From Devosia epidermidihirudinis (GTDB lineage Bacteria; Pseudomonadota; Alphaproteobacteria; Rhizobiales; Devosiaceae), in assembly GCF_000971295.1 (NCBI RefSeq), contig NZ_LANJ01000012.1, positions 186,001 through 250,000 of the forward strand: DNA of 64,000 bases, given 5' to 3'. A program made the translations under genes and the position numbers. Positions 1 to 64,000 of this stretch are shown here, in pieces; positions within the stretch are counted from its first letter, which is position 1; each line of letters opens with the position of its first letter. The notes under the pieces are model-generated. The model did no database searches, had not been told where the DNA came from, and worked only from the letters and a program-made list of their open reading frames with translations.

Positions 1-194
1 CCACCATCGCCATCGGCAACAACGATGTGAGCTCCCAGCCGCTCGCCCGCATCCACTTCGAACGGGAAAAAATCATTGAGAGATGACTTCAGCCCGTCCG
101 GCACAGAGACTCTGATGACCACGTCTTGATGACGAAGGACAGAAAAAGAGGGGACTTCACTTTGATGTTCAACTCCGCCACTGGCCTCTGGCAC
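1..194 (-). CDS. Partial unknown protein cut by the left edge
   Basis: An open minus-strand frame of about 64 codons runs off the left edge without a stop. It can start at a GTG at 194, preceded by a GAGGTG-like ribosome site, or at a TTG at 209; an in-frame TAA lies just upstream of that TTG. The visible residues include a stretch SVPDGLKSSLNDFFPF and then EVDAGERLGAHIVVADGDGG, which read like ordinary soluble protein. I do not recognise the family. The region upstream of the start (about 210-300) is AT-rich, as expected for a promoter. Coding status is inferred only from the open frame and composition, so confidence is low. Confidence 0.35.
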   Translation of the reverse strand, partial: MPEASGGVEHQSEVPSFSVLRHQDVVIRVSVPDGLKSSLNDFFPFEVDAGERLGAHIVVADGDG

Positions 195-390
195 AGAGCA
201 CCTCTTCAATACTTATAGATACCAGCATTTCGCCGATAAATATAAATTGAATAGATTTTATTTATTGTTTTCGAAGCGACATCGCACAACCACGTATTCG
301 CGCCTAATCCAAAAATATGCGATTGCGCTACTAACCTGATGTCAGGGTAGGCAGATACTAAAAATCACCGTATTACAATGAAGATGAGTC
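195..390. other. AT-rich intergenic region
   Basis: This gap separates the left-edge minus-strand frame from the plus-strand secreted protein at 391. Bases 205-300 are clearly richer in A and T than the rest of the window, which suits divergent promoters, but no clear -35/-10 pair could be fixed by eye. Confidence 0.3.
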
Positions 391-816
391 ATGATTAGCA
401 ACAAGTTCAGAAAAACATCCGTCGTGACTATGGGCATTTTCTCGCTGGTGAGCAGCGGGGCCCAAATAACCAGAGGGGCTGATCTTCCTCTAAACTGGCA
501 ACCACCCTCCCAAAAATCACCGACAGTCAGTCAACCGACAACGCAGCCAAAAACCCCAGACCCAAAGGTAACTTGCGCGTTACTGAAAACCTTAACGTTG
601 GCACAGCAGGTGAAATTCCTCAGGGACCACCCAGAGTGCGTGCCGGATACAACGGTTCCGCCGGAACTAAGTACCAGCACGGATTCCGATCCAACCACGG
701 CTCCGCCGGCGACTACTCCTGCTCCCAATACAAGCGAGCCGACGCCAACTCTTGCTCCAAACGAGCCAACGCCAAGTCCCCCACCTCCCGCGCGCCCGAC
801 CAAGCCCCGACGGTGA
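391..816 (+). CDS. Small secreted Pro/Thr-rich protein, unknown function
   Basis: The 141-residue product begins with a basic n-region and a hydrophobic stretch ending near residue 30 (MISNKFRKTS...ITRGA), which looks like a Sec signal peptide, so export to the periplasm is inferred. A short middle part (about 55-85) carries two cysteines, C62 and C82, that could form a disulfide. It contains the helix-like TLAQQVKFLRDHPECVP. The C-terminal third is a low-complexity Pro/Thr/Ser/Ala tail ending in basic residues (TKPRR). I do not recognise the family. The ATG at 391 is the natural start because it places the signal peptide first. A hairpin at 944-978 may end the transcript. Confidence 0.6.
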   Translation: MISNKFRKTSVVTMGIFSLVSSGAQITRGADLPLNWQPPSQKSPTVSQPTTQPKTPDPKVTCALLKTLTLAQQVKFLRDHPECVPDTTVPPELSTSTDSDPTTAPPATTPAPNTSEPTPTLAPNEPTPSPPPPARPTKPRR

Positions 817-943
817 CCACCTCCCGGTAGTGAAAACTCGTCACCACACGGCACTGGCGACTTTCGATAAGCGCAACCGGCCTCCCCCAAGTAATAGGTC
901 CGAGGGCCCTGCCGGCGATTGCCGCGAGGACTATCCGTCTACC

Positions 944-978
944 CTTTCCGGCAGCACCGTTTGCGGTGCGCCGGAAAG
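944..978 (+). terminator. Strong stem-loop downstream of the Pro-rich protein gene
   Basis: CTTTCCGGC pairs with GCCGGAAAG and, inside it, GCACCG pairs with CGGTGC around a TTTG loop, giving a 15-bp stem with one unpaired A. No T-run follows, so it may be a terminator or an RNA-stability element. The surrounding 817-1177 gap shows no convincing gene. Confidence 0.4.
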
Positions 979-1177
979 ATCGACGGAGCGCAAAGTTCCC
1001 TCCGACCTTGCCTTGCTGCTCCGGGGAACTCGCCCCCGGAGTATGCCGGGCGAAGCCCTTCCCGCTTAATCTCTACGCCGGATGACGCGACGTTCTGATG
1101 CGTCACGCCAATTCGCTTGTTGGTCTCCCAAAGTCGTGATTACCTAGGTTTTCAACTTAAATGGTTGGGGGTTCAGT

Positions 1178-2275
1178 ATGCGCATAGTCCGGTCTATCGG
1201 TATGGCAGTCGTCTTCCTGTCAATTGTTTTCGGCTCAGCAGTTCCGACTTTTGCTGATGCTACAGTTCCTACGAGCGACATCGAAGGCGCGGCGGATAAT
1301 CCGCTGGTAAAGCGCTATGACGGCTCGTTCATCGTATCCTACGAGCAGTCCGCCTACACGGATTTCACCGTGCCATTGTCGCCCCTAGTTGCCAGCGCCG
1401 ATCCCGACGCCCGCGACAAAAACAACAATCGCGTCTATGCGCCGGAAAAAGACATCGAAGTCGAAGGCCAACTGACCCGCATCGCCTATGTCCTTCCGGC
1501 CGAGCGATCCCCCCTGGAGGTGCTCCGCAACTATCAGGATGTTGTGGAGGCTGCGGGCGGCGAAGTGCTGTTTGAATGCAAGAAAGAGGAGTGCGGGGGC
1601 GACGCGAGCCGTGCGGCGTATGGCGGGGGCAACAAGATGAGCCTCACCATGTTTTTCGTCTATGATTCCGACCTCAAGGATGCCGACTTCAGCAATGGAA
1701 AGTGCGCCTTGACCTCCGGGATCAACGACCAACGCTTCTTCTCCGCCAAGCTCCCGGAAGCTGAAGGCGACGCATATGTTACGGTCCAAACGTTCTCACT
1801 CATCGACGATCTCTACTGCTCGGAATTGAATGGCCGGACCATTGCCCTCGTGCATGTGCTGGAACCCAAAGGCCGCGAGAAGAAAATGGTAGTGGTTGAA
1901 GCCGCCAAAATGGCTGACTCACTCAGCACCTCCGGTAGCATTTCGCTCTACGGCATCTATTTCGACACCGACAAGGCTGCCCTTAAGCCTGAGTCCGACC
2001 CAACCCTGCAGGAAATCGCCACCTTGCTCGGCAACGAACCCAAAATGGCGGTGATCGTCGTCGGCCACACCGACAACCAGGGTGCCTTCGCCTACAACGT
2101 CGACCTCTCATCGCGCCGTGCCCAGGCGGTCAAAGACGCACTGGTGTCCAAATTTGGCATCGACACCGGACGCCTTACGGCTGCGGGCGCAGGCATGATG
2201 GCGCCGGTGGCCAGCAATGACAGCGAAGAGGGACGATCAAAAAATCGGCGTGTCGTGCTGGTTAAGGCCAACTAG
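1178..2275 (+). CDS. OmpA-family C-terminal domain protein with DUF4892-like N-terminal part
   Basis: The 365-residue product starts with a Sec signal peptide (about 1-26, ending near PTFADA). Residues about 60-240 resemble the DUF4892 family, with the pattern PLEVLRNYQDVVEAAGGEVL followed by FECKKEECGG. Residues about 250-362 form an OmpA-like peptidoglycan-binding domain, seen in IYFDTDKAALKPES, VVGHTDNQGAFAYNVDLSSR and the closing GRSKNRRVVLV. The protein probably sits in the periplasm and ties to the cell wall. A partner outer-membrane barrel is not encoded here. It stands alone and is followed by a hairpin at 2294-2325. The DUF4892 assignment is from memory of the pattern and is less certain than the OmpA domain. 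Confidence 0.85.
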   Translation: MRIVRSIGMAVVFLSIVFGSAVPTFADATVPTSDIEGAADNPLVKRYDGSFIVSYEQSAYTDFTVPLSPLVASADPDARDKNNNRVYAPEKDIEVEGQLTRIAYVLPAERSPLEVLRNYQDVVEAAGGEVLFECKKEECGGDASRAAYGGGNKMSLTMFFVYDSDLKDADFSNGKCALTSGINDQRFFSAKLPEAEGDAYVTVQTFSLIDDLYCSELNGRTIALVHVLEPKGREKKMVVVEAAKMADSLSTSGSISLYGIYFDTDKAALKPESDPTLQEIATLLGNEPKMAVIVVGHTDNQGAFAYNVDLSSRRAQAVKDALVSKFGIDTGRLTAAGAGMMAPVASNDSEEGRSKNRRVVLVKAN

Positions 2276-2293
2276 CGACAATCAGCTTGTATG

Positions 2294-2325
2294 AACAGGG
2301 TGTGGCGCTACCGCTGCACCCTGTT
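2294..2325 (+). terminator. Stem-loop after the OmpA-family gene
   Basis: AACAGGGTG pairs perfectly with CACCCTGTT across a 14-nt loop that can fold further. It begins 18 bases after the stop codon. There is no T-run. Confidence 0.4.
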
Positions 2326-2404
2326 GCCAACAACGCAAATCTGCGCAGACTTGGCCCATTGGACTCAGTCCACGGACTATGCCCAAAGGGCCACGAGGAG
2401 AAAC

Positions 2405-3262
2405 ATGCAGATCGGCGTCAATTTGCTGTGCCTCACCGGGTTTGTCGAAGAGCAGCACCTGCCCCAAATCAGGCGTCTCAAAGAACTCGGCTATGATGGC
2501 GTCGAAGTCCCCGTCCTGCGCGGTACCACCGACCATTACGCCTGGTTAGGCAGCGAACTCGACAAAATTGGACTGCGCCGCACCACGACCTCGGTGATTC
2601 CATCTGCCGATGCCAATCCAGTCAGCAGCGATGCCGAGATTCGTCTGGCCGGCCAACGCCATCTCGATTGGGCGCTGGAGTGCGCAATCGCGCTTGGTGC
2701 GGAAAGCGTCGGCGGCCCACTGCATTCGCCGATTGGCCAATTCACCGGCAGCGGTCCATCGGATGATGAGATTAAGTACGGTTCCGATGCCCACCGGACG
2801 CTCGCCGAGCGCGCGGCGCAACACGACATTTATCTCAGCCTCGAGCAGCTCAATCGCTTCGAGACCTATTTTCTCAACACGATGGACCAAGCCCGCGCTT
2901 ACTGCGACCTAGTGGACCACCCCGCGTTCCGCATCATGTACGATACATTCCACGCCAATATCGAGGAACAGAGCCAGGCTCGCGCCATTGCCACGCTGGG
3001 TAAAGATCTCGGCATTCTCCATATTTCGGAAAATGATCGGGGCATTCCCGGCCGAGGCCACATCGATTTTGCCGAAATATTCAGAGCCGTCCGCGCCACC
3101 GGCTACGATGGCTGGGTTACGCTCGAGGCATTTGGTGCCGGTCTGCCCGAACTTGCCGCAGCGACTCGTGTCTGGCGCCCCCTCTTCCCTGATTTTGAGA
3201 CCTTGTTCTCAGAATCTATCAGCTTCATGCGAAAAAACTGGGCGGATGCGGCACCGCACTGA
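2405..3262 (+). CDS. Ketose 3-epimerase (D-tagatose/D-allulose 3-epimerase family)
   Basis: This 285-residue TIM-barrel sugar isomerase/epimerase would interconvert ketoses at C3 in the cytoplasm. The start is the ATG at 2405, preceded by GAGGAG; upstream in-frame codons run through the terminator of the previous gene and are not used. The four metal ligands of the D-tagatose 3-epimerase family are visible with the family's spacing: E147 (SLEQLN), D180 (MYDTFH), H206 (HISEND) and E241 (TLEAFG). H183 and R212 match the substrate-contacting residues. Length fits the usual 285-295. No sugar kinase, transporter or regulator lies next to it, so the physiological substrate cannot be inferred from context. 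Confidence 0.82.
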   Translation: MQIGVNLLCLTGFVEEQHLPQIRRLKELGYDGVEVPVLRGTTDHYAWLGSELDKIGLRRTTTSVIPSADANPVSSDAEIRLAGQRHLDWALECAIALGAESVGGPLHSPIGQFTGSGPSDDEIKYGSDAHRTLAERAAQHDIYLSLEQLNRFETYFLNTMDQARAYCDLVDHPAFRIMYDTFHANIEEQSQARAIATLGKDLGILHISENDRGIPGRGHIDFAEIFRAVRATGYDGWVTLEAFGAGLPELAAATRVWRPLFPDFETLFSESISFMRKNWADAAPH

Positions 3263-3446
3263 AATGCGCGGACTTCCGGGCGTTTGCAGCGCTCGCAAGG
3301 CGCTGATTTTTCGACAAGTTGTGATCAGTTGCGGCTTTTCTTGGTGCTAACGCCTTATGGGTGTTGACACACTTGTCTCAGATCACCATAAACCGCCCAA
3401 CGACGCGCAACAGTGCTTCGTTTCCTGCCCGAGTGACGTTGTCAGT

Positions 3447-3531
3447 GGAGGGGTGGGTGAGTGGTTAAAACCATCAGACTGTAAATCTGACCGCTTAGCG
3501 TACACTGGTTCGAATCCAGTCCCCTCCACCA
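3447..3531 (+). tRNA. tRNA-Tyr (anticodon GTA)
   Basis: Acceptor arms GGAGGGG (3447-3453) and CCCCTCC (3521-3527) pair, followed by discriminator A and an encoded CCA. The anticodon stem TCAGA/TCTGA encloses the loop with GTA at 3481-3483. A long variable arm and the TTCGAATCC T-loop mark a class II tRNA, as expected for bacterial tRNA-Tyr. Confidence 0.97.
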
Positions 3532-3862
3532 ACGTCCTCTACGGGCCATTGATTTTACTCAATAGTTTTATGTTTTTGGCTAGCCTGTTTACGCTTAGCC
3601 ATTCTTGTGTTCGCCCTATGATCGAGCACATCCATACCCGTTTGCCTCTGATCCTGAGTCCAGAGGCCTACGGTCGCTGACTCCCTTATGAGGATCAGGG
3701 ATCGGACGCCAAGGCGCTGTTGCTCGGCAGCCCGATCGATAGCTAGCTCAACTTCCGCCGCGTTGGCCGCGAGGTCAACTCCTCACGCTACGAGGCACCG
3801 GCCCCCAAAAGCCCATCATCAACTCACTTTGACATCGCCGAAACGGCCCCGTAGGCGATTTT

Positions 3863-3887
3863 CGGGACGGCAGTACGCCCCGTCCCG
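3863..3887 (-). terminator. Stem-loop at the end of the gene remnant
   Basis: CGGGACGG and CCGTCCCG form a perfect 8-bp inverted repeat around a 9-nt loop, 6 bases past the stop of the minus-strand fragment. This supports the idea that the fragment is the true end of a former gene. Confidence 0.4.
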
Positions 3888-3893
3888 ATGAGG

Positions 3894-4058
3894 CTAACGT
3901 GAGGCCTTGTAGAGCTTTGATGCGATCTCGTAGAATTCCTCTGGCGCGTAGTCAGGAGTGAACGCGGCGGGCACACCCTGCAGTTGCTGCATTTTGCCAC
4001 CATCAGGAATGCCCTCGACGACTTCCAGCGGTCCCGGAGGATCACCTGGCAGCGCTAC
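3894..4058 (-). pseudogene. C-terminal fragment of an unidentified protein
   Basis: Reading the minus strand from 4058 to the TAG at 3894-3896 gives 54 residues that look like a genuine protein end (VALPGDPPGPLEVVEGIPDG, then about 15 residues, then TPDYAPEEFYEIASKLYK and a short tail). The frame is closed by a TGA immediately upstream and there is no credible start, so this looks like the surviving 3' end of a decayed gene, followed by a hairpin. The parent family was not recognised. It could also be a very short peptide starting at the internal ATG (Met-Gln-Gln-Leu), which I consider unlikely. Confidence 0.4.
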
Positions 4059-4125
4059 TCATGCTGGCCTCTCCCAAGCTGTTCAGAGCGGAGCGCACAC
4101 CAATGCGTCAGGAGTGTTTCTCGCG

Positions 4126-5772
4126 TTAGCTTGTGTGCAAAACGAGCTTTGTCAGATCAGATTGTGTCGAGGCAGGTGCTTGCTCGCGTCGGGCCTGCTT
4201 GTTGGCGTACATCAGCTCGTCAGCCATCAAGAGCACAGACTGTGGTGAGCTGTTTAGCGGATCCGCGCAGACGATCCCGAAACTAGCGCCAGAGTAGTCA
4301 AACACACGCCCACCAATGGAGTATTTATCAACAAGCAACGGAGCGAGCCGACGGCGCATCATATCAGCGGCGAGCTCTTTTTCGCCATCCTCGGCGCGAG
4401 GCGTGAGGCCAATCGCTATGAACTCGTCGCCGCCCCAACGTCCCAACATGTCGCCACCACGAAGCCCGGACAACAGTCGCCTACTGACCTCTACCAGGAA
4501 CCTGTCTCCGATCTCATGGCCGTAGGTGTCGTTGATGATCTTGAAGTCGTCCATGTCGATAAACGACACGAGAACCGATTGTTGGGTTCGCTTGGCTAGA
4601 GCAAAAAACCGGTCGAGCTCAGACAAGACGACGCGTCGGTTGGGAAGGCCCGTCAAAAGATCGTGGTTTGCGGCATGACGCTCTTCCTGGCGCCGCGCCG
4701 CTCGCTGTTCGGCAAGGGCACCGCAAAGGACGATCAGGATCACCCCGGCCGCGACCACCAAACCAGCTATCCAGTAATGCTGCCGCTGCATCGGACCCAA
4801 ATGCTCGAGCGAAGCAAGTGTCAGCAGTTGATATTGCTCTTCAGCCAATGGCTGATGGCGCACAAGATAGGATCGGCCTTCGATGAGCCATTGGTCGCTC
4901 GCGCCAGAGTCGGCGATCACATCCAAAGGTTCGCCCGGCTCTTCATCGGTTGCGGAGGGTCGGTGAGCTCCTTCCGGAAGCAGCGGTCCGACATTGCGCA
5001 ACATGAAGGTGGCGTCAGAGGACGTCGTCACCCTGCCCTGCAGGTTTACAATGAGCGAGATGTGCCGCCCTTCGATATATTGCGCCATCTCGGGCGCGTC
5101 TAACCGAACAGTGACCGATCCCAGCGGCTGACTCGCCGCTCCTTCGATCCGGCTGGCAACGAAATAGGACGGCATCTGGTTGAGGCGAGCGATCCCAAAC
5201 ATCTGGCCACTGCCAACCTTCAAAGCATCGAGCAGATACGCGCGGCCGGCGTAAATCTGGCCGACGATGTTGAAATCCTCCTCCCAATGGCTAGAGGCGA
5301 TCGTGTCTTGGCTCAGATTGTTCATGTAGATACGGGCGTAGTGCAGGTCGTCGGCCAGAGCCGTCATGTAATCGCCGACCCCGCGAACCTTTGATTCACT
5401 GGTCAAGATCTCGGCGCGCTCTTCTCTCGTTAATTCAGCGAAGCCCGGCGGGTCGAGGCTATAAAAGTTGGCCAGCTCAATCACCTGGCTCTGTCGCGCT
5501 ACCATGTTGGCGACGCTCGTCATCTCCATGAACAAGCGATCAACGATGCGAGCCGCGGTGAGGGCTTCGTATTCTGCACTGGCCGCAATGCCTTCAACTT
5601 CTTCTTCGACAGCGCGGTGCGACATCCAAAAGGCCAGGCCAACGACCAGCGCGACCCAGAGCACGGCAATCAGCAGAGTTGCCCAACGCAACTTCGGTGA
5701 TTGCACCATTCCCCAAGGATTAGACTGAATTTTGGCCGTCACCGATAAAGTCATCAGCAGAACGATCACCAC
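4126..5772 (-). CDS. Membrane-bound diguanylate cyclase with periplasmic sensor domain
   Basis: The product (548 residues from a GTG at 5772) would make cyclic di-GMP from GTP. Membrane helices are at about 30-50 and 334-355. The periplasmic part between them (about 55-330) has the length of a Cache-type sensor. The GGDEF domain covers about 368-535 with DLLTGLPNR at its start and an intact GGDEF signature at 447-451. An RGGD inhibitory I-site at 438-441 lies five residues before it, so product feedback is likely. There is no EAL domain. The start is uncertain: an ATG at 5754 or the Met at residue 22 (MVQSPKLRW) are alternatives and none has a clear ribosome site. The gene stands alone. Confidence 0.9.
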   Translation of the reverse strand: MVIVLLMTLSVTAKIQSNPWGMVQSPKLRWATLLIAVLWVALVVGLAFWMSHRAVEEEVEGIAASAEYEALTAARIVDRLFMEMTSVANMVARQSQVIELANFYSLDPPGFAELTREERAEILTSESKVRGVGDYMTALADDLHYARIYMNNLSQDTIASSHWEEDFNIVGQIYAGRAYLLDALKVGSGQMFGIARLNQMPSYFVASRIEGAASQPLGSVTVRLDAPEMAQYIEGRHISLIVNLQGRVTTSSDATFMLRNVGPLLPEGAHRPSATDEEPGEPLDVIADSGASDQWLIEGRSYLVRHQPLAEEQYQLLTLASLEHLGPMQRQHYWIAGLVVAAGVILIVLCGALAEQRAARRQEERHAANHDLLTGLPNRRVVLSELDRFFALAKRTQQSVLVSFIDMDDFKIINDTYGHEIGDRFLVEVSRRLLSGLRGGDMLGRWGGDEFIAIGLTPRAEDGEKELAADMMRRRLAPLLVDKYSIGGRVFDYSGASFGIVCADPLNSSPQSVLLMADELMYANKQARREQAPASTQSDLTKLVLHTS

Positions 5773-5820
5773 AAGAGGACAAGGGCGCTCAACTCCACGA
5801 GCACGAGGTTTTGCGACAAT

Positions 5821-5838
5821 GTAACCGACGTGGGTTAC
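5821..5838. promoter_or_regulatory. Inverted repeat upstream of the diguanylate cyclase
   Basis: GTAACC-GACGTG-GGTTAC is a perfect 6-bp inverted repeat 49 bases before the gene's first possible start. It could be an operator; no regulator is suggested by context. Confidence 0.25.
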
Positions 5839-5988
5839 TCAAAAAGCACTCATGGTATTGCCCATGGAATTTGGCAACGACTTTTGTCGCATAAGGTGAC
5901 TACAGTTTTACTGAGGGCGCGAGCCATTCCTGGCTGTTATGCCAATGGCTGCGGAGTGGAGGTGCTTGTATGTTCGCATTGCAGCCGA

Positions 5989-7059
5989 CTAGAAGTCGCC
6001 GGGCGTTTCCGTGGAGAGCCAGGGTGGCGTCTCGCGAATGCCAGGAATGGCAGAGGTCTGGCTGACCGATTGCAGCACATCAAGCAGGGTCGCGTAGGGT
6101 TCAACGCGGCGATATTGCGAGGGCACCATGGCGACGATGCGCCGGGGTGGCGCCTTGACGCGATAGAGCAAAACTTCGTCGGTATGGCCATCCACGCCAA
6201 TCGTGGCGAGGGCGGGCGCGAGGCAAATGCCGGCGCCTGCGCGGACAAGGCCAACAGCAGTTTCAAAGCTGCGGCATTGGGCGACGACGCTGTGCTCGGG
6301 CAGAAGCTGGTCGTACCAGTCGGCGACGCGATTGGCCTGCTGGCTGCCGAAGATGAACTGGATGGAGCGGTTGAGCGTGGTCCACTGCTCGGGACTCAAT
6401 TGGGTCTTGGGATCGGTGAGACCATCGAGCGCCAAAGTCTTGGGGACCACCAGCACATAGGGGTCTTCGACAAGCGGGACCTGGACAAAGCCGACCCCGG
6501 CCTGCGCCACCGAGTTGGCGGCGAGCAGGCCGACATTGACGCGGCGGCCATAGAGCAGTTCAAGGATTTCGCCCGGGGCGCTTTCGAGGATATCGAAATC
6601 GACCTCGGGGAAGTGCGCCTGCAATTGCGCGATGGCTTTTGGCAAAAGAACCCGCAGCACCGAATTGATGCCCGCGACGCGCAGGGTGAGGCGTTCGCCG
6701 CCGCTGAACTGGCCGAGCCCATCCTCAAGCTCGTTGATCGTACGCAGCACCTGTTCGACCTTGGGCAGCAGGTAAGTGCCCGCCTCGGTCAACTCCATTT
6801 CGTTGGAGCGGCGGTTAAACAATAGCGTGCCGACATTGGCCTCCAGCTTGCCCAATTGCTGGGACAGTGAGGGTTGAGCTAGGCCAAGTTGCTTGGCCGC
6901 TTTGGTCAGCGTTTCGGAGCGCGCGACGGCCCAAAAAATGCGCAACTGGTGGAGGGTCAACTCACCAGCTTTTTTGGATAGGGCAGAAGGCGATGGGCGC
7001 GTTTCCTCCTTGCCTGACGAGGTTCGGCGCGGGCGTCCGTTGGCGCGGTCATCGTCCAT
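5989..7059 (-). CDS. LysR-family transcriptional regulator
   Basis: This 356-residue protein carries the LysR winged helix-turn-helix at about 35-95 (LHQLRIFWAVARSETLTKAA, then QPSLSQQLGKLEANVGTLLF) and a periplasmic-binding-protein-like effector domain after about residue 120. A basic, Ser/Arg-rich extension of about 30 residues precedes the HTH; the start could lie further in, but the ATG at 7059 is used. It is transcribed away from the ABC/DUF1800/DUF1501 operon starting at 7335, the classic layout for a LysR regulator acting on its divergent neighbour. It probably senses the imported solute or a product of it. Confidence 0.92.
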   Translation of the reverse strand: MDDDRANGRPRRTSSGKEETRPSPSALSKKAGELTLHQLRIFWAVARSETLTKAAKQLGLAQPSLSQQLGKLEANVGTLLFNRRSNEMELTEAGTYLLPKVEQVLRTINELEDGLGQFSGGERLTLRVAGINSVLRVLLPKAIAQLQAHFPEVDFDILESAPGEILELLYGRRVNVGLLAANSVAQAGVGFVQVPLVEDPYVLVVPKTLALDGLTDPKTQLSPEQWTTLNRSIQFIFGSQQANRVADWYDQLLPEHSVVAQCRSFETAVGLVRAGAGICLAPALATIGVDGHTDEVLLYRVKAPPRRIVAMVPSQYRRVEPYATLLDVLQSVSQTSAIPGIRETPPWLSTETPGDF

Positions 7060-7334
7060 GAATTGTCTAAAATCCCACCCGGTGCGTGGCGCGTCTGCGG
7101 CGCCATCGACCGTCGTAGCTTACTGCATTGCGCATGGGTTAACCCAAGAAAATCGTCCGATCAATCAGGACCTTGGACGCATGCCAAAGCGGGGGGCTGC
7201 GGCACCGGCTTGTGGACGATCCAATATTGCGCCAACTATTCCCCGCCTGCGCCGGAGCAAAAAACGGCGCATGATGGCCAGTTTTTCACAAGCCAAAATC
7301 GGCCAGAAAAGCCTTGCGGAGAGGGGAATTGAGC
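7060..7334. promoter_or_regulatory. Divergent control region of the LysR gene and the ABC operon
   Basis: This 275-bp gap must contain both promoters. A 12-bp perfect palindrome, TGGGTTAACCCA at 7135-7146, lies within it. Counting from T7135 to A7147 it also fits the T-N11-A pattern of LysR binding boxes. Operator function is inferred, not shown. Confidence 0.35.
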
Positions 7335-8219
7335 ATGACCGAGGAGCTGGCGAAAACGCCGCCGACTCGCCCCGAATCGTCGCTTTCGACCGCTGGCGGA
7401 TCAAAAGCCCTACCCCCTGCACAGCTGGCAGGGCGAGCGCGCAAGCGCCGCCGGATCGAGCGGGGCGTGGTGCTGGGCTCCCAGATCACCATCGCTCTGC
7501 TGGTGGTGGCGGGCATGTTTGCGCTCAACGCGGCGGCAGGCAAACTGATCATGCCCAAGCCCACCGATGTGCTGAACCAGAGCATCAAGATGTGGGCAGA
7601 TGGGACCATGATAAAGGCGCTGGGCCAGTCGGTAACTGTGATCGGGTTGGGCTTTTTGCTCTCGGCTTCAACCGGCATTCTGTTTGGCATTTTGCTGGGC
7701 GGGTTCCGGTTTTTGGGCCGTGTATTCGACCCCTTCGTCAACGCGATGAACTCGACGCCCGGCGCGGCATTCATTCCACTGATCATCGTGTGGTTCGGGC
7801 TCTACACCGAGGCCAAGGTGGTGGTGGTGTGGAACGCGGCCATGTTCCCCATCCTGATCAATACCGCGGCCGGCATCGCGAACTCCAACAAGGACCTGAC
7901 CGAGATGGCGCGCGCCTTTGGGGCAAAGCGCCTAACACTGTTCTGGAAGGTGATGGTGCCCGATGCCCTGCCCTCGATTTTGAGCGGACTGCGGATCGGA
8001 GCGGCGATTGCCACGGTGGGCACGGTGATCTCCGAGCTGACCATGGCGCAATCGGGTCTGGGTGGGTTGTTGGCGGCGGCGGGCAATCGCTTCCAGATGG
8101 ACAAGTATTTCGCCGTGGTGATCGTCTTGATGGCACTGGGCACCTCGATCACGGCGCTGCTGCGCTTTGCCGAACACCGGATTGCGCGCTGGCGCGTGTC
8201 GCTGCGGGAGGGCTCGTAA
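7335..8219 (+). CDS. ABC transporter permease, nitrate/sulfonate/taurine type
   Basis: This is the integral-membrane subunit of a SsuC/TauC-like importer, about 294 residues from the ATG at 7335; a TTG 21 bases upstream is open but the ATG has the better-placed AGGGGAA ribosome site. A 50-residue basic N-terminal tail precedes the first helix (about 53-75). The cytoplasmic EAA coupling loop is visible as EMARAFGAKRLTLFWKVMVP followed by DALPSILSGLRIGAA. The ATPase gene starts one base after its stop. The substrate class (organic sulfur, nitrate, pyrimidine precursor or similar) is inferred from the family and not from a specific residue. Confidence 0.9.
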   Translation: MTEELAKTPPTRPESSLSTAGGSKALPPAQLAGRARKRRRIERGVVLGSQITIALLVVAGMFALNAAAGKLIMPKPTDVLNQSIKMWADGTMIKALGQSVTVIGLGFLLSASTGILFGILLGGFRFLGRVFDPFVNAMNSTPGAAFIPLIIVWFGLYTEAKVVVVWNAAMFPILINTAAGIANSNKDLTEMARAFGAKRLTLFWKVMVPDALPSILSGLRIGAAIATVGTVISELTMAQSGLGGLLAAAGNRFQMDKYFAVVIVLMALGTSITALLRFAEHRIARWRVSLREGS

Positions 8220-8220
8220 C

Positions 8221-9060
8221 GTGGACAAAACCATCCAGCCGCTGATCTCGCTGCGCAACGTCGGCAAGTCCTTCAAGGACGGGCAGGTGCGAGCACTCGA
8301 CAACATTTCGTTCGATGTGCGACCCGGCGAATTCATCAGCCTTGTGGGCCCCAGCGGGTGTGGCAAGACCACGCTGCTGCGCCTGATCAACGGCTTGATT
8401 GGCGTCGATGAAGGCAGCGTGAGCGTGATGGGCGCGCCGCCTGTGCCGGGGCCCGATCTGGCAATGGTATTTCAATCGGCGCGCTTGCTGCCCTGGCTGA
8501 CCGTGGTGGGCAATATCGAATTTGTGCTGTCGCTACGCGGGCTGTCGCGCGGCGAGCGGAGTCAGCGGGCATTGGCCTTGCTCGGCGCGGTGGGCCTGCG
8601 CGATTTCGCCGGGGCCTATCCCCATGAACTGTCGGGCGGCATGCAGCAGCGCGTGGGGCTGGCGCGAGCGTTGGCGGTTGAGCCCAAAGTGTTGCTGATG
8701 GATGAGCCCTTTGCAGCGCTGGACGCGATGACGCGCGAAGTGTTGCGCAGCGAGCTGCTGCAAATGTGGTCGCGGCGGCGCATGGCGATTGTGTTCGTGA
8801 CCCACGATATCGACGAGGCAATCTTGCTGTCACAGCGCATCGTGCTGTTGCGGCCACGGCCCGGCCGGATCGACGAAATCGTTGATGTAGACCTGCCCGA
8901 GCCGCGCTGGAAGCATGATCCGCGCACCCTGCCGGCCTTTGCCGAGATGCGGGCGCATCTGTGGGCCCGCATCCACGACATGGTGCGCGATGGGGCGGAG
9001 CTGGAAGAGCTGGCGGGGGCATTTCCGACCGATGACGGGCTGGAAAAGTCTGACTTATAG
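8221..9060 (+). CDS. ABC transporter ATP-binding protein, nitrate/sulfonate/taurine type
   Basis: This 279-residue ATPase would power import through the preceding permease. It begins with a GTG at 8221, directly after the permease stop, so translation is probably coupled. Walker A is GPSGCGKTT, the signature is LSGGMQQRVGLARAL, and Walker B is VLLMDEPFAALD, followed by the switch histidine in VFVTHDIDEA. These are typical of the SsuB/TauB/NrtD group. The C-terminal tail (after about residue 230) is longer than the catalytic core needs, as is common in this group. Confidence 0.92.
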   Translation: MDKTIQPLISLRNVGKSFKDGQVRALDNISFDVRPGEFISLVGPSGCGKTTLLRLINGLIGVDEGSVSVMGAPPVPGPDLAMVFQSARLLPWLTVVGNIEFVLSLRGLSRGERSQRALALLGAVGLRDFAGAYPHELSGGMQQRVGLARALAVEPKVLLMDEPFAALDAMTREVLRSELLQMWSRRRMAIVFVTHDIDEAILLSQRIVLLRPRPGRIDEIVDVDLPEPRWKHDPRTLPAFAEMRAHLWARIHDMVRDGAELEELAGAFPTDDGLEKSDL

Positions 9061-9176
9061 GATTTTCCTATAGCAACGATAGAGTGTTAGGCCCGCACCG
9101 GCTCTGACCTAATGGCATCTTGTATCCCAGCTGCATTGCGACTCGCTGGGGCGACGATGTCATAGGGTGTAAGTGC

Positions 9177-10901
9177 ATGAGCGGGGTCCGCGCTGAGAAT
9201 TTATCGCCGCTGCAGCGCGCGGCTTGGACTGCTCATCTGGCAGGGCATCTGCTGGAGCGCGCGGGCTTTGGCGGCACGCCAGAGCAGATCACCCGGCTGG
9301 CCGCACTATCGCCAGAAGAGGCCGTCGCCTCGCTGGTGAACTATGCCGGCCAGAGCAATGGTCATCTGGCTCCCTTCGAAGAATCTGGATTTTGGGACGC
9401 GTCGCTCAAGGACTTTCCCGCCAGCCGCCCTGCGGCGACCGTATTGGCCGAGCGCACTGGCCAGGCCATGGGCGTGGCCGTCAAGCCGGGCGGCCAGCGT
9501 CCACTCCAGCCCATCACCAATAGGTTCTTTTATTGGCTGCGCGCCTCGACGCTGGAGACGCGGCGGCTGGCATTCTGGTGGCTCGACCGCATGGTGCGGA
9601 CGGCGCGCCCGCTCGAAGAAAAACTGACCCTATTCTGGCATGGGCACTTCGCCACCAGCGAAGAAAAGCTGCGCGACTATCGCAAGATCCAGCTGCAGCT
9701 AGAAACGCTGCGCGCCGGCGCCAGCGGCAATTTCGGCGATCTACTGGTGGCTGTGGCCAAGGACCCGGCCATGCTGGTGTTTCTCGACGCGGCACAGAAT
9801 GTCAAAGGCGCGCCCAACGAGAACTTTGGCCGCGAGGTGATGGAATTGTTCACGATGGGCGTGGGCAATTACACCGAGGACGACATTCGCGAGGCCGCCC
9901 GCGCCTTTACCGGCTGGGGCAATGATGACCTAAGCTTCGTCATCGATCCCGACAAGCACGACGCGGGCGTAAAGACCTTCCTCGGCCAGAGTGGGAATTT
10001 CGCCGGCGAAGACATTTTGCGCATCATTCTGGCGCAGAAGCAGACCGCGATTTACATCGCCAGCAAGCTCTATCGGTTCTTTGTGCGCGAAGAGATTTCG
10101 CCCGAATTTGCAATCGTGCTGGGCGACCTGCTGCGGAACAATGGTTACGAGATCGCGCCGTTCCTGACGACGGTTTTTCTGTCTGAGGATTTTTACAGCG
10201 AAGCGTCGGTCGCCACCCATATCAAGTCGCCGACCGAGCTTTTGGTCTCGACCTATCGCAAGCTTGGGCTCGATGCCCTGCCCGGCATTCCCGACCCGAA
10301 CTCGGTCAGCAAGACGCTGGGGCAAATTCTGCTCTATCCGCCTACAGTGGCCGGGTGGGGCGAAGGGCGCGCCTGGATAACCCCGGGGCTGTTGTTCGAG
10401 CGCTCCAACTTCGCCCGCGAAGTGATGTTCCCCGACATTATCGGCTTCCGCGATCCGGAACGGAACCCCGGTGCCGAAGTGCGCCGGGTCAACGCCAATA
10501 TCATCGCGGGCATGGAAATCACTGCGGCAACGCTCGAAGAAGGCGCGGCGCTGAGCACGGCGGCGGGCATTCAGGAGAGCTTCAACACGCGGTACGCCAG
10601 CCTTGTCGGGTATCAGCAGGCGCTGTCAAAGCTCAAGCCAACACCGCGTGCAGCGGCCCAATTCAGCCTCTCGGAGATGGTGACGGATGCGGGCGCGACG
10701 ACGGCGACAGAAGCCGTTGATCATTTGATCACGCGGTTCATGCGCGTGGCGTTGTCGGCCAATGCGCGGGCAGCTCTCATCGGCACGCTAGAGCATGAGC
10801 TTGGCACCAGCCAATTGGCCGAGGCCGAGAGCTACATGGAACACGGGCTGCGGCTTGTGGGCCACCTCATCATGAGTTCACCCCAATATCAGCTCGCCTG
10901 A
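9177..10901 (+). CDS. DUF1800 domain protein
   Basis: The 574-residue product belongs to the uncharacterised DUF1800 family, recognised by FWHGHFATSEEKLRDYRKIQ, the segment PNENFGREVMELFTMGVGNY and EAARAFTGW. The ATG at 9177 is preferred, with AGGGTG upstream; an upstream in-frame ATG at 9120 would add residues that do not look like the family. No signal peptide is obvious. The DUF1501 gene follows after 14 bases. DUF1800 and DUF1501 genes are commonly found as neighbours and are thought to act together, but the biochemical role is unknown. Finding them between an importer's ATPase and its binding protein suggests action on the same substrate. Confidence 0.88.
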   Translation: MSGVRAENLSPLQRAAWTAHLAGHLLERAGFGGTPEQITRLAALSPEEAVASLVNYAGQSNGHLAPFEESGFWDASLKDFPASRPAATVLAERTGQAMGVAVKPGGQRPLQPITNRFFYWLRASTLETRRLAFWWLDRMVRTARPLEEKLTLFWHGHFATSEEKLRDYRKIQLQLETLRAGASGNFGDLLVAVAKDPAMLVFLDAAQNVKGAPNENFGREVMELFTMGVGNYTEDDIREAARAFTGWGNDDLSFVIDPDKHDAGVKTFLGQSGNFAGEDILRIILAQKQTAIYIASKLYRFFVREEISPEFAIVLGDLLRNNGYEIAPFLTTVFLSEDFYSEASVATHIKSPTELLVSTYRKLGLDALPGIPDPNSVSKTLGQILLYPPTVAGWGEGRAWITPGLLFERSNFAREVMFPDIIGFRDPERNPGAEVRRVNANIIAGMEITAATLEEGAALSTAAGIQESFNTRYASLVGYQQALSKLKPTPRAAAQFSLSEMVTDAGATTATEAVDHLITRFMRVALSANARAALIGTLEHELGTSQLAEAESYMEHGLRLVGHLIMSSPQYQLA

Positions 10902-10915
10902 GCGGAGACAGCCCC

Positions 10916-12163
10916 ATGGTACGCACCCCAAAGCTCAGCGGCAGCGACAAGGCAAACCTGCTTGGGTCCGGCTTTGGCAGCATGGTGCTGCAAGGCGCCA
11001 GCGGCATCAGCTCCTCGCCCGTCTGGTCCAAAGTGGCGGAAGCACAGGCGGCAGCCAATGACCGTATCCTTGTGATCGTCGAACTTTCGGGGGGAAATGA
11101 CGGCCTCAACACGGTCATCCCCTTTGCTGACGACGCCTACTACAAGGCGCGGCCGAACCTGGGCATCCGCAAGGACAAGCTGCTGCAGATCGACGAGCAT
11201 TTTGGCTTCCAGAAATCCATGGCCGGGTTCGAACGGCTCTACAAAGACGGCATGATGGGGCTGGTGCATGGCGTGGGCTATGATCAGCCCTCGTTCTCGC
11301 ATTTTTCGTCCATGGCCTTCTGGCAGACCGGCGCGCCCAATAGCGGCGAGGCCTATGGCTGGCTGGGGCGCATGGCCGACGCGATTGATCCGCTTGGCCA
11401 CACCAGCAATTTCCTCGTCAATATCGATGATGGGCAGTCGCTGGCCGTGCGCTCGATGAACCACGTGCCGCTTGTGTTCAACAATCCGGACAACTTCACC
11501 CGGCGGCTCTATCACGAGGAAATGGCGGCGATCGGGGCCATCGATTCACGCGGCGGCAATGGCGGCGCCAATGCCTCGCAGGACTTCTTGTTCGATATCG
11601 CCGCCAGCGCCAATAGCTCCGAGCAACTGGTGCGCGATGCGTGGAATTCCTACAGCACGCCCATCGACTACGGGCTGGTGCCGTTTGGGTTGGAGCGGGT
11701 GGCGGCGCTGATCGCCGCTGACTTCCCGACAAAGGTCTACTACGTCCCCTACCGCAATAATGCCTTCGACACCCATGTCTATCAGGGCGACCTGCATTCG
11801 CGGCTGTGGTCGTACACGTCCGATCATATCTCGGGCTTTGTGCGCGATATGGAGCGGGTTGGCCGAGCCGATGACGTCGTCGTCATGGTGTTCAGCGAGT
11901 TCGGGCGGCGCGTGGCGGAGAACACCAGCCTTGGTACCGATCACGGCACGGCGGGCCCGGCCTTTGTCATCGGCAAGCCGGTGACCGGCGGACAATATGG
12001 CGGCGTGGTGAGCCTCACCGATCTCGACGACGGCAACCTCAAATACACCACCGATTTCCGGCGGATCTATTCAACCCTGATCCAGGGATGGATGGGGCAC
12101 GACCAAGCCTCCAGCATCCTCAAAAACGAGTTCAGCGGCATCCCGCTGTTTGCCAAAAGCTAG
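10916..12163 (+). CDS. DUF1501 domain protein (alkaline-phosphatase/sulfatase-like fold)
   Basis: The 415-residue product is a DUF1501 protein, with the family's ELSGGNDGLNTVIPF near residue 60, HGVGYDQPSFSHF in the middle and VVMVFSEFGRRVAENTSLGT followed by DHGTAGPAFVIG near the end. DUF1501 proteins share the alkaline phosphatase/sulfatase superfamily architecture, and the conserved Asp/His residues here (the D and H of TDHGTAGP, the H of QPSFSHF) could bind metal. Many family members have a Tat signal; none is clear here, although the start of the protein (LLGSGFGSMVLQGAS) is mildly hydrophobic. A hydrolase acting on the solute carried by this operon's importer is an inference. Confidence 0.88.
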   Translation: MVRTPKLSGSDKANLLGSGFGSMVLQGASGISSSPVWSKVAEAQAAANDRILVIVELSGGNDGLNTVIPFADDAYYKARPNLGIRKDKLLQIDEHFGFQKSMAGFERLYKDGMMGLVHGVGYDQPSFSHFSSMAFWQTGAPNSGEAYGWLGRMADAIDPLGHTSNFLVNIDDGQSLAVRSMNHVPLVFNNPDNFTRRLYHEEMAAIGAIDSRGGNGGANASQDFLFDIAASANSSEQLVRDAWNSYSTPIDYGLVPFGLERVAALIAADFPTKVYYVPYRNNAFDTHVYQGDLHSRLWSYTSDHISGFVRDMERVGRADDVVVMVFSEFGRRVAENTSLGTDHGTAGPAFVIGKPVTGGQYGGVVSLTDLDDGNLKYTTDFRRIYSTLIQGWMGHDQASSILKNEFSGIPLFAKS

Positions 12164-12206
12164 CGGGTTGGCCCGTCAGCCGTCATCACTACACTGAGAG
12201 TCCACC

Positions 12207-13262
12207 ATGTTCCAATTCCGTCGTCCCCTGATGGCTGCCCTTGCAACGGGTCTGAGCCTTGCCGCCCTGCTCGGCCCTGCCGCTGCGCAGAACATCCATC
12301 CTGATGTACTCGAGCTCAAGCTGGCGCTGGCCGTTGCCGACACCAATGTGAACCCGACGACCTCGTCGCTGTTCAAGCTGGCCGAAAGCATGGGCTTTTA
12401 TGAAAAGCACGGGCTCAAGATCGATATCGTTTCACTCGACGGCACCCCCCAGGCTGTGGCGGCGCTGAACTCGGGCGCGGTGGACATTGCTGACATCGCC
12501 ATCGACTCCGCCATTCGCCTGCGCGCTGACAATGACGTGCCGGTTCGCGGTTTTGTGGCGATTGCCATGGGCAGCGCGTTCCTGATTGCGGCCAAGGATG
12601 ACATCACGACCGTCGATGATCTGGTGGGGCGCTCCTACGCCATCGCCGACAATGGCAGCCTTGACCACAACCTGACGGAAGCCGTTCTGGGCACCTATGG
12701 CATCGCCTCGGACGGTCCGAATTATGTTGCCATCGGCTCACCCGATGTGCGCGTGCAGGCACTTGCTGCCGGCCAGGTCGATGCGACCACGGTATCGTTC
12801 GGCACATATATGACTATCGCTGGAACGCCCGGCGTTCATGTGCTCGTGCAGCCCGACGCTTACTCGGAACGCGCGCCTGCCATGGCAAAGTTCATCGCGG
12901 CGCTGGACGGCACGATCGAAACCAAGCGCGAAGCGCTGCAGCGTTTCACTGATGCACTGACCGACGCTGCCCGCACGATGGAAGCCAATCGTGAAGGCTG
13001 GGTGGATGCCATGGTTGTGGCCCGCGATGACCTGTCGCGCGAAAGCCTTGAGGCCACCTCCGAACTCAACGCCACGCGCTGGTGCATCAACGGCTGCATG
13101 AAGCACGAGAACCTCGAAAAGGCAGTCGACTTCATCTACGCCAAGTCAGACTTCAAGGACGTCGCCAAGATCAGCGTCGATGACATCATCGACCTGAGCT
13201 TTACTCAAAAGACGCTGGAAACCCTCGGCACCGCTGGCGGCAACGGCCTCGACGCCCGCTGA
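12207..13262 (+). CDS. ABC transporter substrate-binding protein, NMT1/SsuA type
   Basis: The 351-residue product has a Sec signal peptide (about 1-27, ending near GPAAAQ) and then the NMT1/SsuA-like periplasmic binding fold, seen in LFKLAESMGFYEKHGLKIDI and AVAALNSGAVDIADI. It would deliver the solute to the permease at 7335. GAGAG precedes the ATG at 12207. It is the last gene of the operon and is followed at once by a strong hairpin. Two cysteines near residue 295 (RWCINGCMKHENL) may form a disulfide. The ligand cannot be read from the sequence. Confidence 0.9.
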   Translation: MFQFRRPLMAALATGLSLAALLGPAAAQNIHPDVLELKLALAVADTNVNPTTSSLFKLAESMGFYEKHGLKIDIVSLDGTPQAVAALNSGAVDIADIAIDSAIRLRADNDVPVRGFVAIAMGSAFLIAAKDDITTVDDLVGRSYAIADNGSLDHNLTEAVLGTYGIASDGPNYVAIGSPDVRVQALAAGQVDATTVSFGTYMTIAGTPGVHVLVQPDAYSERAPAMAKFIAALDGTIETKREALQRFTDALTDAARTMEANREGWVDAMVVARDDLSRESLEATSELNATRWCINGCMKHENLEKAVDFIYAKSDFKDVAKISVDDIIDLSFTQKTLETLGTAGGNGLDAR

Positions 13263-13267
13263 TCATT

Positions 13268-13300
13268 GCGACGCCAGCAAGCCCCGCTTGCTGGCGTCGC
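13268..13300 (+). terminator. Strong hairpin ending the LysR-controlled ABC operon
   Basis: A perfect 14-bp stem, GCGACGCCAGCAAG with CTTGCTGGCGTCGC, closes a CCCCG loop five bases after the binding-protein stop. No T-run follows. Its presence argues against the in-frame TTG start for rlmB at 13288, which would lie inside the stem. Confidence 0.65.
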
Positions 13301-13323
13301 ACAAAGGCGCTACGGCTGCGAAT

Positions 13324-14076
13324 ATGAGCATCAACAAATTCCCCCCCAAGCCGCGCTACAATCCAGATGATGGCCCGGTCTATCTGTATGGCCTGCACAC
13401 TGTGCGGGCTGCGCTGGACAACAAAAACCGCATCAAGAAAGTGCTGCTGGCGACGCCAAATGCGCTGTTGCGGCTCAAAGAGACCGGCGAAATCGGCAAG
13501 GTAACCGTCAAGGAGACCACACCCAAGGAACTCGACCGCTTGCTGGGCGACGATGCAGTGCATCAGGGCGCCGCGCTTGAGGTCGATCCGGTCAGCCGCT
13601 TTGGCCTCGAAGACATCAAGCCGCTCAAGCTGGTTGTGGTGCTCGACCAGATCACCGACCCGCACAATGTCGGCGCCATCCTGCGTACAGCGTGCGCTTT
13701 TGGTGCGGATGCAGTCATTACGACAGCCCGCCACTCGCCACGCGAAACCGGCGTTATGGCCAAGTCGGCGTCAGGTGCGCTCGATCTGGTACCCATGATT
13801 GAAGTGCGCAACCTCGGCGATGCGCTGGAAAAGCTGAAGGCCCGCGGCATGTTAGTGCTGGGTTTTGACTCGGAATCGGAACAGCAGCTCAAGCCACGAA
13901 TAGACGATCAACCACTGGCGATCGTTATGGGAGCTGAAGGCAAGGGCCTGCGCCAGCGCACCCGCGAACTCTGCGACGAGATGGTCAAGTTGGACATGCC
14001 CGGCCCGATCAAATCGCTGAACGTTTCCAACGCTGCCGCGATCGCTCTGTTCGCGGCCACTGCCGGACGATCCTGA
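13324..14076 (+). CDS. rlmB: 23S rRNA (guanosine-2'-O-)-methyltransferase RlmB
   Basis: This 250-residue SpoU/TrmH-family enzyme would 2'-O-methylate a guanosine of 23S rRNA with S-adenosylmethionine. The N-terminal substrate-binding part begins at VYLYGLHTVRAAL. The SPOUT catalytic core shows motif 1 LDQITDPHNVGAILRTACAF, motif 2 IVMGAEGKGLR and the knot motif 3 SLNVSNAAAIALF. The ATG at 13324 is chosen because an upstream TTG falls in the preceding terminator. The next gene overlaps its stop (TGATG). RlmB is the most likely identity, but related TrmH-type paralogues act on tRNA or other rRNA sites. Confidence 0.85.
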   Translation: MSINKFPPKPRYNPDDGPVYLYGLHTVRAALDNKNRIKKVLLATPNALLRLKETGEIGKVTVKETTPKELDRLLGDDAVHQGAALEVDPVSRFGLEDIKPLKLVVVLDQITDPHNVGAILRTACAFGADAVITTARHSPRETGVMAKSASGALDLVPMIEVRNLGDALEKLKARGMLVLGFDSESEQQLKPRIDDQPLAIVMGAEGKGLRQRTRELCDEMVKLDMPGPIKSLNVSNAAAIALFAATAGRS

Positions 14077-14465
14077 TGAGCCAATTCGAACCCTTCGCCA
14101 TTGCTCTGCGCCTGTCTGGTGTCAGCATTGGCCAGAATGATCTCGACACCCAACTCAAGCAGCTGACCAGCCGCTATGAGCCCGAAGACGCCGACGCGAG
14201 CTTTTACGCTCAGGTCGACGTGGATGCAGATAATCCGGTGCGGGCTTTGCTCGAACTGGCCGAACGCTCTGGTCCGGCGATCGCCGCGATGCTTGAAGAT
14301 CGTCGCATCGGCAAAGCAGTACTCGACATCGCCTTCGACTTCCCCGAGCACGGCGAGGCTATGTCCGCCCGCCTGCCCGCGCACGTGGCTGCAGCTATTG
14401 CCAGCCATGGCATCGACGTTGAAGTGTCGGTCTATCTCACCAACGTTGAAGACGACGAAGAATAA
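14076..14465 (+). CDS. Hypothetical protein translationally coupled to rlmB
   Basis: The 129-residue acidic product starts at an ATG overlapping the rlmB stop (TGATG), so the two are probably co-translated. Two structural halves are suggested by strand-rich starts (FAIALRLSGVSIGQNDLDTQ and then AVLDIAFDFPEHG). The end is very acidic (NVEDDEE). The fold may be DUF4279-like, but I am not sure of that. No signal peptide or membrane segment is visible. Function unknown. Confidence 0.7.
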   Translation: MSQFEPFAIALRLSGVSIGQNDLDTQLKQLTSRYEPEDADASFYAQVDVDADNPVRALLELAERSGPAIAAMLEDRRIGKAVLDIAFDFPEHGEAMSARLPAHVAAAIASHGIDVEVSVYLTNVEDDEE

Positions 14466-14473
14466 TAGCCGTT

Positions 14474-14494
14474 GGCACGCTCTTAGAGCGTGCC
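14474..14494. terminator. Bidirectional hairpin between convergent genes
   Basis: GGCACGCTC and GAGCGTGCC form a perfect 9-bp stem with a TTA loop. It lies 9 bases past the stop of the plus-strand gene, and its loop is the TAA stop of the minus-strand deacetylase gene, so it can serve both transcripts. Confidence 0.6.
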
Positions 14495-15391
14495 ATTCTG
14501 GCTCGGCACATCAGCCGTGATCACGTCGCGACCAAATACACCATTGTCCTTGGGCACAAGCCGAACAACCGTGTAGCCGCGCTGTTCCAGCTCCGAAAGG
14601 AAGCGCGGCAACAGGTCAACCGTACGCTGGTGAATGTCGTGGAACAGCACGATGCCGCTGCCTCGTGCATCCAGCCGCGACAAGGTGCGCTGCAGAACCA
14701 CGTCCGCAGTTTCCTTGTAGTAGTCCTTGCTGTCAACATCGACATCGAGAACCACGACACTGCCCTGCATCAGATTGGTCCGCAGAAAACCATTTTGTGC
14801 CAAATAGGGAAAACGGAAGAACGGCGACAGCGTTTGACCGCTACCAGCCAGCGCCAGCGCAACAGCACGTTCGCCCTTGGCAATCTCGTCGACAGCCTCC
14901 TGGCGGCTCAGCGTCGTTAGATCAACGTGACCGAACGTGTGGCTGCCGACAGTGTGCCCCTTGTTGGCAACCAGCTGGGCCAGCTTTGGATTGGCCTCCG
15001 CGGCCGAACCGAGCATCAGGAATGTCGCTTTGACGCCGAAATGATCGAGGCTGGCCAGGATCTGGCTGGTCTTGCCTGGGCGCGGACCATCGTCAAACGT
15101 GAGAATAACCTCACCCTGCCGCAGGGCAATATCACTGCTGGAGCCGACGGCAAGTGTGCGACCGCCGAGATGGCCGGTCGAGAAAATACGCTCAGGAATA
15201 GGCTGTTGCGAAATGGGAGCAGATGCCTTGAGGATCGCACCGGTCACGACTGGCGCTTCCGTCGTGGTCGTCTGGGTCAACACCGCGCGCTCGACGGGAG
15301 GCTTGGCGCAACCTGCAAGTGCAGCGGCCACAAATACGAAAGAAATAGCAAAACGCGAAAGCGACACGAGCTGAACTCTGGACAACGTCAA
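14483..15391 (-). CDS. Polysaccharide deacetylase family lipoprotein
   Basis: The 302-residue product has a lipoprotein signal ending in LAGC (Cys about 28), so it is probably anchored in the outer membrane facing the periplasm. The NodB-type deacetylase domain (about 85-265) shows motif 1 TFDDGPRPGK with the catalytic Asp and the metal Asp. Motif 2 SHTFGHVDL supplies the metal histidines, motif 3 is FFRFPYL, and the later motif is IVLFHDIH. It would remove acetyl groups from an N- or O-acetylated glycan. The start at 15391 is a TTG; a GTG at 15367 gives a more compact signal (VSLSRFAISFVFVAAALAGC) and may be the real one. Confidence 0.85.
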   Translation of the reverse strand: MTLSRVQLVSLSRFAISFVFVAAALAGCAKPPVERAVLTQTTTTEAPVVTGAILKASAPISQQPIPERIFSTGHLGGRTLAVGSSSDIALRQGEVILTFDDGPRPGKTSQILASLDHFGVKATFLMLGSAAEANPKLAQLVANKGHTVGSHTFGHVDLTTLSRQEAVDEIAKGERAVALALAGSGQTLSPFFRFPYLAQNGFLRTNLMQGSVVVLDVDVDSKDYYKETADVVLQRTLSRLDARGSGIVLFHDIHQRTVDLLPRFLSELEQRGYTVVRLVPKDNGVFGRDVITADVPSQNGTL

Positions 15392-15445
15392 CAGAGTGCA
15401 CTTTCGACAATTATGGTTAATTATCCGCTTGTAAATCCTTAAGAA

Positions 15446-15910
15446 TTACTTGCCAGCGTCGGATTTCGCTTTCCGTCCAAGGGTATCGAGGGCACTCAAA
15501 AAGGCCGAGCGATCCGCAGGTCGAAAACCCGGATTGTACCCTTTTATCTCGCCCGTCTCACGCAGATGCTGCTTGAGATCGCGCATCGCCAAAGCCATGC
15601 CAATCGACGCGGGCGTGAAGGGCTTACCGGTAAACCCAAGCACATGGCAACCCTTGTCGATGGCTCTACTGGCGAGAGGAATATCGGCCGTCAAAACGAT
15701 GTCGTTGGCCTGCGCCTGTTCGACAATCCAGTCATCCGCCGCGTCGGCGCCAGCGGGTACCACAATGACCCGAACCATCGGATCGCGAGAGGGCCGCACC
15801 CCCCCATTGCTGACCAGCGTCACCACGAGGCCAAGCCGCTCGGCCACGCGCATGGCTTCGTCCTTGACCGGACAAGCGTCGGCGTCGACAAAAATCTGAG
15901 GTGCCGCCAT
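15446..15910 (-). CDS. UPF0178 (YaiI/YqxD) family protein
   Basis: This 154-residue cytoplasmic protein matches the UPF0178 family (IFVDADACPVKDEAMRVAER, then LVSNGGVRPSRDP and IVLTADIPLASRAIDKGC). The conserved acidic residues (DADACP, TADIPLA) resemble the metal site of PIN-like nucleases, but its activity is not established. It starts 3 bases after the stop of the alpha/beta hydrolase, so the two are almost certainly in one transcript with the formaldehyde dehydrogenase gene. Confidence 0.9.
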   Translation of the reverse strand: MAAPQIFVDADACPVKDEAMRVAERLGLVVTLVSNGGVRPSRDPMVRVIVVPAGADAADDWIVEQAQANDIVLTADIPLASRAIDKGCHVLGFTGKPFTPASIGMALAMRDLKQHLRETGEIKGYNPGFRPADRSAFLSALDTLGRKAKSDAGK

Positions 15911-15913
15911 GAA

Positions 15914-16864
15914 CTACTGCACCGTCCCAAGGAAGGCGCGCAACGCAGCGTTATAGCGAGCGGGATCTTCCTTCCATGACTGAATGTGGTCGGCCTTGGT
16001 CCGCAGGTATTCAGTCGGGGCGTCGCGCCGCTCGACCAGAGCATCACTCGTAGCCACTGGCACGACCCGATCGGCCTCGCCGTGCGAGATGAACATCGGC
16101 CCAGCAAACTCGGCGAACACGGTGGTTGTGGTTGCAGAACCGATATTGATCGGCAGCTCAAGGGTACTCAGCCATAGTCCCCCGCGCGCCAGAATTGGCG
16201 CCAGAGGCAGACCAAGCCGCGCAACCTGCTCGACCACAATGGCCGGGAAGTCGACCGCTGGAGCGTCGAGAACAATCGCTGCGATCCTGTCCGCGAGCTC
16301 CGAGTGTAGCAGCGCCTGTCCCGCAATTCCCCCGCCCATGGATTCTGCAACGATCACCAGATCATCCGCTCCATGATCGAAGGCATATTGCATCGCCGCA
16401 TCCAGGTCATGCCACTCGGTGAGGCCGAAAGCGTAGAGACCGTCGGGAGACAACTGGGCACCGTCATCGTTGCGATAGGTGATTATCAGCGTGGGCAAGC
16501 CTGCGTCATGCAAAACAGGGAGGAAGCGATAGCCGTTCTCACGCCGCCCGCCGATGCCATGAACGACAATAGCCCAGCGCGAAGCGGCGGCGTCTGCAGC
16601 GGGCACCAGCCACGCAGGGGAAACGCCGAGTTCGGTTTCGATCTCGACGTTCTCAAAGTCATAGCCGTAGGCGGCCTTCGGGTCACCCACGTAGCCGATA
16701 TCGGCCGGGGACTGAGGCGCAGGCCAACCGTCGCCCTGGATTGTCGGCCCGCCCACCGTGAGAATGCCGCGCAGACTCTGCGCGGTCACCCAGCTGCCAT
16801 AGCCCAGGTAACCGACGAAGCCGATGATAAGCAGAACCAATATGATGCCAACTGGCTTACCCAT
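15914..16864 (-). CDS. Membrane-anchored alpha/beta hydrolase
   Basis: The product (316 residues from the ATG at 16864; a GTG directly before it is also possible) begins with one hydrophobic helix (about 5-24), so it is probably tethered to the inner membrane with the enzyme outside. The alpha/beta-hydrolase core shows the oxyanion region VVHGIGGRRENGY and the nucleophile elbow AESMGGG. The acid is probably in SHGEADRVVP and the histidine in KADHIQSW. It resembles the dienelactone-hydrolase/serine aminopeptidase-like groups and not the esterase D family of S-formylglutathione hydrolases. It lies 15 bases downstream of the formaldehyde dehydrogenase gene, but its substrate is unknown. Confidence 0.85.
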   Translation of the reverse strand: MGKPVGIILVLLIIGFVGYLGYGSWVTAQSLRGILTVGGPTIQGDGWPAPQSPADIGYVGDPKAAYGYDFENVEIETELGVSPAWLVPAADAAASRWAIVVHGIGGRRENGYRFLPVLHDAGLPTLIITYRNDDGAQLSPDGLYAFGLTEWHDLDAAMQYAFDHGADDLVIVAESMGGGIAGQALLHSELADRIAAIVLDAPAVDFPAIVVEQVARLGLPLAPILARGGLWLSTLELPINIGSATTTTVFAEFAGPMFISHGEADRVVPVATSDALVERRDAPTEYLRTKADHIQSWKEDPARYNAALRAFLGTVQ

Positions 16865-16882
16865 CACCTGCCCCGCTCCTGG

Positions 16883-18010
16883 CTAGTAAACGACGACGCT
16901 ACGAATGCTTTCGCCGGCGCGCATCAGCTCGAAGCCCTTATTGATATCTTCGAGGCGCAGGGTGTGGGTGATCATCGGATCGATTTCGATCTTGCCATCG
17001 AGATACCAGTCGACAATCTTCGGCACGTCCGTACGGCCCTTGGCGCCGCCGAAAGCCGTTCCCATCCAGGTGCGGCCCGTGACCAGCTGGAACGGACGGG
17101 TCGAAATTTCCTTGCCCGCCGCTGCCACGCCAATAACAACCGACTTACCCCAGCCGCGGTGGCTGCATTCGAGAGCCTGACGCATAACCGTGGTATTGCC
17201 AGTGCAGTCGAACGTGTAGTCCGCGCCACCGATCAGATCGCCACGGCGCTTGGTCAGGTTTACGAGGTAAGGCACGATATCGCCGTCGATCTCGGTCGGG
17301 TTGACGAAGTGCGTCATACCGAAGCGCTCGCCCCATTCCTTCTTGTCGTTGTTCAGGTCCACGCCGATGATCATGTCGGCGCCGGCAAGGCGCAGGCCCT
17401 GAATCACGTTGAGACCAATGCCGCCCAGGCCGAACACGACAGCCGTCGCGCCGATCTCAACCTTGGCAGTATTGATCACCGCGCCAATGCCAGTGGTGAC
17501 GCCGCAGCCGACATAGCAAACCTTGTCGAAGGCCGCCGACGCGTCGATCTTGGCGACCGCGATCTCGGGCAGAACGGTGAAGTTCGAAAAGGTCGAGCAA
17601 CCCATATAGTGATGGATCGGCTTGCCTTCGAACGAGAAGCGCGAGGTGCCGTCGGGCATAAGTCCCTGCCCCTGCGTCGAGCGGATCGCCGTGCAGAGGT
17701 TGGTCTTGCCGGAGCGGCACGAATAGCACTCGCGGCACTCTGGCGTGTAGAGCGGGATGACGTGATCGCCCTTTTTGAGAGAGGTCACACCCGGACCGAC
17801 ATCAACAACAACGCCTGCGCCTTCATGGCCGAGAATAGCGGGGAAAATCCCCTCAGGGTCCGCGCCCGACAGCGTGAAATCATCGGTGTGGCAGATGCCG
17901 GTGGCCTTGATCTCGATCAGAACCTCGCCCGCCTTGGGGCCTTCGAGATCGACTTCGACGATTTCGAGGGGTTTTCCAGCCTGGAAGGCAACGGCGGCAC
18001 GGGTTTTCAT
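16883..18010 (-). CDS. frmA: S-(hydroxymethyl)glutathione dehydrogenase / class III alcohol dehydrogenase
   Basis: This 375-residue zinc enzyme oxidises S-hydroxymethylglutathione to S-formylglutathione with NAD, the central step of glutathione-dependent formaldehyde detoxification. Catalytic zinc ligands are visible as C40 (GICHTDD), H62/E63 (GHEGAGV) and the Cys in [13 protein letters not shown]. The structural zinc site is the four-cysteine cluster [15 protein letters not shown]. The NAD fold is [16 protein letters not shown]. Length and the [16 protein letters not shown] segment match class III enzymes closely. It heads a minus-strand operon with the hydrolase and UPF0178 genes; no S-formylglutathione hydrolase is adjacent. 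Confidence 0.95.
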
Positions 18011-18080
18011 CTGCAGGTCTCCGATTCACGAATTTGCCGGACCCTCGCACACCAACCGCCTACGGGCAATGTGACGAAAG

Positions 18081-18737
18081 CTAAAGCGAAACGACGACGT
18101 TGACCGTAGCTGCCACAATCACCGTGTTGAAAAAGAACGAGAAAATGCCGTGCATCAGCACCAGGCGCTGCATATCTCGTGAGGTCACGTTCACGTCGGC
18201 AACCTGCGCCGTCATGCCGATCACATAGGAGAAGTAGAGAAAGCTCATGCCGTCGGGCCTGTCGGCCATTGGAAACTGAAGGCCCTCACGATCTTTCTGG
18301 GCAGTCTTCGCTGCTTTGCCCCGCCCGGCCACTTTGGGGGCGGAGTAGTACTCAAAAGCGTAGTGGTGCGCCGCCATGGCATGGACCGTGAGCCACCCGA
18401 GCGGGATCGCTGCCGCCGTCGCAACCAGCTCTAGTCCGTTGGCATCCTTCGTCCCAACCAATTGGAACAGCGAGACCAGGGCCGAGGTGATCACGGCTAT
18501 CGTGGCGACGAAAATGATCCAGGCGGGGGCGTCTTCCTGATCGGCGTGCTTGTCGAGAAACTCAGCCGTTGCACGCGGGAAAAAGCCTAGGCTGAAGAAG
18601 AGATAGATCGCGAAAAACACGATCGTCCCCCACAGCACAGCCTGCCTCGGGGTGAACATCAGGCTGGCAAACGTGACGACCAACCCCGCCACAACCGCAA
18701 TGTAAAAAGATCGATGACGCAAAGACTTGAGAACCAC
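18081..18737 (-). CDS. DUF1345 integral membrane protein
   Basis: The 218-residue product matches the DUF1345 family: hydrophobic helices at about 12-30, 33-55, 75-95, 105-120 and 190-215, with HAMAAHHYAFEYY in the middle and GMSFLYFSYVIGMTAQVADV and SRDMQRLVLMHGIFSFFFNT near the end. The function of the family is unknown. It lies 70 bases upstream of frmA on the same strand and may share its transcript, although a promoter could fit in the gap. Confidence 0.85.
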   Translation of the reverse strand: MVLKSLRHRSFYIAVVAGLVVTFASLMFTPRQAVLWGTIVFFAIYLFFSLGFFPRATAEFLDKHADQEDAPAWIIFVATIAVITSALVSLFQLVGTKDANGLELVATAAAIPLGWLTVHAMAAHHYAFEYYSAPKVAGRGKAAKTAQKDREGLQFPMADRPDGMSFLYFSYVIGMTAQVADVNVTSRDMQRLVLMHGIFSFFFNTVIVAATVNVVVSL

Positions 18738-18802
18738 GCTCAGCTACCTCTCACCTTTCGTGAAAGGATATCCGGTAACGCGGCGACGGCAAGCCCTGTT
18801 GG

Positions 18803-19591
18803 CTAACGCTGGTCCAGAACTGCCCCCGGCCCCGCCTGTGCCCCGGCGGGCACTTTTCCAAGGATGATCATGCCGAGCACTTCGTCCTTGGTCACGTCGC
18901 TGGTGCGCGCGCTGCCCACCACCTGCCCGTTCTTCATAACGACAAGGCGATCGGCCAGATCGAAGACGTCGTGAATGTCGTGGCTGATGAGGAAAATGCC
19001 GATGCCGTCCGACTTAAGCTGTTTGATCAGCTCGCCCACCTGCGCCGTTTCCTGCGGGCCCAGCGACGCGGTCGGTTCATCCATGATCAGGATGCGCGCA
19101 TCAAAAAGGATCGCCCGGGCAATTGCCACCGACTGCCGCTGACCGCCCGACAAGGCTCGTACAGGCTCCTTGAAGCGGCGGAAATTGGGGTTTAACCGCC
19201 CCATCACTTCGCGCGCCTTGGACTCCATGGCTGCATCATCAAGCGTCCCCAGCGCAGTCGTCAGCTCGCGCCCGAGGAAAAGATTGGCCGCCGCGTCGAC
19301 ATTGTCGGCAACCGCGAGCTGCTGGTAGATCGTCTCGATGCCATAGGCCTTGGCGTCGCGCGGATTGTTGATCGTCGCGTCCTGCCCGTTTATGCGGATC
19401 GAGCCCGTGTCGCGTTTATAGGCGCCAGACAGGATCTTAATCAGCGTCGACTTGCCCGCGCCGTTGTGGCCGAGCAACCCAACGACTTCACCGGGATAGA
19501 GATCGATGGAGGCCCGATCGACGGCACGGATGCCGCCGAATGAAATCGAAATATCGTCCATCGCGACGAGCGGCGTTCTGGTGTCCAGCAT
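18803..19591 (-). CDS. Sugar ABC transporter ATP-binding protein, single-domain (FrcA/XylG-like)
   Basis: This 262-residue ATPase belongs to the CUT2 sugar importer class. Walker A is [12 protein letters not shown], the signature [15 protein letters not shown], Walker [13 protein letters not shown] and the switch region [17 protein letters not shown]2 ATPases such as XylG and RbsA usually have two fused domains of about 500 residues; this one has a single domain, like FrcA of rhizobia, so it should work as a homodimer. It follows the permease by 12 bases and has GGGAGT before its ATG. With the xylose-type permease and binding protein it should import D-xylose. Confidence 0.9.
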
Positions 19592-19603
19592 GGCAAGGAC
19601 TCC

Positions 19604-20923
19604 CTAGTGTTTATTTCGGCGGTAGAGCGTGTCGAGCCACACCGCAAAGACGAGGACGACGCCAACAACGATGGACTGCAATGGGCTATCAACCCCCATC
19701 AGCACCATGCCTGACTGCAGAGACTGCATGACCAGCGCGCCCAGCATGGCGCCAGCAATGGTGCCGACACCGCCAGCCAGCGACGCTCCACCGATGACGG
19801 CTGCCGCAATCACGTAAAGCTCGTCGAGCGTGCCCAGGGCATTGGTGGCAGCATTGAGGCGCGCGGATGAAATCGCCGCAGCGATGGCGCAGAGGCCGCC
19901 CATCAGCATGAAGATTTTGACCGTCACCCAGCGCGTATTGATACCCGCCAGCTCAGCCGCTTCGGGATTGCCGCCCATGGCAAACACATAGCGCCCAAAC
20001 CGCGTGCGCGTGGCGATGAATGTCATCACCACACCCACTCCAAGGGCGATCAGCACTGGCATGGCAATGCCGTGCGAAATGAAGAGCCCACCATCGGGAA
20101 TGTCTATGCCATTGGCATGCGCGTAATTCTCGGCGATGCGGCGAGGCCATGGGTAGGCGTTGACCACCCAAACGGCACCAATTGCGATACCGCAGCCAAG
20201 AATGGCCAGCGTCGCCTCTGCCCAAACCGGGCGTAGCGGGAAATTGAACCGCAACCGCTGGCGTCTCCCGAGATAGAGCCCGACGACAATCGCTGCGCAG
20301 GCGATGACACAGACAACCCAGCTCCAAAGGGCACCGATCGCCCCCGCCGGACCGCCACCGATCAATTGGAACGTCGGATCCATCGGCGCGACAGTCCGCC
20401 CCATGGTCACCCACCAGGCAGCACCACGCCAAACCAGATACCCACCCAAAGTCACGATGAACGCGGGCACACGCAGATAGGCAATGATGCTGCCCTGAAG
20501 CGCCCCGATGCCCACGCCAACAGCCAAACCAGCCAGCAGCGACAGAGCCCATATCAAGGGGTGGCCAAGGCCCAGGCCAAGTTGCGCCGGCAGAATATCA
20601 GTCTGCATGACCCCCATGACCATGCCGACCAAGCCGAGGATGGAGCCAACCGACAAGTCGACATTGCGAGTGACGATCACCAGCACCATGCCTGTGACCA
20701 TGACGGCGACTGACGCCGTCTGTACCGACAGATTCCAGAGATTGCGCGGCGTCAGGAACAGCCCACCGGAAAAGACATTGAAGCCGATCCAGATGATTGC
20801 CAATGCCACGATCATGCCGATCAGGCGCGTATCGAGTTCAGTCGCAAGCAGGAATCGTTGCAGCGGGTTCTGCGCGAACTTGCTCGGATGAACGGTCGTC
20901 GGAATGACGCTCTGGTCGGCCAA
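19604..20923 (-). CDS. xylH: Sugar ABC transporter permease, XylH-like
   Basis: The 439-residue polytopic permease matches the long XylH-type CUT2 permeases, with the conserved NVDLSVGSILGLVGMVMGVM, the segment LRVPAFIVTLGGYLVWRGAA and a second-half FAMGGNPEAAELAGIN. About ten or more hydrophobic helices are visible. The start is a TTG at 20923 (20921-20923 on the plus strand read as CAA) with GGAGAG at good distance. It lies between the binding-protein and ATPase genes, which is the usual order in Hyphomicrobiales. Confidence 0.9.
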   Translation of the reverse strand: MADQSVIPTTVHPSKFAQNPLQRFLLATELDTRLIGMIVALAIIWIGFNVFSGGLFLTPRNLWNLSVQTASVAVMVTGMVLVIVTRNVDLSVGSILGLVGMVMGVMQTDILPAQLGLGLGHPLIWALSLLAGLAVGVGIGALQGSIIAYLRVPAFIVTLGGYLVWRGAAWWVTMGRTVAPMDPTFQLIGGGPAGAIGALWSWVVCVIACAAIVVGLYLGRRQRLRFNFPLRPVWAEATLAILGCGIAIGAVWVVNAYPWPRRIAENYAHANGIDIPDGGLFISHGIAMPVLIALGVGVVMTFIATRTRFGRYVFAMGGNPEAAELAGINTRWVTVKIFMLMGGLCAIAAAISSARLNAATNALGTLDELYVIAAAVIGGASLAGGVGTIAGAMLGALVMQSLQSGMVLMGVDSPLQSIVVGVVLVFAVWLDTLYRRNKH

Positions 20924-21003
20924 ATGCTTCTCTCCAATGGATGCACCAAATCAATTGGTACTGTCCTTCGGCGCCACGGCAATCTGCGGCACCATAATTC
21001 AAA

Positions 21004-22047
21004 TCAGTCGCAGACGGGCACGCGACCTCTGGGAACGCCTTGGCATACGACTGCCTTGGAAACCCAGCCACCATCGATCACAACATTCAAGTTGTCCCGC
21101 GTAATGACAACGGGTTCGATGAAGAACGCATTCATCTCGACGCCCTTTGGCCCACCTGAAAACTTCGTCGCGCCGGTAACCGTATCGAGAGCCGCTCCTG
21201 CGGCGAGCTCCATAGCCACCTCAGCAGCCTTGCGGCCCAGAACGCGCGCGTCTTTCCACACCGAAACGGTTTGAGTGCCAAGGGCAATCCGGTTGAGAGC
21301 AGCATGGTCGCCGTCCTGCCCCGAGACGGGCACCGCGCCGGCTAGCCCTTGTGCCGTCAAAGCCGCAATTGCCCCGCCCGCTGTGCCGTCATTGGACGCA
21401 ACAACGGCGTCGATCTCGTTATTATTGGCGGTCAGGAACTGCTCCATATTCGCTTGCGCGATTTCGGGGTTCCAGTTGTCGGTATAGGCCTCGCCAACGT
21501 TGACGATATCTCCGCGATCAATGGCCGCCTGCAGAACCTCCATCTGCCCCGCGAAGAGAAAGTCGGAGTTCGGGTCGCCCGCATTCCCTTTGATAAACAC
21601 ATAATTGCCCGTCGGCTGCACCGCATAGACATTTTCCGCCTGCAGGCGTCCAACTTCCTTGTTGTCGAATGTCAGGTAAAAAGCATCGGGGTTCTCAATC
21701 AACCGGTCATAGCCGACGACCGGGATCCCTTCGGCCACAGCCGCAGCAACTGCCGGTCCTACCGCGTCACCGTCTTGCGCCAGCACGATAATCGCATCGG
21801 CGCCCTGCGCGATAAGGCTCTCAATGTCCGTCAATTGCTTGGCAGCGGACGATTGCGCATCGGCGGAAATGTACTTGGCCCCGGCGGCGTCCAGCACCGC
21901 CTTGATTGCCGCTTCATCCGTCTTCCAGCGCTCTTCCTGAAAATTGTTCCAGGATAGACCGATGGTCACCGTTTCCTGCGCAAACGCGACATCAGGCAAT
22001 CCGGCCAATACGGTCGTCGCGAACAGCACTGCCAGTGTCTTGCTCAT
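21004..22047 (-). CDS. xylF: D-xylose ABC transporter substrate-binding protein
   Basis: The product (347 residues from the ATG at 22047, with GGAGGACG before it) has a Sec signal peptide (about 1-24, ending at DVAFAQ) and a type I sugar-binding fold. The pattern follows E. coli XylF closely: [50 protein letters not shown] and [20 protein letters not shown]. It captures D-xylose in the periplasm. An upstream in-frame start at 22080 would put extra residues before the signal peptide and is not used. It is the first gene of the importer operon and is divergent from the ROK regulator. Confidence 0.93.
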
Positions 22048-22275
22048 GCTCGTCCTCCCCCCAATGGTTGCGCTCAACACGGTCTCAAACCAGCGTCAAC
22101 CACCTAACCAAAGCGGCCCCCTCCAAAGGCGCCTGAGCACAGAACTCATTGCTCACACGAGGAAAAGCACCGGGAGTCAGCAGGTGTCAACTTCAATTTC
22201 GGCACTCGAATTAAATACCGATTGCGGTCCGGGCACAGGAATGGTGTGTTGCGCGCGAAGTGGGGAGAACGATGC
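22048..22275. promoter_or_regulatory. Divergent control region of the xylose importer and the ROK regulator
   Basis: This gap separates xylF (minus) from the ROK gene (plus) and must hold both promoters. An AT-rich segment near 22190-22220 is the most likely promoter core. I could not identify a convincing palindromic operator by eye. Confidence 0.35.
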
Positions 22276-23487
22276 TTGGCGCGGAACGTCAGCGATAGTG
22301 ACAGCGTCCGGCGGCAGAACCGGGGCTTGGTGCTTGGGGCGCTACGCCTGCAAGGCCCGCTTTCGCGCACCTCCTTGGCGTCCGAAACGGGTCTGAGCCA
22401 CGCCAGCATCACGGCAATCAGCCATGACCTTTTGGCTCAGAACATCATTGTCGAACTTGCGGCCGCCGAAAAAGCTGACACGCGCTCGCGCGGACGCCCT
22501 GCAACGCTGATCGGTTTTAACCGCGCCATCGGCTGTGCAGTCCTGTTTGAGCTCGACGTCAACCGCGCCCGACTCTCACTGGTCGACTATGGAGGCGTGC
22601 TTGTGGATCGCATCGAGTATCCTCTGACACCCACCACCTTCGCCCAGATGCCGCCAGCCGAATATCTCGCCGAACGCATTCACTTGCTCCAGTCGCGCAA
22701 TCCCGAAGCGGTCCTGCGCCGCATAGCAATTTCGGTGCAGGGCATACTTGATCGCGACGGCCAGGGGCTCAAATGGTCGCCTATTGCTCATCTAGCCAAT
22801 AATCCCTTCGGGCAGAAATTATCCGGAGCCTTCGACATCCCGGTCACGCTCTATAAGCGGGGCCGACTGCTCGCCGAAGGTGTGCGTTGGCTCGATCCTG
22901 CCCTACACGCGGCCAGTGTCGCCACTGTCTTTGTTGGCTCCACAGTAGCCATGGGTATGACCTTCCGGGGCCAGATCATGGGGCGCGGCGACGAAGGCGC
23001 GACCGAATTCGGGCACATGAACCACTCGCCCAACGGCGCCCTCTGCCGTTGCGGTATGCGGGGGTGCGTCGAAGCCTATGCTGCTGACTATGGGGTATTG
23101 CGCACAGCTTACTCGGTGCCCGAAACCACCCAACCGGCCCCGGCCGTCCCGCCACACGAATATGAAGGCCTCATCGCCAGGGCCAGCAGCGGCGACCGAA
23201 CAGCAACCCACGCATTCAATCTTGCCGGTCGAGCTATCGGCTTCGGGCTCAGCCGGATGATGGCTGTCTTCGATCCAACGCACATCCTGATCGTCGGCCC
23301 CGGCGCGCGCGCCTTTCACCTGATGGAGCAGGAAATACGGAGCGCCATGTCAGGGTCCCTGCTCTGCCGTATCAACGGCATGCCAGAAATCGTGCCCCAC
23401 CTTGACGAAAAGGAGCCAATCTTCAGGGGGCTCCAGATGAAAACGCTCGACGAAATAGACCAGGCCTATTTTGCGGGACTGCAATAG
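22276..23487 (+). CDS. ROK-family transcriptional regulator (XylR-type)
   Basis: The 403-residue product has an N-terminal winged HTH (about 10-70; SVRRQNRGLVLGALRLQGPL, then SRTSLASETGLSHASITAIS) and a C-terminal ROK sugar-kinase-like domain with the zinc motif CRCGMRGCVEAY. The kinase site is degenerate, as in the NagC/XylR repressors. The start is probably the TTG at 22276, with GGGGAG eight bases upstream; earlier TTG/GTG codons at 22222-22249 are open but lack a ribosome site. It is divergent from the xylose importer and most likely represses it until xylose binds. Confidence 0.88.
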   Translation: MARNVSDSDSVRRQNRGLVLGALRLQGPLSRTSLASETGLSHASITAISHDLLAQNIIVELAAAEKADTRSRGRPATLIGFNRAIGCAVLFELDVNRARLSLVDYGGVLVDRIEYPLTPTTFAQMPPAEYLAERIHLLQSRNPEAVLRRIAISVQGILDRDGQGLKWSPIAHLANNPFGQKLSGAFDIPVTLYKRGRLLAEGVRWLDPALHAASVATVFVGSTVAMGMTFRGQIMGRGDEGATEFGHMNHSPNGALCRCGMRGCVEAYAADYGVLRTAYSVPETTQPAPAVPPHEYEGLIARASSGDRTATHAFNLAGRAIGFGLSRMMAVFDPTHILIVGPGARAFHLMEQEIRSAMSGSLLCRINGMPEIVPHLDEKEPIFRGLQMKTLDEIDQAYFAGLQ

Positions 23488-23518
23488 GTTCGTCGCGGCT
23501 TAGGCCAAGCGATCGCCC

Positions 23519-23869
23519 CTAGCGCCTGAGGGAGGCTCGCTTCTGCAGCTGCAACGCCGCCCAGCCACCCGCGACACCCAATACCACGCCGACACACTTG
23601 ACGATCATATCGGCAACTTCGGCATGGCGGTCCGGACGCAGGTTTTGGGCCCATTCGAGACCGACAGCCATGGCCAATAGCACCAGCATCACCCAGAGCA
23701 GCCGGCGCGGATAGGCAATCGCGAACAGCAGACCCAGAACTATGTAGGCCCCCATCCGATCAATCTGGGCCGGAAAAGGACTTGCCGAGCGCAGTCCGAC
23801 GGGACCGAGCGTCAGGTAAATGATGACGGCGCCGAGGCCGAACGCTAGGCACTTATGGGCAAAGGACAT
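23519..23869 (-). CDS. VanZ-like membrane protein
   Basis: The 116-residue product has four hydrophobic segments (about 7-25, 38-52, 58-72, 84-103) and the VanZ-type pattern DRMGAYIVLGLLFAIAYPRR, then GLEWAQNLRPDRHAEVADMI. VanZ-like proteins are small inner-membrane proteins, one of which gives teicoplanin tolerance; most have no known function. It stands 61 bases downstream of cysNC on the same strand and may be read from the same transcript. Confidence 0.82.
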   Translation of the reverse strand: MSFAHKCLAFGLGAVIIYLTLGPVGLRSASPFPAQIDRMGAYIVLGLLFAIAYPRRLLWVMLVLLAMAVGLEWAQNLRPDRHAEVADMIVKCVGVVLGVAGGWAALQLQKRASLRR

Positions 23870-23930
23870 GAAGCCCTGATATCATCCCCCCTGAGGACTT
23901 CAACCGCCATCAACGGGTTGTGTGCTCAAG

Positions 23931-25817
23931 CTAATGAGTGAGCCAATCGTACAGTTGCTCGGCAAGCTCCACCGGCTCGTTGTCGGCACCGCTCAAAACA
24001 ATCTCCGCGTTTTTTGGCACCTCGAAAGGTGAATCGATCCCCGTGAAGTTCTTGATCTCGCCTGCACGCGCGCGTTTGTAGAGCCCCTTGGGATCACGCG
24101 CCTCGCAAACTTCGATTGGCGTATCGACATAGACCTCGACAAAATCGACGTCGCCGGCGATCTCGCGAGCCAGTCTCCGTTCGTTCTCGAACGGAGAAAT
24201 AAACGACACCAGCACAATCAGGCCCGCATCAGCCATGAGCTTGGCCACTTCCGCGACGCGGCGAATGTTTTCGATGCGCGCGGCCTCGGTAAACCCTAGG
24301 TCCTTATTGAGCCCGTGGCGCACATTGTCGCCGTCGAGGATGTAGGCGTGCTTGCCCTCTGCGGTCAGACGCTTCTCAATGAGGTTGGCGATCGACGACT
24401 TGCCGGAGCCAGACAGCCCGGTGAACCAGACGATCCGTGGCTCTTGTCCCTTTTGGGCGGCGCGAACGTCGCGGTTCACGTCGAACGATTGGTAGGTCAG
24501 GTTCTGCGCACGGCGCAGTCCGAACTCTATCGTCCCCGCGCCCAGTGTCGCATTGGTCAAACGATCGACCAGGATGAAGCCGCCGGTCGCCGCGTTGGCC
24601 GTATACGGGTCAAAGACAATCGGCTTATCTGTCGCGATCGTCACCGTCGCGACCTCATTGAGGTCAATCTTGGTCGCCGCCGTCTGTTCAAGCGTGTTCA
24701 CATTCGTCTTGAACTTTAGATCAGTGATCGTTGCGGGAATGACCTGCGAACCAACTTTGAGCAGATAAGAGCGCCCTGGAAATGCGGGCTCGTCGCTCAT
24801 CCACACGACCCGCGCTTGGAACTGGTTGGAGTATTCCGGCGTCTCACCGGGCGCGGACAGAACATCGCCGCGCGAAATGTCGACTTCCCGATCAAGAACC
24901 AGCGTCACCGCCTGGCCGGCCACCGCGCGATCCAGATCGCCTGTCATGGTCACTATGCGCTTGACGACTGCAGGCTTGCGCGATGACGCCACAAGAACGT
25001 CATCCCCCACAGAAACCGACCCGCCCGCGACCGTACCCGAAAACCCGCGAAAATCGAGGTTTGGACGGTTTACCCACTGGACCGGGAAGCGAAATCGCTG
25101 AGCCGAACGATCATCGGACACCTCGATTCCTTCAAGGTACGGCACAAGAGCCGGCCCTTCATACCAAGGTGTCCTAGGGCTTTGCGCCAACATATTGTCG
25201 CCGCGCAATGCCGAAACAGGAACAGCGGCAAGCGTCTTGAACCCAAGAGGCTCCGCAAAGGCACGATACTCGGCGACGATACGATCAAACACAGCCTGAT
25301 CGTAGTCGACCAGATCGATCTTGTTCACGACAAGAACGACATGCTTCACGCCGATCAGAGACAGAATGAAGCTATGACGGCGTGTCTGCGTCAGCACGCC
25401 CTTGCGCGCGTCGATCAGCACCAGTGCCAAATCGGCGTTCGACGCGCCGGTCGCCATATTGCGCGTGTACTGCTCATGGCCAGGGGTGTCGGCAACGATG
25501 AACTTGCGTTTGTCGGTCGAGAAAAACCGGTAGGCCACATCGATGGTGATGCCCTGTTCTCGCTCTGCGCTTAGGCCGTCGACCAGCAGCGAGAAATCGA
25601 TCCCCTCGTCGCCTGTCGTGCGGTTCCGGCTTTCCTTCTTTAGGCTGGCCAGTTGATCATCGAGGATCAGTTGGCTGTCATAAAGCAACCGCCCGATCAG
25701 CGTGGATTTGCCATCATCAACGCTGCCGCAGGTTAGAAAGCGCAGCAGCGACTTGTCGGTCTGCTGATTGAGCCACAGGTCGATATCGGTGTCAGGCGTC
25801 GCCATCGACAGGCTCAT
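23931..25817 (-). CDS. cysNC: Bifunctional sulfate adenylyltransferase subunit 1 / adenylylsulfate kinase
   Basis: This 628-residue fusion activates sulfate to PAPS. The N-terminal part (about 1-440) is the CysN GTPase with GSVDDGKST (about 31-39), DTPGHEQYTRNM, and NKIDLVDY as the guanine-specificity motif, followed by two beta-barrel domains. The C-terminal part (about 450-628) is an APS kinase with P-loop GLSGSGKSS and DGDNVRHGLNKDLGFTE. Its ATG overlaps the cysD stop (TGATG), so the two subunits are coupled. Such CysNC/NodQ fusions are common in alphaproteobacteria. The reductive genes cysH, cysI and cysJ are not nearby. Confidence 0.96.
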   Translation of the reverse strand: MSLSMATPDTDIDLWLNQQTDKSLLRFLTCGSVDDGKSTLIGRLLYDSQLILDDQLASLKKESRNRTTGDEGIDFSLLVDGLSAEREQGITIDVAYRFFSTDKRKFIVADTPGHEQYTRNMATGASNADLALVLIDARKGVLTQTRRHSFILSLIGVKHVVLVVNKIDLVDYDQAVFDRIVAEYRAFAEPLGFKTLAAVPVSALRGDNMLAQSPRTPWYEGPALVPYLEGIEVSDDRSAQRFRFPVQWVNRPNLDFRGFSGTVAGGSVSVGDDVLVASSRKPAVVKRIVTMTGDLDRAVAGQAVTLVLDREVDISRGDVLSAPGETPEYSNQFQARVVWMSDEPAFPGRSYLLKVGSQVIPATITDLKFKTNVNTLEQTAATKIDLNEVATVTIATDKPIVFDPYTANAATGGFILVDRLTNATLGAGTIEFGLRRAQNLTYQSFDVNRDVRAAQKGQEPRIVWFTGLSGSGKSSIANLIEKRLTAEGKHAYILDGDNVRHGLNKDLGFTEAARIENIRRVAEVAKLMADAGLIVLVSFISPFENERRLAREIAGDVDFVEVYVDTPIEVCEARDPKGLYKRARAGEIKNFTGIDSPFEVPKNAEIVLSGADNEPVELAEQLYDWLTH

Positions 25818-26770
25818 CAGAAATACCCTTCCTGCTTTTTCTTCTCCATCGATCCGACGCTGTCGCTATCGATAAGGCGCCCTTCCCGCTCCGAAGTGCG
25901 GCTGGCCTGCATTTCCATGATGATTTCGGGCAGGCTTGCCGCCGACGAGCGCATCGCCCCCGTCAGTGGGTAGCAACCGAGCGTTCGGAAGCGCACCAGT
26001 TCCTCATGTGGAACTTCGTCCCTGTTGAGCGGCATGCGGTCATCATCGACCATGATCAGGGTTCCAAAGCGCTCGACGATTGGTCGCTTCTTGGCGAAGT
26101 ACAGCGGCACAATCGGAATGCCTTCGGAATAGATGTAGGTCCAGATATCGAGCTCGGTCCAATTGCTCAGCGGGAACACCCGCATGCTCTCGCCGGGATT
26201 GAGCCTTGTATTGAACACGCGCCATAGCTCTGGCCGCTGGTTCTTGGGATCCCATGCGTGGCTGGCATTGCGATGGGAGAAGATGCGCTCCTTGGCGCGA
26301 GATTTCTCCTCATCCCGACGCGCCCCGCCGATGGCCGCATCATACGCGCCCGCCGTCAGCGCCTGCCGCAAGGCGGCGGTCTTCATGATGTCGGTATAGC
26401 GTGACGATCCGTGATCGAAGGGATTGATGTTGTCGCGCAGGCCATCAGGATTGGTGTGGGTGATCAGATCAAACCCATATTCCTCCGCCATCCGGTCGCG
26501 GAAGGCGATCATCTCGGCGAATTTCCAGGTCGTATCGATGTGCAGCAAAGGGAACGGAATTTTGCTTGGATAGAACGCCTTGCGCGCCAGATGCAGAAGG
26601 ACACTTGAGTCCTTACCGATCGAATACATCATCACCGACCGCTCAAAGCTAGCAGCGACCTCCCGCAGGATCTCGATGCTTTCTGCTTCCAGCGCTTGCA
26701 GATGCGTCAATCGGTTACTGGTCAATCCGCTCACCTCGACCGCCCGCATAGACGGGCTATTTGAGGTCAT
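25817..26770 (-). CDS. cysD: Sulfate adenylyltransferase subunit 2
   Basis: This subunit makes adenosine 5'-phosphosulfate from ATP and sulfate together with the CysN GTPase encoded just downstream. The PP-loop motif is [18 protein letters not shown] and the conserved core includes [20 protein letters not shown] and [18 protein letters not shown]. The ATG at 26770 gives 317 residues, close to the usual 300; an upstream in-frame start at 26845 would add an atypical basic leader, and an ATG at 26752 is another option. No clear ribosome site distinguishes them. Confidence 0.94.
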
Positions 26771-27056
26771 TTGAATATGCCCAGATGGTCTGCGCTTCAA
26801 GCCGCCGCGGGCCTCAAACCCTTGCTCCACAAGGCCTTTGAGCATATTTGCCTCTCGCGCGGCCAGCGCACATCATAGAACTGCGACACGAGCTTTCCTG
26901 CTGCGTCTGAATGTGCGCCTGACGCAAGATCCACAGAAAAATAGTTTCGGACCGGCCTGGAACCGTCAGCACACCAGCGATCAGACGGGAGATTTGGGCA
27001 CATCCGCCAAAGGAGAGTTGCAATGCCCTCAAGAGCTTGCTATCTCGCCCGCAGAT

Positions 27057-27132
<76 letters not shown>

Positions 27133-27327
27133 CCCCCAGAGATATTTGAGTACTGGACGCTGACTAAGGCGCCGGCGCAGTGGTGCCCGTTCAAGCTTTT
27201 CTCGAGATGCGACGAGCTGCCTCGAACGGCTACTCGGCGCAAAGCTGAAGTTTGGGTTTGATTACATCTGCTTCATAGGGACAACCCGCCAGGCAGGCCA
27301 AGCGGATCGTCTACAAGCGGCAGACCG

Positions 27328-28797
27328 CTAGGCGCCCAGCCCCAATGGATCTTCATCCAGCGGCCAGATTGGACGCATCAGGCGCCTGAAAGGCAATGCA
27401 TCCCAGTCAGGATTGCTCGTGCCAGGGGTAGCGACGAACAGCTGCTTGCGGGCTATAGGCTCGAACAGGTCCTTCTGCTTGTAGAGATTTTTGATGGACA
27501 CCACTTGCTTGGTTTCAAACACGATACCGTGCCGGGTCATCAAATCCAGCGAGTAGAGGTTCGTTCGGAGACTGGTGAGCAGTACCTCGATACCAGCGAC
27601 GCGAACCACAGCCACATCACCCACGTCGATCTTTTCATCGCCGAGGTGATACTGGAACGAGTTGGCAGCAAGGTGCAGCACCTCAACATCGGCATCGAAC
27701 GGAGGTCCGGAATGTGGTTCTCCCTTACCGCCAATCCTAAGCCTTAGCCGGGCACCTACCCCCACCTGGAAGCATATTTGTACCGCCAACGGGTCCCAGA
27801 GAGGAACAACCGCGGCGTTTGTAATCCCGGCGTCGATGAAGGCCTTGAGTACATATGTGGTGTCTCCGGGGGCACCGCTACCAATCTGGTCAGCGGTGTC
27901 GGCAATGACGAGCGGCCTGTCGCCCGCAACACCTGCCTCCAAAATGGCTTCCTCAAAGGAGGTGAATGGCAGAGTGGCGGCAGCGCGAATGGCATAAAAG
28001 CGGCGGCCAAAATCTGCGGCAACCCGATCAGCAAGCGCTTGATCGCCATCGACCACCGCCAGCATTTTCGCTCCAGCCTGCGGCAGGTCCGCCCAGGGGA
28101 AACCATGATTGAGCGAGAGAGACAGGATACCACCTTCCCCCTCAGCAGCGGCCATTGCAGCGCAAAACTCTGGCATCGGGCCCGCCATGGTGGTCGGAAA
28201 CAAACCGATGGTTCGGCAATCAAACAGTGCCATTTTCGGGTCAATTTCGCCACTCAGCGTTCGACGCACCAGATCAAACACTTCATCGGCACGTTCGTTG
28301 TGATCGATATGCGGATAAGTCTTGTAGAAGACGATAACGTCCGCCGCATCCAGCAGAACGTTGTCGATGTGGGCATGCAGATCAAGCTCTAGCCCAATAC
28401 GCGCGCTTGGACCCACGACCTCGCGGATGCGGGACACCATGTCGCCTTCGCAATCGTCGTACCCGTCCGCGATCATGGCCCCGTGGAGAAACATCAGGAC
28501 ACAGTCCACCGGCCCCGCGGCACGAAGATCTGCCAGAATACGGTCGCGCATAGTTTCATATGCGACCCGCGTGGTGGGACCCGCTGGGCTCGCGAACGCA
28601 AACAGGCTTTGAATGACCTCCCAGCCTTCCTGCTCTGCCCGCCTCAGCCACGTTTGGCCCGGCCCGCTCCAAGGGGATGGCGCGGCACTGGCAATATCTC
28701 CCTCGTTCCACAAGCAGGCCTTGAAGTCCTCCAGCCCTGTAGGAAAGGAAGCGAACGTATTGGTCTCGGTACCGAGCGTGGCGATAAACAGTCGCAT
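27328..28797 (-). CDS. M81-family metallopeptidase (MlrC / microcystinase C-like)
   Basis: The 489-residue product (ATG at 28797, with AGGATC upstream) belongs to the M81/MlrC family, zinc amidohydrolases of which MlrC completes microcystin breakdown. The start MRLFIATLGTETNTFASFPT is typical of the family, as are FLHGAMIADGYDDCEGDM and LELDLHAHID, which carry likely zinc-binding Asp/His residues, and YKTYPHIDHNERADEVFDLV. The C-terminal DUF1485-type part covers the last 180 residues. It is probably the last gene of a minus-strand catabolic operon with an epimerase and an Ldh-type dehydrogenase. The true substrate in this organism is unknown; many family members occur in bacteria that never meet microcystin. 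Confidence 0.88.
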   Translation of the reverse strand: MRLFIATLGTETNTFASFPTGLEDFKACLWNEGDIASAAPSPWSGPGQTWLRRAEQEGWEVIQSLFAFASPAGPTTRVAYETMRDRILADLRAAGPVDCVLMFLHGAMIADGYDDCEGDMVSRIREVVGPSARIGLELDLHAHIDNVLLDAADVIVFYKTYPHIDHNERADEVFDLVRRTLSGEIDPKMALFDCRTIGLFPTTMAGPMPEFCAAMAAAEGEGGILSLSLNHGFPWADLPQAGAKMLAVVDGDQALADRVAADFGRRFYAIRAAATLPFTSFEEAILEAGVAGDRPLVIADTADQIGSGAPGDTTYVLKAFIDAGITNAAVVPLWDPLAVQICFQVGVGARLRLRIGGKGEPHSGPPFDADVEVLHLAANSFQYHLGDEKIDVGDVAVVRVAGIEVLLTSLRTNLYSLDLMTRHGIVFETKQVVSIKNLYKQKDLFEPIARKQLFVATPGTSNPDWDALPFRRLMRPIWPLDEDPLGLGA

Positions 28798-28805
28798 GGC
28801 TGATC

Positions 28806-29618
28806 CTATATTTCGAAACGTCGATTGTGCTGATCGAGCCACGATCCAGGCACCAAGACAGCAGCGCGTGCGCGCTCGTCTTGCTCAATGACGGATGGCG
28901 TCATAACTGGGGCGCTACCGTCCATCGGGGCGTAGCCAAGCACTTGCTTGGTCGACGCAATATCCCACCGCATCCCCGGATTGTCAGAGACGAGGTTGAA
29001 TATCCCAAATCCGGTCGCTGGCGCGCTCAATGCGCAATCGAAACCATGGAGGAAGTCGCGGTTGGACAACCACATTTCTTGCCCCCAACTCCCGATCCCA
29101 AGGTTGGGACCGGGCAGGTTTTCACCCGGCCAAATGTTACCGATCCGAAACGCAATGAAATCAGCGCCCGTCTTCGCAGCGAACGCACGGCCCATTTCCT
29201 CACCCACAAGCTTGGAGATGGCATAGGGGTTTAGTGGCAGCGGAGATGAATCGGGGCCAATCTGATCTGTCCGGAAACGGTATCCTCCCATCACCTGGTT
29301 AGTACTGGCAAAGACAACTCGCCCCACGCCCGCCTCGCGTGCAGCCTCAAGAACATTGGCTGTGCCAACAATATTGGGAGGTTGCACTTCTTCCCACTTT
29401 GACGCCGGCGAAATCCTCCCTGCCAGATGGACAACGATGTCTACGCCGTCAAACGCGGAAGCCCATTCTGAGTCAAAGTGACTTATATCGGCAACGTGAA
29501 TGCCCTCTCCTGCCATTTGATCAAGCAGCACGAGATCTTTGTCGGGACTACCGCGCCAATGCGTGACGAGCTTACTCCCCAGGTTGCCGGAGGCGCCAAC
29601 AATGAGTACTCGAACCAT
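28806..29618 (-). CDS. NAD-dependent epimerase/dehydratase family protein
   Basis: This 270-residue short-chain-dehydrogenase-like protein has the NAD-binding motif VGASGNLGSKL at its start and the catalytic YAISKLVGE (YxxxK) near residue 133, with IVHLAGRISPASKWEE before it. Size and pattern resemble uronate dehydrogenases and other extended sugar-nucleotide-like oxidoreductases acting on free sugars or acids. It lies 8 bases upstream of the M81 gene and one base after the Ldh-family gene, so all three are co-transcribed. Substrate unknown. Confidence 0.85.
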   Translation of the reverse strand: MVRVLIVGASGNLGSKLVTHWRGSPDKDLVLLDQMAGEGIHVADISHFDSEWASAFDGVDIVVHLAGRISPASKWEEVQPPNIVGTANVLEAAREAGVGRVVFASTNQVMGGYRFRTDQIGPDSSPLPLNPYAISKLVGEEMGRAFAAKTGADFIAFRIGNIWPGENLPGPNLGIGSWGQEMWLSNRDFLHGFDCALSAPATGFGIFNLVSDNPGMRWDIASTKQVLGYAPMDGSAPVMTPSVIEQDERARAAVLVPGSWLDQHNRRFEI

Positions 29619-29619
29619 A

Positions 29620-30693
29620 TCAAAGTCCCATCAGGGATTGAAAAGCCAAACCTTTTAGGCCGGCATCCGATGCAGCGGAGGCAATTTGACCAAGGGTTGC
29701 CGTATCAACGGGGATACCAAGATTCAATCGTTCACGTCTGGTGGCCTGCTCCAGCTCTCCAGGCAGCAAGACCCCTCCCGGCCTTTCTGAGTTTTCAGAC
29801 TGCACCCACGCGAGGACTTGAGACATCTCATGGCCGAACGCGTCTTGCGTGCCCATGCGCTCCGGAGACACGAGAATAGAGAGCATCGAATTGATCACGG
29901 CCGGACCGCTTGACGCGTCGTGCTGTGTTTCTCCTCCCAGCAGAGCCGCGCCAAGCAGTTCACATGCCAGGGCCAGTCCCCAGCCCTTGTGTTCCCCAAA
30001 GGCGACCAGCACACCGGGAGGGTCGCCAAACAATTCATTGGGGTCGTTGGTCTTGTCTCCCTGACCGGTCAGGAGAGCGTCGTCCGGCAAGGTCTTGCCC
30101 ATATTGCGATACACGCGGACCTTTCCCATGGCCAATCGGCTTGTGGCAAAGTCCACAACGACCGGCTCCTCTCCGACACGTGGAAATCCAACGGCGAATG
30201 GGTTGGTGCCAAGTCTCGCTTTTTTGCCCCCGAACGGCGCGACGAGTGGCCCCGCAACCACATTCACAAAATGTATCGAAACCAGACCCGCGGCGGCGCA
30301 CTGCTCGGCCCAATGCCCAATCCGCCCAAGGTGATGACTGTTGCGTAGGCCAATGATGGCGCTGCCATGGGCCTGTGCGTGCCCAATGCCTGCTTCCATG
30401 GCGTGGTGCCCCATGACCTGCCCCGGACCATGGCCTGCGTCAAAGATCATCATGCCGCCAGCTTCGGTAACCAAACGCAGGCTCTGCGCAAGGTTCATGC
30501 CTCCGGCTTTGATGCTCCGAAGATAGAGCGGCACAACGCCAACACCATGGGAGTCGTGACCACGTAGGTTCGCCTCCACAAGGTGATCCGCAATCAGGAG
30601 GGCCGAGCCATTTGATGCACCAACGGCCACAAACAGTTCAACGACAGCGCCGTGCAGCGCCTCGGATGCAACTAAGACCATACCCACCGACAT
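29620..30693 (-). CDS. Ldh-family oxidoreductase (malate/L-lactate dehydrogenase type)
   Basis: The 357-residue product belongs to the NAD(P)-dependent Ldh/YlbC/AllD family of 2-hydroxyacid and imino-acid oxidoreductases. Family marks are NLRGHDSHGVGVVPLYLRSI, LRNSHHLGRIGHWAEQCAA with the conserved histidines, and GTNPFAVGFPRVGEEPVVVD. Relatives include malate, L-lactate, ureidoglycolate and piperideine-2-carboxylate oxidoreductases, so the substrate cannot be fixed. It is the first gene of the minus-strand operon. The start could be the ATG at 30693 or the second Met (residue 5). Confidence 0.88.
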   Translation of the reverse strand: MSVGMVLVASEALHGAVVELFVAVGASNGSALLIADHLVEANLRGHDSHGVGVVPLYLRSIKAGGMNLAQSLRLVTEAGGMMIFDAGHGPGQVMGHHAMEAGIGHAQAHGSAIIGLRNSHHLGRIGHWAEQCAAAGLVSIHFVNVVAGPLVAPFGGKKARLGTNPFAVGFPRVGEEPVVVDFATSRLAMGKVRVYRNMGKTLPDDALLTGQGDKTNDPNELFGDPPGVLVAFGEHKGWGLALACELLGAALLGGETQHDASSGPAVINSMLSILVSPERMGTQDAFGHEMSQVLAWVQSENSERPGGVLLPGELEQATRRERLNLGIPVDTATLGQIASAASDAGLKGLAFQSLMGL

Positions 30694-30791
30694 CTCCCGA
30701 ATTAATGCAGGAGAAGCATAGGTCAGGAGAGAACGTCAGATAAGGTCGCGCCGTTTCGTTGCAAGGAACCTACGACACCTAATGGCAGGGA

Positions 30792-31625
30792 CTATGCTGA
30801 ACTATGAAGTGAGACTGGGGGCAGTGACGCAGTAATTCGCCGCGCAGCGCCTTGCAGGGCCTCAGCGGCCTGCTCGATGATCACTCGCATGCGATTGTCA
30901 GGTGCGGTTAGGCTGACTGCGGCGATCGGATACCCTTTGCCATCGAAAATCGGAACGCCAATGCAGGTGACGCCATCCTCGTTTTCGCCAGTCTCAATGG
31001 CAAAACCGCGCTTACGCGTTTCCTCAACGTGGCGGCGAAAGGTCCGTGAATCGGTCAGCGTTCGATAGGTACGCTGCTCGAAATCGGCACTCACGAGCTG
31101 TTCGATTGTTTCCAGGGGCAGAAACGCAGCGATGGCCTTCCCTAATGACGTGGAGTGCATGGGGTGGCGGTGGCCAACGCGTGCCTGGAAGCGCTGTGTA
31201 CGCGTCGCCTCACGGATATCGACATAAACCACTTCATGTTTAGCGAGGACGCCAAGGTTCACCGTTTGGCGAAAGCTGTCCACCAGATCATCGAGTTCAC
31301 CGTCGGCGGTACTTCTGAGCGTGTGATGGATATCGTCGATCCGCGCCAGTTCCCTAAAGCGATGGCCAACCCCGTATCGATCGAGCACAACGTCATGCGC
31401 AAAAAGGCCAGCTGCAGACAGTGTTTGCAGATAACGGAATACCGTTGTCTTGGGCATGTTGAGCGCCTGGACGACTTCGGTCAGCGTCACGTCATGCGCC
31501 TGGCTCGCGACATAGACGAAGACCTGCATAGCCTTCGCAACAGGCAGAACGGAATACTGATCCACAACCTTCCCCAACGCGCCCTCCCAGCCTAACCATC
31601 GCGAAATTGATGCGACGGACGGCAT
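30792..31625 (-). CDS. IclR-family transcriptional regulator
   Basis: The 277-residue product has a winged HTH at about 28-85 (TLTEVVQALNMPKTTVFRYL) and an IclR effector domain (about 100-265; TSLGKAIAAFLPLETIEQLV, GFAIETGENEDGVTCIGVPI). It is divergent from the dipeptide-type ABC operon and lies upstream of the Ldh/epimerase/M81 genes, so it probably controls both arms. The first 20 residues (MPSVASISRWLGWEGALGKV) are atypical, and the true start may be the GTG or Val codons just before VVDQYSVLPVAKAM. Confidence 0.9.
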   Translation of the reverse strand: MPSVASISRWLGWEGALGKVVDQYSVLPVAKAMQVFVYVASQAHDVTLTEVVQALNMPKTTVFRYLQTLSAAGLFAHDVVLDRYGVGHRFRELARIDDIHHTLRSTADGELDDLVDSFRQTVNLGVLAKHEVVYVDIREATRTQRFQARVGHRHPMHSTSLGKAIAAFLPLETIEQLVSADFEQRTYRTLTDSRTFRRHVEETRKRGFAIETGENEDGVTCIGVPIFDGKGYPIAAVSLTAPDNRMRVIIEQAAEALQGAARRITASLPPVSLHSSA

Positions 31626-31657
31626 AGAAAATCATGCTGCTAGTCATGTCAACAGAA

Positions 31658-31681
31658 GCACATTTTGCACACTTTATGTGC
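31658..31681. promoter_or_regulatory. Candidate IclR operator
   Basis: GCACAT and ATGTGC form an inverted repeat with a 12-bp spacer in the gap between the IclR gene (minus, start 31625) and the ABC operon (plus, start 31828). It is 33 bases upstream of the regulator's start, where autoregulation and control of the divergent operon could occur. Function is inferred from position only. Confidence 0.35.
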
Positions 31682-31827
31682 ATCCAAACTCACCTTGTTT
31701 CGTGAAGCGAAACGCAGTCGCATTTACACAAAGCGCGCCCGGGTGCCTCCTTGTGAGGAACGTAGACCGAAGGGGCCCGGCGCAGTCGGGTGGTCTCCGC
31801 TTGCGAAAAACAGCTTAGGGAACGACC

Positions 31828-33360
31828 ATGACCCACACTACCTCGAAGGCCTTCCGTCTCGGACTGGCGACGCTGACCGCCACTGCGGCAATTATGACGT
31901 CGCTTTCAGGCGTTGCGCTGGCAGCCTCTCCGCGCGCTGATGAAGGCAAGATGATCCTTGTCGCCCGCCAGGATCCGGGCACGCTGGATTTCACAAAGAG
32001 CAACCTCACGGCACTGCGCCTCTGGATCCCCGCAAACGTGGTTGAACCGCTTATCTATTTCAACAAGGACGGCACAGTTTCGCCCGGCGTCGCTGAGTCG
32101 TGGACGATCAGCGATGATCGGCTGACCTATAGTTTCAACATCCGCGAGGCCACGTTCTCAAATGGCGAGGCGCTGACGGCTGATGACGTCGTCTACTCCC
32201 TCAAGACCATGAAAGAGAGCCCGGTCTCGCAGAATTCCAGCCCTTATCAGGCAGTGAGTTCCATCGAGAAGACCGGCGACCGGACGGTGACGGTAACACT
32301 GTCGCGACCAAGTCAGAATTTCTGGAAGGGAATGGGGTCGACCGCCGGTCTGATTCAGCCGGAGGCTGCTGCGGCCACCATTGCCACCAATCCAATTGGC
32401 ACCGGTCCCTACAAGCTTGTCAGCTACACGTCGAACAGCAGCCTCGAATTCACTGCCAACGAACATTATTGGGGCGACGCCCCAGCGATTGGCTCAGTGA
32501 GCGTCCGCATTATCACGGACGGCACCGCCGGACTGAATGCGCTCGAAGCGGGCGAAGTCGACTCTCTGCCTGTCATCACGATTGATCTCTGGGAGCAGCT
32601 GACCGCGCGTGGTCTGGATAAGTCTTTCTCGATGGTCACTTATCCGCAGATCGGTGAACCGACTTTTGCCGTCTTCAATCAAAAACTCGACCCAGAGCTC
32701 CGTCAGGCCCTGGCCATGACAATTGATCGCCAAGCTTACAACGACGCTTTCGGTGCTGCATGGGGCGCAGAGAATACCTGTACCTTTGCTCTACCGAACC
32801 AGGCCTGGTACGCCCCGGAAAGCCCTGAAACCTGCCCCTATCCTTATGACATTGAAGGGGCGATGAGCCTTGTGGCAGAAAAGGGCTATGCGAACACACC
32901 GCTTGAATACGTTTCGCTGAGCGATGTCCCGGATTTGTCGCTGCCTGCAGATATCATGGTGCCGACGATGCAGGCCGCTGGTTTCAACATGACGCGGAAC
33001 GCAATCGACCTGGCGCGTTACTCGCAGCTGATTTTCCAGGGCCGTCCACCGCAGTTTGACGTGACAGTCATGTCCTCGGATGCGGATCCCACACAGTGGG
33101 CATGCTCTGACGAAGCGAGCGCCGGCTGGAGCACTTACTGCAGCGCGGACTACACCCAAGCGCTGTCCGATGCTGACGCTGCCCTGACCGACGAAGACTA
33201 TCTGGCGTTGATGCTCAAGTCGGCCAAGATCCTCCGCGACGAAGCTGTGATCGTTCCAATCATTGCCAAGAAGGGCGTCGGTTTGTTTGAGGCTGATCTG
33301 AAAGGCTTCATCGAACCACGCGTCGCAGTGGCCATCGAGTTCGCTCCGCTCCACTGGTAA
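31828..33360 (+). CDS. ABC transporter substrate-binding protein, family 5 (dipeptide/oligopeptide type)
   Basis: The 510-residue product has a Sec signal peptide (about 1-37, ending near GVALAAS) and the SBP family 5 fold, seen in WIPANVVEPLIYFNKDGTVS and VAESWTISDDRLTYSFNIRE followed by ATFSNGEALTADDVVYSLK. It would capture a peptide or similar solute in the periplasm and pass it to the two permeases that follow. AGGGAACG precedes the ATG. A GC-rich hairpin after its stop probably sets its expression above that of the permeases. A cysteine pair near residues 316 and 330 and another near 425-436 may form disulfides. Ligand unknown. Confidence 0.92.
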   Translation: MTHTTSKAFRLGLATLTATAAIMTSLSGVALAASPRADEGKMILVARQDPGTLDFTKSNLTALRLWIPANVVEPLIYFNKDGTVSPGVAESWTISDDRLTYSFNIREATFSNGEALTADDVVYSLKTMKESPVSQNSSPYQAVSSIEKTGDRTVTVTLSRPSQNFWKGMGSTAGLIQPEAAAATIATNPIGTGPYKLVSYTSNSSLEFTANEHYWGDAPAIGSVSVRIITDGTAGLNALEAGEVDSLPVITIDLWEQLTARGLDKSFSMVTYPQIGEPTFAVFNQKLDPELRQALAMTIDRQAYNDAFGAAWGAENTCTFALPNQAWYAPESPETCPYPYDIEGAMSLVAEKGYANTPLEYVSLSDVPDLSLPADIMVPTMQAAGFNMTRNAIDLARYSQLIFQGRPPQFDVTVMSSDADPTQWACSDEASAGWSTYCSADYTQALSDADAALTDEDYLALMLKSAKILRDEAVIVPIIAKKGVGLFEADLKGFIEPRVAVAIEFAPLHW

Positions 33361-33367
33361 TCCGTGC

Positions 33368-33390
33368 TGGGGCCGGCCCAGCTGGCCCCA
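33368..33390 (+). terminator. Intercistronic hairpin after the binding-protein gene
   Basis: TGGGGCC and GGCCCCA form a 7-bp stem around a 9-nt loop, eight bases past the stop of the binding-protein gene and before the permease gene. Such hairpins often stabilise the binding-protein message or partly terminate transcription. Confidence 0.45.
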
Positions 33391-33428
33391 TCTCCCACCT
33401 CAAGGCACCCCGGGAGGCGCCCTGCTCC

Positions 33429-34376
33429 ATGACGCTCTATATCGTCAGAAAACTGGCCTTTTTTCTTCTGGCAGTGTTCGCAGCATCCATAGCGATTTTC
33501 CTGCTCATTCGCGGAGCAGGCGGAAATGTCGCCGCCATTATCCTGGGTAAGGACGCAACCGCAGATGCGATCAATGCGCTCGCCCAGCAATATGGCTTGG
33601 ATCGCCCCATGGTGGTTCAGTACTTTGACTGGATTGGCAATATTTTCAGGGGTGACCTCGGGCGCTCGTTCCGTACCAATGAAGCGGTCACCGACCTCGT
33701 CGTGTCACGCCTATCGATCTCAATTCCACTTTGCGTTTCCGGCCTTCTGCTCGGCTTGCTTATCGCGATACCGGCGGGAACCTATTCCGCGCTCAACTCC
33801 GACAAACCACTCGGCGCGCTGATCACGATCCTCAGCCAGGTCGGCATTGCGGTTCCCGTGTTCTGGGCCGGTATTTTGCTGTCCCTGCTGTTCGGCGTAC
33901 GCCTTGGGTGGCTGCCCACGGGTGGCTGGACAAACTGGAGTGCAGACTTCTGGGGCGCTGTTCGCTCCCTCGTCCTGCCCATTATCTCACTTGGCCTCAT
34001 TCTCGGCGCTTCGCTGACCCGCTATGTGCGCTCGGCCGTGCTGGATGTGATGAACCAGGATTACGTGCGAACGGCACGCGCAACGGGCATGACCCGGATG
34101 GAGGCGCTTTTGCAGGTCGGCCTGCGAAACGCCGCGCTTCCGATTGCAACGGTCGTCGGGCTCCAAATCGCCGAGCTTATCGGTGGGACAGTTATTATCG
34201 AGACCGTGTTCTCTCTGCCCGGCCTGAGCCGCATGATCCTGGCCAACGTTGCTGCGCGCGAGGTTATCGTCGTGCAATCCACCGTCATGCTAATCATCAT
34301 TTTCGTTATGTTTATCAATCTTATAGTCGATCTGCTTTACGGCGTGCTCGACCCACGCGTGAGGTTGGCCCGATGA
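33429..34376 (+). CDS. Dipeptide-type ABC transporter permease (DppB-like)
   Basis: The 315-residue membrane protein is the first permease of the importer. It starts with the usual DppB/OppB head (RKLAFFLLAVFAASIAIFLL, IRGAGGN), contains a cytoplasmic EAA-type loop (ARATGMTRMEALLQVGLRNA) and ends in VDLLYGVLDPRVRLAR. About six hydrophobic helices are visible. The next gene overlaps its stop (ATGA), which indicates coupled translation. Confidence 0.92.
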   Translation: MTLYIVRKLAFFLLAVFAASIAIFLLIRGAGGNVAAIILGKDATADAINALAQQYGLDRPMVVQYFDWIGNIFRGDLGRSFRTNEAVTDLVVSRLSISIPLCVSGLLLGLLIAIPAGTYSALNSDKPLGALITILSQVGIAVPVFWAGILLSLLFGVRLGWLPTGGWTNWSADFWGAVRSLVLPIISLGLILGASLTRYVRSAVLDVMNQDYVRTARATGMTRMEALLQVGLRNAALPIATVVGLQIAELIGGTVIIETVFSLPGLSRMILANVAAREVIVVQSTVMLIIIFVMFINLIVDLLYGVLDPRVRLAR

Positions 34377-35245
34377 GCGCCATCGCCACAAACAAGCCGG
34401 CAAAGTCACGGCGTCGTCCACGCTGGCTCAGCAATACCGCCCTGCTGCTGGGTATCGTCATCAGCGTGGCGTTTCTCGCCATTGCGCTCCTCTCTGCCTT
34501 CTACTTGCCACACAACCCCAATGTGCCACGCATACCCGATCGGCTGCTGCCAGCCGGTTCCCCCGGCTACGTCCTGGGCACTGACGTGCTTGGGCGCGAT
34601 ATCTTGTCCCAACTGATGGTCGGCGCTCGCACTTCACTGCTCGTTGGCGCAGGCGGAGCTTTGATCAGCCTGATTATCGGCACCGTTGCGGGCTTGTCGG
34701 CAGCAGCGTTCGGCCGGATCGCCGACGAGACCATATCTCGCGGTGCCGATATCCTTTTGTCGATCCCGGGTATTGTCACAGCGCTGGTTCTGGCAGCGAC
34801 TATCGGCTCAGGTGCTCTGACGACCGTTCTGGCCTTATCGGCCTTCTTTACCCCATCCTTCACGCGCGTCATTCGCTCGGCGGCGATGTCGGTTCTGCAG
34901 GAGGATTTCATCACCGCAGCCAGGCTCTACGGGCGCCCCACCTGGTTCATTTTGCTTCGCCACATCCTGCCAAATGTGGCTGGTGTCATCATTGTGCAAT
35001 TCACCCTGTTTTTTGCCGCAGGCATTTTGACAGAAGCAGGGCTTTCCTATCTCGGCGTTGGCGTAACGCGCCCCTCTATTTCGTGGGGAATGATGCTCAA
35101 CGAAGCTCAGCAACAGGTCGGGATCTCATCCCCGCTAGCGATGTGGCCGGGCCTGGCCATCGTCACCGTCGTGCTCGGACTCAATCTGCTCGGCGACGGA
35201 CTTCGTGACGTTCTCGACCCTCGACTATCACGGAGGGGCGCATGA
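34373..35245 (+). CDS. Dipeptide-type ABC transporter permease (DppC-like)
   Basis: The 290-residue second permease starts at the ATG overlapping the DppB-like stop; the frame is open much further upstream, but that part is only a shadow of the previous gene. It has a basic N-terminal tail, a first helix at about 22-45, the typical YVLGTDVLGRDILSQLMVGA and the EAA loop TAARLYGRPTWFILLRHILP. It ends in GDGLRDVLDPRLSRRGA. It pairs with the DppB-like subunit to form the channel. Confidence 0.93.
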   Translation: MSAIATNKPAKSRRRPRWLSNTALLLGIVISVAFLAIALLSAFYLPHNPNVPRIPDRLLPAGSPGYVLGTDVLGRDILSQLMVGARTSLLVGAGGALISLIIGTVAGLSAAAFGRIADETISRGADILLSIPGIVTALVLAATIGSGALTTVLALSAFFTPSFTRVIRSAAMSVLQEDFITAARLYGRPTWFILLRHILPNVAGVIIVQFTLFFAAGILTEAGLSYLGVGVTRPSISWGMMLNEAQQQVGISSPLAMWPGLAIVTVVLGLNLLGDGLRDVLDPRLSRRGA

Positions 35246-36210
35246 CTTTGGCTCCAGCAATTGAGGTCCACGACCTCGTCGTCGGATACGACGCACTCAA
35301 CGCCGTTCGGGGGGTCTCCTTCACCCTGCCAAGGGGCGGACGTATGGGATTGGTGGGAGAGTCTGGCTCGGGAAAAAGCATGACAGCGCTCGCATTGATG
35401 GGCCTGTCTCCCACGGGCTGGCACGCCGCTGGCCAGGTACTGCACGATGGCGTGGATCTCATCACCGAGACGGACACGTCCTTTTCTAAACGGCGTGGCC
35501 GGACCATCTCCATGGTGTTCCAGGACCCAATGTCGTCGCTCAATCCAGTTCGCCGGGTTGGTGACCAGATCGCCGATGTCATTCATCGACATTCAAAGGT
35601 GAGCCGTCGCGAAGCGATGAAGCAGGCCCTTGATCTGATGGTTCAGATGAACATGCCACGTCCTGAGCAACTGGCGCGCTCCTATCCGCACCAGATATCG
35701 GGCGGTCAAAAGCAGCGCATCATGATCGCCATGGCCCTCGCCTGTTACCCACAGTTGATCATTGCCGACGAACCCACCACCGCCCTCGATGTCACGGTGC
35801 AAAAGCAGGTACTCCGACTTCTCAATGCGGCTGCGCGGGACCGTAATACGGCCCTCTTGATGATCACGCACGACCTGCCAGTCATTGCAGCCATGTGCGA
35901 CACCGTCGCGGTGATGTACGCGGGACGCATCGTCGAACATGGACCCGTGCAGGAGGTCTTCAGGAGCCCCCGCCACCACTACACGCGCGGCCTTCTCGAC
36001 TCTCAGCCCACCATGGACAATATCGCGCTGGATGGCTCCTCTCGTCTGGGCTCCATTCCGGGTATGGTTCCACCGCTGCACAACCTGCCTACGGGGTGCG
36101 CCTTCCATCCGCGCTGCGCCGCGGCTAGCGAAAAGTGCCGAGCTGAGATGCCTGAGCTTGGTGCCAATGGCGCGGCGTGCTGGCACCCCGTGAAGGAGAA
36201 GGCTGAATGA
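35242..36210 (+). CDS. Dipeptide-type ABC transporter ATP-binding protein (DppD-like)
   Basis: This 322-residue ATPase has Walker A GESGSGKSMTA, signature ISGGQKQRIMIAMALA, Walker B LIIADEPTTALD and switch MITHDLPV. The C-terminal oligopeptide-transporter extension contains four cysteines (GCAFHPRCAAASEKCRAEMP, then CWHP), which in the DppD/OppD group bind an iron-sulfur cluster. ATGA overlaps join it to both neighbours. Confidence 0.93.
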   Translation: MTLAPAIEVHDLVVGYDALNAVRGVSFTLPRGGRMGLVGESGSGKSMTALALMGLSPTGWHAAGQVLHDGVDLITETDTSFSKRRGRTISMVFQDPMSSLNPVRRVGDQIADVIHRHSKVSRREAMKQALDLMVQMNMPRPEQLARSYPHQISGGQKQRIMIAMALACYPQLIIADEPTTALDVTVQKQVLRLLNAAARDRNTALLMITHDLPVIAAMCDTVAVMYAGRIVEHGPVQEVFRSPRHHYTRGLLDSQPTMDNIALDGSSRLGSIPGMVPPLHNLPTGCAFHPRCAAASEKCRAEMPELGANGAACWHPVKEKAE

Positions 36211-37028
36211 CCTTGTCCACACGCGACCCCATCCTCGCCATGCAAGGCGTCACCCAGTCATACGGCCTGCAACGGACATCGCTATTCGCCCCTCCAAGCA
36301 GCTTCAAGGTCCTCGACAGCATCGACTTCGATGTATGCGCGGGCGAGGCCGTTGGCCTTGTTGGTGAGAGCGGTGCTGGAAAAACCACCCTCACCCGCAT
36401 CCTCATCGGCATGGAACGTCCGCAACAAGGGCGCCTGATATTCGAGGGTAACGACGTCTGGTCAGCGACACCAGCGGAGCGGGAACGCTTTAGGCGTTCA
36501 GTTCAAATGGTGCTGCAGAACCCGCGCAGCTCGCTCGATCCGCGCATGCGCATCGGTACCGCACTGCTCGAACCCATGCGCAGCCTCCGCATTGAAGGCG
36601 ACCACATCAAACGCCTGCACGAAGTCCTTGAGCAGGTTGGGTTGGATAAGAGCGCCCTAGAGCGCTTCCCTCACGAATTCTCTGGTGGGCAATTGCAGCG
36701 TATCGCAATTGCACGAGCGCTCATGCCGAACCCGAGAGTCTTGGTGGCAGACGAACCAGTGTCCGCCCTCGACGTCTCCATCCAGGCGCAAGTGCTCAAC
36801 CTACTGCGCGACCTGGTGCGAGACTTAAACCTTGGCCTCGTCTTCATCGCTCACGATCTCTCGGTCGTTGCTTACACCACAAGCCGGGTCTCGGTGATTG
36901 CTGCAGGTCGCATTGTTGAGGTTGGCCAGCCCGTTGAACTCTTCACCCGCCCGACCGCAGCCGCAACCCGCAACCTGGTCGACGCAGTCCTCACGGTAGA
37001 GGCCGGCCTCGAAGGTAAAGCGCTGTAA
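36207..37028 (+). CDS. Dipeptide-type ABC transporter ATP-binding protein (DppF-like)
   Basis: The 273-residue second ATPase has Walker A GESGAGKTTLTR, signature FSGGQLQRIAIARALM, Walker B VLVADEPVSALD and switch IAHDLSVV. It is slightly short for DppF/OppF because the C-terminal extension is trimmed (ends at LEGKAL) and the Cys cluster of the partner is absent. It should form a heterodimer with the preceding ATPase. Confidence 0.92.
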   Translation: MTLSTRDPILAMQGVTQSYGLQRTSLFAPPSSFKVLDSIDFDVCAGEAVGLVGESGAGKTTLTRILIGMERPQQGRLIFEGNDVWSATPAERERFRRSVQMVLQNPRSSLDPRMRIGTALLEPMRSLRIEGDHIKRLHEVLEQVGLDKSALERFPHEFSGGQLQRIAIARALMPNPRVLVADEPVSALDVSIQAQVLNLLRDLVRDLNLGLVFIAHDLSVVAYTTSRVSVIAAGRIVEVGQPVELFTRPTAAATRNLVDAVLTVEAGLEGKAL

Positions 37029-37118
37029 ACCCAAACTATTCCGCACCACGAAATGGCGCGGCGTTTACCTCAACCGACACATGATGTGATGTGGGAAAAA
37101 CAAATCAAGGAGCATCTG

Positions 37119-38411
37119 ATGCTGAAGTTTGACGAGTCTGCCCGCATTATTGCGCAAGAATCCCGCTTTGTGCCCGGTGGCGTCAACAGCAATTTCCGCC
37201 TCGGCATGGGGCACGGCCCCCTAGTGTTTACACATGGCGAAGGCGCCTACCTGCACGATGTCGATGGCAACAAGATCATCGACTATTACTGTGGCATGGG
37301 CGCCATGGTTCTCGGGCACAGCCCTGCTGGCGTGCAGGCCGCAGTGAAGGCTCAAGTCGACAAGGGCATCCTTTTCGCAGGCCAGTCTCAAGTCGAATAT
37401 GACGCGGCCCATATCATCTGTGATCGCATTCCAAGCGCTGAGAAGTTGCGCTTCGGCTCTTCAGGCTCAGAAGTTGCTCAGGCAGCGATGCGCCTTTCGC
37501 GCGCAGCAACAGGTCGCCGCACAATTCTGAAGTTTGAAGGTCACTACCACGGCTGGTTCGACAATATCCTGTGGTCGACCGCGCCGGCTCTTGCCGATGC
37601 CGGCTCAGGCGATCACCCTGCCCTGGTTCCCGGCAGCAAGGGCCAGAGCACGGCCGATGCGGACGGTCTCGATATTCTGCAGTGGAACGACCTTGCGGCG
37701 GTAGAGGCTCGCCTTGCGCGCGGCGACGTGGCCGCGGTCCTGATGGAAGCAGCAATGTGCAACCAGGGGGCCATCTCCCCCCTGCCTGGCTACCTTGAAG
37801 GTGTGCAGGCTGCATGCCGCAAGCACGGCACAATTCTTATTTTTGACGAGGTGATCACCGGCTTCCGACTGGGCCAAAAGGGCGCACAGGGTCGGTTCAA
37901 CGTCACGCCCGACCTGTCAATTTTCGCCAAAGCCATTGCCAACGGTTTCCCGGTTGCGGCGATTGTTGGACGCGCCGATCTTATGGATCTCTTTGCCACC
38001 GGCGGCGTCCTCCACGGGGGTACCTTCAACTCGCAGCCGGTGCCCATGGCCGCCATGCTGGCAACCCAGCTTGCACTGACCCCAGAACACTACGAAAAGT
38101 CTTCGAAATATGGCGTGCGGCTGCGTGATGGACTGCGGTCCGTGCTCGCGGATGCGGGCATCAAGGCGCAGGTCACCGGCTTCGAATTGATGTTCCACGT
38201 CGCGTTCGGGCTAGATGCCCCCGCTCAGAACTACCGCGATCTCGCGAAGTCTGACAAAGCTGGATATGCCCGTTTCGCACAGGCCCTGCTCCGCAACGGC
38301 GTTCGCGTGCTGGAACGAGGCGCCTGGTTTGTGTCCTCGGAGCACAACGACGAAGTCGTCGACAAGACCTTGGAGGCCGCCCGCGCCGCCGCCATGGAAA
38401 TCGCCCAGTAA
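37119..38411 (+). CDS. Class III aminotransferase, glutamate-1-semialdehyde 2,1-aminomutase-like
   Basis: The 430-residue PLP enzyme starts at the ATG at 37119 with AAGGAG seven bases before it. It resembles HemL-type aminomutases (FVPGGVNSNFRLGMGHGPLV, LRFGSSGSEVAQAAMRLSRA, IFDEVITGFRLGQKG), and the PLP lysine is probably in IFAKAIANGFPVAA. Alphaproteobacteria make 5-aminolevulinate through HemA (the C4 route) and do not need HemL, and this gene sits behind a dipeptide-type importer. A catabolic aminotransferase or aminomutase acting on the imported compound is therefore more likely than haem synthesis. A strong hairpin follows. Confidence 0.88.
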   Translation: MLKFDESARIIAQESRFVPGGVNSNFRLGMGHGPLVFTHGEGAYLHDVDGNKIIDYYCGMGAMVLGHSPAGVQAAVKAQVDKGILFAGQSQVEYDAAHIICDRIPSAEKLRFGSSGSEVAQAAMRLSRAATGRRTILKFEGHYHGWFDNILWSTAPALADAGSGDHPALVPGSKGQSTADADGLDILQWNDLAAVEARLARGDVAAVLMEAAMCNQGAISPLPGYLEGVQAACRKHGTILIFDEVITGFRLGQKGAQGRFNVTPDLSIFAKAIANGFPVAAIVGRADLMDLFATGGVLHGGTFNSQPVPMAAMLATQLALTPEHYEKSSKYGVRLRDGLRSVLADAGIKAQVTGFELMFHVAFGLDAPAQNYRDLAKSDKAGYARFAQALLRNGVRVLERGAWFVSSEHNDEVVDKTLEAARAAAMEIAQ

Positions 38412-38416
38412 TATCA

Positions 38417-38447
38417 GTGCCAACGCCGCACCCCGCGGCGTTGGCAC
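38417..38447 (+). terminator. Strong hairpin after the aminotransferase gene
   Basis: GTGCCAACGCCGC and GCGGCGTTGGCAC form a perfect 13-bp stem with an ACCCC loop, six bases after the stop. An A-rich run (GAAAAATC) follows, which reads as a T-run on the other strand, so it could also stop the convergent GMC oxidoreductase transcript. Confidence 0.65.
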
Positions 38448-38495
38448 ACCGAAAAATCTCGAGAGCATGGCGCTGCCCACCGGCGTGTTAGCCCC

Positions 38496-40085
38496 CTAAA
38501 GCACCGGGAAGCTCATGTAGGAGTCCGCTAGCCAGAGGGCCAGCTTCATGATGGTGAAGGTGGGGTTGGCGCTGCCTGCTGTGGGGAAAACTGAGGCGCT
38601 GGCGACGGCGACGTTGGGCACGTCGTGGCATCTCAGGTTTGGGCCGACCACGGAGGTGGCAGGATTGGTTCCCATGCGGGTTGAGCCCGATGGGTGCGCG
38701 CAAGCCTCGGCCTGGTCGATGATCTTGGCATCCGGATTATCCACCACTGGCGCCCAGGTCAGCGGACACAGAGTATCCAGCGTTGATCGTTGCCAGTAGC
38801 GCTTCAGGTGCTTGACCGTGGATTGGAATGTTTTCTCGTCTGGATCGCGTGGTTTCCACTCAAACAGCGGCTTCTTGACGCCAAGCCGGTCTCGATTTTC
38901 TGACAGACGAATGCGGTTTTGCGGATCGGGCAGTTGCTCAATGGATGTCATCAGCCTGAAATTGACGCCCGGCGGCACATAGAGCTGCTTGTGCCACATG
39001 CGCCAGAATGCACCGCGGGCGATCAGGCCAACATCCTTGGCGGCTGCCCGCAAGTGCTGCACCTCGACCTTTCGCTGTTGCAGCCCATGCGCAATGCTTT
39101 TGATGACGGCTAGACCACTATTCCCTAGGTCCATCGACACGTAGACGAACGAACTTGCGACGGCGTCACTCCGCTGGGCTCCATGCGACAGCTCCAGGTG
39201 CAAATCACGCCGAGTGCCCTTGATGAAGCGATAGCTCAACAGGTGGTTGCTAAAATCAGGCCGCTGCCGCCCTGCCACCGCAATCTCGGCCTTAAGGTGA
39301 TCCTGAAAGTAACTCCCGAGCGCGTCGGTGCGGGCGAAGGCGTTATGGCCACTGGCCTCGTGAAGCATCAGCAGCAGCCGCGTGGATTCGATCGTGCCCG
39401 CGGCGATCGCGAATTCCCTGGCCTCTATCGTAATTGACTGTCCCATCAGGCTCTTTGCTGTAACAGCCCGTAAACGGCCGCTTGCGCTGTCGACATCAAA
39501 CTCGGACACAGTCGCATTGAGCCAAACCCTAATGTTCGGGCTCGACCGCACCTCCTTTCCGAGCATGGACACGATGTTGCATCGCTTGAAGGTCGGGCAC
39601 TTGGCCCAACGCGCTTTGAAGTCCTCTTGGTCGGCGAGAAATAGGCCTGACGAACCGGGAGCCGACCTGTCGATTTCTTCGAAAGAGTCGTGTCCCACCG
39701 AAAACAGCTTTTCCAGCTCATGCTGGTAGCCTTCCAGTACGCCGGGGGAGATCGGCCATTCTGGTTGCGAAACGTGATCGCGCGCACTTTGATCCTCGGG
39801 GCTGATCGGGATCATCCGCCCGCCCCAACGCGACGACGAGCCCCCTAGCCCGCGATAGCGTCCTGTCAGTGCGCGCGAGTAGCGTCCTGATGGATCATCA
39901 ATCTCATTGAGCGCATGAATCTCCGCATCGAAGGCTAGCGTACCGCTTTCCAATACGATGACTTGTCGATTTTTCCGTGCGAGACGCGTTGCAAGCAACA
40001 ATCCGGCAATACCGCCTCCGACGACACAATAGGTCGCACTATCGACTGCCTTGTCGTCATCCTTGGACAAATCACGGATCGCCAT
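38496..40085 (-). CDS. GMC-family FAD oxidoreductase
   Basis: The 529-residue flavoenzyme has the FAD dinucleotide fold YCVVGGGIAGLLLATRLA near residue 20 and the C-terminal GMC part with the catalytic His in HPSGSTRMG and the closing ASVFPTAGSANPTFTIMKLA. The long middle part carries the substrate domain (REFAIAAGTIESTRLLLMLH). Relatives oxidise alcohols or sugars. There is no signal peptide. It is divergent from the GT2 gene at 40193, and a role in modifying a surface sugar or lipid is only suggested by that neighbourhood. Confidence 0.88.
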   Translation of the reverse strand: MAIRDLSKDDDKAVDSATYCVVGGGIAGLLLATRLARKNRQVIVLESGTLAFDAEIHALNEIDDPSGRYSRALTGRYRGLGGSSSRWGGRMIPISPEDQSARDHVSQPEWPISPGVLEGYQHELEKLFSVGHDSFEEIDRSAPGSSGLFLADQEDFKARWAKCPTFKRCNIVSMLGKEVRSSPNIRVWLNATVSEFDVDSASGRLRAVTAKSLMGQSITIEAREFAIAAGTIESTRLLLMLHEASGHNAFARTDALGSYFQDHLKAEIAVAGRQRPDFSNHLLSYRFIKGTRRDLHLELSHGAQRSDAVASSFVYVSMDLGNSGLAVIKSIAHGLQQRKVEVQHLRAAAKDVGLIARGAFWRMWHKQLYVPPGVNFRLMTSIEQLPDPQNRIRLSENRDRLGVKKPLFEWKPRDPDEKTFQSTVKHLKRYWQRSTLDTLCPLTWAPVVDNPDAKIIDQAEACAHPSGSTRMGTNPATSVVGPNLRCHDVPNVAVASASVFPTAGSANPTFTIMKLALWLADSYMSFPVL

Positions 40086-40192
40086 TGCTCACTCCAGATG
40101 CAGTTGTGCGAGCCAACCCTAACCCGACCAGCCACTCTATTTGCGTGATCACAAAGAGGCGCTTCGACAGCAATTGGAGCTAGCGCGACGCA

Positions 40193-41200
40193 ATGCTCGG
40201 GTTATTGCCGATATCCTTGTCAGGGCACCATTCTGGTGACGCGGATCCAGACGAACCCGCGCTGCCGGAGATAGAACAAGTGGACGATCGGCCCCTCGTA
40301 AGCGTGATCCTGCCCCATCTGAATGAGCCCGATCTGCTCACCTGCCTGCGCTCCCTAGATGGGCAGCGCGGCGATGGTGTGCCGTTCGAAATCATCGTAG
40401 TCGACAATGGCTCGCGCGAGTTGCCCGAAACGGCCGTTTCACTTGTTTCGGAGGTCCGCCTGCTGAAACAACCGACGCCAGGCCCTGGCCCCGCCCGCAA
40501 CTTAGGTGCCTCCGAAGCGCGCGCGCCCATCCTGGCCTTTGTGGACGCCGACTGCGTCGCCTCACCCAACTGGGTGGCAACAATCTACCGGTACTTTGAC
40601 GAGCACCCTGACATCGACTTCATCGGCGGAGACATTCGCATTCGTCCCGCCGATGCCTCTCGACTGACGGCCGTGGAGGCCTACGAAAACGTCTACAGCT
40701 ATCGTGCGCGCATCTATGTCGAGCGCCACGGCTTTGCCGCCACGGGCAATATGGCGGTGCGTGCCAGCGTGTTTAGGGCGGTTGGCCCGTTCGGCGGCAT
40801 CGGCACTATGGAAGACACCGAATGGGGCCAGCGCGCTACCGGCATGGGTTTTCACATCGCCTATGTGCCCGAGGCGCGCGTTTACACGCCCTCATGTCGG
40901 TCCTTCGCCGAGTTGGCCCGTCGGTGGGATCGTCACGTGGCGCATGAATTTGCCGATATTCGCGACAAGCCGTTGGGCATGGCGCGATGGGTGGCCAAAA
41001 GCGTTGCCATGGCTGCCTCTCCCGCCGCCGAAGCGATCAAGCTCATGCGCTCGGATCGGGTCGACGGTTGGCGCGAACGTCTGCTGGCTCTGGGCTGTGT
41101 GACACGCGTCCGGCTCTATCGCGCCCGGCGAATGCTTGGTCTCGCGCTGCATGACGATGCAGCCGGCATGGTCGACATGTGGAATCGGGAAAACCGCTAG
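40193..41200 (+). CDS. Family 2 glycosyltransferase
   Basis: The 335-residue enzyme has a GT-A fold beginning at RPLVSVILPHLNEPDLLTCL, a nucleotide-sugar metal motif DADCVASPNW (DxD) and the acceptor-side ED motif in GTMEDTEWGQRATGMGFHIA. A weakly hydrophobic C-terminal part follows, without clear membrane helices. The first 30 residues are acidic and not part of the fold, so a later start (for example the GTG near 40280) is possible. It is 162 bases upstream of the toroid-protein gene on the same strand. Confidence 0.86.
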   Translation: MLGLLPISLSGHHSGDADPDEPALPEIEQVDDRPLVSVILPHLNEPDLLTCLRSLDGQRGDGVPFEIIVVDNGSRELPETAVSLVSEVRLLKQPTPGPGPARNLGASEARAPILAFVDADCVASPNWVATIYRYFDEHPDIDFIGGDIRIRPADASRLTAVEAYENVYSYRARIYVERHGFAATGNMAVRASVFRAVGPFGGIGTMEDTEWGQRATGMGFHIAYVPEARVYTPSCRSFAELARRWDRHVAHEFADIRDKPLGMARWVAKSVAMAASPAAEAIKLMRSDRVDGWRERLLALGCVTRVRLYRARRMLGLALHDDAAGMVDMWNRENR

Positions 41201-41362
41201 AGCTTTGTGATGCATCCATCGGCCTAGCCCGCCGCATACACCTACCCCACCAGCGCAACCGCCACGCCCAACGCTCCATCGCATGAGCGAAATACAGGTC
41301 ATCGGACCCGTGCCAGTCTCGGCACCACAAACACCGCCGGTATACGAGAGCAAGGGACGATC

Positions 41363-42571
41363 ATGTTGCAGGAATTCGCAGGCCCCTCCGAGCCGAACGA
41401 GAGTTCTGATCCCAGTCAGGATCGGATCATGTTGCTGAGTCCCGCTTTCGCAGACACACGCAAGCGCCTGTTAGAGTTCTGCGACCTTGCGGTCAAAGGC
41501 CTGAGCCGCATGGCCATGAGCGGCATGCGCTTCCCCCACACGATGCGCAGCATCGGCAATCGCAACGGCTCCGGCACCAAGGCCGAAGGCGACAATCTGC
41601 GCTATACGATCAACGTGGCCCAAGGTCTCCTTTGGACACCAATTTCTACACAACGGCGTATTCTGGGCGGCAAAACCGCAGCGGAACTCGCCCTGTCCTG
41701 CATCAGCCGCGCCGCGCGCTCTGATGACACTGGCGCGATAGCGCTTGCTGCATGGGCGGCGGCCGAGACTGCCGGTGTATACGCCAAAGGCCTTCTCGAT
41801 CTGCTTGAAAACGCCCTGCGTCCCGGCGCAAGCGTCGAAACTGTCTCCTGCGCCTGGACGCTGACTGCTGCTTTGGCGGCTCGTCACCTCGGCGATACGA
41901 GAGAGCTCGAGAAACTGGCGACAGATCGGCTCCTGGCAAGCCAATCGGATAGCGGCCTGTTCCCTCACGTTACGCCGACCTCGGCAGCCGGATGGGGTCG
42001 ATCGCATGTCGGCTGCTTTGCCGATCAGGTCTATTCCATTCAGGCTCTCGCCCGCCTCGGTTATGTCGACCGAGATGATCGCGCGATGCGAGCTTCAGAA
42101 GCCTGCGCTGCGCGGATCGTGGCGCTCCAGGGACCAGCCGGTCAATGGTGGTGGCACTACGACACCCGCGACGGCAGCGTGGTCGAGGGTTATCCCGTCT
42201 ACAGCGTCCACCAGCACGCCATGGCCCCCATGGCCCTGCTCGACTTGCAGGAGGCCGGCGGCGCTGACCATCGTGACGCACTGGCAAAGGGCCTCAAGTG
42301 GATCGATGAGCGTCCGGAAACCAAAGAAGCAATGGTATCGGTCGAAGACGGCGTCATCTGGCGAAAGGTTGGCCGCAGCGAGCCACCAAAACTCGTGCGG
42401 ACCATTTCGGCCGCCACGACTGCCATCAAGACCGGCTGGCACCTGCCCGGCCTCGACGTCACCATGCCCCCCGGCAAAGTGGACCGAGAATGCCGCCCCT
42501 ATGAATTCGGCTGGATGCTCTACGCCTGGCGTTCGCGCGGCGTGGTGCAACAACTGCGAGCCAACACATAA
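41363..42571 (+). CDS. Predicted alpha/alpha-toroid protein of unknown function
   Basis: The 402-residue soluble protein is almost all helical, with repeated helix pairs around Gly/Trp-rich turns (LLASQSDSGLFPH, RIVALQGPAGQWWWHYDTRD, EFGWMLYAWRSRG). This is the look of a six-barrel alpha/alpha toroid, as in terpenoid cyclases, prenyltransferase-like proteins and some glycan lyases or epimerases. The DxDD motif of squalene-hopene cyclases is not seen. Conserved-looking Asp/His/Trp residues in WWWHYDTRDGSVVEGYPVYS and SVHQHAMAPMALLDLQ could line an active site. There is no signal peptide. It follows a GT2 gene and precedes the secretion cluster, so glycan processing is a possible but unproven role. 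Confidence 0.6.
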   Translation: MLQEFAGPSEPNESSDPSQDRIMLLSPAFADTRKRLLEFCDLAVKGLSRMAMSGMRFPHTMRSIGNRNGSGTKAEGDNLRYTINVAQGLLWTPISTQRRILGGKTAAELALSCISRAARSDDTGAIALAAWAAAETAGVYAKGLLDLLENALRPGASVETVSCAWTLTAALAARHLGDTRELEKLATDRLLASQSDSGLFPHVTPTSAAGWGRSHVGCFADQVYSIQALARLGYVDRDDRAMRASEACAARIVALQGPAGQWWWHYDTRDGSVVEGYPVYSVHQHAMAPMALLDLQEAGGADHRDALAKGLKWIDERPETKEAMVSVEDGVIWRKVGRSEPPKLVRTISAATTAIKTGWHLPGLDVTMPPGKVDRECRPYEFGWMLYAWRSRGVVQQLRANT

Positions 42572-42576
42572 ACCAT

Positions 42577-42596
42577 CGGGAGCCTCAGGGCTCCCG
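42577..42596. terminator. Bidirectional hairpin between the toroid gene and hlyD
   Basis: CGGGAGCC and GGCTCCCG form a perfect 8-bp stem with a TCAG loop. It starts six bases after the plus-strand stop, and the loop supplies the TGA stop of the minus-strand HlyD gene. Confidence 0.6.
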
Positions 42597-43979
42597 CAGG
42601 CTTTCGTCCAACCCCCGGATCAGCGGATAGAGGAAATACGAAATCACGCTGCGCTCGCCGGCGTGAATTTCTGCTGAGACGGTCATGCCGGGCAGCAGCC
42701 GGAACGTCGCCGGAACCTGCTTGAGTTGATCCTCTCCCAAGGCAATCCGTACCCTATAGAATGCGGCGCCACCCGCAGGATTGGCGTCGGCTGGCTTAGC
42801 GAAGGAGTTCTCGCTGATCGAGATGACCTTACCCTCGATCGTGCCATGCTCCTGAAAGGGGAAGGCATCAAACTTAATCCTCGCCGCGTCGCCAATGGCC
42901 AGATGGCCAATGTCATTGCTGGCGACGGTGACTTCGACCTCCAGCGGCACATTGAGTGGCACCAGCGTGATCAACGGCTCGGCTGGCTGCACCACTGACG
43001 CAACGGAGCGCTGGGCAACCTCCAGAACAGCGGCATCGGCGGGGGCAACTAGTTCCGACATGGAGCTACGCAGATTGACCTTCCGCAGCTCTTCGCCTGC
43101 GCCAGCCTGCTTGTCCTCAAGATCAACGAGGGCCTCCATGGCTAGCCGACGATAGTCCTCGATATAGTTCTGCCGTTCGGCCCTGGTCTGCTCGAGCTGT
43201 TGCACAGCCTCGGCATACTGGCCGCGCACCTGCGTGAGCGTTACCTGAATATCGAGGCTCAGATCACGGCTTTGCATGAAATTGAGACGCGAGCCATTGC
43301 CGGCATCGGCCAGCGTTTCGTGCATGGTCTGGATTTCCTGCAGGCCCGTCAGCCGCTTGTCCAACATCGCCTCTTGCGCCTTGGACGCCTCTAGCGTCGC
43401 GTTGACATGGGCGATCTGAGCGTCGAAATCCGCAAGTTTGGCTTGATAGGCGGCATAGCGCTGCGCTGCGAGTTGGCCCTGCATTTGCGCCTCAGACGAA
43501 GCGCCAGCAGGCGCCACGTAGCGCGTGCCCGCCAGCTCCGCCTTGATCCGGTCAATTTGAGCCTTGAAGCCCGCGAGCTTGGCTTGCAACTGCCCGGAAT
43601 CGGCTGAGGCAAAGGTGGGATCCAGTGTGGCCAACAATTGCCCTTTGTGGACGATGTCGCCAGACTTCACCGAGATCGTCCGAATGATCGACGTTTCGAA
43701 CGGCTGCATGACCAGCGTTGGCTCAGACGTCGTGAGCTTACCGGGCGCCACGACGATCTCGTCGATATTGGACACGCTCGCCCACCAGATGCCGCAACCA
43801 ATGGCAGTCGCCACCAGGTACAGCGTCAGCCGCGCTGTGATAGGCGGCTTGCGCTCTTCCAGTGCAATCGCATCAGTTTGAAAATCCATCACCGCAGCCT
43901 GTGCGGCGGGCTTTACCAGGATGAGTTTGGGTACCTTCGTGGCTTTTGCCGGGCGGACGATTTTGGGTTGAGCACTCAT
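42585..43979 (-). CDS. HlyD-family type I secretion membrane-fusion protein
   Basis: The 464-residue adaptor links the inner-membrane ABC transporter to an outer-membrane TolC-type channel. One membrane helix lies at about 50-68, followed by a lipoyl half (VVAPGKLTTSEPTLVMQPFE), a long coiled coil (about 125-300) and the second lipoyl and beta-barrel parts ending in GMTVSAEIHAGERSVISYFL. The ATG at 43979 overlaps the stop of the ABC gene (ATGA), and an upstream in-frame start at 44006 is not needed. No TolC gene is in the window. It is the last gene of the secretion cluster. Confidence 0.93.
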   Translation of the reverse strand: MSAQPKIVRPAKATKVPKLILVKPAAQAAVMDFQTDAIALEERKPPITARLTLYLVATAIGCGIWWASVSNIDEIVVAPGKLTTSEPTLVMQPFETSIIRTISVKSGDIVHKGQLLATLDPTFASADSGQLQAKLAGFKAQIDRIKAELAGTRYVAPAGASSEAQMQGQLAAQRYAAYQAKLADFDAQIAHVNATLEASKAQEAMLDKRLTGLQEIQTMHETLADAGNGSRLNFMQSRDLSLDIQVTLTQVRGQYAEAVQQLEQTRAERQNYIEDYRRLAMEALVDLEDKQAGAGEELRKVNLRSSMSELVAPADAAVLEVAQRSVASVVQPAEPLITLVPLNVPLEVEVTVASNDIGHLAIGDAARIKFDAFPFQEHGTIEGKVISISENSFAKPADANPAGGAAFYRVRIALGEDQLKQVPATFRLLPGMTVSAEIHAGERSVISYFLYPLIRGLDESLREP

Positions 43980-46126
43980 CCGACAAGCTTCATCTGCTGG
44001 TTCCACAGGTGCCGATACGTCGTGCAGCGCGACACCAGCTGGCTATGTGGCCCCACATCAACCAACCGCCCGCGATCAACAACCAGGATCGCATCCGCGT
44101 CGGTGAGCATGGACAAGCGATGGGACACGATGATCACCGTGCGGCCCGCCGCGATGCCTTTGATGCTGCGTTTGACGATGGCTTCGCTCTCTGGATCGAG
44201 AGCGCTCGTGGCCTCATCGAGAATAAGGATCTTGGGGTCGGTGACGAGCGCCCGGGCGATGGACAGTCGCTGGCGTTGCCCGCCGGACAGATTCTCGGCC
44301 CCCTCCTCGATCAGCGTGTCATAGCCACGCGGCAATTGCTCGATGAACTCGACGGCGCCAGCCAGTTTTGCCGCCGCCACGACCTGCTCGAAAGTCGCGT
44401 CAGGCTTGGCTGCCGCGATGTTGTCGCGCACCGTGCCCCGAAACAGGAAATTATCCTGCAGCACAACGCCGACACTCCTGCGCAGATGATTGAGGTCGAG
44501 CTCGCGCACATCGTGCCCGCCAATGCGGATCAATCCCTGCTGGATCGGATACAAGCCTTGGATCAAACGCGTAACCGTACTCTTACCGGACCCACTTCGC
44601 CCAACCACGCCCATAATGCTGCCGTCAGGCACCGAAAAGCTGATGTCGTTGAGCGCAAAGGCCCCATCCTGCCGATAGCGAAACGCCACGTTCTCGAAAT
44701 CTATCCCACCGGCCAGATCTGGCCGGAGGCCTTCGGTGCGGCCCGAGCGCTCCTCTTTCTCGTTCATCACGACGCCGAGCATGCGAACCGAGAGCGCCAC
44801 TTCCTGGTACTCGTGCACCATAGTCACGATTTGGACGAGCGGTCCTGAGACGCGCCCAGCCAGCATATTGAACGCGATCAGCGCTCCGACCGTCATCATC
44901 CCGTCGAACACCTGCAACGCACCGACGCCGATGATGGCCACCCCCATCAGCTTTTCCAGCAGGCCAGTGACCGCTTGGGCGGTAATCGAAATGGTTTCGA
45001 CCTTGAACCGCGTATTGATTGTCTGCGCCGACCGGTCATCCCATACCCGCCGCTGCAAGGGCTCCATCGCCAGCGACTTCAGCGTCCGCATGCCGTGGAC
45101 GGTCTCCACCAGCAGACCCTGCCGCTCGCCCTCAGCCGCATAGAGCGCCGCAAGCCGCTTGCGAAATGGCGCGACAAGTAGCGCCACCACCAGCCCGATC
45201 AGCGCGCTGAATCCGAGCACGATCATCGATAATGTCGTGCTGTAGAGCAGCAGCACCGGCACGAACACGAATAGCGACAGCGCATCGAGCAGCGTCAGGA
45301 ACAACCGACCCGTCAGAAACTCTCGGATGCGGCTGGACTGCTGCATGTGTTTGACGAGGACGCCGGCCGAAGCCTGCTCGAAAAAGGTGATCGGCAAGTC
45401 GAGCAGGTGTTTGAATGTCCGCGTGGCAACACGAATGTCGATGCGGTTCGTTGCGTAGATCAACAGGTATCGGCGCAGGAAAACAAACATCGCCTCGAAC
45501 AGCAGCGCGACGCCAACACCCACCGCGAGCACCGACAATGTCGAGTAGCTTTGGTGAACCAACACTTTGTCGATCACGAGCTGGAAGAAAATCGGCGTGG
45601 CCAGCCCCAGCGCGTAAAGGAAGAGCGCCGCCACAGCGACGTCCATGAACAACCGCCTCTGCTGCAATATCTCTGGAATGAACCAGCGAAAGCCAAAGGG
45701 TTGTTCGGGATCCGCCAGGCGATAGCTGCGCTTGGTCAGCAACAGGTCGCCGTTCCAGTGCTTGGCGAACTGGTCAAGCTTGACTTCAATTTGCCCGCCC
45801 GGCGCTTCCGCCAGCGGATCATAGAGGCGGAGAACGGCTTCCCCTCCTTCGCCCAACTCAGCGCCCAGCACGGCGACCCAATTGCCATTTTGAAGTCGGG
45901 CCAAGGCCGGATAGGCCTGACCAAGTCGCAAAATGGCCTTTTGGTTGACCTTGGTGCGATGGGCTCGCAAACCGGCGTCGCGCGCCATGCGCAGCATCAG
46001 CTCAAAGCTGATGCCTTCGTCGCGGATCGCATAATCCGCAACCAATCGCTCGGCATTGCCATCAAACCCGTGATGCCGCAGCGCTACCGCGAGGCATTCA
46101 GGGCCGGTTTGAACCTGGGGACCCAT
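43976..46126 (-). CDS. Type I secretion ABC transporter with inactive C39-like domain
   Basis: This 716-residue HlyB-like transporter has an N-terminal C39-like domain (about 1-130), a membrane part (about 155-430) and an ATPase with Walker A GRSGSGKSTVTR, signature LSGGQRQRLSIARALV and Walker B ILILDEATSALD. In true C39 peptidases the motif is Q....DCGPxCL; here it reads QTGPECLAVAL, with Thr at the place of the catalytic Cys. The domain should therefore bind substrate without cleaving it, as in HlyB. The 101-residue protein and the giant modular protein lie directly upstream on the same strand and are the obvious substrate candidates. Confidence 0.93.
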   Translation of the reverse strand: MGPQVQTGPECLAVALRHHGFDGNAERLVADYAIRDEGISFELMLRMARDAGLRAHRTKVNQKAILRLGQAYPALARLQNGNWVAVLGAELGEGGEAVLRLYDPLAEAPGGQIEVKLDQFAKHWNGDLLLTKRSYRLADPEQPFGFRWFIPEILQQRRLFMDVAVAALFLYALGLATPIFFQLVIDKVLVHQSYSTLSVLAVGVGVALLFEAMFVFLRRYLLIYATNRIDIRVATRTFKHLLDLPITFFEQASAGVLVKHMQQSSRIREFLTGRLFLTLLDALSLFVFVPVLLLYSTTLSMIVLGFSALIGLVVALLVAPFRKRLAALYAAEGERQGLLVETVHGMRTLKSLAMEPLQRRVWDDRSAQTINTRFKVETISITAQAVTGLLEKLMGVAIIGVGALQVFDGMMTVGALIAFNMLAGRVSGPLVQIVTMVHEYQEVALSVRMLGVVMNEKEERSGRTEGLRPDLAGGIDFENVAFRYRQDGAFALNDISFSVPDGSIMGVVGRSGSGKSTVTRLIQGLYPIQQGLIRIGGHDVRELDLNHLRRSVGVVLQDNFLFRGTVRDNIAAAKPDATFEQVVAAAKLAGAVEFIEQLPRGYDTLIEEGAENLSGGQRQRLSIARALVTDPKILILDEATSALDPESEAIVKRSIKGIAAGRTVIIVSHRLSMLTDADAILVVDRGRLVDVGPHSQLVSRCTTYRHLWNQQMKLVG

Positions 46127-46146
46127 GGTGGACGTGGCGCCACCGC

Positions 46147-46452
46147 TCAGACGAAGTTCGGCGAGGCGTTGTGGTGTGCGCTGCCATTGGCCTTGCCCGA
46201 GGCAACCGGCACGACCACATCGTCATTGCGGCGAATGGCGCCAGCCTCGATCAGCCCAGCCATTGCCTTTTGCAACACATCAAAGCTGTTGGCAAAGCCT
46301 TCCAGCGACATAACGATGCGCTGGCGATGTTCCGGCACAGGCTGGCCCATATCGTCGCGCATGGTGGCGGATAGGCTCACCAAATCGAGCCGCACCACAG
46401 TCCCGGTGACGGTGATTTCGCCGATGGCGTCAGCGTAGAGTTCGCCTTGCAT
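46147..46452 (-). CDS. Small protein of the type I secretion cluster, unknown function
   Basis: The 101-residue product lies between the giant protein and the ABC transporter, 20 bases upstream of the latter. It shows a strand-rich core (GEITVTGTVVRLDLVSLSAT) followed by RQRIVMSLEGFANSFDVLQK and a helical part (AMAGLIEAGAIRR). I recall similar small proteins beside type I secretion genes in other alphaproteobacteria, but no function is known to me. There is no signal peptide or membrane segment, so it is probably cytoplasmic, perhaps a chaperone or regulator for export. The C-terminal 20 residues are low-complexity. Confidence 0.7.
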   Translation of the reverse strand: MQGELYADAIGEITVTGTVVRLDLVSLSATMRDDMGQPVPEHRQRIVMSLEGFANSFDVLQKAMAGLIEAGAIRRNDDVVVPVASGKANGSAHHNASPNFV

Positions 46453-46479
46453 AATAGCTTTCCTTGCGTTCGAACTGGC

Positions 46480-49400
46480 TCAGGACGCCAGCGATCCGTT
46501 GAAGACGACGTCGACATGGTAGTTGGTGGCGTTGTAGCTACTGGTCGGAAATGCGCTGGTGCTGCCATACGCATAAAGCCCATTGCCGCCACTAGTTGAG
46601 CTGGATGGCGCAGTGAGCGGCCCGGAGGTGACAGCGGACGCGAAACCACCCGCCGAAGCGGAGTAGTTACCGTTGCTGTGGTAGGAGACCACGTAGGTGT
46701 TGCCTGCCGTAACCGAGATCGGCGTCGCGAACGAGGCAGTCTGCCAGCCGCTCGCGGTCTCGTTCTGAAACGTCAACGTCCCCAAATTAGCGCCCGCCGC
46801 ACTCCACAGCGTACCCGTATGGGTGCCGGTGTTCTGTGCGCCCTTATAGAAGCGGATCCCGGTGATGGTGCCGTTCTGGCTCGTGGTGAATTTCATGCCC
46901 AGTTCGACACTGTTCGGGTCGTTCACCGCTGCCGTTGTCGGCGTCGCGCTGCTCGGGAATAGCGAGATCCCCGTGGCCGGTGCAGCCACCGTCAGCGATA
47001 CATTGGCCGTCGCCGTGCCACCGCGACCATCAGAGATCGAGTAGCTGAACCCGGCGGCGCCGGAGTAGTCAGTCGTGGGCGTGAAGGTGATCGTATTGGT
47101 CTGCTGGTTGAAAGCGACAACGCCATTGGACGCACCGCCAACGCCTGTAACCACCAAAGGATCGCCGTTGGCATCGCTGTCATTGGCCAGCAACGTCGCC
47201 GCTGCGACTTGCAGCACGGTGTTCCGCTGCGTCACCAGGCCGGTGTCATTGACCGCCGTCGGCGCGACATTGGCGCCTTGCTGGTAGACGACGTCGACCC
47301 AGTAGTTGGTCGCATTGTAGCTATTGGTCGGCAGCACCGTGCTGGAGCCGTAGCTGTAAAGGCCGTTGAGGCTCCCGGGCACGCTCTGCGTCGCGGTAAG
47401 CGCCCCGTTGGTTGTGGCCGCGCCGAAGAAAGCACCGGTAGCCGAATAGTAACCGGTGGGGGCGTGGTAGGAGACGATGTAACTGCCGCCCGCCGCCACC
47501 GCGATCGGGTTGCTGAACGTGGCTGTCTGCCAACCAGACGCACTTTCATTGGTGAAGGTGACTGTGCCTAGTTGCGCACCTGTGCTGCTCCACAGAGTGC
47601 CGGTATGCGTGCCGACATTCTGTGGACCCTTGTAGAATTTGATACCCGTGATCGCGCCCGCTGAGGCCACAGTGAACCGCATGCCGAGCTCGACAGAGCT
47701 GGTGTCATTGACCGTCACATTGGCCGGCGTCGCGCCACTGCCGAACACGGAGCTCCCGGTCGCTGGTGCATTGACCGCCAGGGACACACCAGCCGAGGCC
47801 GATCCGCCCTTTCCGTCTGACACCGAATAGGTAAAGCCAGCAGCGCCTGTGTATCCGGCATTGGGCGTAAAGGTCACGATGTTGGTTTGAGCATTGAAGC
47901 TGACCGTGCCGTTGGTCGCACCGCTGACGCCAGAGATGGTCAGCAGGTCACCATCAGGGTCGGTGTCATTGGCCAAGAGGCTCGCCGCAGCGATCTGCAG
48001 GGCCTGCCCGGTTGTCGTCACATAGCCGCTATCATTATTGCTCACCGGAGGACGGTTTGGGGCTGCCAGAACGGTTAGCCCAACCGTCGCCGATGCGGTG
48101 CCGCCCTTGCCGTCCGAGATGGCATAGATGAACGACGCCGTGCCGAAATAGCCAGAAGTCGGTGTGAACACGACGGTGTTGGCCTGGGCGTTGTAGACCA
48201 CCGTGCCATTGACCGCGCCGCTCACCCCCGTAATCGTCAATGGGTCGCCGTCAGGGTCAGTGTCATTGGCCAGCAAGGCGGCGGAACTGAACGTTAGCGC
48301 CGTGTTGAGCGGCGTGGTCTGCCCGCTATCATTGACGGCGACTGGGGAGCGGTTGACCGTACCCGTCGAGGCGAGCACGACGTCCACCCAGTAATTGGTG
48401 CCGTTATAGCTGCTGGTCGGCATCACATTGCCGGTTCCATAGGTGAAGACGCCATTGCCTGCAGCGGGCGCCGTCAGCAGGCCGCTCACATGATCGGTCG
48501 TGAAGTAGTTGGGCGATGTCGCGTAGTTCCCATTGCTATGGAAGCTCGCGACATAGGTGGTCCCGGCGCTGATCTGCACAGGGCTGCCAAATGTCACCGT
48601 TTGCCAGCCGCTGGCGGTTTCATTGGCGAACACTGCCGAAGCCAGCAAGGTGCCGGTGCTGCTCCAGAGCGAGCCCGTATGTGTCCCGAGGTCGGTAGCG
48701 CTCTTGTAGTATTTGATACCGGTGATCGTCCCGGCTGCTGAAGCGACGAACTTGACGCCTAGATTGACCTGAGCCGCGTCGTTGCTCGACAGGTTCGTGG
48801 GCGTGTTGTTGGTGTTGAACAGCGAACTGTTGGTGACAGCAGCCACCACTTCCATGTTGACTAGGGCCGAGCCGGTGCCACCGCGACCGTCGGAAATCGA
48901 ATACCCAAAGCTCGCCTGGCCGGTGAAATTGGCGTTGGGCGTAAAAGTGAGCGTCTGGTTCTGTGCGTTAAACACCACCGTGCCGCCAGAAGCCGCGCCC
49001 GCGCCAATAATCGTCAGCGGGTCATTGTTTGGATCGGTGTCATTGGCCAGCAAGGTGGCGGCCGAGAACGTGATCGGCGTGTTGCGCTGGACAAGAAAGC
49101 CGTTATCGTTCCTCGCTATCGGCGGATCGTTGGGCAAAGCCACGCCGCTATAGATCACGTCGACCCAATAGTTCGTTCCCGCGGTGTTATTGAGCGTCGG
49201 GAACGCATTCTGGTTGGCGTAGACATACTTGCCACCCGTCGCCGTCAGCGCGCCACGCGTGACGGGACTGTCGAAGTAACCTGCGGTAGCCGCGTAACCA
49301 AGCGATCCAAAGTAACTGGCGACGTAGCTGGTGCCGGCCTGGATCGAAATCGGCGTGTCGAAGATGACCGTCTGCCATCCGCTCAGGGTTTCGTTTTTGA

Positions 49401-52185
49401 AAGTCGCCTTTGCAAGCAATGTCCCAGTAGAGGTCCACAGCGAGCCTACATGCTCGCCGGTATTGCCCACGCCCTTGTAATAGCGCAACCCGACAATGCT
49501 GCCAGACTGGCTAGCACTGAACGTCACGCCAACATTGACGGGCGTCGTGTCGCTGACAAATGGCCGGGTCGGCAACTCATTGGCGGCAAACAGATTGCCC
49601 GATCCGCCTTGGTCAACGTTTACGGTAATGCCCGCGCTGGGGGTTTCAAGATTGACGCTGTCGTCAACGGCCCGCGACAGAATGGTGTAGGTCCCACCCA
49701 CAATCGGGGTCCAACTATAGGTCCAGGTGGCAGCGCCGGACGCGCGATGCCAGGAGACGCCGCCATTGGTCGACACCTCAACCACCGCCACCTTGCCACC
49801 ACCGGTATCGGTTGCCGTACCGGTGATCGTGACCGTCTGGGCCGCGGTCAAAGCGCCAGCGGAGGTTGGTGAGGTGATCGTCGTTGTCGGAGCGGCGTGA
49901 TCGGTTGTTTGCGCCGCGACCGCCAGGCTTTGCATCAGCGTTGCCGGCTGAACGCCCATATCAGCGAACAGATTGACCATCGCCTGCTGCACATTGGGAT
50001 CGGTCGGCGTCGGCTCGTTGTCGTGGTGGCTATCAAGCCCCCACGACCAGTAGACCGTGCCCGCACCGAAGACCAAGGCGCCGCTCGGGGCGCGGTAAAG
50101 GGTCAGGCTGTGCGACGCCGTACCCGGTCCCACAGCGTTGCCATAGTCCAGCAACAGTGAGTTCACATCCACCGTAGTCGATGACAGGGGCACAAGCCCT
50201 GTTGGCCTGAAGCCATTGTCGAGATCTGAGTTCCACTCGTAGCCCAGGAGGTTCTTGGTGAGCGTGTAGACCTCGCCGGGCGCAAGGCCAGCTACCGCGG
50301 TGTTGCTCCAGAAGCGCAGCTGCGACATGTCATAAGGCACATTGATCGCATCGAGCCGATAGGAGTCGACGGTGAAGATCGTGCCGGTCAGGCTGTTCTC
50401 TGGCTGTCCCGATCCATAGACGGGATCGCGCCAAGTCGATGTCGTGCCCTCGACATCCGAATTGGCGTTGTCCCAGCGTTCCTTGTAGGAAACGAGAGTC
50501 TTGTAGGGTGTCCCCGAGCCGTCGATACTGGCTTCCCAGCGGGTCTGCCAATAGACTTCGTTGCCACTCCAGAACTGCAGATTCACGCCCGCATCACGTG
50601 CTGCCTCGACATTGGCGCGCTGCTCGCCGGACCAGTACTCGTCATGGCCAACTGACAAGAACACCTTACTGTTCAACAGCTGCGCCGCGTTGGCGGCTGT
50701 GTCGATGCCCGAGATGTAATTTACGTCATAGCCGTTCTGCTCGAGAAACCGGATGGCGGGGTATTCGACGCCGAACACGAAATCCTGCGGTCCCGCTGAG
50801 AAGCCACCATCTCGCGTGATGATCGGCCGGTTATAGCTGACCGCGCTGGCCCGGCCCGCATGTCCTCCGGCGTCAATGCCCCCGTAGAAGTTGTAGCCGC
50901 CCCACCAGTTGTAGGCCTGCCAGGTCGTGTCGGAGGTCTGAAAGGTTATATCGCTTGGTGCCTCGTCATCGCGCACAATGAACGGGATCATATTGGCCCC
51001 GCCCGAGCCATCCAACCGCGTCAACTTGGCGAAATAGACGCCAGACACCGCATCCTGTGGCACGGCCCATGAGGCGGACACAGACCAGTTCCCGGCATCA
51101 ACCAGTTTGGTTGTGGGATCAAACAGCGGCAGCGGCTGGGCTTGCGCCGTCGTGAGGGTGCGATTGATCGTGTCGACCTTCCGCGCGCCCATGCCGCCAT
51201 AGTAGCCAAGGCGATAGATATCGATCTGGTAGTTCTTGGAGTCTGTGTTGATCTTGAAATCGACGGTCTGCCCATGGTTCAGGGTAAACTGGGCGGCATA
51301 GCCTTCAATGGTGGCGTCCGCCTTGCCGATCATCCAGACGCTTTCGGGCGTGCCCTGCTTCTGGTTTTCCAGCACAATCGCGTTCGTCACGGCAGCCGCA
51401 GGCGCCATTAGCCCCTTGGCTTCTGGCGCGGCGCTCGACACGGTCAGGGATGGCGCGATCGCTTTGACGCTCACGGCCTCCTCCGATGAATCAAAGAACA
51501 TCAGCGTCCGCGACGCGTAACCCGTCGGTTGCCCATTGGATGCCGTCGGCCCGCCAGTGCGGATCGAACACATGGTGCAAGCGCGACCGGTACAAGAGCC
51601 ACAGGGCGTCGTCGCGGCAGCCGAAACCCAACTGCCGCGCCAATCCGCCAAAGCAGTTGAAGGCGCGATTTCACTTGGCGGCGCAACGGCCTCCGCGCTC
51701 TCGGGCATAACTGGCAGCGGCGTGTTTGGAGTGGAGGGTTGGCTCGTGGTGTTTGGGACCGACGCTCCGGACGAAGTCGCACTTGGCGGAACATTCAGCG
51801 GAGCCGAGGTAACCGGGGGCGGCGTCAGTGCAGGTTGCGGCGCACCTGACGTCGGAGCGGCAGCAGAAGCGCTCGATGGTCCGGCGACGAACGGCTCGAC
51901 GAACGACGGTACCGTTGCAAAAAACCGCCCACCAGTACTCGAAGGCTGCGCAGAAAATGCGCGGCGGAACACGTTTCCGGCCCCACCATGGTCCTGCGGC
52001 GAAGCAAGCGGCGCGGCGTCCCAAACAGACTTAGCCTCGCTCCGATAATTGGTAACAGCCTTGCTCCGTTGGGACAGGCGCTGCCGGTGCATCTTCGTTG
52101 CGGCGGCGGTCTTCGCGACCGTGCTGAACTGGGTACCAGGTTGGCTGCGGATGGCGGTGCTGTACGTTTTCATACGAGTCCCCAT
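46480..52185 (-). CDS. Giant modular surface protein, probable type I secretion substrate
   Basis: The product is 1901 residues from the ATG at 52185 (or 1897 from the ATG at 52173); the frame is open further upstream but runs into rmlC. In order it holds a basic N-terminus, a Ser/Thr/Pro-rich region (about 100-180), a cysteine cluster CGSCTGRACTMC (195-206) and a domain like the C-terminal part of the N,N-dimethylformamidase large subunit (about 285-750; SVGHDEYWSGEQRANVEAAR, SGNEVYWQTRW). After these come an Ig-like domain (766-858) and four DUF4082-like domains (865-1013, 1121-1272, 1478-1634, 1740-1895). They are interleaved with four cadherin-like Ig repeats marked by LLANDTDPDGD and ISDGRGGT (1021-1114, 1280-1374, 1378-1472, 1641-1733). 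It has no Sec signal and no RTX nonapeptides, yet lies next to type I secretion genes. Confidence 0.88.
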   Translation of the reverse strand: MGTRMKTYSTAIRSQPGTQFSTVAKTAAATKMHRQRLSQRSKAVTNYRSEAKSVWDAAPLASPQDHGGAGNVFRRAFSAQPSSTGGRFFATVPSFVEPFVAGPSSASAAAPTSGAPQPALTPPPVTSAPLNVPPSATSSGASVPNTTSQPSTPNTPLPVMPESAEAVAPPSEIAPSTALADWRGSWVSAAATTPCGSCTGRACTMCSIRTGGPTASNGQPTGYASRTLMFFDSSEEAVSVKAIAPSLTVSSAAPEAKGLMAPAAAVTNAIVLENQKQGTPESVWMIGKADATIEGYAAQFTLNHGQTVDFKINTDSKNYQIDIYRLGYYGGMGARKVDTINRTLTTAQAQPLPLFDPTTKLVDAGNWSVSASWAVPQDAVSGVYFAKLTRLDGSGGANMIPFIVRDDEAPSDITFQTSDTTWQAYNWWGGYNFYGGIDAGGHAGRASAVSYNRPIITRDGGFSAGPQDFVFGVEYPAIRFLEQNGYDVNYISGIDTAANAAQLLNSKVFLSVGHDEYWSGEQRANVEAARDAGVNLQFWSGNEVYWQTRWEASIDGSGTPYKTLVSYKERWDNANSDVEGTTSTWRDPVYGSGQPENSLTGTIFTVDSYRLDAINVPYDMSQLRFWSNTAVAGLAPGEVYTLTKNLLGYEWNSDLDNGFRPTGLVPLSSTTVDVNSLLLDYGNAVGPGTASHSLTLYRAPSGALVFGAGTVYWSWGLDSHHDNEPTPTDPNVQQAMVNLFADMGVQPATLMQSLAVAAQTTDHAAPTTTITSPTSAGALTAAQTVTITGTATDTGGGKVAVVEVSTNGGVSWHRASGAATWTYSWTPIVGGTYTILSRAVDDSVNLETPSAGITVNVDQGGSGNLFAANELPTRPFVSDTTPVNVGVTFSASQSGSIVGLRYYKGVGNTGEHVGSLWTSTGTLLAKATFKNETLSGWQTVIFDTPISIQAGTSYVASYFGSLGYAATAGYFDSPVTRGALTATGGKYVYANQNAFPTLNNTAGTNYWVDVIYSGVALPNDPPIARNDNGFLVQRNTPITFSAATLLANDTDPNNDPLTIIGAGAASGGTVVFNAQNQTLTFTPNANFTGQASFGYSISDGRGGTGSALVNMEVVAAVTNSSLFNTNNTPTNLSSNDAAQVNLGVKFVASAAGTITGIKYYKSATDLGTHTGSLWSSTGTLLASAVFANETASGWQTVTFGSPVQISAGTTYVASFHSNGNYATSPNYFTTDHVSGLLTAPAAGNGVFTYGTGNVMPTSSYNGTNYWVDVVLASTGTVNRSPVAVNDSGQTTPLNTALTFSSAALLANDTDPDGDPLTITGVSGAVNGTVVYNAQANTVVFTPTSGYFGTASFIYAISDGKGGTASATVGLTVLAAPNRPPVSNNDSGYVTTTGQALQIAAASLLANDTDPDGDLLTISGVSGATNGTVSFNAQTNIVTFTPNAGYTGAAGFTYSVSDGKGGSASAGVSLAVNAPATGSSVFGSGATPANVTVNDTSSVELGMRFTVASAGAITGIKFYKGPQNVGTHTGTLWSSTGAQLGTVTFTNESASGWQTATFSNPIAVAAGGSYIVSYHAPTGYYSATGAFFGAATTNGALTATQSVPGSLNGLYSYGSSTVLPTNSYNATNYWVDVVYQQGANVAPTAVNDTGLVTQRNTVLQVAAATLLANDSDANGDPLVVTGVGGASNGVVAFNQQTNTITFTPTTDYSGAAGFSYSISDGRGGTATANVSLTVAAPATGISLFPSSATPTTAAVNDPNSVELGMKFTTSQNGTITGIRFYKGAQNTGTHTGTLWSAAGANLGTLTFQNETASGWQTASFATPISVTAGNTYVVSYHSNGNYSASAGGFASAVTSGPLTAPSSSTSGGNGLYAYGSTSAFPTSSYNATNYHVDVVFNGSLAS
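46501..49593 (-). repeat. Tandem DUF4082-like and cadherin-like coding repeats
   Basis: Four related DUF4082-like segments lie at 49593-49147, 48825-48370, 47754-47284 and 46968-46501 on the minus strand, sharing TGIKYYK, GTHTGSLWSSTG, ASGWQT and NYWVDV patterns. Between them are four related segments of about 280 bases coding LLANDTDPDGDPLTI-type repeats. Copies 3 and 4 of the DUF4082-like unit look closest to each other. The array makes this region prone to recombination and to assembly errors. Confidence 0.75.
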
Positions 52186-52241
52186 GAGCTTACGTGCACG
52201 AGGTTTGCACGCGAGACGGGGTGCCGAAATCAATCGAAGGA

Positions 52242-52820
52242 TTATTGCCGGTCTAGTTCGCCGACCAGTTTCGGATCTGCCGGGATCAAGGCAACCCGCA
52301 GCGGCAAGGCAGCGGCATCCTTGCCCGACAGAAGCGGGTCGCCGAACAGCGGCCACGCAATCCCGATATCGGCATCATCCCAGCGGATCGAGCGTTCCAG
52401 CGAAGGCTGATAGTAGGCGTCAGCCTTGTAGAGCACCTCGCAATCGCTCAGCGCCAAAAACCCATGCGCAAATCCCGGCGGGATCCAGAGCTGCTTGTGG
52501 TTCTCTGCTGACAGGGTGACCCCGGCCCACTGCCCTAGGGTGTCGGACTGTGGCCGCAAATCCACCGCCACATCAAAGATCGAGCCCTGTAGCACCCGCA
52601 CCAGTTTGCCCTGCGCGCCTGGCTCCAATTGATAGTGCAGCCCGCGCAATACGCCAGCATGCGATATTGAGTGATTGTCCTGAACAAACGGCCGTCGATA
52701 GCCGGTAAGCTCAGTAAAGAGCGCATCGTTGTAGCTTTCAAAGAATGCGCCGCGCTCGTCCGCAAGTACCCGCGGCTCCAGCACAACCAGCCCTTCGAGT
52801 TCCAGCTCAATGGCGTTCAC
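52242..52820 (-). CDS. rmlC: dTDP-4-dehydrorhamnose 3,5-epimerase
   Basis: This 192-residue cupin enzyme performs the third step of dTDP-L-rhamnose synthesis. Family marks are [13 protein letters not shown], the catalytic-His region [35 protein letters not shown] and the [20 protein letters not shown] motif with the conserved Tyr. The start is a GTG overlapping the rmlA stop (GTGA). It is the last gene of the rml set; the giant surface-protein gene starts 57 bases downstream. Confidence 0.95.
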
Positions 52821-53701
52821 GTCAAAAGCGCCTCTGTCGCGAGGTTGCGCAGGTATCGCCCATAACCGCTGTTTTCGAGTGGGGCGGCCAGAGCGAGCAA
52901 TTCGGCGGTATCAATCCAGCCCTGTCGCCAGGCGATTTCCTCCGGGCAGGCGATCTTTTGCCCCTGCCGGTGCTCGACCGTCGCGATGAACTGCCCGGCC
53001 TCCAACAGTGAGTCATGCGTGCCGGTATCCAGCCAGGCATAGCCACGCCCCATGATCTGCACATGCAACCGGCCACCATCGAGATAGAGCCGATTGAGAT
53101 CGGTAATCTCCAACTCGTTGCGATGCGAAGGTTTCAGGCTTTTGGCGAGCGAGACCACATCAGGGTCGTAGAAGTACAGCCCTGTTACCGCGTAGTTCGA
53201 TTTCGGAACGGCGGGCTTTTCTTCGATGCCGATGACAACGCCGTGCTTGTCGAACTCGGCCACGCCATACCGGCTGGCGTCATCAACGTGATAGACGAAC
53301 ACCGTCGCCCCGTGATTGCCCATATCGGCCCGGTTGAGCAGCGCCGGGAAATCATGCCCGAAAAACAGATTGTCCCCCAGCACGAGGGCACTGGCGCGCT
53401 GGGCGATGAAGTCCTCGCCAATCAAAAATGCTTGCGCCAGACCGGCCGGGGTCGCCTGCTCAGCATAGGCGAACGAAACACCCCACTGCTCTCCGCTGCC
53501 CAACAGGCGACGGAAACGCGGCAGATCCTCTGGCGTCGAGATAACCAGCATATCCCGAATGCCCGCCAACATCAGCGTGGTCATCGAGTAGTAGATCATC
53601 GGCTTGTCATAGACAGGCAGCAGCTGCTTGGACATTGCGAAGGTGGCGGGATGCAGCCGTGTGCCATTGCCCCCCGCCAGAATGATGCCACACCGGTTCA
53701 T
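52817..53701 (-). CDS. rmlA: Glucose-1-phosphate thymidylyltransferase
   Basis: This 294-residue enzyme makes dTDP-glucose from dTTP and glucose-1-phosphate. The nucleotide-binding signature is [20 protein letters not shown], followed by [31 protein letters not shown] and the [20 protein letters not shown] segment typical of RmlA. The ATG at 53701 overlaps the rmlD stop (ATGA); an upstream in-frame start at 53746 lies inside rmlD and is not used. Confidence 0.96.
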
Positions 53702-54582
53702 GCTGCCACCAATTCGGCAACGGAGCGCGCGATTCCGTGCTGCCAATCTGGCACCGTTATGCCGAACGTCTCGCGAAGCATTTGCATGTCCAACCGCGAA
53801 TTCAGCGGCCGTGTGGCGGGAGTGGGATAGTCTCGCGTGGGAATTGGCGTGATGGAATCGGCCTCTAGCGCGAGCGAAGCACCTAGCCTGCGCGCCTCCG
53901 CAATGATGTGCAGGGCAACATCATACCAGCTCGCCGCTCCCGCCGCGGCCAGATGATAGACGCCATCGGGCGCATCCCCATCGATCATCTGCCGCAGGGC
54001 ATGCGCAGTGATATCGGCAATCAGTTCAGCGCTGGTCGGCGCGCCGACCTGGTCGTCCACCACGTTCAACGTTGTCCGCTCAGCCGCCAGACGCAGGATG
54101 GTTCGGACGAAATTCTGTCCCCGCGCTGCATGCACCCAGGATGTTCTAAAAATCAGGTGGCGGCATCCGGAAGCTCGAATTGCCTCGTCGCCCGCCAACT
54201 TGCTGCGCCCGTAAGTGTTCAGGGGTGCCGGAGTATCGGTCTCGACAAAAGGCGCCGTCCCCTCCCCGTCATAAACATAGTCGCTGGAGAAATGGACAAG
54301 CCAGCCACCATGCCGGGCGGCAAGGCGCGCGAGGATATCCACCGCTCGATGATTGATCGCGTCGGCCTCCTGCGGCTGAGCCTCAGCGCGATCGACAGCG
54401 GTATAGCCAGCTGCATTGACCAAAACGTCCGGGCGATGGTCGTCCCACACGTGCCCTACGCTGATTGGGTCAAGCAGATTCAACGACGTGCGCGACGCCA
54501 CGACGATCTCGCCAAGGGGCGCCAGCGCGCGCTGTAGCTCCCAGCCCACCTGCCCCGAACCACCCACAATCAGGATCCTCAT
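53698..54582 (-). CDS. rmlD: dTDP-4-dehydrorhamnose reductase
   Basis: This 294-residue reductase completes dTDP-L-rhamnose. It has the NAD(P) fold [18 protein letters not shown], the segment [20 protein letters not shown] and the YxxxK motif in [13 protein letters not shown]. The ATG at 54582 overlaps the rmlB stop (ATGA). Gene order B-D-A-C with overlaps shows one operon. Confidence 0.96.
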
Positions 54583-55619
54583 GTGTATTGCTCGGCGACC
54601 CAGTCGCGATAACTGCCGCCCGTAACCATGGCCGTCCAATGGCGATGATCGAGATACCACTGAACCGTCTTGGCCAGCCCCGCCTCAAAGCTATGCGTCG
54701 GCGACCAGCCGAGGTCAGATTGCAGCTTGGCGCTACTGATCGCATAGCGTCGGTCATGACCCGGACGATCGCGGACCAGCACAATCTGGTCGCTATAGCT
54801 GCCATCGACCAGCGGTACATAGTCGTCAAGCAAGGCACATACGCTGCGCGCCACCTCGATGTTTTGCCGCTCTGCGCCGCCGCCGATATTGTAGGTCTCG
54901 CCGGGCACACCGCCCTGCAAAATCATGCGAAGTGCCTGGCAGTGGTCGGCTACATAGAGCCAGTCTCGCACCTGCTTGCCATCTCCATAAAGCGGCAAGT
55001 CCCGGCCATTGGTGGCGTTGTAGATCAGCAGCGGGATGAGCTTTTCCGGAAAGTGATAGGGCCCGTAATTGTTGGAACAATGCGAGATCAGCACCGGCAG
55101 GCCATAGGTCTCACCATAGGCGCGTACCAAGTGGTCAGAGGCCGCCTTGCTGGCTGCATACGGACTGTTTGGCCTGTAAGGCGAAGTCTCGATAAACGGC
55201 GGATCATCTGGCTCCAGCGAGCCAAAAACCTCGTCGGTTGATACATGCAAAAAGGTCAGCGGATTGCCCCGCTGCCAGTGCTCCAACGCCGCCTGCAGCA
55301 AATGCGCAGTGCCCACCACATTGGTATCCACAAAACCCATCGGCCCAGAAATGGACCGATCGACATGGCTCTCGGCGGCAAAATGGATAATGGCCCGAAT
55401 GCCAAAATCCCCCAGAAGCGCCCGCACACGGATAGCGTCAGCAATATCGCCATGGATAAACTTGTAATGGGAGGACTGCTCCACAGCCCGCAGGTTGTCG
55501 AGGTTACCCGCATAGGTCAGCTTGTCTAGATTAACAACGGGCTCTTCAGTTTCCGCCATCCAGTTGCGAATGAAATTTGACCCAATGAATCCGGCGCCGC
55601 CCGTCACGAGAATTGTCAT
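54579..55619 (-). CDS. rmlB: dTDP-glucose 4,6-dehydratase
   Basis: This 346-residue dehydratase performs the second step of the pathway. It shows the NAD fold ILVTGGAGFIGSNFIRNW, HFAAESHVDRSISGPMGFVD, the STDEVFGSLEPDDPPFIETS segment with catalytic Asp/Glu, and YxxxK in YAASKAASDHLVRAYGETYG. It is the first gene of the rml operon, 175 bases downstream of the last of the three glycosyltransferase genes, so a promoter may lie in that gap. Confidence 0.97.
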   Translation of the reverse strand: MTILVTGGAGFIGSNFIRNWMAETEEPVVNLDKLTYAGNLDNLRAVEQSSHYKFIHGDIADAIRVRALLGDFGIRAIIHFAAESHVDRSISGPMGFVDTNVVGTAHLLQAALEHWQRGNPLTFLHVSTDEVFGSLEPDDPPFIETSPYRPNSPYAASKAASDHLVRAYGETYGLPVLISHCSNNYGPYHFPEKLIPLLIYNATNGRDLPLYGDGKQVRDWLYVADHCQALRMILQGGVPGETYNIGGGAERQNIEVARSVCALLDDYVPLVDGSYSDQIVLVRDRPGHDRRYAISSAKLQSDLGWSPTHSFEAGLAKTVQWYLDHRHWTAMVTGGSYRDWVAEQYT

Positions 55620-55644
55620 CTCAGCTGCCTTCGCATAATGGGCG

Positions 55645-55760
55645 GTCAGGTGCCGCTTAAGGCCTGACGGTACTCGTGAATTTGCGATAGCGACAATTGC
55701 CGGAGTTGCTTAGGCCCATAGAGCTAGCGCCCGACATCCACTGTCGCCACGTAAGGCGAC
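55645..55760 (-). other. Gap with two inverted repeats between the GT genes and rmlB
   Basis: Two small inverted repeats lie here: GTCAGG...CCTGAC at 55645-55668 and GTCGCC-ACGTAA-GGCGAC at 55743-55760. The second lies 34 bases past the stop of the upstream GT2 gene and may be a weak terminator. The first is close to the rmlB start and could be regulatory. Confidence 0.3.
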
Positions 55761-55794
55761 TAGCTCGTTCTAGCCAGGGAGGACCTCACGGTGC

Positions 55795-56754
55795 TCACTG
55801 GCTGACGGGGAGCATCTGATGGTGGAGAACCTGCTTGGCGAGAAGCTTCAGCCAGCGCGTTGAAAACCGGGCGGTCGGCGAAATTGACAGCCCATAGTCA
55901 CGGTAGCGCGCGGCAGCTTTTGTCTCTCCCCGATTGAGCGCCATGCTCGCCATCCGGAAGGCCTCGCCCGAGAAGCGATGCAGACACTCCCGCTCCAGCG
56001 CCCCGGTCGGATCGATACGCTGAGCGCCATCGGCAATGAAAATCGCCAGCGCCATGCGACGCGCCTCCAGGTCGGCGAGGCCGTCATAGGCAATCGACAT
56101 ATTGGTGCCGTGCAACCGGTAAACCGCTTGGTCGGCGTCGACATAGCCAACATCACCATATGCCGCGAGCCGCAGCCACATTTCCATGTCGCCGGTATGT
56201 GGCAGATCAGATCGATAGCCGCCCGCTGCCAGTTGAGCGCGCGTGCGCACCACCGCCGTCGGCGTGGGCACGATATTGTTGGCACTGGATAGGGCAATGA
56301 AGCGTCGACTTGGGAGCACGCAGGCGCCCTCGGGCGTGATGCCGCGCGTCAGGGGTACCATGGCGGCAGGCGCATGATTGTCGCCTAAGAGGAAAGCCCG
56401 GCCAAAAACGAAAGCCACCTCCGGCCGACTCTCCATCAACTGGGCAGCCCGCAGAAGCGCGCCGGGCAACAGATAGTCGTCAGCAGACAACAGCAGGAAG
56501 TAGTCCGCTGTCAGTGTCGCGATCCCCTCGTTAAACGTTGCCACATGCCCCTTGTTGGAAAGGTGCCGAGTGAATTTCACCATCGGATATTCATGGGCCA
56601 GGGCGGCGCCAACCTGGGGCGTCTGGTCGCTGGAACAATCATCGATAACCAGAACGCGCACGTCTACGCCGTCTTGAAACACCGCGCTTTCGACAGCCTG
56701 GCGCAAAAAACGCGCATAGTTGTAGCAGGGCACAACAACGTCGATAGTGATCAT
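55795..56754 (-). CDS. Family 2 glycosyltransferase
   Basis: The 319-residue GT-A enzyme begins with ITIDVVVPCYNYARFLRQAV and has the metal motif in YFLLLSADDYLLPGALLRAA and a mid-region ANNIVPTPTAVVRTRAQLAA. The overlap with the preceding gene (ATGA) places it as the third of three coupled glycosyltransferases. No membrane helices. Given the rml genes beside it, transfer of rhamnose or of a sugar onto a rhamnose-containing glycan is likely but not shown. Confidence 0.9.
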   Translation of the reverse strand: MITIDVVVPCYNYARFLRQAVESAVFQDGVDVRVLVIDDCSSDQTPQVGAALAHEYPMVKFTRHLSNKGHVATFNEGIATLTADYFLLLSADDYLLPGALLRAAQLMESRPEVAFVFGRAFLLGDNHAPAAMVPLTRGITPEGACVLPSRRFIALSSANNIVPTPTAVVRTRAQLAAGGYRSDLPHTGDMEMWLRLAAYGDVGYVDADQAVYRLHGTNMSIAYDGLADLEARRMALAIFIADGAQRIDPTGALERECLHRFSGEAFRMASMALNRGETKAAARYRDYGLSISPTARFSTRWLKLLAKQVLHHQMLPVSQ

Positions 56755-58025
56755 ACCCCCTGCCCTCCACTCAGTGCGCGGCGGATCGCCTGATCCACGG
56801 CCTCACCAGCCCCTTCCCATCGCACGCCTTGCTGGCTCTCGGCCGCCGCCCGCGAGTACGGCTGGAAATCCGACATGCCGACTATGGCCTCAAGACTTCG
56901 CGACAGGGCCTGCGGCGTCGCGGGTGCGTAGTGGACATGCGGATTATCGATGACCATGCGATTGTGTGGCGCGTCGTTCAGGACAGGAATGCAGCCTGAC
57001 GCGAGCATTTCGAGCGGCACCAGGGACACATTGGTCAGAGACAGGCTGAGACCGGCATAACAGGCGTTGTAGATATCATTCAGCGTCGCCGGCGTCGCAA
57101 GCCCGTGGTTCACGACGGGGAACGGCAGAGTATCCACCACCTCGCCATAAAGATGAATCTCGATATCGGGTCTTCGTGCTGCGAACAGCTGCAGCGCAAG
57201 AATACCAATCTCATAGCCCCGCCGCGCCGTACCCGGTCGGGCATAGAAAGCGATGCCGTTCCGGGGCCCACTGCGATTGAAGTAATGCTGGGTGTCACAG
57301 CCGAAATCGAAGGCGTCCGCCTCCATGGCATATTCGTCCATCAACTTCTGTTTGAGCCAGCGTCCGGCCGTGATCGCATGAAACCCCATATGGTAGGTGT
57401 TCTCGGCAAGGATGCGATCCGCGCTCACCGGATAAAAGTCCGGTTCGAAATCCTGTACGAAATAGAAGCGCTTGCCCGCATTGTTGCTTGAATAGGCTGC
57501 GTAAGCTGTCGGCCAACTGGTCGCGAAGACCCCGTGAGCATCTTCCATTGCGCCGGAAAATCGGGCCACTGGTCCGTGGAAACCGTAATAGTTGCGTAGC
57601 GCGGACACATAACCATCGATGCTGGTCAGGCGCGCATCATAAAAATAGACGCGGTTGCGATAGCCATTTTCCTCAAGATGCCGGATGATCCTGAAGATCG
57701 TCGTATGCCCACCTGAACCGGCATTGGGCGCTGTCATCAGCCAGTTTAACCAGATTGTCTCGTCGCCCTTCGGTTGCGCATAGAGATGCTGGGGCGGGTT
57801 CTCCAGATCGGCCCTGAGAATGTCCTCGTCGCGCACAATACGGCGGGCCATGCTGGGCTCAAGTGCAGTTGCGGCTTTCTCGCGCAAGCGGTCAGCCGCT
57901 CCGGATATCCCCTCATGGCGCAATATCCACGCCATCTGCTGATAGTGGCGCCAGGCATTGAGCTGACGGATCGACGACATCAAACCTGTCCCACGCCTGC
58001 GGCGGCCCGCCAACTGCTCAAGCAT
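56751..58025 (-). CDS. Glycosyltransferase, GT4-like, related to WsaF rhamnosyltransferase
   Basis: The product (424 residues from the ATG at 58025, which overlaps the stop of the previous gene in ATGCTTGA) has a GT-B architecture. The C-terminal half shows GYEIGILALQLFAARRPDIE and LVPLEMLASGCIPVLNDAPH as the donor-site region. The middle part RFYFVQDFEPDFYPVSADRI followed by LAENTYHMGFHAITAGRWL strongly recalls WsaF, the rhamnosyltransferase of the Geobacillus S-layer glycan. That resemblance is from memory, but it agrees with the nearby rhamnose synthesis genes. An ATG at 57980 is an alternative start. Confidence 0.85.
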   Translation of the reverse strand: MLEQLAGRRRRGTGLMSSIRQLNAWRHYQQMAWILRHEGISGAADRLREKAATALEPSMARRIVRDEDILRADLENPPQHLYAQPKGDETIWLNWLMTAPNAGSGGHTTIFRIIRHLEENGYRNRVYFYDARLTSIDGYVSALRNYYGFHGPVARFSGAMEDAHGVFATSWPTAYAAYSSNNAGKRFYFVQDFEPDFYPVSADRILAENTYHMGFHAITAGRWLKQKLMDEYAMEADAFDFGCDTQHYFNRSGPRNGIAFYARPGTARRGYEIGILALQLFAARRPDIEIHLYGEVVDTLPFPVVNHGLATPATLNDIYNACYAGLSLSLTNVSLVPLEMLASGCIPVLNDAPHNRMVIDNPHVHYAPATPQALSRSLEAIVGMSDFQPYSRAAAESQQGVRWEGAGEAVDQAIRRALSGGQGV

Positions 58026-58983
58026 TTCGGGCCTTTGGGATAGCAACGGCCTCGGACGCCCCGGTCCACTTTAGCGCCGCTTCGACGCCCGCACGATGCA
58101 CTTTAGAGCCCCCCACGCTGCGCAATAGCTCACCGGTCACCACCGCGAAGCGAAACAGCATGGTCGAAAAGGCCCCGTGATGACGAGAATAGTCGCGCAC
58201 CCGGTTGGCGGTGAGAATGGAATACAATCGGGCGTTGCGTTGGTAGTCGCCGCCGATATGAACCAGCCTGGCCTCCGGCACATAGACAATGTGAAAGCCT
58301 GCCGCGCGAACCCGCCGCTGATAATCAACTTCCTCGCTATAGAGAAAGAAACTCTCGTCCCAGTCTCCGACCTTGGCGCGGGCCTCGGCGGACACAGCCA
58401 ACGCTGCCCCACTCGCCCAATCGACCATATTGGCGTGATCGTAGACATTGCTGTCACAGATGCATTCGCCGCGGTCGAGACCGCTGCCCAACTTGGTGCC
58501 CAGTAACGCATCCGCCCAGGCGGTTGCCAGAGATGGTTCGCGCCGCAAGGAGTGATAAAGAGTGCCGTCTTCGTGCAGGATCCGAGGAACGGCCATGCCA
58601 ATCCCCCGACGCTGCAACGGCGCAGCGAGCAGCGCCGCGGTCCCCGGCTCAAGGCGAATATCGGGGTTGAGGATCAGCAGATCGGCGCTGGGATCAATAG
58701 TTGCGACAGCAGCGTTGATACCCGCCGCATAGCCGCCATTGCGTCCGGTTCGAACCACTCGCGCCCCGATTGAATGGCTCTCTGCAATCGAAACGGATTC
58801 ATCGCTGGATGCATTGTCGGCCACGACCACTTCCGCGAACGGGACCCCGTTCAGCCCATGTCCCAGCGTATCGAGCAAACCGCCCAACGCGTCGGCGCTG
58901 TTATAGGTGACAATAACAACAGCCAACGGGCGCTTCACGGGCCTCTGGTGTCTGGAATAGTCGATCACGCTGGCAGTGGTCAC
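58018..58983 (-). CDS. Family 2 glycosyltransferase, rhamnosyltransferase-like
   Basis: This 321-residue GT2 resembles WbbL/RfbF-type rhamnosyltransferases: RPLAVVIVTYNSADALGGLL, VVADNASSDESVSIAES, RTGRNGGYAAGINAAVATID and the metal site LILNPDIRLEPGTAALL. An acceptor-side FFLYSEEVDYQRRVRAAGFH follows. It is the first gene of the 16-kb minus-strand run and its promoter should be in the 58984-59213 gap. The last residues overlap the start of the next glycosyltransferase. Confidence 0.9.
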   Translation of the reverse strand: MTTASVIDYSRHQRPVKRPLAVVIVTYNSADALGGLLDTLGHGLNGVPFAEVVVADNASSDESVSIAESHSIGARVVRTGRNGGYAAGINAAVATIDPSADLLILNPDIRLEPGTAALLAAPLQRRGIGMAVPRILHEDGTLYHSLRREPSLATAWADALLGTKLGSGLDRGECICDSNVYDHANMVDWASGAALAVSAEARAKVGDWDESFFLYSEEVDYQRRVRAAGFHIVYVPEARLVHIGGDYQRNARLYSILTANRVRDYSRHHGAFSTMLFRFAVVTGELLRSVGGSKVHRAGVEAALKWTGASEAVAIPKARNA

Positions 58984-59213
58984 CCCAACCTCCTTGAAGT
59001 CTTGGGGCGAGCTAACCTTCTGCAGCGACTGGGGTGAATTAGAGATTTTAGGCTAAGCTCGAGCCAATCTGCTTAGCGCTCAGCGCACCCTAGTCACGAC
59101 GGCTACAATCCGGGACTTGGGCGCACTCCTACTATTCATCTTCAGCCCCTGTCCGACTGATTGTTGGCTCGGACAGCCTCCTCCTAGTGTCCGGTCAAAC
59201 ACAGGAGGCTTAG
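58984..59213. promoter_or_regulatory. Divergent control region of the rhamnan/secretion run and the wec genes
   Basis: This 230-bp gap separates two divergent surface-glycan transcripts. It contains a 7-bp inverted repeat, GCTAAGC (59052-59058) and GCTTAGC (59071-59077), spaced by 12 bases, a plausible operator for a shared regulator. Function is inferred from position. Confidence 0.35.
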
Positions 59214-60044
59214 ATGGCATTCGCAGTTGATGGCCAGACGCATGATGAGGCCGCCCCCCGAAGCACTCTCGCCCAGAGCCGGCTGCTGTTTGGCCTCAAT
59301 TTAGATGGCCTCTGCATGAGTGAGGCCGTCAGTCGATGCGATAGTGCCATCCAGACGCGGCAGCCCCTGCTTATCGGGGTCGTCAACGCCGCCAAGATCG
59401 TCAACATGCGACACGATCCAGCGCTGCGCGATGCTTTGCTCGACTGCAACATGCTGCTCGCGGACGGCCAGTCCATCGTCTGGGCCAGCAAGCTGCTCCA
59501 CAAGCCTCTGCCGGAGCGCGTCGCCGGCATCGACCTTTTCGAAAACCTCCTTTCCCTGGCTCACGCCCGGGGACACAGCATCTATCTTTTAGGGGCCAAG
59601 CCTGAAGTTCTCACGGCACTTCAACTGACCATCGCTAAGCGTTGGCCCCGCATGCGGATATCTGGCAGCCATCATGGCTACTTCAACGACCAGGAAGCGG
59701 ACGCCATTGCGCAGGAAATCCGCACCTCCGGCGCTGACATGCTCTTCCTCGGCATGGCCTCACCCAAGAAAGAAATCTTCCTCCGTCGTTACCACAAATC
59801 GCTCAACGTGCCCGTCATGCACGGCGTTGGAGGCTCATTTGACGTGATGGCGGGCCTCACGAAGCGCGCCCCGCTCGCTTGGCAGAAGCTTGGTTTGGAA
59901 TGGGCGTACCGCCTGCTTCAGGAACCGGGCCGCATGTGGAAGCGGTATCTCACCACCAATAGCGTATTCATCGCCCTGACGGTCCGGGAGGCCGTACGCC
60001 CCAGTCCGGCTTACGCGCAGGACATCTCATCCCCTCAAACATGA
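59214..60044 (+). CDS. WecG/TagA/CpsF-family glycosyltransferase
   Basis: This 276-residue GT26 enzyme would add a sugar (typically ManNAc or ManNAcA, or a glucose/glucuronic unit) to a lipid-linked intermediate at the inner face of the membrane. Family marks are GVVNAAKIVNMRHDPALRDA, LADGQSIVWASKLL, IYLLGAKPEVLTALQ and FLGMASPKKEIFL with HGVGGSFDVMAG. A perfect AGGAGG precedes the ATG. The wecC and wecB genes next to it make a ManNAcA donor the most likely substrate. Confidence 0.9.
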   Translation: MAFAVDGQTHDEAAPRSTLAQSRLLFGLNLDGLCMSEAVSRCDSAIQTRQPLLIGVVNAAKIVNMRHDPALRDALLDCNMLLADGQSIVWASKLLHKPLPERVAGIDLFENLLSLAHARGHSIYLLGAKPEVLTALQLTIAKRWPRMRISGSHHGYFNDQEADAIAQEIRTSGADMLFLGMASPKKEIFLRRYHKSLNVPVMHGVGGSFDVMAGLTKRAPLAWQKLGLEWAYRLLQEPGRMWKRYLTTNSVFIALTVREAVRPSPAYAQDISSPQT

Positions 60045-60071
60045 ACTCTAACCTGTTGACAGGAAACGACT

Positions 60072-61331
60072 ATGCTCAATGAAGTATTTGGCGGCAGGCT
60101 TGCGGTAATTGGTATGGGCTATATCGGCCTGCCCACGGCGACCGTGCTGGCGACGCGCGGTATCCAGGTGGTCGGCGTGGACGTGAACCCACGGATCGTC
60201 GATGCCATCTCCCGTGGTGAAGCGCCGTTTATCGAGCCCGATCTGCAGGTGGCCGTCAGCGGCGCCGTGGCGATGGGGCGGCTGTCGATGTCGCGCGAAA
60301 TGCCCGAGGCAGACGCCTATATCATTGCAGTTCCTACACCTTTTAATCCTGACCACACCGCGGACTTGTCCTATGTGCAGGCCGCTGCGGAGCAGGTCGC
60401 GGCCAAATTGCAACCGGGGAACATCGTGGTGCTGGAATCCACTAGCCCTCCGGGCACCACCGAGAAGGTCAGCCAGTGGATCGGCGCGGTCCGTCCGGAT
60501 CTCAAAATGCCCCATGTGGTTGGTAGCAACGCGGATATCTTTGTGGCGCATTGCCCGGAACGGGTGCTGCCGGGCCGCATCATGATCGAGATGATTACCA
60601 ACAATCGCGTGGTCGGCGGGCTGACGACGGCCTGCGCCATCAAGGCCGCCAGCATCTACCGTGTGTTCTCACAGGGCGAGATTCTGCTGACGGACGCCGC
60701 CAGCGCAGAGATGGCCAAGCTGGTCGAGAACGCCTATCGCGACGTCAATATCGCGTTCGCCAATGAGCTGTCGCTCATCACGGAATCCCTGCGGCTCGAT
60801 GTCTGGGAAGTCATAAAGCTGGCCAACCAACACCCCCGGGTAAATGTGCTATCGCCCGGTCCAGGCGTCGGCGGTCACTGCATTCCCGTCGATCCGTGGT
60901 TCATCGTAGCGGCTGCACCGGACCTGGCCAAACTCATCCGCACGGCCCGAGAGGTCAACGATCACAAGCCTCACCACGTCGCCGAGCAGGTGATCAACAA
61001 GGCCCGCCGCTTCCGCTCACCAGCGATCGCGTGCCTCGGCCTGACCTTCAAAGCCAATGTCGATGACATCCGGGAAAGCCCGGCAGTCGAGGTGGTGGGA
61101 TTGATTGCGGGCGCCCTGCCCGAGGTCGAAATCATGGTGGCCGACCCCTATGTGCCCGAGCTGCCCAAGGAATTGCAGAGCAACGCGAACTTGCGGTTGG
61201 TCAATGCGGGCGAAGCGGTCGACGCTGCCGATATTATCGTGCTCCTGGTGGAGCACGATGCATTCAAGGCGTTGCGCCATACGCGGCACAACGGCAAGGT
61301 CGTTTACGACACGCGCGGCGCCTGGGCCTGA
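60072..61331 (+). CDS. wecC: UDP-N-acetyl-D-mannosamine dehydrogenase
   Basis: This 419-residue NAD-dependent enzyme oxidises UDP-ManNAc to UDP-ManNAcA. It has the NAD fold VIGMGYIGLPTATVLATRGI, the UDP-sugar dehydrogenase helix TDAASAEMAKLVENAYRDVN and the catalytic Cys in GPGVGGHCIPVDPWF. The C-terminal domain carries CLGLTFKANVDDIRESPAVE. Overall similarity is to WecC, although UDP-GlcNAc dehydrogenases (WbpA type) look alike. It is 27 bases downstream of the WecG-like gene. Its last 28 bases overlap the convergent wecB gene. Confidence 0.92.
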   Translation: MLNEVFGGRLAVIGMGYIGLPTATVLATRGIQVVGVDVNPRIVDAISRGEAPFIEPDLQVAVSGAVAMGRLSMSREMPEADAYIIAVPTPFNPDHTADLSYVQAAAEQVAAKLQPGNIVVLESTSPPGTTEKVSQWIGAVRPDLKMPHVVGSNADIFVAHCPERVLPGRIMIEMITNNRVVGGLTTACAIKAASIYRVFSQGEILLTDAASAEMAKLVENAYRDVNIAFANELSLITESLRLDVWEVIKLANQHPRVNVLSPGPGVGGHCIPVDPWFIVAAAPDLAKLIRTAREVNDHKPHHVAEQVINKARRFRSPAIACLGLTFKANVDDIRESPAVEVVGLIAGALPEVEIMVADPYVPELPKELQSNANLRLVNAGEAVDAADIIVLLVEHDAFKALRHTRHNGKVVYDTRGAWA

Positions 61332-62479
61332 TCGTGGATAAGGCCGGGGACAAAGTTCACCGGCCTCGTCGCATGGCCGAAGAAATGCTCGATAGACTGC
61401 ACACAACGATCTGATGCATGGCCATCGCCGTAAGGATTTACGGCCTTGGCCATTGCGTCGTAAGCGTCACGATTGGTTAGCAGACTGCTAACTTCTGCAA
61501 CGATCCGGTCTTCATCCGTCCCCACCAGTTTGACCGTCCCGGCGACAACCGCTTCTGGACGCTCCGTCGTTTCCCGCATGACCAAAACCGGCTTGCCGAG
61601 GCTCGGCGCCTCTTCCTGCACGCCACCGCTATCGGTGAGCACCAGGTCAGACGCGCGCATCGCGGTGACGAAGTCGCAATAGCCGAGCGGCTCGGTGATC
61701 AACACATTCTCCAAATGCTGCAAGGCCGGCAGCAGGACTTCTCGGACAGCCGGATTGAGATGCGCCGGCAACAGGAACACCGTTTCTGGGAACATCTGCG
61801 CCAGACGCGCCATTGCCCGCGCTGCGCGTGCCATGGGTTCACCCCAGGACTCGCGGCGGTGTGCAGTAATGAGGACCGTACGCCGGCCCGCCAGCCGGAG
61901 CAGATCGCGATTGGTTGGTGGGGTGACGCGTGTGGCGACTTCAAGCAGTGCGTCGATCACCGTGTTTCCTGTCACTGCGATAGCATCGGGCTGAATGGCC
62001 TCAGCTATGAGGTTTTGTGACGAGGTTTCGGTGGGGGCCAGATGCAGGGAAGCGATGCGGGAGACCATGCCGCGGTTCATCTCTTCGGGAAACGGATTGT
62101 AGGAGTCCCCCGTGCGAAGACCCGCCTCAAGATGGATCACCGGCACTTTCTGATAGAAGGCGGCCAACGCCGCGGCAAAGCAGGTGGTGGTATCGCCTTG
62201 CACCAGAACCGCATCGGGCTTTTCACGCTCAATCACGCCCGAGACACCCTCCAGCGCGCGGGAGGTGATCCCCGGCAGCGTCTGGCGATCCATGATGATG
62301 TTGAGATCATGCTTGGGCACGATGCCGAACAGCGCGTTGACCTGATCGAGCATCTGCCGGTGTTGGCCGGTGACGGTCACGATCGGCTCCAGATTGCTAG
62401 AGGCCCGCATGGCCGCAATCAGCGGAGCAACCTTGATCGCCTCCGGCCGAGTTCCATAAACCACCATTATCCTGCGCAT
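61304..62479 (-). CDS. wecB: UDP-N-acetylglucosamine 2-epimerase (non-hydrolysing)
   Basis: This 391-residue enzyme converts UDP-GlcNAc to UDP-ManNAc, the substrate of the WecC-type dehydrogenase. It shows VVYGTRPEAIKVAPLIAAMR, VTGQHRQMLDQVNALFGIVP, LEAGLRTGDSYNPFPEEMNR and TDSGGVQEEAPSLGKPVLVM. It lies on the opposite strand from wecC, with the two 3' ends overlapping by 28 bases. The C-terminal tail after about residue 370 is a little longer than usual. Confidence 0.94.
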   Translation of the reverse strand: MRRIMVVYGTRPEAIKVAPLIAAMRASSNLEPIVTVTGQHRQMLDQVNALFGIVPKHDLNIIMDRQTLPGITSRALEGVSGVIEREKPDAVLVQGDTTTCFAAALAAFYQKVPVIHLEAGLRTGDSYNPFPEEMNRGMVSRIASLHLAPTETSSQNLIAEAIQPDAIAVTGNTVIDALLEVATRVTPPTNRDLLRLAGRRTVLITAHRRESWGEPMARAARAMARLAQMFPETVFLLPAHLNPAVREVLLPALQHLENVLITEPLGYCDFVTAMRASDLVLTDSGGVQEEAPSLGKPVLVMRETTERPEAVVAGTVKLVGTDEDRIVAEVSSLLTNRDAYDAMAKAVNPYGDGHASDRCVQSIEHFFGHATRPVNFVPGLIHDQAQAPRVS

Positions 62480-62875
62480 ATCGTCATCCCTGTTCCACGC
62501 CCAGAATGGGCTTCGGGAAAACGCTAAAGGCCGGTCAGATCAACCAGAATAACTCGATATCGGTAGATATTGACATGGTCTGACCACCGCACACCCCTTG
62601 TGGGTGAGACGGCCAGATACTTGGGTGAACGGCCGCCCTTTTGAGCGTTTCCGGGGCACCGCCGCGCACAGTTAATAGGTCGTTAAGCCTATCGTCGGTG
62701 TTCTCCATATCCGAAAAATCTACCTCTCCCGCACGAAGGCCTAGGCGCCCCTTCCACGACCGTGACTCCGGCTGTCGCGGTAAATCCCTCAGCCGATTTT
62801 GGCCTGTCCGGGCGCGGATAGGATGACCGTCACCACAATACGATTTGACGGCAGCGCCAACCTTCGAGGCCCCAA
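62480..62875. other. Divergent gap between wecB and the sugar transferase gene
   Basis: These 396 bases must hold the promoters of wecB (minus) and the ExoY-like gene (plus). The stretch around 62540-62580 and the segment around 62670-62730 are the more AT-rich parts. A minus-strand frame across this gap starts inside the neighbouring gene and is not credible as protein. No clear operator was recognised. Confidence 0.35.
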
Positions 62876-63559
62876 ATGTTCCCAACACTTCCTGAGAAGC
62901 AGCCGGCAGTGACAGCCGCATTAGCGCCCTTGCGGAGGAGCAAAATCGGCGCGGGCATCTATGGGAACGGCGGCAAGCGAATGCTGGACCTGATACTCGT
63001 GCTGATCGGCGGCGTCGTCTTCCTGCCGTTGATCCTTATCCTGGCTGCGCTGGTACGTCTGGATGGGAGCTCGGCCATCTACCGTCAGCCCCGCATCGGC
63101 AAGAATGGCCGCATTTTCCTATTATGGAAGCTTCGCTCAATGGTGCCTGACGCAGACGCGGCACTCGAGCGCTATCTCGCAAGCGATGCGGCGGCTCGCG
63201 CCGAATGGGACAGATCCCAAAAACTCAGGCATGACCCTCGCCTCACCCGCATTGGTGCCACCCTGCGGCGCTATTCACTGGATGAGCTGCCCCAGCTGTG
63301 GAACGTCCTGATGGGCGACATGAGCCTAGTAGGACCACGGCCCATGATGCCGAGCCAGCGCACCCTCTACCCAGGCACGGCGTATTACGACTTTCGACCC
63401 GGCCTGACCGGCCTGTGGCAAATCAGTGCCCGTAATGACTGCTCTTTTGCCGACCGCGCCAGCTACGACAATCTCTATGCGCAGGAGATTTCCCTCGCCA
63501 CTGACCTGCGGATATTGGCCTGCACGGTCAGCGTGGTTTTGAGGGGAACGGGTTGCTGA
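62876..63559 (+). CDS. ExoY-like initiating sugar transferase
   Basis: This 227-residue phosphoglycosyl transferase would start exopolysaccharide repeat synthesis by placing a sugar-1-phosphate on undecaprenyl phosphate. It has one hydrophobic re-entrant helix (about 35-60, with KRMLDLILVLIGGVVFLPLI) and the catalytic core WKLRSMVPDADAALE, RRYSLDELPQLWNVLMGDMS, LVGPRPMMPSQRTLYPG and RPGLTGLWQISARND. The end VVLRGTGC is typical of the ExoY group, which transfers galactose or glucose. The single-domain form lacks the N-terminal helices of WcaJ. Confidence 0.93.
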   Translation: MFPTLPEKQPAVTAALAPLRRSKIGAGIYGNGGKRMLDLILVLIGGVVFLPLILILAALVRLDGSSAIYRQPRIGKNGRIFLLWKLRSMVPDADAALERYLASDAAARAEWDRSQKLRHDPRLTRIGATLRRYSLDELPQLWNVLMGDMSLVGPRPMMPSQRTLYPGTAYYDFRPGLTGLWQISARNDCSFADRASYDNLYAQEISLATDLRILACTVSVVLRGTGC

Positions 63560-63566
63560 GGGCAAC
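63552..63566. terminator. Small hairpin between convergent genes
   Basis: GTTGC and GCAAC pair around TGAGG; the loop contains the TGA stop of the sugar transferase gene, and the hairpin ends one base before the convergent export-protein stop. The stem is short, so termination is uncertain. Confidence 0.3.
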
Positions 63567-64000
63567 TCAAGGCTGACTGCTTGTGGTGGCCGCGGCCACC
63601 CCGCCGGTGGGCCCCATCGGCAACTGCATCTGTAAGCTAACCTTCACCAGATCTCCCGGCAGCAATGGGGTGGCCTCTGTCGCATCTATAGAGAGCGACT
63701 GGCCGTCCTTGTCGCGCATGATTGTGTAGGTCAAACCCATCTGAGCCGTACGGGCCAGAGTGGTGTTTGCATCGGCTTCGGTCGATTGACGCAACATGCG
63801 CATGGTGGAGGTCTGGTTGAGCATGAGCTTTTCCAGATTGGCCTGCTCCTGCTGGAGCTGCGCCGCAGCCGCGGATTGCTGCTCGTCTTGCAGTTTGGCG
63901 AGGTCGCGCTGGGAATGGTTGAGGTTCTCGCGCGCGGTCATCGTCGCAATAACATTGTCCAGCCGCTGAGACCGCAGATCCGCCAGCACCCGCTCGGCGT
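63567..64000 (-). CDS. C-terminal part of a polysaccharide export protein (ExoF-like), cut by the right edge
   Basis: The frame stays open to the window edge; the first codon that could start (GTG at 63989) lies inside the protein, so this is a partial gene. The visible 140 or so residues are a Gln/Ala-rich coiled coil (NHSQRDLAKLQDEQQSAAAA) followed by YTIMRDKDGQSLSIDATEAT and PLLPGDLVKVSLQM, as at the end of ExoF-type outer-membrane polysaccharide export proteins. Convergent with the ExoY-like gene, it would export the polymer whose synthesis that enzyme starts. The ExoF-like call rests on the C-terminal part alone. Confidence 0.65.
   Translation of the reverse strand, partial: AERVLADLRSQRLDNVIATMTARENLNHSQRDLAKLQDEQQSAAAAQLQQEQANLEKLMLNQTSTMRMLRQSTEADANTTLARTAQMGLTYTIMRDKDGQSLSIDATEATPLLPGDLVKVSLQMQLPMGPTGGVAAATTSSQP

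What the first reader, a model, noticed from the sequence alone, without database searches (positions are those of the whole stretch)
46147..46452. Small uncharacterised partner between a type I transporter and its cargo
A 101-residue protein with a strand-rich core and RQRIVMSLEGF lies between the giant protein and the ABC gene, with short gaps on both sides. I believe similar small genes occur beside type I transporters in other alphaproteobacteria. A dedicated chaperone, gatekeeper or regulator of type I export would be new.
Basis: partly seen in the sequence, partly recalled or inferred. Interest (0 to 1): 0.55.

Follow-up and report, generated by a model that had tools for sequence, protein, structure and literature searches.

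The report
Small partner protein of type I exporters
A small uncharacterised protein made beside a bacterial export pump belongs to a widespread family related to RtxH, a protein of unknown function from toxin export gene clusters, and its constant link to one type of pump suggests that it helps feed giant proteins into it.

Summary
The 101-codon gene is real: minus strand, 27 bases after a giant DUF4082/DMFA2_C gene and 20 bases before a HlyB-type ABC exporter with its HlyD partner. It matches no Pfam or NCBIfam family, yet profiles find relatives across the order, class and phylum. Gene and exporter occur in the same 16 of 136 family genomes; among 397 genomes of the order, the 16 closest exporters (51-100% identity) are exactly those with the gene beside them. 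The protein is a three-strand, one-helix domain plus a variable linker ending in S-[P/S]-N-F. Of 99 relatives examined, 39 of 40 with that tail have the exporter downstream within 2.2 kb, against 2 of 59 without it. Three tail-less relatives hit NCBIfam RtxH, a MARTX-locus protein of unknown function. I infer a cytosolic export partner whose domain serves the cargo and whose tail docks on the exporter; neither step is tested. Homology to RtxH is well supported, membership of RtxH proper is not met.

The parts
46147..46452 (-). small partner gene, 101 aa (P0001)
   Evidence: ORF and translation; relatives; dN/dS 0.07-0.17
46246..46428 (-). folded core, residues 9-69: three strands and one helix
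   Evidence: AlphaFold2, pLDDT about 96-98 over residues 11-70
46153..46164 (-). C-terminal S-P-N-F motif, residues 97-100, after a variable disordered linker
   Evidence: invariant in 16 of 16 rows of A1; S-[PS]-N-F in 20 of 20 rows of A2; association with ABC
43976..46126 (-). HlyB-type ABC exporter with a C39-like domain
   Evidence: Pfam and NCBIfam; best NCBIfam hit TIGR01846 664.5 bits, under its cut-off 725.55
42585..44006 (-). HlyD-family periplasmic adaptor
   Evidence: TIGR01843 324.9 bits, above cut-off 208.65
46480..52356 (-). giant neighbouring protein, presumed cargo (1958 aa as the longest ORF; the ATG at 52173 is the likelier start, by eye against relatives)
   Evidence: DMFA2_C, 4 x DUF4082, cadherin/Ig repeats; no GGxGxD repeat in 25 of 25 related ORFs; ATG position
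42577..42596 (-). terminator-like hairpin after HlyD, probable end of the transcription unit
   Evidence: consensus scan only; 14 such sites found in the region against 8.1 expected

Best explanation
It is a dedicated cytosolic partner of a subfamily of type I exporters. Shown: a conserved three-strand, one-helix domain, a variable linker, an S-[P/S]-N-F tail, and near-strict co-occurrence and adjacency with one group of HlyB-type ABC transporters. Inferred: the domain (perhaps a dimer) binds the unfolded or partly made giant cargo, and the tail docks on the cytosolic side of the ABC exporter, so that the cargo is kept export-competent and handed over. Tail-less relatives, including the RtxH branch, would be the cargo-side form of the same protein, lacking or not needing the docking tail.
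For: Adjacency: 15 of 15 strong family relatives besides the window have the ABC next downstream. The same 16 of 136 genomes, the window's own included, carry both genes. In the order sample, the 16 ABC proteins at 51-100% identity are exactly those with the gene beside them; the next, at 45% and below, lack it in 14 of 14 loci held. Tail: 39 of 40 tail-bearing members have an ABC within 2.2 kb downstream against 2 of 59 tail-less, Fisher p 6e-24, not corrected for kinship; tail-bearing members come from 16 genera in 13 family codes. In 7 of 7 loci with both kinds of copy and an ABC, the tail-bearing copy is the nearer one; in five of these (L163, L177, L182, L186, L188) an ORF of 620-683 aa lies between the copies, and the one scanned (L163) is serralysin-like with RTX repeats. 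Cargo candidates differ. The gene stays with the ABC where no DMFA2 giant is adjacent: L066, L067, L069 and two Azospirillum plasmids.
Against: No binding or secretion data. No solved relative by sequence and no significant PDB fold match (best E 0.24). Positions that set partnered exporters apart (17 representatives against 16 others) are not concentrated in the C39-like domain: 7 in residues 1-150, 24 in the membrane part, 1 in the ATPase, so no docking site is indicated. The split is not perfect: L185 has a tail-less copy and an ABC 2.6 kb downstream but no tail-bearing copy, and tail-less copies lie 36 bases from an HlyD-like gene in L187, 1.7 kb in L157 and 4.3 kb in L158. Only 16 of 59 tail-less members have an ORF of at least 900 aa on the same strand within 2.5 kb, against 25 of 40 tail-bearing, and at least one of the 16 (L137) looks by eye like a metabolic enzyme, so the cargo-side idea is weak for most tail-less members. 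That the giant protein is the cargo is itself inferred.
Confidence: 0.5

Rival explanations
1. It regulates the operon or the exporter (transcription, translation, or switching of the ATPase) rather than handling cargo.
For: Adjacency alone does not separate this from a chaperone. Weak fold matches after the COMM domain (Z 5.4) are the nucleic-acid binders Pur-alpha and PC4, Z 4.3-4.5. In L140 two ORFs with response-regulator-like beginnings lie between the gene and the ABC (named by eye).
Against: The first 75 residues hold 10 acidic and 7 basic residues (counted from the sequence), with no sign of a basic face for DNA; all fold scores are below the level that means anything; the tail tracks the ABC across different neighbours.
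Confidence: 0.15
2. The small protein is itself a substrate: the S-P-N-F tail is a C-terminal type I signal and the domain acts outside, for example anchoring the giant protein.
For: Type I signals are C-terminal (recalled); the tail is C-terminal, follows a low-confidence, probably disordered linker and tracks the ABC.
Against: Tail-less relatives would then be unexported; the giants end in their own conserved C-terminus; the tail is far shorter than known type I signals (recalled).
Confidence: 0.15
3. It is an assembly or stability factor of the ABC-HlyD complex and never touches cargo.
For: It tracks the ABC rather than one cargo.
Against: The relative RtxH is encoded in the toxin operon rtxHCA, apart from rtxBDE (passage of PMC3034196), and some tail-less copies lie beside giant genes.
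Confidence: 0.12

Closest known systems
RtxH, product of the first gene of the MARTX operon rtxHCA (NCBIfam NF051470)
   Same: Same domain by profile comparison (A2 against three relatives that hit RtxH: probability 97.2%, E 4.3e-11); both belong to loci with type I export genes and very large proteins.
   Different: P0001 itself has no hit to the model and the three intermediates score 69-79 bits against a cut-off of 180. P0001 sits with the exporter genes, has the S-P-N-F tail that these three lack, and has a DUF4082 giant, not an acyltransferase and MARTX gene, beside it. A 2010 review calls rtxH of unknown function and found only in MARTX clusters (passage).
SecB acting for HasA export
   Same: A cytosolic protein that keeps a type I substrate export-competent (passages).
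   Different: SecB is a general chaperone not dedicated to one exporter (recalled) and HasD lacks a C39-like domain (passage); P0001 has no SecB match in Pfam.
C39-like domain of HlyB
   Same: Tethers unfolded cargo and is said to act like a chaperone (passage of PMC8277102).
   Different: It is part of the exporter itself; here a separate protein is added to an exporter that already has such a domain.
DUF3467 (PF11950)
   Same: 3 of 52 family members give matches, best E 9e-4; which three was not printed.
   Different: P0001 gives none; a lead only.

Membership tests
RtxH (NF051470) | score above the equivalog cut-off of 180 bits | tested here: not met
   P0001 no match at E<=10, HMMER filters on; L154, L155, L156 68.9-78.9 bits
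RtxH (NF051470) | shared homologous domain | tested here: met
   hhalign A2 against A4 (the three relatives that hit RtxH), probability 97.2, E 4.3e-11, 78 columns
RtxH (NF051470) | operon with the rtxC acyltransferase and a MARTX gene | tested here: not met
   neighbours are a DUF4082/DMFA2_C giant, ABC and HlyD
DUF3467 (PF11950) | score above 25 bits | tested here: not met
   no match of P0001 at E<=10; 0 of 1 in the own genome
SecB chaperone | SecB domain | tested here: not met
   no such Pfam match for P0001 at E<=10
SecB chaperone | antifolding activity on a type I substrate | not testable with these tools
   needs purified proteins
type I secretion system (neighbouring genes) | HlyB-type ABC (TIGR01846) and HlyD adaptor (TIGR01843) | tested here: inconclusive
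   HlyD above cut-off (324.9 against 208.65); ABC best hit TIGR01846 but under cut-off (664.5 against 725.55)
COMM / Pur-alpha / PC4 fold | same fold | tested here: inconclusive
   VIA-align Z 5.4, 4.5 and 4.4 over 56-61 residues; no Foldseek match at E<=0.001

The most novel reading that the evidence does not exclude
An RtxH-related superfamily supplies dedicated cytosolic adaptors for type I export of giant proteins across Pseudomonadota, and one branch carries a C-terminal S-P-N-F docking motif that defines a distinct exporter subclass: a four-part type I system.
Probability: 0.4. Interest if true: 0.8.

Novelty: new variant of a known kind. Interest (0 to 1): 0.6.

Why it matters
Type I export is usually described as three parts (recalled). 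If this gene is a dedicated further part, it would help explain how very long proteins without RTX repeats reach such an exporter, and would suggest a purpose for RtxH, which a 2010 review calls of unknown function (passage). The short invariant tail makes the idea testable by a five-codon deletion in harmless soil or root-nodule bacteria (Devosia, Rhizobium).

Tried and rejected
The fold searches gave nothing significant: Foldseek against PDB best E 0.40 and 0.24, VIA-align Z at most 5.4; I do not use them to assign function. Sequence search of the PDB gave nothing below E 1. The idea that this is DUF3467, which I had from memory, was tested and is weak (one search scanned ten other members and found no DUF3467). 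The idea that a docking site would show as partner-specific positions in the C39-like domain was tested and not supported. One origin of the partnered exporters is neither shown nor excluded: 2 changes on a quick tree of 54 rows, starred branches force 1, and long branches meet. PHROGs gave one strong but unnamed family for 2 of 52 members, the rest weak.

Rows dropped: G107/L038 (E 0.008) had no match to the A2 profile and is not among the 99. L073 (E 3e-4) has no type I ABC or HlyD match on the stretch that passes the score limits and is counted as tail-less. G915 and G932 (E 0.007-0.01) were not fetched. The window's own gene is not among the 99. In one search, L028 and L032 were left out as too short (split or cut exporter). 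In one search the tail pattern also met one unrelated 45-aa frame (L229). The samples overlap in part. The tail pattern was chosen after seeing the alignments; in L071 it is followed by 27 more residues, in the others by at most 4. The gene caller is a home-made aid trained on these loci, so counts of large neighbouring ORFs are rough, and several contigs end beside the gene.

Literature: full-text searches for rtxH with MARTX, rtxH with type I secretion, type I secretion with small protein or DUF4082, C39-like domain with chaperone, dedicated chaperone with type I secretion, DUF4082, LEPR-XLL, and Rhizobium with type I secretion listed no paper that, by title and start of abstract, is about this protein or a function of RtxH. 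Of papers I saw only listings and the passages; most subscription papers are not in the library.

Full report
The minus strand of the window carries, in order of transcription, a giant ORF (46480-52356), the small gene (46147-46452), an ABC gene (43976-46126) and a HlyD gene (42585-44006), with gaps of 27 and 20 bases and then an overlap. Pfam and NCBIfam name the exporter and adaptor and find DMFA2_C, four DUF4082 and cadherin-like repeats in the giant protein, but nothing for the small one beyond one Pfam match far under its cut-off (E 0.09). The closest named matches are six Devosia records, 74-83% identical. dN/dS of 0.07-0.17 in 4 of 4 comparisons points to a protein-coding gene under selection, with dS of 0.8-1.4.

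Neighbourhood in the family. A search of 136 genomes gave 17 matches, 16 strong, the window's own among them. In the other 15 the exporter is next downstream in 15 of 15 (in L028 split between two frames) and HlyD follows in 14 (the L032 contig ends inside the exporter); the DMFA2 part of the giant is upstream in 14, and in L039 the contig begins inside its DUF4082 repeats. The exporter at E<=1e-150 occurs in exactly the same 16 genomes.

Wider. A profile of 16 rows (A1) found the gene in 18 of 397 genomes of the order, 10 of 141 genera. Fourteen of the 16 fetched places have exporter and adaptor beside them; in three of these (L066, L067, L069) no DMFA2 giant is adjacent. Of the other two, L071 has only an adaptor remnant close by and L073 no type I genes. 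Searching the same 397 genomes with the exporter gave 53 genomes; the 16 best (51-100% identity) are exactly the 16 that carry the gene beside an exporter, then identity drops to 45% and below. Of 44 exporter loci held with about 1.5 kb flanks, the 30 closest (L189-L218, family and order together) have the gene and the 14 others (L219-L232) do not, even with all filters off at E<=10.

Two classes. With distant members added (A2) the class sample gave 27 of 385 genomes and the phylum sample 35 of 299. I fetched 60 stretches and, with the earlier loci, examined 99 members on 91 loci, the window's own not counted. Forty have S-[P/S]-N-F at or near the end after a linker of varying length; 59 do not. 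An exporter lies downstream on the same strand within 150 bases in 35 of 40 and 0 of 59, within 2.2 kb in 39 of 40 and 2 of 59, within 8 kb in 39 of 40 and 8 of 59. Of those 8, seven are second copies in a locus that also has a tail-bearing copy; L185 is the exception. The one tail-bearing member without an exporter is L071. Tail-less copies also lie 36 bases from an HlyD-like gene in L187, 1.7 kb in L157 and 4.3 kb in L158. These counts are not corrected for kinship; tail-bearing members come from 16 genera in 13 family codes. A tblastn search of named plasmids gave 111 records, 96 of them Rhizobium; of these I opened 7, of which 6 have tail, exporter and adaptor and 1 (Methylobacterium) has a gene that ends before the tail and no such exporter. 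In four Rhizobium and Azospirillum records it is annotated as a hypothetical protein.

RtxH. Three tail-less members, L154, L155 and L156, match NCBIfam RtxH at E 5e-19 to 4e-22, under its cut-off. The P0001 family profile matches these three at probability 97%, E 4e-11. A 2010 review states that rtxH is of unknown function and found only in MARTX clusters, and that rtxH, rtxC and rtxA are expressed on one mRNA (passages of PMC3034196). So the domain is wider than that review knew, and P0001 is a relative, not a member, of RtxH.

Structure. AlphaFold2 gives three strands and a helix with high confidence and a low-confidence tail. The nearest solved folds, COMM domain, Pur-alpha and PC4, score too low to mean more than a common arrangement. 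That those folds dimerise is recalled; a dimer here is a guess.

Cargo. Neighbouring candidates differ: DUF4082/DMFA2 giants; among six ORFs scanned, a serralysin-like RTX protein and two clostripain-like proteins near tail-bearing members, and beside tail-less members an Ig-repeat giant, an RTX protein with a nucleotidase domain, and one giant with no match. None of 25 DMFA2-related ORFs has a GGxGxD repeat, although the exporter has a C39-like domain, which a review links to RTX cargo (passage of PMC8277102). That its active site is degenerate was read by eye from the alignment.

Mechanism. Adjacency, co-occurrence and the tail-exporter link are shown. That the protein is cytosolic (no hydrophobic leader seen by eye), binds cargo, and docks by its tail are inferences; a search for partner-specific exporter positions did not point to a docking site, and most tail-less members have no large ORF near (43 of 59). 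I put the export-partner reading at 0.5, regulator and substrate at 0.15 each, assembly factor at 0.12.

Noticed in passing
window 46480-52356: The giant protein's relatives carry no GGxGxD repeat in 25 of 25 ORFs, and 23 of 25 end in [LI]A[SA], beside an exporter with a C39-like domain, which is said to go with RTX cargo (passage).
   Followed up: partly
L058 10447-11679; L061 10287-11510; L233 7701-8933: In these loci a GTPase with a GFLGxGKTT...CICC pattern (CobW-like by eye; annotated GTP-binding protein in Rhizobium) lies between the giant gene and the small gene.
   Followed up: no
L163, L177, L182, L186, L188: Operons with two copies: tail-less copy, an ORF of 620-683 aa (serralysin-like in L163), tail-bearing copy, exporter; a natural test of what the tail does.
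   Followed up: partly
L028 10082-12246; L031 7334-7711: The exporter is split between two frames in L028 (also in named Devosia algicola, L004) and HlyD in L031 is in two pieces: frameshift, decay or sequencing error.
   Followed up: no
window 52817-53746; L069 10221-11108; L236 15901-16267: The operon lies near sugar-nucleotide and polysaccharide genes in Devosia, in group g50 and in Azospirillum, hinting at a surface-polysaccharide link of the system.
   Followed up: no
L175 1-7821: A giant ORF beside a tail-less member starts with a PLEDRIMLSADP-like stretch (LEPR-XLL type, by eye) and has no Pfam match at E<=1e-4.
   Followed up: no
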